Of a DNA stretch of 21,410 bases, positions 1-21,410 are shown in pieces (the stretch's first letter is position 1; the number at the start of each line of letters is the position of its first letter). The position numbers and the translations under genes are program-made. The notes under the pieces were generated by a model. It was not told the origin of the DNA. It saw nothing but the letters and a program-made list of their open reading frames with translations, and made no database searches. Source of the stretch: a virus. The stretch spans positions 1-21,410 of the IMG/VR virus record IMGVR_UViG_3300030103_004309. One strand, written 5' to 3'.

Positions 1-129
1 AATTATATGTGTGACAGTTCTAAACATGTAAGTTTGACCTACTTTGTATGGCTGAAGAGTAGTATTATTATTACCAAACATCTCTGCTATTACTTTTGCT
101 TCTCCAATTGTCAATTCATCAATATTCAT
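1..129 (-). CDS. Partial small phage protein of unknown function, N-terminal 43 residues
   Basis: This frame is open from an ATG at 129 to the left edge and is cut by the window. The start is well supported: AAAGGAAATCAAAATG places a purine-rich ribosome binding site at the right distance. The peptide begins MNIDELTIGEAKVIAEMFG and continues through a YKVGQTYMFRTVTHII stretch. From memory, this pattern (an opening 'TIGEAK.IA..F' helix, then 'Y.VG..Y..RTVTH') recurs in small proteins of many unrelated phages whose function is unknown. It lies downstream of the 61-residue gene on the same strand and is probably co-transcribed with it. No function is assigned. Confidence 0.75.
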   Translation of the reverse strand, partial: MNIDELTIGEAKVIAEMFGNNNTTLQPYKVGQTYMFRTVTHII

Positions 130-248
130 TTTGATTTCCTTTGTTGTTGTATTTAGAAAGAGGGCGATGCTGTAAGCACCAGTACACAGTTTAACTAAAT
201 TGTTAATTGTATAAACACCGCCCCGTATTTTATTTGTTGCCAGTTATA
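130..248 (-). promoter_or_regulatory. Possible structured leader RNA upstream of the partial gene
   Basis: On the minus strand, GGGCGGTG (223-216) can pair with CATCGCCC (169-162) through eight pairs, one of them G-U. This outer stem encloses two hairpins: TTAAC/GTTAA (206-202 with 195-191, 6-nt loop) and CTGTG/TACAG (189-185 with 174-170). The second hairpin abuts the outer stem. A competing hairpin, GGTGCT-TAC-AGCATC (180-166), would disrupt the outer stem. The remainder down to the start codon is an unstructured CAA-rich stretch with the ribosome binding site. The fold was found by eye and no energy was calculated. It has no tRNA T-arm and matches no riboswitch I recognise. Confidence 0.35.
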
Positions 249-434
249 CTAGTCATCCAAAACCTCTTGTAGTGTTTTGCACTTATGGCTAACAGGCTCT
301 GGCAATAACTCTCTGACGAATCTAAGTTCCCTTTCGCATACATCTACATGACCAAGTATCCATGATAATGACAGTCTTGCATCGTTATCATTGAGCTCCA
401 AGATCTTTGTAATTATCTCTTGCGTACTTCTCAT
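249..434 (-). CDS. Small hypothetical phage protein, 61 residues
   Basis: The likely start is the ATG at 432-434 (MRSTQEIITKILELNDNDAR), because AAAGGAATTAAAATG gives it a good ribosome binding site. The same frame stays open upstream to an ATG at 527, but that extension lacks such a site and runs through the promoter region. The protein is probably mostly helical, acidic at its end (LQEVLDD), with two cysteines and no motif I recognise. It is the first gene of a small minus-strand unit that continues into the partial gene at 1-129. A good promoter lies just upstream (476-504). Function unknown. Confidence 0.65.
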   Translation of the reverse strand: MRSTQEIITKILELNDNDARLSLSWILGHVDVCERELRFVRELLPEPVSHKCKTLQEVLDD

Positions 435-475
435 TTTAATTCCTTTGTTTGTTGTTGTTGTTTTGCTATAGGTAT

Positions 476-504
476 AATATAACACAAAGAGCATTAATAT
501 GCAA
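476..504 (-). promoter_or_regulatory. Sigma70-like promoter for the left small-gene unit
   Basis: On the minus strand the sequence reads TTGCAT (504-499), a 17-bp spacer, then TATATT (481-476). A start site near 469 would give a short CAA-rich 5' leader before the ATG at 434. The spacer length is optimal and both boxes are close to consensus. However, the surroundings are AT-rich, so chance matches are possible. Confidence 0.5.
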
Positions 505-566
505 CATTTATTATTGTTTTTTAACACATCGCCATTATCTCTTTTCTATTTTAAAACCTTCGTCTA

Positions 567-596
567 TTGAATAGTGATATTATAATTAGGTATATT
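567..596 (+). promoter_or_regulatory. Candidate promoter for the plus-strand membrane gene pair
   Basis: TTGAAT (567-572) is followed after 18 bp by TATATT (591-596). A perfect TATAAT lies at 581-586 but has no properly spaced -35 box. Some promoter is expected here, since these two genes are the only plus-strand genes and nothing upstream can read into them inside the window. The AT-rich context makes the exact boxes uncertain. Confidence 0.3.
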
Positions 597-646
597 ATTA
601 ATAAGAGTGCATCTACAAAAAATATAACACTAGGGGAGTTGTTAAA

Positions 647-1126
647 ATGAGCGACAATACAATATCTATACACAGAGAAAACGATCCTGAATCAATCACC
701 ATCACGGGACTTGTGGCATTATCTGAGAAAGTAGGCAAAAACTCCTCAGATATCGAGAAACTAAAAGAAGAAACTAATGATTTAGGCGGGCTAAAAGTGG
801 AAGTGGAACAAATTAAAACAAATCAAAAATTAACAGACCAAAAGCTAGATCAGCTTAATATTAACGATTCGAGAATAGAACAAAGTCTTAGCAGTATCAA
901 TAAAGGGACTTCGACATTTAGGTACTGGTTGTGGGGTGCCGTTGTATTAATATTTGGGTGTATGTTTGGAACGTTAGTATTTGGGCTAGAATTAACAGAG
1001 AGAAGTCAACAGGTTTTGCAAACTAATCTTCAAAAGCAAATAAGTGATAGTGACAAGCGACACACGAAAAATTTTGATAAGATCTCTGATCAAATAGGGC
1101 AACTAAGCAGGGATATTAACAAATGA
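647..1126 (+). CDS. Coiled-coil protein with one membrane segment
   Basis: This 159-residue protein starts at an ATG with the ribosome binding site AGGGGAG nine bases upstream. Residues about 34-85 look like a coiled coil (repeated SSDIEKLKEE, KVEVEQIKTNQKL and TDQKLDQL patterns). A hydrophobic segment at about 93-115 (YWLWGAVVLIFGCMFGTLVF) is followed by a charged, helical tail. There is no signal peptide. The layout is like small phage membrane accessory proteins of the hemolysin XhlA type, with a helix before one transmembrane segment, but the C-terminal tail is longer and I do not claim homology. Its stop overlaps the next start (ATGA, 1123-1126), implying translational coupling with the seven-TM protein. 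Confidence 0.8.
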   Translation: MSDNTISIHRENDPESITITGLVALSEKVGKNSSDIEKLKEETNDLGGLKVEVEQIKTNQKLTDQKLDQLNINDSRIEQSLSSINKGTSTFRYWLWGAVVLIFGCMFGTLVFGLELTERSQQVLQTNLQKQISDSDKRHTKNFDKISDQIGQLSRDINK

Positions 1127-1866
1127 TCCCGACCTATTTTATCCCTTACCCATATACATTCACAATATTCTCCCTGCTGATAATAGGCACAATAGGATTA
1201 ATCATTTATCGAAAGAAAATAAATTGGTATAAGTACTTTCACTCTATGATATTCTCATTTATTTTAGGGGTCGCAGAGATACACAATTTAGAAAACCATG
1301 GAAATGTGCCATCCTGGATATTTCCTGAAGGATCGACACTTCTTGGGGCGGCGTGGGAAAATGTCTACTGGGAAGACATACTATTTGTTCCCGCCTGTTT
1401 TTCAGTATTTTACATGTTTATGTGGTGGATTAAAAGGTTTGATTTTATAAAAAAAGACGTACTCCCTAGATACACATACCCATACCTTATTTGTGCTGCT
1501 GTAATTGTAGAAGCTATGATATTTCAAGTTGCTGGAAAAGGCATCGAGAATCTAATGATAGCATATACACTCATACCTCTTCTAGTGTTTGTTATCTGCT
1601 GTGTTATTAGAAAGCCAAGGCTTAACATAACACACATGGTCACCACACTAATTTTTATATCAGCATTTTCTTCCTCATGGGAGCTACTTAATGTATGGAG
1701 GCAGTGGTGGGTATACGATACGCTATGTGACTTAATGGGTAATAGAGGTTGGATACTTAATAAAAAACTCCATGTTGGCATATTTTTTCAATACGCCATA
1801 AGTGGATTTGTTATAGTTTACGGTAGTGGGACATTCTTTGATAAAAATAACGTACTACTAGATTAA
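1123..1866 (+). CDS. Polytopic membrane protein, possibly lycopene-cyclase-domain-like
   Basis: This 247-residue protein has about seven hydrophobic segments: residues roughly 12-30, 36-54, 86-104, 117-137, 143-162, 169-188 and 217-237. It starts at an ATG coupled to the previous gene, with AGGG upstream. Two halves look related in layout: each has an aromatic-rich stretch (SWIFPEG around 64-70; WRQWWVY around 192-198) before a phenylalanine-rich helix. In the first half the helix begins WEDILF (83-88), which recalls the PxEE-FLFF motif of CrtYc/CrtYd-type lycopene cyclase domains. The second half lacks the acidic pair. The resemblance is by eye and enzymatic activity is not implied; a phage membrane or host-interaction protein is equally possible. 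The stop shares TTAA with the convergent tail gene. Confidence 0.75.
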   Translation: MIPTYFIPYPYTFTIFSLLIIGTIGLIIYRKKINWYKYFHSMIFSFILGVAEIHNLENHGNVPSWIFPEGSTLLGAAWENVYWEDILFVPACFSVFYMFMWWIKRFDFIKKDVLPRYTYPYLICAAVIVEAMIFQVAGKGIENLMIAYTLIPLLVFVICCVIRKPRLNITHMVTTLIFISAFSSSWELLNVWRQWWVYDTLCDLMGNRGWILNKKLHVGIFFQYAISGFVIVYGSGTFFDKNNVLLD

Positions 1867-2381
1867 GGCAGTGTCGCTATTTGTATTATAAATGTCCACG
1901 CTATGTCATCTGAGAAATCAACAAGGTTTCCAGATCCCCAATTAGATGACATAGACGGCTGTATTTCAATATCTACAGTTGTTCCAAAGTACCTAATATG
2001 AGACAAACTTGCTGCAAAATCTTCTGAACATCTAGCATTATCAGAAAATGCCCTCCCAGATGTGCCAAATATATCACTTGACCAATCACCTGCTACTGGT
2101 CTCATGTATATAGGCCCCGTAAATGTCATTGAGCCATTCCCACCGTCAGTCATCAATACACTCACTCTATTATATACCCTACTCATCTCAAGCGTAAACC
2201 CTGTTATATATGATGACTTGTTATTAAAACTTAACTCAACAGCCAATGATGCGACAGATGCGATATTTATTGGGGTAATTGAATCATATAGGTACTCAGT
2301 GTTCTCTTCTATCCTATTCAAATCTGTATCTTCAATACCATCATCGGTATCCCAATCAGTCTTTGGTGTTGTCCATGCCAT
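1863..2381 (-). CDS. Distal tail/virion-associated protein, last gene of the tail operon
   Basis: The likely protein has 172 residues starting MAWTTPKTDWDTDDGIEDTD. The ATG at 2379-2381 is preceded by GGAAGGAAAG at good spacing; an upstream in-frame ATG at 2399 lies inside the previous gene. The opening (W-x-T-P-K-T-x-W, then a D/N-rich stretch and NRIE) is a pattern I know from phage proteins encoded beside tail fibres and baseplates, where it often precedes variable C-termini. The rest is beta-rich with many serine, threonine and glycine residues (SSYITGFTLEMSRVYNRVSV; GPIYMRPV), consistent with an exposed virion domain. It starts one base after the Ig-domain gene ends. Exact role unknown. 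Confidence 0.7.
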   Translation of the reverse strand: MAWTTPKTDWDTDDGIEDTDLNRIEENTEYLYDSITPINIASVASLAVELSFNNKSSYITGFTLEMSRVYNRVSVLMTDGGNGSMTFTGPIYMRPVAGDWSSDIFGTSGRAFSDNARCSEDFAASLSHIRYFGTTVDIEIQPSMSSNWGSGNLVDFSDDIAWTFIIQIATLP

Positions 2382-2382
2382 A

Positions 2383-3408
2383 TTATACTTTCCTTCCATC
2401 TGTGGTCTCTATTAAAGTACCATTATATGATATTTTGTTTTTGATTATCTTAAAATCTCCAAGTACCTCTGTAGCACCACGTTTATACTCTGGTAGCTCT
2501 ATAGTATCACCTAGTTCCAGTGCTGGATTGCCCCTCCAAACTATAGACGTGTCTTTACGGACAGTTTTGTAACTTGTCAATAGCTCCGATGCTATACGTT
2601 CGGCTATAGCTGGAGCCTGTATTAAGTGGTTTTTCGGATAGATATATTCCTGCAACCCGTATGACTTTATCTCTGGAATAGCCTCCTCAACCACAGATTC
2701 TTCACCAGACACATTAATGGGTAGCCCCTCAACCTTCACTTTTGCAGAACCATCAACAACGTCGCTATTTGTGATTGTCAGTTCTACGCCCCAAGGGTAA
2801 TAAGTCTCTGAAGATACTGTTAGAGTAGCACCCACTGCATCAACTAAAGATGTTGTTGCACCAGTCTCAAGCGCAGGCTGCTTCTTGTAATATAAAACGA
2901 AGTCTCTAGTCTCCGAGGGAGTCAAAGTAAAAACTTCTGACATTTTAAATATTTCTTCTGCCACCGTAGCCTCAATAAGGGGTTGAGTTGTTACAACCAC
3001 GCGATTTACAAGCTCTTCAGATTTTGTTGGCTGTTCTCTTGTGTAATAGTCTTGATTTGTCAGAACTATAACTTCAAATACCGCCAGCTCAGCCGTGTTA
3101 CTATCGGCGCTACCAATTGTGTTTGTAGCTTTACAGTATACTGTATCACCATCATTAGATAATGCGGTAATAAAGTCATACGTGGTAGAAGTCTCCCCAA
3201 CTTGCAAGATCCCGTTACGATACCACTGATACGTAATAGGAGCTGTTCCTGTGGCAAGAGCGGTAAACGTAACAATGAGTCCCTGTTCAATGGTCTGACT
3301 TAATGGATGTGTAACAAAAACAGGCCCAGTCCCGAACCCTGCACCTTGCCAAGGGCCAACATTAAGTAGCCCATTGCCTTGCCACGCCCCTATATGATTG
3401 CTTGGCAT
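2383..3408 (-). CDS. Tail protein: Ig-like domain fused to C-terminal half of a hub-like tail protein
   Basis: This 341-residue protein starts at an ATG sharing one base with the previous stop (TAATG), with AGGGGG upstream. It has three parts. Residues 1-28 carry two GxWQG units (GAWQG, GPWQG). Residues about 30-112 are an Ig-like domain with the core YQWYRNG (W62) and TVYCKATN (C92); the partner cysteine of the first sheet is absent. From about 113 (EVIVLTNQDYYTREQPTKSE) the sequence matches, from memory, the second half of siphoviral distal tail proteins. That half has a 'TQPL' strand, a 'YYPWGVELTITN' strand, the helix IAERIASELL, and the conserved WRGNPALELGDTIELPE near residues 292-308. 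The matching first half seems to be the gene at 4808-6049, so this looks like a split tail protein carrying an added Ig domain. Confidence 0.7.
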   Translation of the reverse strand: MPSNHIGAWQGNGLLNVGPWQGAGFGTGPVFVTHPLSQTIEQGLIVTFTALATGTAPITYQWYRNGILQVGETSTTYDFITALSNDGDTVYCKATNTIGSADSNTAELAVFEVIVLTNQDYYTREQPTKSEELVNRVVVTTQPLIEATVAEEIFKMSEVFTLTPSETRDFVLYYKKQPALETGATTSLVDAVGATLTVSSETYYPWGVELTITNSDVVDGSAKVKVEGLPINVSGEESVVEEAIPEIKSYGLQEYIYPKNHLIQAPAIAERIASELLTSYKTVRKDTSIVWRGNPALELGDTIELPEYKRGATEVLGDFKIIKNKISYNGTLIETTDGRKV

Positions 3409-4454
3409 TATTGACCCCCTGCAAATCCAATCCCTACATCAAGACAAGGACTGCCACTTAATAAAGTAAAATCCTCACTATTGTTTGTAGTCGTAGTGAA
3501 TTGTGGGTCAGAAGTAATATTATGAGTGCCTGGAGCTGTGCCTCCATTAATTGTAGTCCCAACAGCGCCAGATGTGTTGGAGTAATAGCAATTATAATCG
3601 CCATAGTACCACGGTGAGTTCAACCCAGAAACAGCCGTAATACCATAACCCCCATTATTAGCGAATATACTATTCCTAATATTCCCTCTAAATGTCTCTG
3701 TCGTAAACTCTAATCCGTGGCTAAAATTGTCATATATAACACTGTTTATCAATGTCATAGCTGTATTACCCACTAAGTTTATTCCGCTACTTGTCGCAGA
3801 TCGGAATATGCGACAAGTTTCAAAAGTTATTATAACGTTACTGGAACCCGTGCCGAAATAATTATAACTATCGTTGTGGTGTATGGCACAATTATTAAAA
3901 ATAACACTACCACTAACGACATTGTACACCCCGTACCTAGCATTGTCATAGATCTCGCAGTCATAGAAATATATAGGATGCATTCTATTTGCGGTACTTG
4001 CTGTACATGTCAAAGATATGCCGTCTGCAGTACCTCCGTGAAACGAACAGTTTACAAATGCATTGTTACGCATTGTGGATGTCCAAGTAGGAAACGCAAA
4101 CGCTACGCTGCCTTGACTGTTAGCGTCAAAATCGATATCTTGATAAAGCATATTTGAGTGATATGCAGAAGAGCACATGTTAGACATCGGGACACTGGCT
4201 ATTATGTACGCTCTTCCTGCTCCGTTGTAAGGAGATCCGTCAACCAAATCAGCGCCGTACCACTCTCTTGAATAAGGCCAGTTGTTTATAGCCGTGGATA
4301 TACTAAACTTATTTGATACATCTGAGCACAGGAACACCCTGTCGTTGCTAGTAGTATTAGTAATAGCATAAGGTATAGTCGCCCAACCTAAAGCAAAGGT
4401 AAGCCCACTATTGCCGTCACTCCCACCAGTCGCACGCACATAATAATCTGCCAT
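3408..4454 (-). CDS. Right-handed beta-helix protein, probable tailspike/receptor-binding component
   Basis: This 348-residue protein starts at an ATG with GAGAGGATAAAAATG. It opens ADYYVRATGGSDGNSGLTFA, the usual opening of bacterial and phage parallel beta-helix proteins. It continues in short rungs rich in N, S, G and aromatic residues ending in turns such as NNAFVNCSFHGG, YFYDCEIYDNARYGVYN, FNNCAIHHND and FETCRIFRSATSSGINL. It closes with DFTLLSGSPCLDVGIGFAGG, the typical 'SPCIDxG' terminal cap. The C-x-I rungs with inward hydrophobics are pectate-lyase-fold features. No catalytic residues can be assigned. Position at the distal end of the tail operon suggests receptor binding or polysaccharide contact. 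No signal peptide is present, as expected for a virion protein. Confidence 0.75.
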   Translation of the reverse strand: MADYYVRATGGSDGNSGLTFALGWATIPYAITNTTSNDRVFLCSDVSNKFSISTAINNWPYSREWYGADLVDGSPYNGAGRAYIIASVPMSNMCSSAYHSNMLYQDIDFDANSQGSVAFAFPTWTSTMRNNAFVNCSFHGGTADGISLTCTASTANRMHPIYFYDCEIYDNARYGVYNVVSGSVIFNNCAIHHNDSYNYFGTGSSNVIITFETCRIFRSATSSGINLVGNTAMTLINSVIYDNFSHGLEFTTETFRGNIRNSIFANNGGYGITAVSGLNSPWYYGDYNCYYSNTSGAVGTTINGGTAPGTHNITSDPQFTTTTNNSEDFTLLSGSPCLDVGIGFAGGQ

Positions 4455-4456
4455 TT

Positions 4457-4795
4457 TTATCCTCTCGTGTTTACCGCTACACTTAAAATAGTTTTAAGCT
4501 TACTGTTATCTTCAGCCTCTAACAACGCAATAAAGTAATCCACGGTACCTCTTACAATGCTGTTTAAATCTGCGCCGTTAACGACAGGACGACCATCTCC
4601 ATCTGTACCATCAGTTCCGTAGGCTGAATCATACATAATTTCCGCTGCGTCATCTGGTATCAATAGCCCCATATCACGAGCGACCCACTCATCATTAACA
4701 CTGTGGCCCACACTATACAGTTGTGCCATTAAGTCTGCAATATGCCTTATCTTTTCATTTGTAAACTTCACTGCTTCACTGTTTGTTATTGCCAT
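4457..4795 (-). CDS. Small phage protein of unknown function in distal-tail module
   Basis: This 112-residue protein begins MAITNSEAVKFTNEKIRHIAD and has a strong site, AAGGGGGGTGTATTATG. The first ~45 residues are helical (ADLMAQLYSVGHSVNDEW). A glycine/aspartate-rich centre (GTDGTDGDGRPVVNGAD) follows, then a C-terminal helical part ending LKTILSVAVNTRG. I recall similar small proteins ('EAVKF.NE.IRP.AD...', 'DGRP..TGA', 'L..V.VNPR') beside tail genes of many phages, without known function. It sits between the first half of the split tail protein and the beta-helix gene. A structural or chaperone role for the distal module is inference only. Confidence 0.75.
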   Translation of the reverse strand: MAITNSEAVKFTNEKIRHIADLMAQLYSVGHSVNDEWVARDMGLLIPDDAAEIMYDSAYGTDGTDGDGRPVVNGADLNSIVRGTVDYFIALLEAEDNSKLKTILSVAVNTRG

Positions 4796-4807
4796 AATAC
4801 ACCCCCC

Positions 4808-6049
4808 TTAAGATTGATAGGTCTTTTCAGGCCCCTCTATAATTAAAATATCTTCTCGGCTCATATAGGCTTGGCCCATACATGCCTCAACTATCGTTCT
4901 AATTGCTTCAAAGTAATTTGTTTTAGAAAACCACGCATAAGGCAAGTCAAAGTTTTGCAAAGACACATCAAGAGACCATTGCAAATCTGCCATAGGAATG
5001 TCGTCCCTCGCCGACTCTAATACCTCACTAGCCAAAGCATAGAGTGTAGTATTCGTTAGCAGAGAAGACCCTTTGTACTCAGCCCTCCTTAGCAGTTCCA
5101 TCCTATCACGACACGACACGCTTACAATAGGAGACTGCTCATTTACTTGCCAGTCACCAGTCCAAAAAGTGCCAAGGGTAACATATTCAAAAGTTCCGTC
5201 TGCTAACTTATAGCCTAAAGACGGGGTGACTTTTCTGTTTTTTGTAAGTACGTTGTCATAGGGAGAATTGGGATTTGCAGGAAAGAAAGGATCTATGATC
5301 TCATTACCATTGACATTTATACTAATATTGTTTAACGACAAATCCACTTCATTAGCGCTAATATTCCCAACAGGTAAAGTTCCGTCTGCTAACACCCGCT
5401 CCTCAAGCAGGTTTATTGATGATATTGTATCACCTGTATATGTCTCCTTGAGTATTGTATAAAACTCTGATATTTTAACAATACGATCAGGAGCGCTCCA
5501 TTTTGTAATAGTAAGAATCATTTTGGTCGCATCATCGATGTTTTCTGATCTTATATCTTTAGTCCACTCTACGGCCGCGTTTCCTGTGACGTTTTCAGTA
5601 TATACAAGTGTCACACCTTCATATATCTCTACATCAAAATCAACAGGATATTCATTGTAAACCTCATCGCCTACGACAAGAATATCCTCTATAGGACGGG
5701 TGTCAAAGGTTAATGTCAACTCTGGATCAGTAACCCAAACTGACGAAGCGTTACATCTTGTGGCTCCATACCAACCAACTTGATTAAATGGGGAACTACC
5801 AGGGTCACCAGGCATGGGATTGTATGTGCCATTAGCTTTTATAACTCCGTCAAGGTGTGCCCATTTCCTAGACACATTCCTAACACCATCATGTACTTGT
5901 TCAATGTTAGAAGACCTGTTATCATCATTTACAACGGCAGTTACAGCCGTATCAATAAACGGAGAAGCCCAAACGATCTCAACTTTTGAGACGACATTCC
6001 TAACTGTTGCCGCTGCTGCTGTATTGAAAGCAGGAGTTACATTTATCAT
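4808..6049 (-). CDS. Distal tail/hub-like protein, N-terminal half
   Basis: This 413-residue protein starts at an ATG with AGGGAGG five bases upstream and overlaps the previous stop by one base. Residues about 40-210 look like a beta-sandwich module of discoidin type (NQVGWYGATR, LTLTFDTRPI, YPVDFDVEIYEG, KMILTITKWSAPDRIVKISE). Residues about 210-400 contain the hub-like segment with LGTFWTGDWQV, SVSCRDRMELLRRAEYKG, YAWF and IRTIVEACMGQAYMSREDIL. It stops at IIEGPEKTYQS. In related phage proteins as I recall them, the chain runs on into strands now found in the gene at 2383-3408. It follows the tape measure and a small tail protein, as expected for a baseplate/tail-tip component. Confidence 0.75.
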   Translation of the reverse strand: MINVTPAFNTAAAATVRNVVSKVEIVWASPFIDTAVTAVVNDDNRSSNIEQVHDGVRNVSRKWAHLDGVIKANGTYNPMPGDPGSSPFNQVGWYGATRCNASSVWVTDPELTLTFDTRPIEDILVVGDEVYNEYPVDFDVEIYEGVTLVYTENVTGNAAVEWTKDIRSENIDDATKMILTITKWSAPDRIVKISEFYTILKETYTGDTISSINLLEERVLADGTLPVGNISANEVDLSLNNISINVNGNEIIDPFFPANPNSPYDNVLTKNRKVTPSLGYKLADGTFEYVTLGTFWTGDWQVNEQSPIVSVSCRDRMELLRRAEYKGSSLLTNTTLYALASEVLESARDDIPMADLQWSLDVSLQNFDLPYAWFSKTNYFEAIRTIVEACMGQAYMSREDILIIEGPEKTYQS

Positions 6050-6420
6050 TATACCTCCCTGAGTGTTACACTAACACCCTCCCACAAACCATCTCCAGTA
6101 GCTAAAACACGCTGATAGCTTAACGGAGACATTAATACAGTATAGTCATTATAAACACTAGAACTAGTATAAATTCTAATAATCAGCTCGTCATTAATAT
6201 CAAACAAATCTAAATATACAGTTAAATCACTTCCATCAATAGCACTATATCTAAGTGTAAACTCTTTTTTTGTAGCGATTATATCCTGTACTAATCTACC
6301 TGAAGCTGTTCGATCTTCACGAGAAAGTATAATATTATTAATATTAAGTTTCCGCCCTAATGCACTCATTAATTGAAGAGTGCCAACAGTTTCACCCATA
6401 TATATATCATTTGCTGACAT
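6049..6420 (-). CDS. Small tail protein following the tape measure
   Basis: This 123-residue protein starts at an ATG sharing one base with the tape measure stop (TAATG). It has a central beta-rich stretch, LSREDRTASGRLVQDIIATK, followed by FTLRYSAIDGSDLTVYLDLF, and ends with YTVLMSPLSYQRVLATGDGL and VSVTLREV. The position directly after the tape measure and before the hub-like protein is where short distal-tail or tail-tip adaptor proteins are encoded. The strand pattern (replaced sequence, then a chain of short beta strands) fits such an adaptor, but I do not recognise a named family with confidence. Confidence 0.7.
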   Translation of the reverse strand: MSANDIYMGETVGTLQLMSALGRKLNINNIILSREDRTASGRLVQDIIATKKEFTLRYSAIDGSDLTVYLDLFDINDELIIRIYTSSSVYNDYTVLMSPLSYQRVLATGDGLWEGVSVTLREV

Positions 6421-9400
6421 TATCTTTCACGTCCTCTCCGCTGATCTTCTTCAACTCTGAATTTTCTCTGTCGCCGTTCTAGCTCTTTCATGCCGTTATC
6501 ATCAGCAACAAGTGTTCCTATATACCAATGATTTTCCACCGCTCGGCCACCAAACCCAGCCAGTTCAGGGACACCCAAGCCGTTTTGGCTCATGTCTCTA
6601 AATTTACTGTATAACGAGTCTGCTAATTGAAGGACACCAGTTTTTAACGGCAATACCATTTCATCTTCTTTACCTTCACCGATAATTGTATTAACTCCGC
6701 CAGCGGTTCTCTTGACTAATCCACCCTTTGCAAGTGGAACGGGACGAGCTAACACAATAGCAGTTTGAGCCGCTGCAATACCGCCAATTACCCCTGCTGC
6801 AATACCTCCAGCAATTGGCCCAAGTTGAGCAAGTGCTGTTATGATAGCTTGGGCTGTACTAACAACAATCCCAAAAACGGCGACGGCTTTATCTGCAATA
6901 GCTTGTTTTCTTTTTAATTCTTTTGTTTTTTTAGCACTTTTTTCTTCAATCTCTCCAATAGCCTTAGCTTTTTCTTCTTCGCTCATAGTCGATTCATTTA
7001 CAGCGTCAATGTCAGCTTGTTTTTTTTCATCAACTTGTCTTATCTGTTCTTTGTATGAGTCAGAGATCATAGACATTATATCTGTTATAGCTTTAGCTGC
7101 TATATTTATACCTGCCTTAATTCGCGCTTTCTTTTTCTCGGCGTTTGCCTCATCTAATTTATCTTTTTTATCTGCTTCGTCTTTAGCAAGTTTTAAGCGT
7201 TCGATAGTATAATATAGCTCTATATCTTGCCGATCTGCACCCAATTTGTCAGCGTTGATGAGTGCATCTTGTCGCTCTACTTCTAGTAACTGTTTTCGTG
7301 ATAGAATAGATTCAGACAATTTTCCTGTCCATTGCGCTTCAAATCTTGATTTATCTGCAAGAGTTTTTTCAGCATTGATACGCTTTTGCTCTTCTAGTTG
7401 TTCTACTTCTTTTTTTTCATCTTCTGCGAGTCTTGATCGTTCACCTGCATAGAACTTTTTAATATTATTAACATCAGCGCCTAGTTTTTCAGCTTGAGCT
7501 AACGCGTCATTATATTCCATCTCAAGGAGTTGTTTTTTTGTTGCGGTTGACTCTGCTAATTTACGTGTCCACTCGCCCTCTAATCGGATTCTTTCTTTCG
7601 CAAGTTCTTTTGCCCTTTTTTGCCTTTCTTTTAAAGCCTCAGCTTCTTCAGGTGTAAGAGTCTTTGTTTTAGTAGCTCCATCTGCCTGCATCATCATTCT
7701 TTTTTCTGCTTCAGCGAGTTCTAGTGTTGATTCTTTTGCCTTTCTAATTGACTCTGCAAGTTCATCTGTCATATTACGCTGTAATAGAGTTTCTTTGCGT
7801 AATTTAGCTCTTGTTATTATCGCTTGCTTTTCGGCTGATTCCATCTCTGCGACGGCTTTTCTCGCTTTTTTAACTTTAGCCTCTAGGCTTGGAAATACGC
7901 TAGCAATTCCTTCTACCATTTTTAACGCAGATTTTAGAATCATAAAAAAGCTTAACTTTAAAACAGAGGCTCCCTGTTGAACGGCATAAGAAACAGCCTC
8001 CCAAGTTGCAATCATCGCTTTTCTAAAAGTCTCATTGTTTTTATAGAGCCAAATTGTAGCGGCAACAAGTGCAACTATTAAAGTAATAACAGCTCCAATT
8101 GGGTTGGCTGACATAGCAACATTTAAAAGCAGTACCCCTTTTTTTACGAGTGCTAAAACAGGCACTAATGTTTTAAGAATCATTACTATTTTTCCAAAAA
8201 ACATAACTAACGGGCCAATAACTACAAGCATAGCAGTAATTGTAATTGTTGTTTTTTTAACCCCTTCAGGTAAACTATTAAACCAATCCACCAAGGTTTT
8301 TAGTTTCCCAACCCACTCTTCTATAATTGGCAATAGCTGGTCTTTAATAATTGGGATCAAAGATTTTGATACAACTATTGCTACATTTTGCAACCTATTA
8401 CCAATAATTTTTGCTTGAGCGGTTAAAGATTTAAGTTGTTTCTCCGCGACCTTATCAGTAGTACCGCCAGCCATTCGCAATTCTTTTTCATATTTACGGA
8501 TACTTTCAGACGTTCCAAGAAGTGCCGCCGTTGCTGAAATAGATTTATCTTGAAACCCAAGTAGCCCAAGCTCTGACCGCTTCTGCTCATCTGTCATTCC
8601 TAGTAATCTTTTTTCTAGGTCTTGTATTATATCTGCCATGTTACGCATTTCACCAGAACTATCAAAAACAGCAATCCCAGCATCCTTAAACGCTTTCTTG
8701 TTTTTAATATTTGCAGTTTGTAAATCCCTTAAAACAATATTTAGAGATTCACCCGAAGCCGTCCCCTTTAATCCTTGATCGGCAAAAACAGCTAAAACAG
8801 CAGCACCCTCTTCAACATCTTTTCCAAGTAATCGAAGCGCAGCACCAGCTTTATTAGTCAATGACTCTGAAAACTGCTCAACAGAAGCATTTGCTAATGT
8901 GTTTGCTTTAACCAATACATCAGATACACGAGCCAAATCTTCAGAGCTTAACCCAAGTGCAGACTGTGCATCAGTTAATAAATCCGTTGCTTTAGCTAAA
9001 TCAAAAGCTCCAGCCTGTGCAAATTTTGCAACTGTTGGCAATGCTTTAATTGATTCGGCAGCACCAAGCCCAGCAGAGGCTAAGAAAAAATACGCTTCGG
9101 CTGCTTGAGTAGCACTAGCCGTTGTAGTCTCGGATACTTGCATTGCTGCTTTTTCCATTTTATCACGCATCTCGTCAGAGACATCAGACATAATCGCTAA
9201 TGATTTTGTCATAGCGTCTTCGAAATCAGCCCCAAATTTTAAAGCCGCACCACCTGCCGCAATAAGTGGCACGGTTAAATTTTTCGTTAGATTAGAGCCT
9301 ATTCTCGTAAGAGTTCTACTAGTCCGCGTAAGAGTTCTTTGCAATCTTCTAGCTCTTTGATCGACACTACCAAGGCCTTCACGTACATTGTCAAGACCTC

Positions 9401-9443
9401 TTATCCCAATCATCCCAAACAATCTAAATACTGGTCTTGCCAC
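6420..9443 (-). CDS. Tail tape measure protein, TP901 type
   Basis: This 1007-residue protein sets tail length and occupies the tail lumen. The start is GTG (9443-9441), supported by AAGGGG six bases upstream, and overlaps the chaperone T frame by 20 bp. Residues about 65-370 form the TP901-like core (FEDAMTKSLAIMSDVSDEM, AAEAYFFLASAGL, AAVLAVFADQGLKGTASGES, LLGFQDKSISATAALLG). Hydrophobic stretches lie at about 395-470 and 855-895. Long charged coiled coils fill 500-840 and include a tandem repeat of 80 residues at 622-701 and 702-781. The C-terminus has LVKRTAGGVNTIIGEGKEDE and MVLPLKTG, a common tape-measure ending. At about 1.5 angstrom per residue the expected tail is near 150 nm, typical of siphoviruses. 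Confidence 0.95.
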   Translation of the reverse strand: MARPVFRLFGMIGIRGLDNVREGLGSVDQRARRLQRTLTRTSRTLTRIGSNLTKNLTVPLIAAGGAALKFGADFEDAMTKSLAIMSDVSDEMRDKMEKAAMQVSETTTASATQAAEAYFFLASAGLGAAESIKALPTVAKFAQAGAFDLAKATDLLTDAQSALGLSSEDLARVSDVLVKANTLANASVEQFSESLTNKAGAALRLLGKDVEEGAAVLAVFADQGLKGTASGESLNIVLRDLQTANIKNKKAFKDAGIAVFDSSGEMRNMADIIQDLEKRLLGMTDEQKRSELGLLGFQDKSISATAALLGTSESIRKYEKELRMAGGTTDKVAEKQLKSLTAQAKIIGNRLQNVAIVVSKSLIPIIKDQLLPIIEEWVGKLKTLVDWFNSLPEGVKKTTITITAMLVVIGPLVMFFGKIVMILKTLVPVLALVKKGVLLLNVAMSANPIGAVITLIVALVAATIWLYKNNETFRKAMIATWEAVSYAVQQGASVLKLSFFMILKSALKMVEGIASVFPSLEAKVKKARKAVAEMESAEKQAIITRAKLRKETLLQRNMTDELAESIRKAKESTLELAEAEKRMMMQADGATKTKTLTPEEAEALKERQKRAKELAKERIRLEGEWTRKLAESTATKKQLLEMEYNDALAQAEKLGADVNNIKKFYAGERSRLAEDEKKEVEQLEEQKRINAEKTLADKSRFEAQWTGKLSESILSRKQLLEVERQDALINADKLGADRQDIELYYTIERLKLAKDEADKKDKLDEANAEKKKARIKAGINIAAKAITDIMSMISDSYKEQIRQVDEKKQADIDAVNESTMSEEEKAKAIGEIEEKSAKKTKELKRKQAIADKAVAVFGIVVSTAQAIITALAQLGPIAGGIAAGVIGGIAAAQTAIVLARPVPLAKGGLVKRTAGGVNTIIGEGKEDEMVLPLKTGVLQLADSLYSKFRDMSQNGLGVPELAGFGGRAVENHWYIGTLVADDNGMKELERRQRKFRVEEDQRRGRER
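7149..7580 (-). repeat. Two tandem 80-residue repeats inside the tape measure
   Basis: Residues 622-701 and 702-781 of the tape measure align with no gaps. The repeat starts EGEWTRKLAESTATKKQLLE in copy 1 and EAQWTGKLSESILSRKQLLE in copy 2. About half of the first 64 positions are identical, including W-T-x-K-L, KQLLE, DAL and KLGAD. The two tryptophan codons lie exactly 240 bp apart (7569-7571 and 7329-7331). Given coordinates cover both conserved cores. Confidence 0.85.
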
Positions 9444-9810
9444 CTGTCGCCCCTTCTCGTAGTATACGGTTTGCAGTCTGCATCGCTATACGTTCCTCTA
9501 ATTCTAACTGTTTTTTTGAAGCTTTTTTCTTTTTCTTTAAGCCTAAATCAACAAGATATTTCTCATACGTATCTTTAAAACCTTGAGACCTTAAAGCCTG
9601 CCAGCCCGTGAAGGCGGCAAACTTCATGCCATTTTCATAAGTAGTAATCCTTCTTTTAGCAAGATAACCACCACGAAACAAAATTTCCTTATATTCCATT
9701 TCGTCAAAAAGACCTTCTGTAAGATTATCATTAAACCTTACAGAGTCCTCTAACTCTTGGACGGGTTCGCTAAGTTCTTTATTTTGTTGAGCACTCGCGA
9801 ACCCACTGAG
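9424..9810 (-). CDS. Tail assembly chaperone T extension, expressed by -1 frameshift
   Basis: This frame has no convincing start of its own; the first ATG (9699) lies inside the frame and has only a weak upstream site. The frame opens just after a TGA located immediately before the slippery site and runs through CTC AGT GGG to the stop at 9424. After slippage it gives FFLSGFASAQQNKELSEPVQ and onwards, including MEYKEILFRGGYLAKRRITT, a lysine-rich helix and TANRILREGA. The fusion with chaperone G would have 247 residues: 119 from G plus 128 from this extension. This is the lambda gpG/gpGT arrangement, where the fused protein recruits tail tube subunits to the tape measure. It overlaps the tape measure start by 20 bp. 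Confidence 0.85.
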   Translation of the reverse strand, partial: LSGFASAQQNKELSEPVQELEDSVRFNDNLTEGLFDEMEYKEILFRGGYLAKRRITTYENGMKFAAFTGWQALRSQGFKDTYEKYLVDLGLKKKKKASKKQLELEERIAMQTANRILREGATGGKTSI

Positions 9811-10166
9811 AAAAAATCTTCAAACCCTTTTTGTGATACTATTTGTTCTATGATCTGGACTTCAATATCAAAATCAAGATCGTCATAAGCTTCTCTACTA
9901 ACACCGATTAATTTACAAAACCACTCCGAAACATCATCTTCTATTACTTGCAACATTTGTTCCAGTAAAGTAAATGCCGTCTCCAAGACTTCAGCCGTTG
10001 CGTCTTTCTTAGATTCTTCTGCATCCTCAGTGTCACCGCCCTTAGAGCTGGACGGTGGAACCATATTAACAAGAGAATCAGTGCCAGATATATCAGCAAA
10101 TTTCTTAATTAATCGAGCTAAAGTAACTCTGTCTTTTCTTTTTAATTTCCGTACTTCTATAGTCAT
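9750..10166 (-). CDS. Tail assembly chaperone G
   Basis: This 138-residue protein has the ribosome binding site AAAGAGGTAAACGATG. It sits between the tail tube and tape measure genes, which is the diagnostic position of tail chaperones. It is acidic and helical (AFTLLEQMLQVIEDDVSEWF, FDIEVQIIEQIVSQKGFEDF) with a low-complexity linker SSSKGGDTEDAEESKKDATA near residues 38-57. A classic -1 slippery heptamer lies at codons 118-119, so a fraction of ribosomes should make a longer G-T fusion. As in lambda, it probably acts only in assembly and is absent from the finished virion. Confidence 0.85.
   Translation of the reverse strand: MTIEVRKLKRKDRVTLARLIKKFADISGTDSLVNMVPPSSSKGGDTEDAEESKKDATAEVLETAFTLLEQMLQVIEDDVSEWFCKLIGVSREAYDDLDFDIEVQIIEQIVSQKGFEDFFSVGSRVLNKIKNLANPSKS
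9763..9816 (-). promoter_or_regulatory. Programmed -1 ribosomal frameshift signal
   Basis: The slippery heptamer T TTT TTC lies at 9816-9810 in the frame of chaperone G. After a 5-nt spacer (TCAGT) comes GGGTTCGC (9804-9797), which pairs perfectly over 8 bp with GCGAACCC (9770-9763) across a 26-nt loop. The loop itself contains GAGTGCTC and might support further pairing. The G stop (TAG, 9752-9750) lies downstream of the stem and the T frame's TGA lies just before the heptamer, so only slippage here connects both frames. Confidence 0.9.
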
Positions 10167-10185
10167 CGTTTACCTCTTTCTAATC

Positions 10186-10746
10186 CTAAGTGTTAGGCCA
10201 GTACATTGTCCAAGGTTCGGTATCTAAATCTGTTGGGTCTTGATGTGCTGTAAACGTCACTGCAATAACGCCTTCTTCTTTGTCAGTTAAAGACAATTCA
10301 AAGTTACCGTCAGAAAGTGCATTTGTTAATTTAAAAGCACAAGCTCCAGCGGTCGTGCCAGAGATTTCACCAACTAAAGTTATGTCAGACAGATAATCAC
10401 CTAAAGCAATTTGAGTATCTCTTGTGATAGCATCCCAGTCACTATTAAACGCAGCACTTACCGAAGCAGGAAGCACATATTTTAATTGTGTTAAAGTATG
10501 CTCTAAGAAATTTACAGTAAGTTTTCCAACGCTTCTTGTAATACGTCGCGATCCCTTTGTTGGGCTGTGTGCTCCATCCGCTTCCATTTCTCTGACTTCT
10601 TGCTCTATAGAGAAAGAATTCCCACCACGTGTTGCACCCAGTAGTGTTCCAGGTGAAGAGAAATCAGTAAAACCAACATACACAGCTCCACTATCAATTA
10701 TCATATTATTGTAAGTGTCTGCACTTACTCCATGATGTCTAGCCAT
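10186..10746 (-). CDS. Major tail (tube) protein
   Basis: This 186-residue protein has the site TATAGGAGTTTAGAAAAATG. It forms the tail tube. Features I recognise from siphoviral tube proteins are DSGAVYVGFTDFSSPGTLLG, the acidic 'EQEVREMEADGAHSP' segment, GSRRITRSVGKLTVNF, and a C-terminal beta-rich part ending in the strands LSLTDKEEGVIAVTFTAHQD. The position upstream of the chaperone pair and tape measure is the standard one. The short gaps around it suggest translation from a shared operon transcript, and its strong ribosome binding site fits a high-copy virion protein. Confidence 0.85.
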   Translation of the reverse strand: MARHHGVSADTYNNMIIDSGAVYVGFTDFSSPGTLLGATRGGNSFSIEQEVREMEADGAHSPTKGSRRITRSVGKLTVNFLEHTLTQLKYVLPASVSAAFNSDWDAITRDTQIALGDYLSDITLVGEISGTTAGACAFKLTNALSDGNFELSLTDKEEGVIAVTFTAHQDPTDLDTEPWTMYWPNT

Positions 10747-10772
10747 TTTTCTAAACTCCTATATTTAAATTA

Positions 10773-11108
10773 TTATGCACCAAGTGCAATTACTGCAACA
10801 GTCAACGTCGTAACATCATCATAAGTGATACCCACTTTTCCATCACCATCATTAAAACGCCCAGTGTTAAACGGACCACACATTTCCTCGCTACCAGCTG
10901 GAATTGTAATATCGACATTGTGGTCAAATCCTTGCGAGCAATTTACTAAACTATTAATAGTCGCAACAATAGGAGAACCACTACCATTTTTAATATGTAA
11001 AAATGTTCTGCCATTATTTACAAAATCATCTCCACCGCCTGCCGCCGAATTATATGTAGGAGTCAAACTAGTATCTAGCGTAATGTTTTCTACTGCTAAT
11101 GTCGCCAT
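10773..11108 (-). CDS. Small beta-rich virion protein, possibly a decoration protein
   Basis: This 111-residue protein has the site GAGGTAAAAAATG. It is rich in T, G, N and V and predicted almost wholly beta: ITLDTSLTPTYNSAAGGGDD, FVNNGRTFLHIKNGSGSPIV, ITIPAGSEEMCGPFNTGRFN and TTLTVAVIALGA. The pattern 'FVNNGRTFL.IKNGSGS....TI' with a 'PAG' turn and 'GPF....F.D' occurs in small phage proteins that I recall as structural but without firm function. It lies between the tail terminator and the tube gene, so a tail or capsid decoration role is inferred from context and composition. Confidence 0.7.
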   Translation of the reverse strand: MATLAVENITLDTSLTPTYNSAAGGGDDFVNNGRTFLHIKNGSGSPIVATINSLVNCSQGFDHNVDITIPAGSEEMCGPFNTGRFNDGDGKVGITYDDVTTLTVAVIALGA

Positions 11109-11111
11109 TTT

Positions 11112-11540
11112 TTACCTCACAATTTGCTGCATCCAAGCATAACGCGAACCACGCCCACTTATCTGCATATTATAATGAACTATTTTTATATCTCTATTAT
11201 CAACAAAGCCTTTTGTTTCTCTGTAAAGTCTTATTGTTTTATATAGGTCACAATTTAAAATCTCTCTATCTATAGCAAACTCAACTGCCATAGTTAAAGC
11301 TCTAATATTAACAGTGTCACTTTTCCCACCGTAAATGTCTATATCTATTAAAAAATTATCAACTGCCAAATTATCTGACGGTATAGTTTGCACATCTAAA
11401 ACAAGGTAAACTCTCTCAGCTTCCTGTGGTGCTATATCGCTAAATATAGCAGGGCTACCATTAAAAGTATTGACGTATTGAGTTACATTGAGATCAGTAC
11501 GCAAATGTTTAATTATAGAAGCCTCAACAGTAACACCCAT
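11112..11540 (-). CDS. Tail terminator / tail completion protein
   Basis: This 142-residue protein opens MGVTVEASIIKHLRTDLNVT and continues with VNTFNGSPAIFSDIAPQEAE and YLVLDVQTIPSD, then LIDIDIYGGKSDTVNIRALT. This order (helix, 'I.P..A..PY/VYL V', paired strands, then a helix of N-I-R-A-L) is that of the DUF3168/gp17-type tail terminators which cap the tube and join it to the head. Gene order, directly after the gp10-like protein, agrees. Ribosome binding is modest (GGAG 11 nt upstream), and the gene lies one base after the previous stop. Confidence 0.75.
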   Translation of the reverse strand: MGVTVEASIIKHLRTDLNVTQYVNTFNGSPAIFSDIAPQEAERVYLVLDVQTIPSDNLAVDNFLIDIDIYGGKSDTVNIRALTMAVEFAIDREILNCDLYKTIRLYRETKGFVDNRDIKIVHYNMQISGRGSRYAWMQQIVR

Positions 11541-11541
11541 T

Positions 11542-11910
11542 TTAAAAATACTCCGTGCTCAAAATATTGATTATTTCTTGCTCTTCTTCTAATAATGTTT
11601 TATTCACAAAAGGGCGTTTATTCTGTTCTTTACCATCACCATGTCCGAACTCTAATAAATGAGCATGAGGAGCAGTAGACCCAACAAAACTTACACCTTT
11701 TTTCCCTGTTTTTAATTTATATCTAATACTTTTACGCAAACCGCCCGACCGTCTACCAGGATAATCGCCAGAAGTTGAAACACTTCGTTTTGAAATATTC
11801 TTACGCATTTTTTTAGCAGAATATTGTAAAGCTTTCCGCCTTGAATTTTCTTCTGATTTTTCAATGTCTCTCATAACATCATCAACAAATGATTCAAATC
11901 TAAAAGTCAT
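11542..11910 (-). CDS. HK97 gp10-like tail completion/neck protein
   Basis: This 122-residue basic protein starts at a TAATG overlap with the upstream gene. Family features are visible: an N-terminal amphipathic helix with KALQYSAKKMRKNISKRSVS, the GDYPGRRSGGLRKSIRYKLK segment, and the signature APHAHLLEFGHGDGKEQNKR followed by PF. HK97 gp10 proteins act at the head-tail interface during neck assembly. Length is typical. It lies in the standard position between the SPP1 gp16-like joining protein and the tail terminator. Confidence 0.85.
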   Translation of the reverse strand: MTFRFESFVDDVMRDIEKSEENSRRKALQYSAKKMRKNISKRSVSTSGDYPGRRSGGLRKSIRYKLKTGKKGVSFVGSTAPHAHLLEFGHGDGKEQNKRPFVNKTLLEEEQEIINILSTEYF

Positions 11911-12263
11911 TATTCACGCCTTTCCAAACATATACAAATTAATTCAATTCCACGCTCTTGAACATCTTCAATAGTTTTTATTTCAAAAGTACGAGTCCCG
12001 AAAGTTATCTGGTTATTAGACTCAACAAGAGTAATCTCTCCCCTTATTTTTACTTCATGTGAAGCGTTAATATTGAAAGTCCGATATTCTTCTTTGCGTC
12101 TAGCATTCAGCGGAGTTAAAGACATTGGCACATTCTCAGAAACAACAGCCCAAATATCAGTGGTGCCGCCTTGCCCATCATCCGTATACTGTCGCTCTTC
12201 AATATTGCAATAGTGGCGACATTGAGAGGCTAAGCTTTTCCGTGGTCTCCTTGATAGTAACAC
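11910..12263 (-). CDS. Head-tail joining protein (SPP1 gp16-like)
   Basis: This 117-residue protein starts at GTG (12263-12261), sharing one base with the upstream TAG; AGAGGA lies upstream. It has the usual opening 'IEERQYTDDGQGGTTDIWAV', the strand 'VPMSLTPLNARRKEEYRTF', the pattern 'SHEVKIRGEI', then 'FGTRTFEIKTIEDVQERGIE' and 'LICICLERRE'. These strands match the Phage_H_T_join family, which closes the connector before tail attachment. An early cysteine cluster (CRHYC) is unremarkable. I see no better start downstream. Confidence 0.85.
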   Translation of the reverse strand: MLLSRRPRKSLASQCRHYCNIEERQYTDDGQGGTTDIWAVVSENVPMSLTPLNARRKEEYRTFNINASHEVKIRGEITLVESNNQITFGTRTFEIKTIEDVQERGIELICICLERRE

Positions 12264-12844
12264 TATCTATCCTCTATGCGATCAGGTTGTAAAATGTTGT
12301 AAAATGCTGGTGGTACTGTACCATCTTCAGCTATACGATTTTCATAACGATAAGCACAATATAAATATATTGCATCTTTGATTCTGTCAGGGACATCGCT
12401 CGCCGTACCATATCCAGCATCATAATTAATAACTAACCCTTTTATCGGTCGTAAAGTAACAGACGGCCAACTTTCACCATAATTAAGGGATATACGCGCT
12501 GGAGTTGAATCCGCATCTACAAAATATTTCGACGAATCAAGAGTATATTCAACGTTATCAGTATCGTAATATTTTACACTATTCACAGTAACAGCAGGAG
12601 GACGAGGCAAAAGTATCTCAGTTTTAGGCCAATAATCATACGACAGCTCTAGTGTCTGTGTAATATATGCCCTGTGCTGATAATCTTCAGCCGTTATCCG
12701 CCCTGAAGCAATCCACGTATCAATAAGAGTGTCTTCGATACTAGTATCAACGCGTGAATATAACTTCACATCGGAAGAAGTAACAGGCTCCGTTGCTGGA
12801 GCCGTTACTACACTAAAACTACGCGGCTTCAATAGTTGCACCAT
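12263..12844 (-). CDS. Head-tail connector adaptor (phiE125 gp8 / HK97 gp6-like)
   Basis: The probable protein has about 193 residues starting MVQLLKPRSFSVVTAPATEP. The frame is open further upstream to 12937, but that part translates to a leucine-rich string that merely overlaps the previous gene. The chosen start overlaps that gene by 26 bp and lacks a clear ribosome binding site, suggesting coupling; a TTG at 12832 is an alternative. The family pattern is clear: VTSSDVKLYSRVDTSIEDTL, ITAEDYQHRAYITQTLELSY, LPRPPAVTVNSVKYYD, FVDADSTPARISL, 'SWP', then INYDAGYGTASDVPDRIKDA and YRYENR. These adaptors form a ring below the portal. Confidence 0.8.
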   Translation of the reverse strand: MVQLLKPRSFSVVTAPATEPVTSSDVKLYSRVDTSIEDTLIDTWIASGRITAEDYQHRAYITQTLELSYDYWPKTEILLPRPPAVTVNSVKYYDTDNVEYTLDSSKYFVDADSTPARISLNYGESWPSVTLRPIKGLVINYDAGYGTASDVPDRIKDAIYLYCAYRYENRIAEDGTVPPAFYNILQPDRIEDR

Positions 12845-13280
12845 CATCAACAGGTACATAGAAAATTGTCCACGCAACCGAACCTGTATTACTAGCTGCA
12901 CAATCGAGATCAATAGTACCAGCATTAACAACAACACCCTTTGCTTGAGCTGCTACGGCTCCTGCGGTTGTTCCTACTAACGCATCAGCCAATGTCCCTG
13001 TAATACTATATAAAGTCCCTGCTTCATCTGCTGTTATATCAAGAGTAGCACATATATCAACACTTGTTCCAGTAGTAGGGTTGGCTGTTAATTTAGTATC
13101 ATTAGCTTGAGTTTCTATAATTGTACCAACTTCACCAATAATACCAGTAATCATTACTTTCCCACCTGTGACGGTGAAAATCGCTTCAGCTGCGGTTTGT
13201 GGTAAAGCTGCATCCACTCTTTTTGCACGAGCCCCCAGCACAGATGCCTGCATACCTTTTAAATTATCTAAAACACTCAT
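12819..13280 (-). CDS. Small virion protein after the major capsid gene, possible head decoration
   Basis: This 153-residue protein has the site AAAAGGTAAAATTTAATTATG. It opens MSVLDNLKGMQASVLGARAK and is then beta-rich and dominated by T, A, G, I and V: AAEAIFTVTGGKVMITGIIG, KLTANPTTGTSVDICATLDI, GTLYSITGTLADALVG and GTIDLDCAASNTGSVAWTIF. It ends YVPVDDGATIEAA. I recall similar proteins encoded between HK97-type capsid genes and connector genes of other phages, with no firm function. Context and composition suggest a capsid decoration or stabilising protein. No signal or membrane segment. Confidence 0.7.
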   Translation of the reverse strand: MSVLDNLKGMQASVLGARAKRVDAALPQTAAEAIFTVTGGKVMITGIIGEVGTIIETQANDTKLTANPTTGTSVDICATLDITADEAGTLYSITGTLADALVGTTAGAVAAQAKGVVVNAGTIDLDCAASNTGSVAWTIFYVPVDDGATIEAA

Positions 13281-13309
13281 AATTAAATTTTACCTTTTCT
13301 GAATTAAGA

Positions 13310-13771
13310 TTAATCAATTACGCTTGCTTGAACCGCTTGATCAAAACGCGGAGTCAAAAGAGCAATCATTATTCCACCAAGCACGGGACTGTCAACAACT
13401 TCAACAGCTTTTAAGCGTACATACTCGTATCCTGTAGATGCTAATGCTTGAGCGTCAACACTTACTTTGTAAAGTTGAGAACTACCAGCAGTAGTAGCAA
13501 ACCCAGCGGTAGTGGCTTCAGTCATTGCACTGTGAGTGTCGTCTGTTACAACAGTTTGATATCTAAAAGCTACAGCACTTGTGGTTGTAGGTGTCGTATC
13601 ATCACAAGCTTCAACAGTAATTGTAGAGGTTCCTGTAGCTCCAACCGCTTTATAAATGTAAAACTCTACAGTTTCATGATTTTTTAATGAAACAACATCG
13701 GATGATACTGTCCCAGCAAAAGCGTCTGCAACGGGATCGAGTCCCTTAACAATATGGCTATATGATTTCAT
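13310..13771 (-). CDS. Small virion protein directly after the major capsid gene
   Basis: This 153-residue protein has the site AAGAAAGGAATTATAATATTATG. It has strands VSLKNHETVEFYIYKAVGAT and GTSTITVEACDDTTPTTTSA, a middle FRYQTV, and an end FATTAGSSQLYKVSVDAQAL, YEYVRLKAVEVVDSPVLGGI, with the last residues PRFDQAVQASVID. It is rich in T, A, V and S. I recall the pattern 'VEACDD..P' and 'YVRLK.VE....PVLG' as a recurrent phage protein placed after the capsid gene. It does not resemble its equally long neighbour (12819-13280) in sequence. A decoration or capsid-associated role is inference from position. Confidence 0.7.
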   Translation of the reverse strand: MKSYSHIVKGLDPVADAFAGTVSSDVVSLKNHETVEFYIYKAVGATGTSTITVEACDDTTPTTTSAVAFRYQTVVTDDTHSAMTEATTAGFATTAGSSQLYKVSVDAQALASTGYEYVRLKAVEVVDSPVLGGIMIALLTPRFDQAVQASVID

Positions 13772-13794
13772 AATATTATAATTCCTTTCTTAAA

Positions 13795-15096
13795 TTAAGC
13801 TCTAGTATTGAGCGTTACGAATGGTGATAATTTATCAGTTCCCTTAGCAGGAGCTAATGCACTCTGCCAAATAGGCTGACCGTTTACGCGATATGTAAAA
13901 CGGAAAGCTTTTTCATCAGTAGCGAAAGCAACATGAATTGATTCAGCACCTTTAACACCTTCACCAGCTTTATCAATAAGCAAGTAACTATCAAGATCAA
14001 CAAGCATGATATCGCCTTTAGTACCAAGAGTTGAAGCTTGTTCAACAGGCAGCACAGGTCTTCCCATAAGTGTACTATAAGGAGAGCCAGAGATTCCATT
14101 AGCAGGAAGATAAACAGGTACACCACCAGTTCCAACAGTTTGAGCCATAGAAAACAATTCAGGTTCGATATTTTGATTAATCAACCAAACCGAGTTAGAC
14201 CTGCCGCGTGCCCAAGCTCTAGCCCACATTGTAAGTATATTTTCGTATACAATAGTGTTAGCTGATTGTCCTGATTCTTTAGCAACAGAAACAACCGCAT
14301 TACTTCCAAGAATTCCAGAAGGTTGACCGACACCAGTACCGTTTAAGATAGCTTCATCAAGTAACCACGCGAATTCATCACCAAACCAACCATTAATCTC
14401 AGACTCAAGCCCAGCAGAATCAGCAATAAGCTCTTCAGTTGCGTAATACATACCAGCAAGTTTTGATAATTTAAGATCAATTTGCCCTAGCGTAGGCTTA
14501 CTCGCATCAATAATTCCAGCTTCATCAACCCAATAACCATTAATTCCACCCATACGGCTACCAGTAGCACGAGAGGTTTCTTTTATGTAGTTTTGTACGT
14601 ATCTATTACCCACGGAAACAGGGCGACGGCGACAACGTCCAGCGATTACAGCACTATCATAAACGCGTTTTAAAATTTCCTTTGTCATTGTTTCGCCGAC
14701 AAGAAAACCACCGTCTTCTGGTACTACTTCATTTCCACCTTGTGCAGCATTGGCAAAACGTTGATCCATTTGACCTGAAGTTTTTGATTTTGCTACAGCA
14801 TTAAGTACAGAACCTATACCGTTTCTCCAAGTAGGTTCATTGTTCTTTACGTGTACAGACTGAGCACCGCTAGGAACCCCTGACCCGCTGTTTGTTGGTG
14901 CTTGTGGTGTTGCAGGAGTATTTTTCTGCATTTCTAGCTCATTTTTAAGCATATCTTTGGCCTTGTTTACCGATTTAGTCAAGCCGTCAAATTTTGATTG
15001 CTCGTCATCGTTAAAACTACGCCCTTCATTTTTTACAGTATCAAAAAGCTTTTGTTGCTCTTCAACTGCATTTTTAATAGTTTCTTGATAACCCAT
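13795..15096 (-). CDS. Major capsid protein, HK97 fold, with N-terminal delta domain
   Basis: The probable protein has 433 residues starting MGYQETIKNAVEEQQKLFDT; a GTG five codons upstream is an alternative. Residues about 1-60 form a helical, charged scaffolding (delta) domain. A P/T/S/G-rich linker follows at about 60-85, and then the HK97 core: NEVVPEDGGFLVGETMTKEI, VISVGNRY-like strands near 'RRRPVSVGNRYVQNYIKE', GYWVDEAGIIDASKPTLGQI, KLSKLAGMYYATEELIADSA, LLDEAILNGTGVGQPSGILG, and the C-terminal EKAFRFTYRVNGQPIWQSAL. The N-domain is expected to be removed by the protease encoded just upstream, with which this gene overlaps by 23 bp. No separate scaffold gene is present, consistent with the built-in delta domain. 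Confidence 0.95.
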   Translation of the reverse strand: MGYQETIKNAVEEQQKLFDTVKNEGRSFNDDEQSKFDGLTKSVNKAKDMLKNELEMQKNTPATPQAPTNSGSGVPSGAQSVHVKNNEPTWRNGIGSVLNAVAKSKTSGQMDQRFANAAQGGNEVVPEDGGFLVGETMTKEILKRVYDSAVIAGRCRRRPVSVGNRYVQNYIKETSRATGSRMGGINGYWVDEAGIIDASKPTLGQIDLKLSKLAGMYYATEELIADSAGLESEINGWFGDEFAWLLDEAILNGTGVGQPSGILGSNAVVSVAKESGQSANTIVYENILTMWARAWARGRSNSVWLINQNIEPELFSMAQTVGTGGVPVYLPANGISGSPYSTLMGRPVLPVEQASTLGTKGDIMLVDLDSYLLIDKAGEGVKGAESIHVAFATDEKAFRFTYRVNGQPIWQSALAPAKGTDKLSPFVTLNTRA

Positions 15097-15844
15097 TATG
15101 GATAATCTCACTTTCTAATAATGTTATATTATTTTCAGCAATAACCGATTCAATATCGGAATAATCAACCACAACGGGCGCAGGCTCGAAAGGTTTAAAC
15201 TTCACTGAATTTTTATATATGTTACTGTATTTTCTTTTATCAATCTTTAGCGAATTAATTACTAACTCACCGTTTTTATTCTGAATAGATACATTCTCAC
15301 CTGTAAGAGAGTCAACAAAACCCATGTCAATTGCTTCTTGTGCATTCATGTACGTTTCTGCATCCATTAACTCTATTAATTTATCTCTCTCAATATTTAC
15401 TTTTTCAAGATACGTATTTTCGATTGTGCCTTGTACTTTATCTAAATCATCAGCATACTTACGAATGTCTTTAGAGTATGAATAGTCCCAAATAACACCC
15501 ATCGGGTTATGTATCATTACGATACCATTAGGAGCAATTACTCTTTCGTCTCCAGCCTGTAGTACAACACTCATAGCAGAGGCTGCAATACCATCAACTG
15601 AAATTCGAACAAGTGCCGGGTGTCTTTTAAGAATATTATATATTGCATGACCAGCAAAAACACTTCCACCTGGGCTATTTACGTATATATCTAAAAACTC
15701 AGCGTTTCCAGCCTCAGAAAGTGCATTTTTCACCATTACAGGTGTAATATCATCCTCATAGTATTGTTCATCACTTATCACACCATACATATATATAGTG
15801 TACGTGTTTATGACTTTTTCATTTTTAACTATATCAAAAGGCAT
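15074..15844 (-). CDS. Prohead maturation protease, ClpP (S14) fold
   Basis: This 256-residue protein starts at an ATG directly after the portal stop, with GAGG upstream. It shows the ClpP-type core: IYMYGVISDEQYYEDDIT, the glycine turn LDIYVNSPGGSVFAGHAIYN (residues 51-70), the nucleophile in DGIAASAMS (Ser89), and the histidine in IVMIHNPMG (His112). By alignment with ClpP, the third catalytic position falls at Glu163 of MDAETYMNAQEA rather than Asp, although Asp161 is close by. This is common in phage relatives. It should cleave the capsid delta domain inside the prohead. Only one capsid is encoded, so no head-opening fusion is seen. Confidence 0.92.
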   Translation of the reverse strand: MPFDIVKNEKVINTYTIYMYGVISDEQYYEDDITPVMVKNALSEAGNAEFLDIYVNSPGGSVFAGHAIYNILKRHPALVRISVDGIAASAMSVVLQAGDERVIAPNGIVMIHNPMGVIWDYSYSKDIRKYADDLDKVQGTIENTYLEKVNIERDKLIELMDAETYMNAQEAIDMGFVDSLTGENVSIQNKNGELVINSLKIDKRKYSNIYKNSVKFKPFEPAPVVVDYSDIESVIAENNITLLESEIIHNGLSRNY

Positions 15845-17077
15845 TTATCTAACCTCGCTTTGTTTTATTAACTCTTTAAGCTCATTCACCATTTTTTTAT
15901 TCTCAGCTTCATTTTTACCAGCTTCGCCCATATTTAAAGGCTCCAAATAGATGTCACCGTTAGGAATACTATTCATATTTAACAGTTTTCTTATGTCATT
16001 TACAGACATCCAGCCCCATTGTCTTCCCGCGGCGAACGCTTCAGCCATAGATTTAGTATCACCACGCAACAATGATGCCATATTAAACTCAAAATAATAC
16101 CCGTCATCACGCTGTTTTTTTGTCAAAAGCTGTGTATTTATAGTCATTTCCGCTCTTCTAAAGTGCGGTAACATGGTATACATTAAGAAAGATAACGATA
16201 AATGTTCTATATTGTTGTATGTTGCACTATCTAAATTTTGAACCATGTGAAGAGGAACACGATAAACTCTACATATATCCTCTATTTGAAACTTTTTCGA
16301 CTCTAACAACTGAGCGTCAACAGGTTTTATGGTGATCGGTTTATATGTTAAACTACCTTCTAGTAACATCGGAGTACCAGCATTCATTAAACCAGAATAC
16401 CTTTTCTTGATGTCTTCTTGTAATCGGCTGTAAGCTTCTTCGTTTAAAAATTTCTCATGCTCAAAAACACCAGAAGGGAATGCACCGTTTTTGTAAAACT
16501 TTTTGCTAAATTCCTGATATGTTAGCCCAACATTTACAATACTTGAGAAATATTCTAATGGAGAATAGCCTTGGATTCCGTCTGGAGAAAACCCGACCAT
16601 GTGGAACATATCTTCTCTTGTATATGTTTGATCATTAGCTTCATAAGTAATAATTCCATCTACTAATTTCTGAGTAACATTGAGAACAGGCTTTAAAGCT
16701 GTTATGTTATTTCCAGTTTTCTCTTTAATAGCGTAAAAATTACCGTCAGTATTGATCTGAACCATAGACATTTCGTGATAATTGTATGCATTCATGTATC
16801 CATTAGGCGCATTTTTTAGTAAATCAAGAAGCCCCGTATCATTGGTTTTTTCTCTGTCATCACCATTTTTACTTCTTTTGTATTCATTTATAGTAACACT
16901 AGCATAACCCTCAGAGATAACACGAACGCAAGCAAAAACAGCAGAGTATTTCATCATTTGTGTATCTGTTTGCTGTAAATCTCCGCCACCATTAAAAGCT
17001 TCTGAGTAACGAGTAAAATCAGTTTTGTTTTGTATAGCATTTAAAACCCGTCGAAATATGCCTGGTTGATTAGACAT
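15845..17077 (-). CDS. Portal protein, HK97 family
   Basis: The likely protein has 410 residues starting MSNQPGIFRRVLNAIQNKTD at the ATG 17077-17075, preceded by AGAGG at good spacing; a TTG one codon upstream is less likely. It overlaps the terminase end by 8 bp. Family features are YSAVFACVRVISEGYASVTI, LLDLLKNAPNGYMNAYNYHE, DGNFYAI, then DMFHMVGFSPDGIQGYSPLE, the stem region 'FKNGAFPSGVF'-like segment (KKFYKNGAFPSGVFEHEKFL), 'QIEDICRVYRVPLHMVQNLD' and 'NMASLLRGDTKSMAEAFAAG'. The dodecameric ring is the docking site for the terminase and the head-tail connector proteins. Length is normal. Confidence 0.95.
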   Translation of the reverse strand: MSNQPGIFRRVLNAIQNKTDFTRYSEAFNGGGDLQQTDTQMMKYSAVFACVRVISEGYASVTINEYKRSKNGDDREKTNDTGLLDLLKNAPNGYMNAYNYHEMSMVQINTDGNFYAIKEKTGNNITALKPVLNVTQKLVDGIITYEANDQTYTREDMFHMVGFSPDGIQGYSPLEYFSSIVNVGLTYQEFSKKFYKNGAFPSGVFEHEKFLNEEAYSRLQEDIKKRYSGLMNAGTPMLLEGSLTYKPITIKPVDAQLLESKKFQIEDICRVYRVPLHMVQNLDSATYNNIEHLSLSFLMYTMLPHFRRAEMTINTQLLTKKQRDDGYYFEFNMASLLRGDTKSMAEAFAAGRQWGWMSVNDIRKLLNMNSIPNGDIYLEPLNMGEAGKNEAENKKMVNELKELIKQSEVR

Positions 17078-18833
17078 CAAAGCCTCTCATTCCTCTGTTG
17101 TTGTATCCTGAATTAGCATCGTGAGTTATGGCTCTAACCATTGCATTCATGGTTGCCGCGGCGGGGTCAATTCTGTCTATACTTTTTTGTTTGTCTAACA
17201 TTATGTTCTCGTTTTGATCAGTTTTTACTATCGCATTACCAAGTGCCCAGCTCAAAACTGGGTTGTTATCATGTTCGACATTACCCTTATATACTTCTTC
17301 TCTAAAAACTTTTGTTGGCTCACTAAGAGTTTTTATGCCCTGCCTTATATCTATGACCTCATAACCTTGCACAATTAAATCACTACTTAATTGTATAGCT
17401 GCCCACGGATCATTACAAAACGATTCACAAAAAAATCCGTAGTCTTCAAGTATATCTACAATGTACTTCTTTACCTCGTTATAGTCAATAACTTCTCCGT
17501 CAGTGCAAGTAATCCATCCATCGGACACCCAGCTATCAAACGGCATGTGATCCTTTCGTATACGCTCTGTAAGCCTTGTTTCAGGAATAAAAGAATGAGA
17601 AACTATTTTATACTTGCCTCCGTTAATTGGAGGAAATACCAGAGATACACTAGTTAAATCTATTTTTGCCGATAAATCTACACCGATATAACACGGCTGA
17701 CCACGTAATTTATTATAATCAAATTCATCATTCCCACAAGCGTTCCATTTCTGAAGATCGAGATAGCCAGCTTTTCTCTGATTAATCCAAACATTCATGT
17801 GTTTTGTAAGAAAATTTCTCATTTTATCAGGGGAAACTTTAGCTTCTGCGAGTTTATCACGTAAACTATCAACACCTTCAGGATATGAACAAATGATAGG
17901 ATTCGCTTTTACCCATGTGGATTCGTCGTTTATATCGTCAAGAAGGTCACCAACTGCAACAACTCGACCATCTTTTTCTATAGGGTCACTTGTTTGATTA
18001 ACTTCAAGTTCACAAATCATAACAAATTCCCATTCTAGCACAAAAACATTATCAGGATCTAAGATATTTGAGGCAATTTTGTATTCGACTCTGTAACATG
18101 GATTATTGAGGTCAAAACCTGCTGTTGTAACTATTCCTAGTAACGGTTCTTGTCTTGCACCCATACCAGAATCAACAACATCTAAAATTTCACTTGTTAA
18201 ATGAGCGTGATACTCATCAATTATACCACACTGCGGATTCAGACCATCTCCAGACTTTTTATCTTCTTTCGAAAGGGGTTTTAGTATAGAATTAGATTTT
18301 ATATGATCAATTTTTCTGTATGCTTCTCTCCACTTGCCTTTTAAATCTGGACAACGCTCTAACATCATACGAGTTTCATCATAAACTATCTTTGCCTGGT
18401 CTTTTGTTGTTGCAGCACAGTATACTTCTGATAACTCCCCGTTAAGAAAAACCATTAATTCGTAACTAGCGACCACACTCCAGAACTGAGACTTAGCATT
18501 TTTACGAGCAAGTTGATCATATACTTTTTTAAATCTGCGGTATCCAGTATCCTTATGATACCAGCCATAAATATTAGCACCTTTAAATTTTTGTAGTATA
18601 TCGAACTCTATTTTTTTACCAGCAAGTTTACCCTTAGTGTGTTTAAATAATCGAGACCAGTCTATAAACCGTTGTGCTTTTGCTTCATCAAAAATAAATG
18701 GAAATTCTTCTGTGCCTTCTCGCTCCAGATCCAAGAGAAATCTCTCACAGGCCCAAATATGTTTTTGGCAAGCTACGATTTTCTTATTGCTTATTTTTTT
18801 ACAGTATTGGATTAGAGCGTTTTTAAGTTTCAA
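17070..18833 (-). CDS. terL: Terminase large subunit
   Basis: This 587-residue protein is the DNA packaging ATPase and nuclease. The start is TTG (18833-18831), abutting the upstream TAA as TAATTG; no in-frame ATG occurs before residue 127. Visible motifs: a Walker A-like loop LARKNAKSQ near residues 108-116, Walker B GIIDEYHAH with D206-E207, and the coupling motif TTAGFD around 236-241. Nuclease acidic residues are D386 in CYIGVDLSAKIDL, D475 in CNDPWAA and D556 in RIDPAAA. These match the Terminase_1 (HK97/P2-like large) family, and the length is typical. It follows the zinc-ribbon-like gene, while the small terminase lies two genes upstream instead of directly adjacent. Confidence 0.95.
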   Translation of the reverse strand: MKLKNALIQYCKKISNKKIVACQKHIWACERFLLDLEREGTEEFPFIFDEAKAQRFIDWSRLFKHTKGKLAGKKIEFDILQKFKGANIYGWYHKDTGYRRFKKVYDQLARKNAKSQFWSVVASYELMVFLNGELSEVYCAATTKDQAKIVYDETRMMLERCPDLKGKWREAYRKIDHIKSNSILKPLSKEDKKSGDGLNPQCGIIDEYHAHLTSEILDVVDSGMGARQEPLLGIVTTAGFDLNNPCYRVEYKIASNILDPDNVFVLEWEFVMICELEVNQTSDPIEKDGRVVAVGDLLDDINDESTWVKANPIICSYPEGVDSLRDKLAEAKVSPDKMRNFLTKHMNVWINQRKAGYLDLQKWNACGNDEFDYNKLRGQPCYIGVDLSAKIDLTSVSLVFPPINGGKYKIVSHSFIPETRLTERIRKDHMPFDSWVSDGWITCTDGEVIDYNEVKKYIVDILEDYGFFCESFCNDPWAAIQLSSDLIVQGYEVIDIRQGIKTLSEPTKVFREEVYKGNVEHDNNPVLSWALGNAIVKTDQNENIMLDKQKSIDRIDPAAATMNAMVRAITHDANSGYNNRGMRGFDV

Positions 18834-19097
18834 TTATACCCACTCTATTTTTTCACCGCACTCAGGGCAGTGCTTAGATATTCTATACCCCCTAGACAGA
18901 ACCCATCTATTATCATCAGACATAAAAGCGTCTTTGGCGACTAAATATATAAAATCAGTTCGTCCCTCTTTGTCTTCTAACCATTCCTCTAGTATAACTT
19001 TCTCATTATCAACCGCGTCTTTTATTTCTGAATGCTTAACAGTTGCCTCTCGAAAATCAGTATACCCATTATAAGCCACTATATGATCACAAGTCAT
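18834..19097 (-). CDS. Small protein with putative zinc-binding cysteines, between terminase genes
   Basis: This 87-residue protein starts MTCDHIVAYNGYTDFREATV, with an AAGG site five to ten bases upstream in a repeat shared with the previous ORF's start. It is acidic (VILEEWLEDKEGR) and ends with a half zinc ribbon, KHCPECGEKIEWV (Cys77, Cys80). Cys3 and His5 at the N-terminus could complete the metal site, a layout I recall from other small phage proteins. Its stop abuts the TTG of the large terminase. It could be a regulatory or packaging accessory; that is inference from position only. Confidence 0.75.
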   Translation of the reverse strand: MTCDHIVAYNGYTDFREATVKHSEIKDAVDNEKVILEEWLEDKEGRTDFIYLVAKDAFMSDDNRWVLSRGYRISKHCPECGEKIEWV

Positions 19098-19263
19098 AAA
19101 TTACCGAATCCTTGTTTTTAAAGTATTGACGGTGGGGTTCTTTTGCTACACTTACAAAAAACTCTTCAGCTTTTTTTTCATCAAGGGTGTCAGAGTTTAC
19201 GCCTAGAAACGAGATAGGGACTTGTAATACTCTTGCAATCATTTCTTTAGTTATATCACTCAT
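19087..19263 (-). CDS. Small ORF of 58 residues between terminase genes
   Basis: This short frame, MSDITKEMIARVLQVPISFL then GVNSDTLDEKKAEEFFVSVA and KEPHRQYFKNKDSVIYDL, starts at an ATG that overlaps the small-terminase stop (ATGA) and ends 11 bp inside the next gene. AAGG lies upstream. Both overlaps and the site fit a real coupled gene in this operon. The opening is helical and resembles nothing I can name. It is flanked by a 19-of-20 bp direct repeat that contains the ribosome binding site and the start codons of this ORF and the next. Confidence 0.6.
   Translation of the reverse strand: MSDITKEMIARVLQVPISFLGVNSDTLDEKKAEEFFVSVAKEPHRQYFKNKDSVIYDL
19094..19113 (-). repeat. Direct repeat, copy at the 87-residue gene start
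   Basis: Plus-strand TCATAAATTACCGAATCCTT. It differs from 19260-19279 at one base in 20, and the copies are 166 bp apart. On the minus strand it contains AAGG, a spacer and the ATG. Confidence 0.8.
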
Positions 19264-19279
19264 AAATTACCGAAACCTT
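19260..19279 (-). repeat. Direct repeat, copy at the 58-residue ORF start
   Basis: Plus-strand TCATAAATTACCGAAACCTT, paired with 19094-19113. On the minus strand it encodes the end of the small terminase and carries the AAGG site and the ATG of the 58-residue ORF. Confidence 0.8.
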
Positions 19280-19757
19280 TTTGTTCTAGCGGTGATTCTT
19301 CTTTTTTCGTTGGAAGTTTTCCGCCTGTTCGGGCTCTAGCTGTGGGATTTAAGTATAAAAAATCACTTAGTTTTAGAAGTTTTGTCGTCAATTTATCCAA
19401 CGCAGACAGCCATTTTATATAATAATCAGTATCATCAAGCCGTTCTTTTGTTGTTTTATACCTATCCAGCACAAGGTGTGCTTCTCTTACTCGCTCATAG
19501 GTAAGACAGTATTCTGACAGCACGTCTATATCCGCCGTTGTAACAAGCTGCAATCCACCATCTTTGTACAATTGTATTATCTCGTTAAACCGCTTTGAAG
19601 CTTTTGGATGTCCGTGTAATGTTGTTGGCATAACAATAGACATCTCTCCAAGATCAACCTCAACTTCTTCTCTTTCAGAAACCTCAGCCTCTCCCATTTT
19701 AGCACCTCGTCCATTCATAGAGAGAATTTTAACTGGCATTGCTCTACGACCACCCAT
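19260..19757 (-). CDS. terS: Terminase small subunit, P27 family
   Basis: This 165-residue protein starts MGGRRAMPVKILSMNGRGAK with AAGGGGGCGTAAATG. P27-family features include 'HPKASKRFNEIIQLYKDGGL', 'TTADIDVLSEYCLTYERVRE' and a late helix 'KLTTKLLKLSDFLYLNPTAR'. The N-terminal 45 residues are charged and low-complexity (EAEVSEREEVEVDLGEM). It binds the packaging initiation site and hands DNA to the large subunit. The stop overlaps the 58-residue ORF start. It is separated from the large subunit by two small genes rather than lying directly upstream. Confidence 0.9.
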   Translation of the reverse strand: MGGRRAMPVKILSMNGRGAKMGEAEVSEREEVEVDLGEMSIVMPTTLHGHPKASKRFNEIIQLYKDGGLQLVTTADIDVLSEYCLTYERVREAHLVLDRYKTTKERLDDTDYYIKWLSALDKLTTKLLKLSDFLYLNPTARARTGGKLPTKKEESPLEQKGFGNL

Positions 19758-20135
19758 TTACGCCCCCTTTGTCCTTGCGGAATAAACCCCTCTTGGTCCT
19801 GTGCGTTTTTGATCCGTTATACTTTCAGACTTGCCATTAAGCACTTTAATCTCATCCTCACTTGCCAGTAATTTATATAGTGCAACACGTTCAGCTGGGG
19901 AACCTTCATCATACCACTTTTTCTTAAGTCCCTGCTTCATCTTTATTTTATTACATAATATCAACTCTGCCAATGATTTTACATTATGCAATTTATGTTT
20001 ACCCACTTCACTTTTCCCACATGGCAAAAACGCAACAAGATCCGTTATGTCAGTCAGCATATATTTCGTAATAGCATCATTTGACATATTAATTAATTCA
20101 TCACGATTGTACTCTTCACCTTCTGGCTTTGTCAT
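19758..20135 (-). CDS. Hypothetical phage protein upstream of terminase
   Basis: This 125-residue basic protein starts MTKPEGEEYNRDELINMSND with AGGGGGATAATATG, one base after the methyltransferase stop, and its own stop abuts the next ATG. Residues 30-40 (ITDLVAFLPCGKSE) are followed by a likely two-helix segment, then DEGSPAERVALYKLLASEDE and a basic tail (TDQKRTGPRGVYSARTKGA). I recall the 'SPAERVALYKLLAS' pattern in small proteins next to phage terminases, without known function. It could be a DNA-binding packaging accessory, but this is inference. Confidence 0.7.
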   Translation of the reverse strand: MTKPEGEEYNRDELINMSNDAITKYMLTDITDLVAFLPCGKSEVGKHKLHNVKSLAELILCNKIKMKQGLKKKWYDEGSPAERVALYKLLASEDEIKVLNGKSESITDQKRTGPRGVYSARTKGA

Positions 20136-20136
20136 A

Positions 20137-21363
20137 TTATCCCCCTAGTAAGCTCCCATTATAATCTTCACCATTGAGCTTTACAGTGTATGGACGATCA
20201 TTTTCTATACAAAATTTTACATATCTTTTCACAATTACATCACAGTATTTTTCATCCAATTCCATGAGTCTTGACTTTCTGCCTGTAGTCTCTGCACCTA
20301 TCAAAGTGGATCCGCTACCACCGAAGAGATCCAATACAGTTTTTGGGCATTCAAATTTATCCCATATATCTACAAATAACTGAACTGGTTTTTGGGTGGG
20401 ATGCACTCTCATTTCACCTTTTTCAGAATCTCTTCTAAAACCGTCCCATATATGTGTAAACATTCTTACTGGTTTTTCTAAATTTGTGTAACACAATTCA
20501 CAATCGGCAAAGTCTACAGATTTACCCCCCTGCTTGTCCCATACTACCCAACAGGAAGAGTCAGGCAATTTACTAGAATAGTGGTTTGCTCCCCAGAAAA
20601 ACATAATAGGTATATCCAAAGATACACACAGATTAAAGGAGTCAACTGCGACATTAATATCACCATCACCTTTTATAAGTGAATACTTTCCTTTGGTTCC
20701 ACCACCCACGGATCCATCTTTAGATACAATCGATATACCATAAGGAGGATCAGTAAAAACCATATCAGCTTTCTCCCCATTCATAAGCCTTTCAACATCA
20801 TCAATCAAAGTGCTATCACCACACAACAATCTATGCTCTCCAAGCTCCCACAAATCACCTTTTACAGTTTCTGCTTGTTCTTGCACCTCTGGGATATCAT
20901 CATCACCTTTTGTTTCTTCTGGTTCAACCTCTACATCTTTACCAGCAAACTCCTCTTCAGAGAATCCCCACTCTAAAAGATCATTAATTTCAAACCCTTC
21001 AGTAAGTATTTCCCAGTCCCATGCCCCACCTGCTTTATTGGCTATAATGTTAGCTTGCTCTGTTCTTCTCTCGTCCCATTCAACCTCTCTATAATTGAGC
21101 TTTACACCATCGAATAAAACAAACCCCTCTGCGACAGTTCCAACACTGTCAGGAGTGTCGTATTTTTTGACAATATCGACTTCGCATTTATCGAGGTCTA
21201 TCGCGTTCCCTCTTTGGTTTCCACAGACTTTCTCACCCGATAAATTGTTTACTACTATTCCAGAGAGGTCTCCAAATTCAATTATCCATTTTTTGAGCTG
21301 TATTTGCTGATCTTCAGTTATAGCTCTTGGATTTTTGTGATAATTTTTATATTTCCTTGACAT
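20137..21363 (-). CDS. ParB-like domain fused to an amino-methyltransferase (DNA modification)
   Basis: This 408-residue protein starts at an ATG after GGGGGAA. The N-terminus (residues about 1-60; KNYHKNPRAITEDQQIQLKK, FGDLSGIVVNN, GNQRGNA) is the ParB/Srx-like part that commonly precedes phage methylases. The linker at about 141-165 is acidic. The catalytic domain has LCGDS (180-184), the catalytic DPPY (205-208, MVFTDPPYGI), HPTQKP (321-326) and FGGSGST (347-353). DPPY before FGGSGS indicates the beta-type order of N6-adenine/N4-cytosine methylases. Such proteins modify phage DNA against host restriction; the target cannot be told. The in-frame region upstream stays open to the window edge, so a longer start outside the window cannot be excluded. 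Confidence 0.9.
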   Translation of the reverse strand: MSRKYKNYHKNPRAITEDQQIQLKKWIIEFGDLSGIVVNNLSGEKVCGNQRGNAIDLDKCEVDIVKKYDTPDSVGTVAEGFVLFDGVKLNYREVEWDERRTEQANIIANKAGGAWDWEILTEGFEINDLLEWGFSEEEFAGKDVEVEPEETKGDDDIPEVQEQAETVKGDLWELGEHRLLCGDSTLIDDVERLMNGEKADMVFTDPPYGISIVSKDGSVGGGTKGKYSLIKGDGDINVAVDSFNLCVSLDIPIMFFWGANHYSSKLPDSSCWVVWDKQGGKSVDFADCELCYTNLEKPVRMFTHIWDGFRRDSEKGEMRVHPTQKPVQLFVDIWDKFECPKTVLDLFGGSGSTLIGAETTGRKSRLMELDEKYCDVIVKRYVKFCIENDRPYTVKLNGEDYNGSLLGG

Positions 21364-21378
21364 TTCCCCCGTCTTAAC

Positions 21379-21394
21379 TCGCCGAAAACGGCAA
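21379..21394 (-). other. Short hairpin in the leader of the methyltransferase gene
   Basis: On the minus strand TTGCCG-TTTT-CGGCGA forms a 6-bp stem (one G-T pair) with a 4-nt loop. It ends about 15 bp before the start codon. There is no T-run after it, so it does not look like a terminator. It may just be the end of an upstream gene outside the window. Confidence 0.25.
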
Positions 21395-21410
21395 TTTGTG
21401 TATAAAAAGC

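Follow-up and report, generated by a model that had tools for sequence, protein, structure and literature searches.

Can a protein at the heart of a phage tail tip be divided between two genes, with other genes lying in the gap? This question is raised by a locus in a 21.4-kb virus record, which was analysed over its full length and is referred to below as the window (all coordinates are those of the window). Hub proteins are usually viewed as one rigid core, with adhesion modules placed at the ends or inserted in frame. According to the original prediction, made from the nucleotide sequence, a distal tail protein is split in two here by an inserted cassette with beta-helix and Ig-like modules.

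Organization of the tail locus

The minus strand of the window carries genes for terminase, portal, ClpP-type protease, HK97-type capsid and tape measure, past which the genes follow in the order of Table 1; the coordinates and order of the two presumed halves and of the two genes between them agree with what had been predicted, and all four lie on the minus strand. The genes of the locus overlap or almost touch: TATAATG precedes the 413-aa gene, gaps of 12 nt and 2 nt separate the first half from the 112-aa gene and the latter from the beta-helix gene, and a 1-nt overlap (TAATG, -1 frame) joins the beta-helix gene to the gene of the 341-aa protein.

Table 1. Features of the tail locus, in the order of the genes past the tape measure.
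Feature	Position	Strand	Match or remark
Tape measure protein (context)	6420..9443	-	phrog_1533, E 1.8e-94
123-aa gene, likely Dit-type (inferred)	6049..6420	-	phrog_1194, E 1e-5; between tape measure and hub
Hub first half, 413 aa	4808..6049	-	phrog_13879 positions 1-380, E 4.5e-40
112-aa gene, first in the insert, function unknown	4457..4795	-	69% identity in L002
Beta-helix protein, 348 aa, second cassette gene	3408..4454	-	Pfam Beta_helix PF13229, E 4e-11
Two IGxWQ units (HIGAWQG, VGPWQG) at the start of the gene 2383-3408	3328..3408	-	
Ig-like domain ahead of the second half	3076..3324	-	Pfam Ig_3, E 3.6e-6
Hub second half, residues 113-341 of the 341-aa protein	2383..3072 (stop included)	-	phrog_13879 positions 412-537, E 3.7e-6
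Gene past the second half	1863..2399	-	phmmer matches to N-terminal part in 48 loci

The first half comprises an N-terminal beta-rich module, a gp27-like first barrel and an alpha/beta domain, and its C-terminal end reads ILIIEGPEKTYQS, followed by the stop codon. The 341-aa protein consists of the two IGxWQ units, the Ig-like domain and 229 further residues, the hub second half, which opens with VIVLTNQDYYTREQPTKSEELVN. The beta-helix and the Ig-like domain noticed in the original prediction are both real; the Ig_3 match lies slightly below the Pfam cut-off, and the same region also matches the tail proteins phrog_3995 and phrog_9239 (E ~2e-8). The product of the gene past the second half has a conserved N-terminus of ~35 aa (TPKTDW...DLNRIE), the rest being variable.

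The two genes encode halves of one protein

Single-chain homologues that align to both halves were found. By BLASTP, nine such proteins match the two halves consecutively, with no overlap between the aligned parts: the 413-aa protein covers their residues 1 to ~400 (33-52% identity, E 1e-60 to 1e-138), and the stretch from residues ~90-119 to 341 of the 341-aa protein corresponds to their C-terminal halves, from ~380-425 to the end (26-46% identity, E 1e-21 to 1e-64). The halves thus align to 1-414 and 425-649 of the 652-aa protein of locus L014, and to 550-916 and 922-1154 of that of L005. The single-chain family phrog_13879, built independently, gives the same picture, as the two parts of its profile match the respective halves (Table 1). 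Across the joint, the single-chain L005 protein reads VLIIEGPSVLTSSVTSVLTIGKDDYFAREQPAKSEELVN, with its two sides lying on separate genes in the window; only a linker of ~12-15 residues differs from the single chain, and the core is complete. It is thus confirmed that the 413-aa protein makes up the first half of a single protein, whose second half corresponds to residues ~113-341 of the 341-aa protein.

Proteins that end where the 413-aa protein ends, which had been named in advance as possible refuting evidence, do exist (L002, L006, L016, L019, L020, L038, L065-L067), but they are not counter-examples: because a second half follows downstream in each, they represent further split hubs. As judged from these gene arrangements, the case of the window is one of many such splits.

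Identity and fold of the hub

Structure prediction with AlphaFold2 was performed on the single-chain protein of L014 together with 22 relatives, and the first half of the window is represented via this model (pLDDT 84.7, pTM 0.76), L014 being 48% and 35% identical to the two halves. In a Foldseek search of the PDB, nothing but gp27-like hubs appeared among the top matches of the model, with a best E of 6.6e-13 and TM values, normalized by target length, reaching 0.69, the proteins matched including Mu gp44, MuSo2, VgrG, Milano, phiCD508, T4 gp27, Listeria Tal (3gs9), NF5 Tal and the hubs of contractile-injection systems; a sequence search of the PDB returned nothing. Since the top ranks are all occupied by baseplate hubs, the split protein is assigned, by a fold predicted for its single-chain relative, as a gp27-like baseplate hub (Tal) and not as a Dit, the tail being of siphophage type. 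Its genomic position also meets the expectation for a hub, as tape measure, 123-aa gene and hub follow one another in the window and in its relatives alike. The split proposed in the original prediction stands, supported by the nine single chains, while the label of distal tail protein has to be replaced. Dit identity was rejected, as only hub/VgrG-type proteins or tail-tip hubs, and no Dit, could be recognised among the best 50 PDB matches of the L014 model.

It is more likely that the Dit-type protein is the product of the 123-aa gene rather than the hub, an inference for which size and position are the sole basis. A homologue of this gene is present in 84 loci, adjoining the hub wherever this was checked.

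The second half of the window was also modelled directly. The pLDDT values are mostly 87-96 over residues 131-280 and 73-87 beyond, and the strand order of the single-chain L014 protein is kept; its best PDB matches, the tail tips of Chi and T5, are weak, with marginal E-values, and the Ig and IGAWQ part of the 341-aa protein gave only a low-confidence model. The joint maps to loop 412-424 of the L014 model, in the linker past the alpha/beta domain, where the first half ends. The other insertion sites of this hub family are located at or next to loops of the model too. There is one cysteine (C390) within the last 100 residues of the first half, to be set against the Fe-S domain found on the first protein of the lambda-type split hub.

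Conservation of the split and of the inserted genes

The same split with the same cargo, five genes in the same order, occurs in two contigs from other metagenomes (L002 and L003). Between the window and L002, pS reaches 0.75-0.84, i.e. synonymous sites are near saturation, with pN of only 0.13-0.20, and this contrast holds for the first half, the 112-aa gene, the beta-helix gene (76% identity), the Ig part and the second half. At such divergence dS is infinite or unreliable, and only the pS/pN contrast was used. Judging by this contrast, each piece of the split hub and of the cassette is under purifying selection. The statement of the original prediction that this is an integrated, working arrangement and no assembly break is thus borne out by purifying selection, conserved copies and proper starts and stops.

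Origin of the insert

Relatives of the inserted genes reside outside the hub in other loci. The hub of L039 is encoded by one gene; that of L057 is nearly identical but interrupted by an apparent frameshift. The cassette of L039, located ~2.7 kb downstream of the hub, encodes a protein of 105 aa that is homologous to the 112-aa protein (phmmer E 6.4e-16) and a beta-helix protein (E 2.7e-5 to that of the window), directly past which a third gene starts with MDIGAIQSGGWDIGALQ. In L057 the counterparts also lie outside the hub, with a free-standing homologue of the 112-aa gene (41% identity, a figure valid for L039 and L057) and a third gene that starts, again directly past the beta-helix gene, with MNIGALQTGGWNIGALQ. 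The link between the beta-helix proteins of L039 and the window is weak, and matches of this kind arise easily with a repeat fold. The 112-aa gene has no match in the phage database searched and no relative in known phages.

A (D)IGAxE/Q strand commonly closes beta-helix proteins of this type. The protein of the window terminates with SPCLDVGIGFAGGQ, without such an end strand, and the beta-helix genes of the window, L002, L039 and L057 all end shortly before an IGAxQ stretch with which the next gene begins. Taking into account that L016 retains the strand in the same chain as its beta-helix, the GxWQG units are best read as the beta-helix end strand relocated to the next gene. The two IGxWQ units would then correspond to the segment with which the third cassette gene of L039 and L057 starts, and it is this gene's counterpart that became the N-terminal part of the hub second half in the window. 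The proposal that the interval between the halves is an inserted cassette is supported, in terms of sequence, by these three counterpart genes outside the hub gene.

Recurrence of the split

Two profile scans of IMG/VR yielded about 110 hub loci, which were sorted by profiles of both halves; a scan with the second-half profile A2 added no new contigs. Among 66 dereplicated hubs, 12 are split at the joint of the window and 8 elsewhere (L057, a probable frameshift and not a split, and L061, a rearranged duplicate, were set aside). Known phages contain only distant relatives of the hub, and a scan of cellular genomes, made for host assignment, found no relative.

Ten loci share the joint but carry other cargo or none (L004, L006, L012, L016, L019, L020, L038, L065, L066 and L067). 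In L004 the cargo comprises a 782-aa gene and a LamG domain borne by the first half; in L006 (judged by eye) and L065 (by the end motif) a beta-helix is fused to the second half, and neither can be aligned with that of the window past the short end motif. L016 has a beta-helix-like gene fused to an extra copy of the tail-tube protein (40% identity, E 9e-34), in L019, L020, L038 and L066 a small Gp80-type gene is accompanied by LamG, propeller or other genes, and the splits of L012 (TGA-C-ATG) and L067 (TAATG) are free of cargo. At position ~276, a hairpin tip, some relatives have in-frame LamG/CBM inserts, and close kin have whole genes instead; those of L105, for example, encode a GDSL hydrolase and a hexapeptide transferase. 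Directly past the second half of L006, a gene was observed to contain NUMOD3, a motif of homing endonucleases.

Split and single-chain hubs occur as sister pairs on the tree (L004/L005 and L006/L014, 100/100 support), and its well-supported branches force at least five changes of split state at the joint. This is a minimum and not a number of dated events; recombination within the hub could blur it, and the root is not fixed. With this reservation, it is inferred that the change ran from single chain to split, because most relatives, including the more distant hubs of Flavonifractor phages, are single chains.

Alternative explanations

The second half might be a separate adhesin or fibre protein with Ig and IGAWQ parts, the first half alone being the hub. 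Such a division of labour would suit the facts that the first half alone holds the first barrel and that in most lineages with cargo, L004 and L016 excepted, the second half acquired further modules at its N-terminus. We nevertheless regard it as unlikely, since the second half keeps the single-chain core residues and all predicted strands, the halves co-occur in order wherever the contig permits, a split free of cargo exists in two lineages (L012 and L067), and a gp27-like ring can match a sixfold tail only with both barrels in every subunit (PMC7291167). Even less credence can be given to the idea that an intron, a split intein or frameshifting unites the halves at the RNA or protein level, so that the working protein has one chain. 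Interrupted phage genes are well known to undergo splicing, and the junction of the beta-helix gene with the second half is a 1-nt overlap in the -1 frame; but frameshifting there could link the beta-helix to the second half only, not the two hub halves, the interval is filled by conserved protein genes under purifying selection, and in each split locus inspected the first half has its own stop and the second its own start. An intron- or intein-interrupted gene was among the candidates rejected: no Rfam intron and no intein Pfam family was matched between the halves, and no tRNA was found.

That the split is simply a broken gene, or an error of assembly or sequencing, is hardly conceivable. 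Frameshifts are present in the data set, as L057 resembles one, but three metagenome contigs share the arrangement of the window, with conserved proteins despite nearly saturated synonymous sites, its starts and stops are proper, and splits recur in other lineages. An error of assembly or sequencing was rejected on the conservation between the window and L002. The explanation that we prefer, and hold with good confidence, is that a cassette split the hub into two chains, produced from one operon and pairing as they do within the single chain; their co-assembly is inferred.

Comparison with known systems

A hub divided between two proteins is not without precedent. In lambda, gpL has HDI and gpJ has HDII-IV, with genes K and I lying between, gene I matches the plug domain of T5, and RcGTA (gp13 / gp14 / gp15) is alike, while pb3 of T5 is a gp27-like hub in one chain (PMC10721106). 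The window meets the lambda-type criterion, having hub domains over two genes, tail-tip genes between them and the first ring barrel in the first protein. However, lambda is divided within the HDII-insertion domain and the window, judging from the position of the joint in the L014 model, at the linker past the alpha/beta domain; lambda gene I is the counterpart of an internal plug domain, whereas the insert of the window is receptor-type cargo; and the split of the window, unlike that of lambda, recurs on several branches, with variable cargo, beside single-chain sisters. A literature search for a hub divided at the joint of the window found only the lambda/RcGTA case. Thus, a two-chain hub with genes between its parts is already known, and what differs here is the apparent division site, the variable receptor-type cargo and the recurrence beside single-chain sisters.

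Tal/gp27-like hubs (Listeria 3gs9, Mu gp44, T4 gp27, phrog_13879) have the same fold and the same genome position, past the tape measure and a small tail protein, but form one chain, whereas the hub of the window has two chains and a long N-terminal beta-rich module. Carbohydrate-binding modules are present in loops of hub-type proteins known as evolved Dit and evolved Tal (PMC7291167). The in-frame LamG/CBM inserts at other loops of this hub family resemble them; the insertion of the window differs in that it breaks the chain and brings whole genes. Among phage genes-in-pieces, nrdA is reported to be split by a homing endonuclease, both resulting chains together remaining functional (Friedrich et al. 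2007, as cited in PMC8351571); there the insert is the homing endonuclease gene, in the window tail-tip genes.

Proposed mechanism and implications

We propose that an ancestral single-chain hub gene was broken at a surface linker of ~12-15 residues between its first and second halves by a cassette encoding the 112-aa protein, the beta-helix protein and an IGAxQ-repeat/Ig protein, the last of which would have been joined in frame to the second half. With the genes packed tightly in one operon, the halves would be translated as separate chains, which most likely fold and pair as the single-chain relatives do; this association is inferred, without particle structure or proteomics, as is the stoichiometry of a trimeric hub containing three copies of each half. 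Two domains of a gp27-type hub each contact one subunit of the Dit ring, which is how such a hub fits the sixfold tail (PMC7291167). The split appears to fall between these two barrels, and each half would therefore contribute one. The new N-terminus of the second half may display the Ig domain, the cargo on the new chain ends facing outward, and the IGAWQ strands could plausibly dock the separately encoded beta-helix. An adhesion module would thereby be placed laterally on the tail tip; docking, adhesion and receptor binding are all inferred.

Hubs of this kind are missed by automated annotation, the second half being masked by unrelated domains. Among close relatives, the same core may consist of one chain or of two, and the content of the gap varies as well. 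Comparison of the sister pairs L004/L005 and L006/L014 can therefore test the tolerance of an essential ring protein to cutting, and also bears on how phages exchange binding modules. It is possible, although we advance this only tentatively and with more doubt than conviction, that loops at about five fixed profile positions (~41, 106, 276, 322 and the joint at 391) form a general loading platform for adhesion and enzyme cargo, accepted in frame or by cutting of the chain, and that the cut ends carry IGAxQ docking strands capturing separately encoded receptor modules. If this is true, splitting would be a recurrent route by which the hub is loaded with independently exchangeable modules.

Cargo and rearrangements within hub loci

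The gp27-like baseplate hub, encoded in the window as two chains, is accompanied in related IMG/VR loci by further insertions and rearrangements (see table). In L016 the gene that separates the two hub halves encodes a fusion of a beta-helix-like part with a tail tube protein. The tail tube part is this phage's second copy and shares 40% identity with the tail tube protein of the window (10186-10746); the fusion is a possible means of anchoring the cargo in the tail. The two enzymes lying between the hub parts of L105 represent an unusual tail-tip cargo.

The hub itself is also duplicated or rearranged, as in L038 and L061. L060 and L089 together make up a hub divided at profile position 276 and reside on the same strand of one 42.9-kb contig. 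Their separation has two readings: circular permutation of a contig that carries a long insert, or a genuine rearrangement. The middle part of the second hub half (profile 28-118) is missing in L022 and partially duplicated in L056, and therefore, judging from sequence, this region looks exchangeable too.

Genes following the hub

The L006 gene product contains a NUMOD3 motif (E 8.5e-6) and, by eye, a GIY-YIG-like start; on these features it is possibly a homing endonuclease, which could have assisted cassette movement. The start (about 35 residues, TPKTDW...DLNRIE) of the window gene following the hub is common to 48 loci, among which the remainder is unrelated, and this combination suggests that the gene and its counterparts may encode an anchor with swappable heads.

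Coordinates of the features discussed
Locus	Position	Strand	Feature
Window	1863-2399	-	TPKxDW gene
Window	10186-10746		Tail tube protein
L006	10699-11421		Gene immediately 3' of second hub half, ahead of TPKxDW gene
L016	9185-10684		Beta-helix-like/tail tube fusion
L038	9635-10099		Partial second copy of hub N-terminal module (profile 38-195), opening second hub half
L060	8.6 kb	+	Hub part
L061	7980-9996		Hub gene duplication and rearrangement, second copy truncated
L089	38.5 kb	+	Hub part
L105	5158-7163		GDSL-type hydrolase and hexapeptide acyltransferase (PglD-like); hub split at position 276
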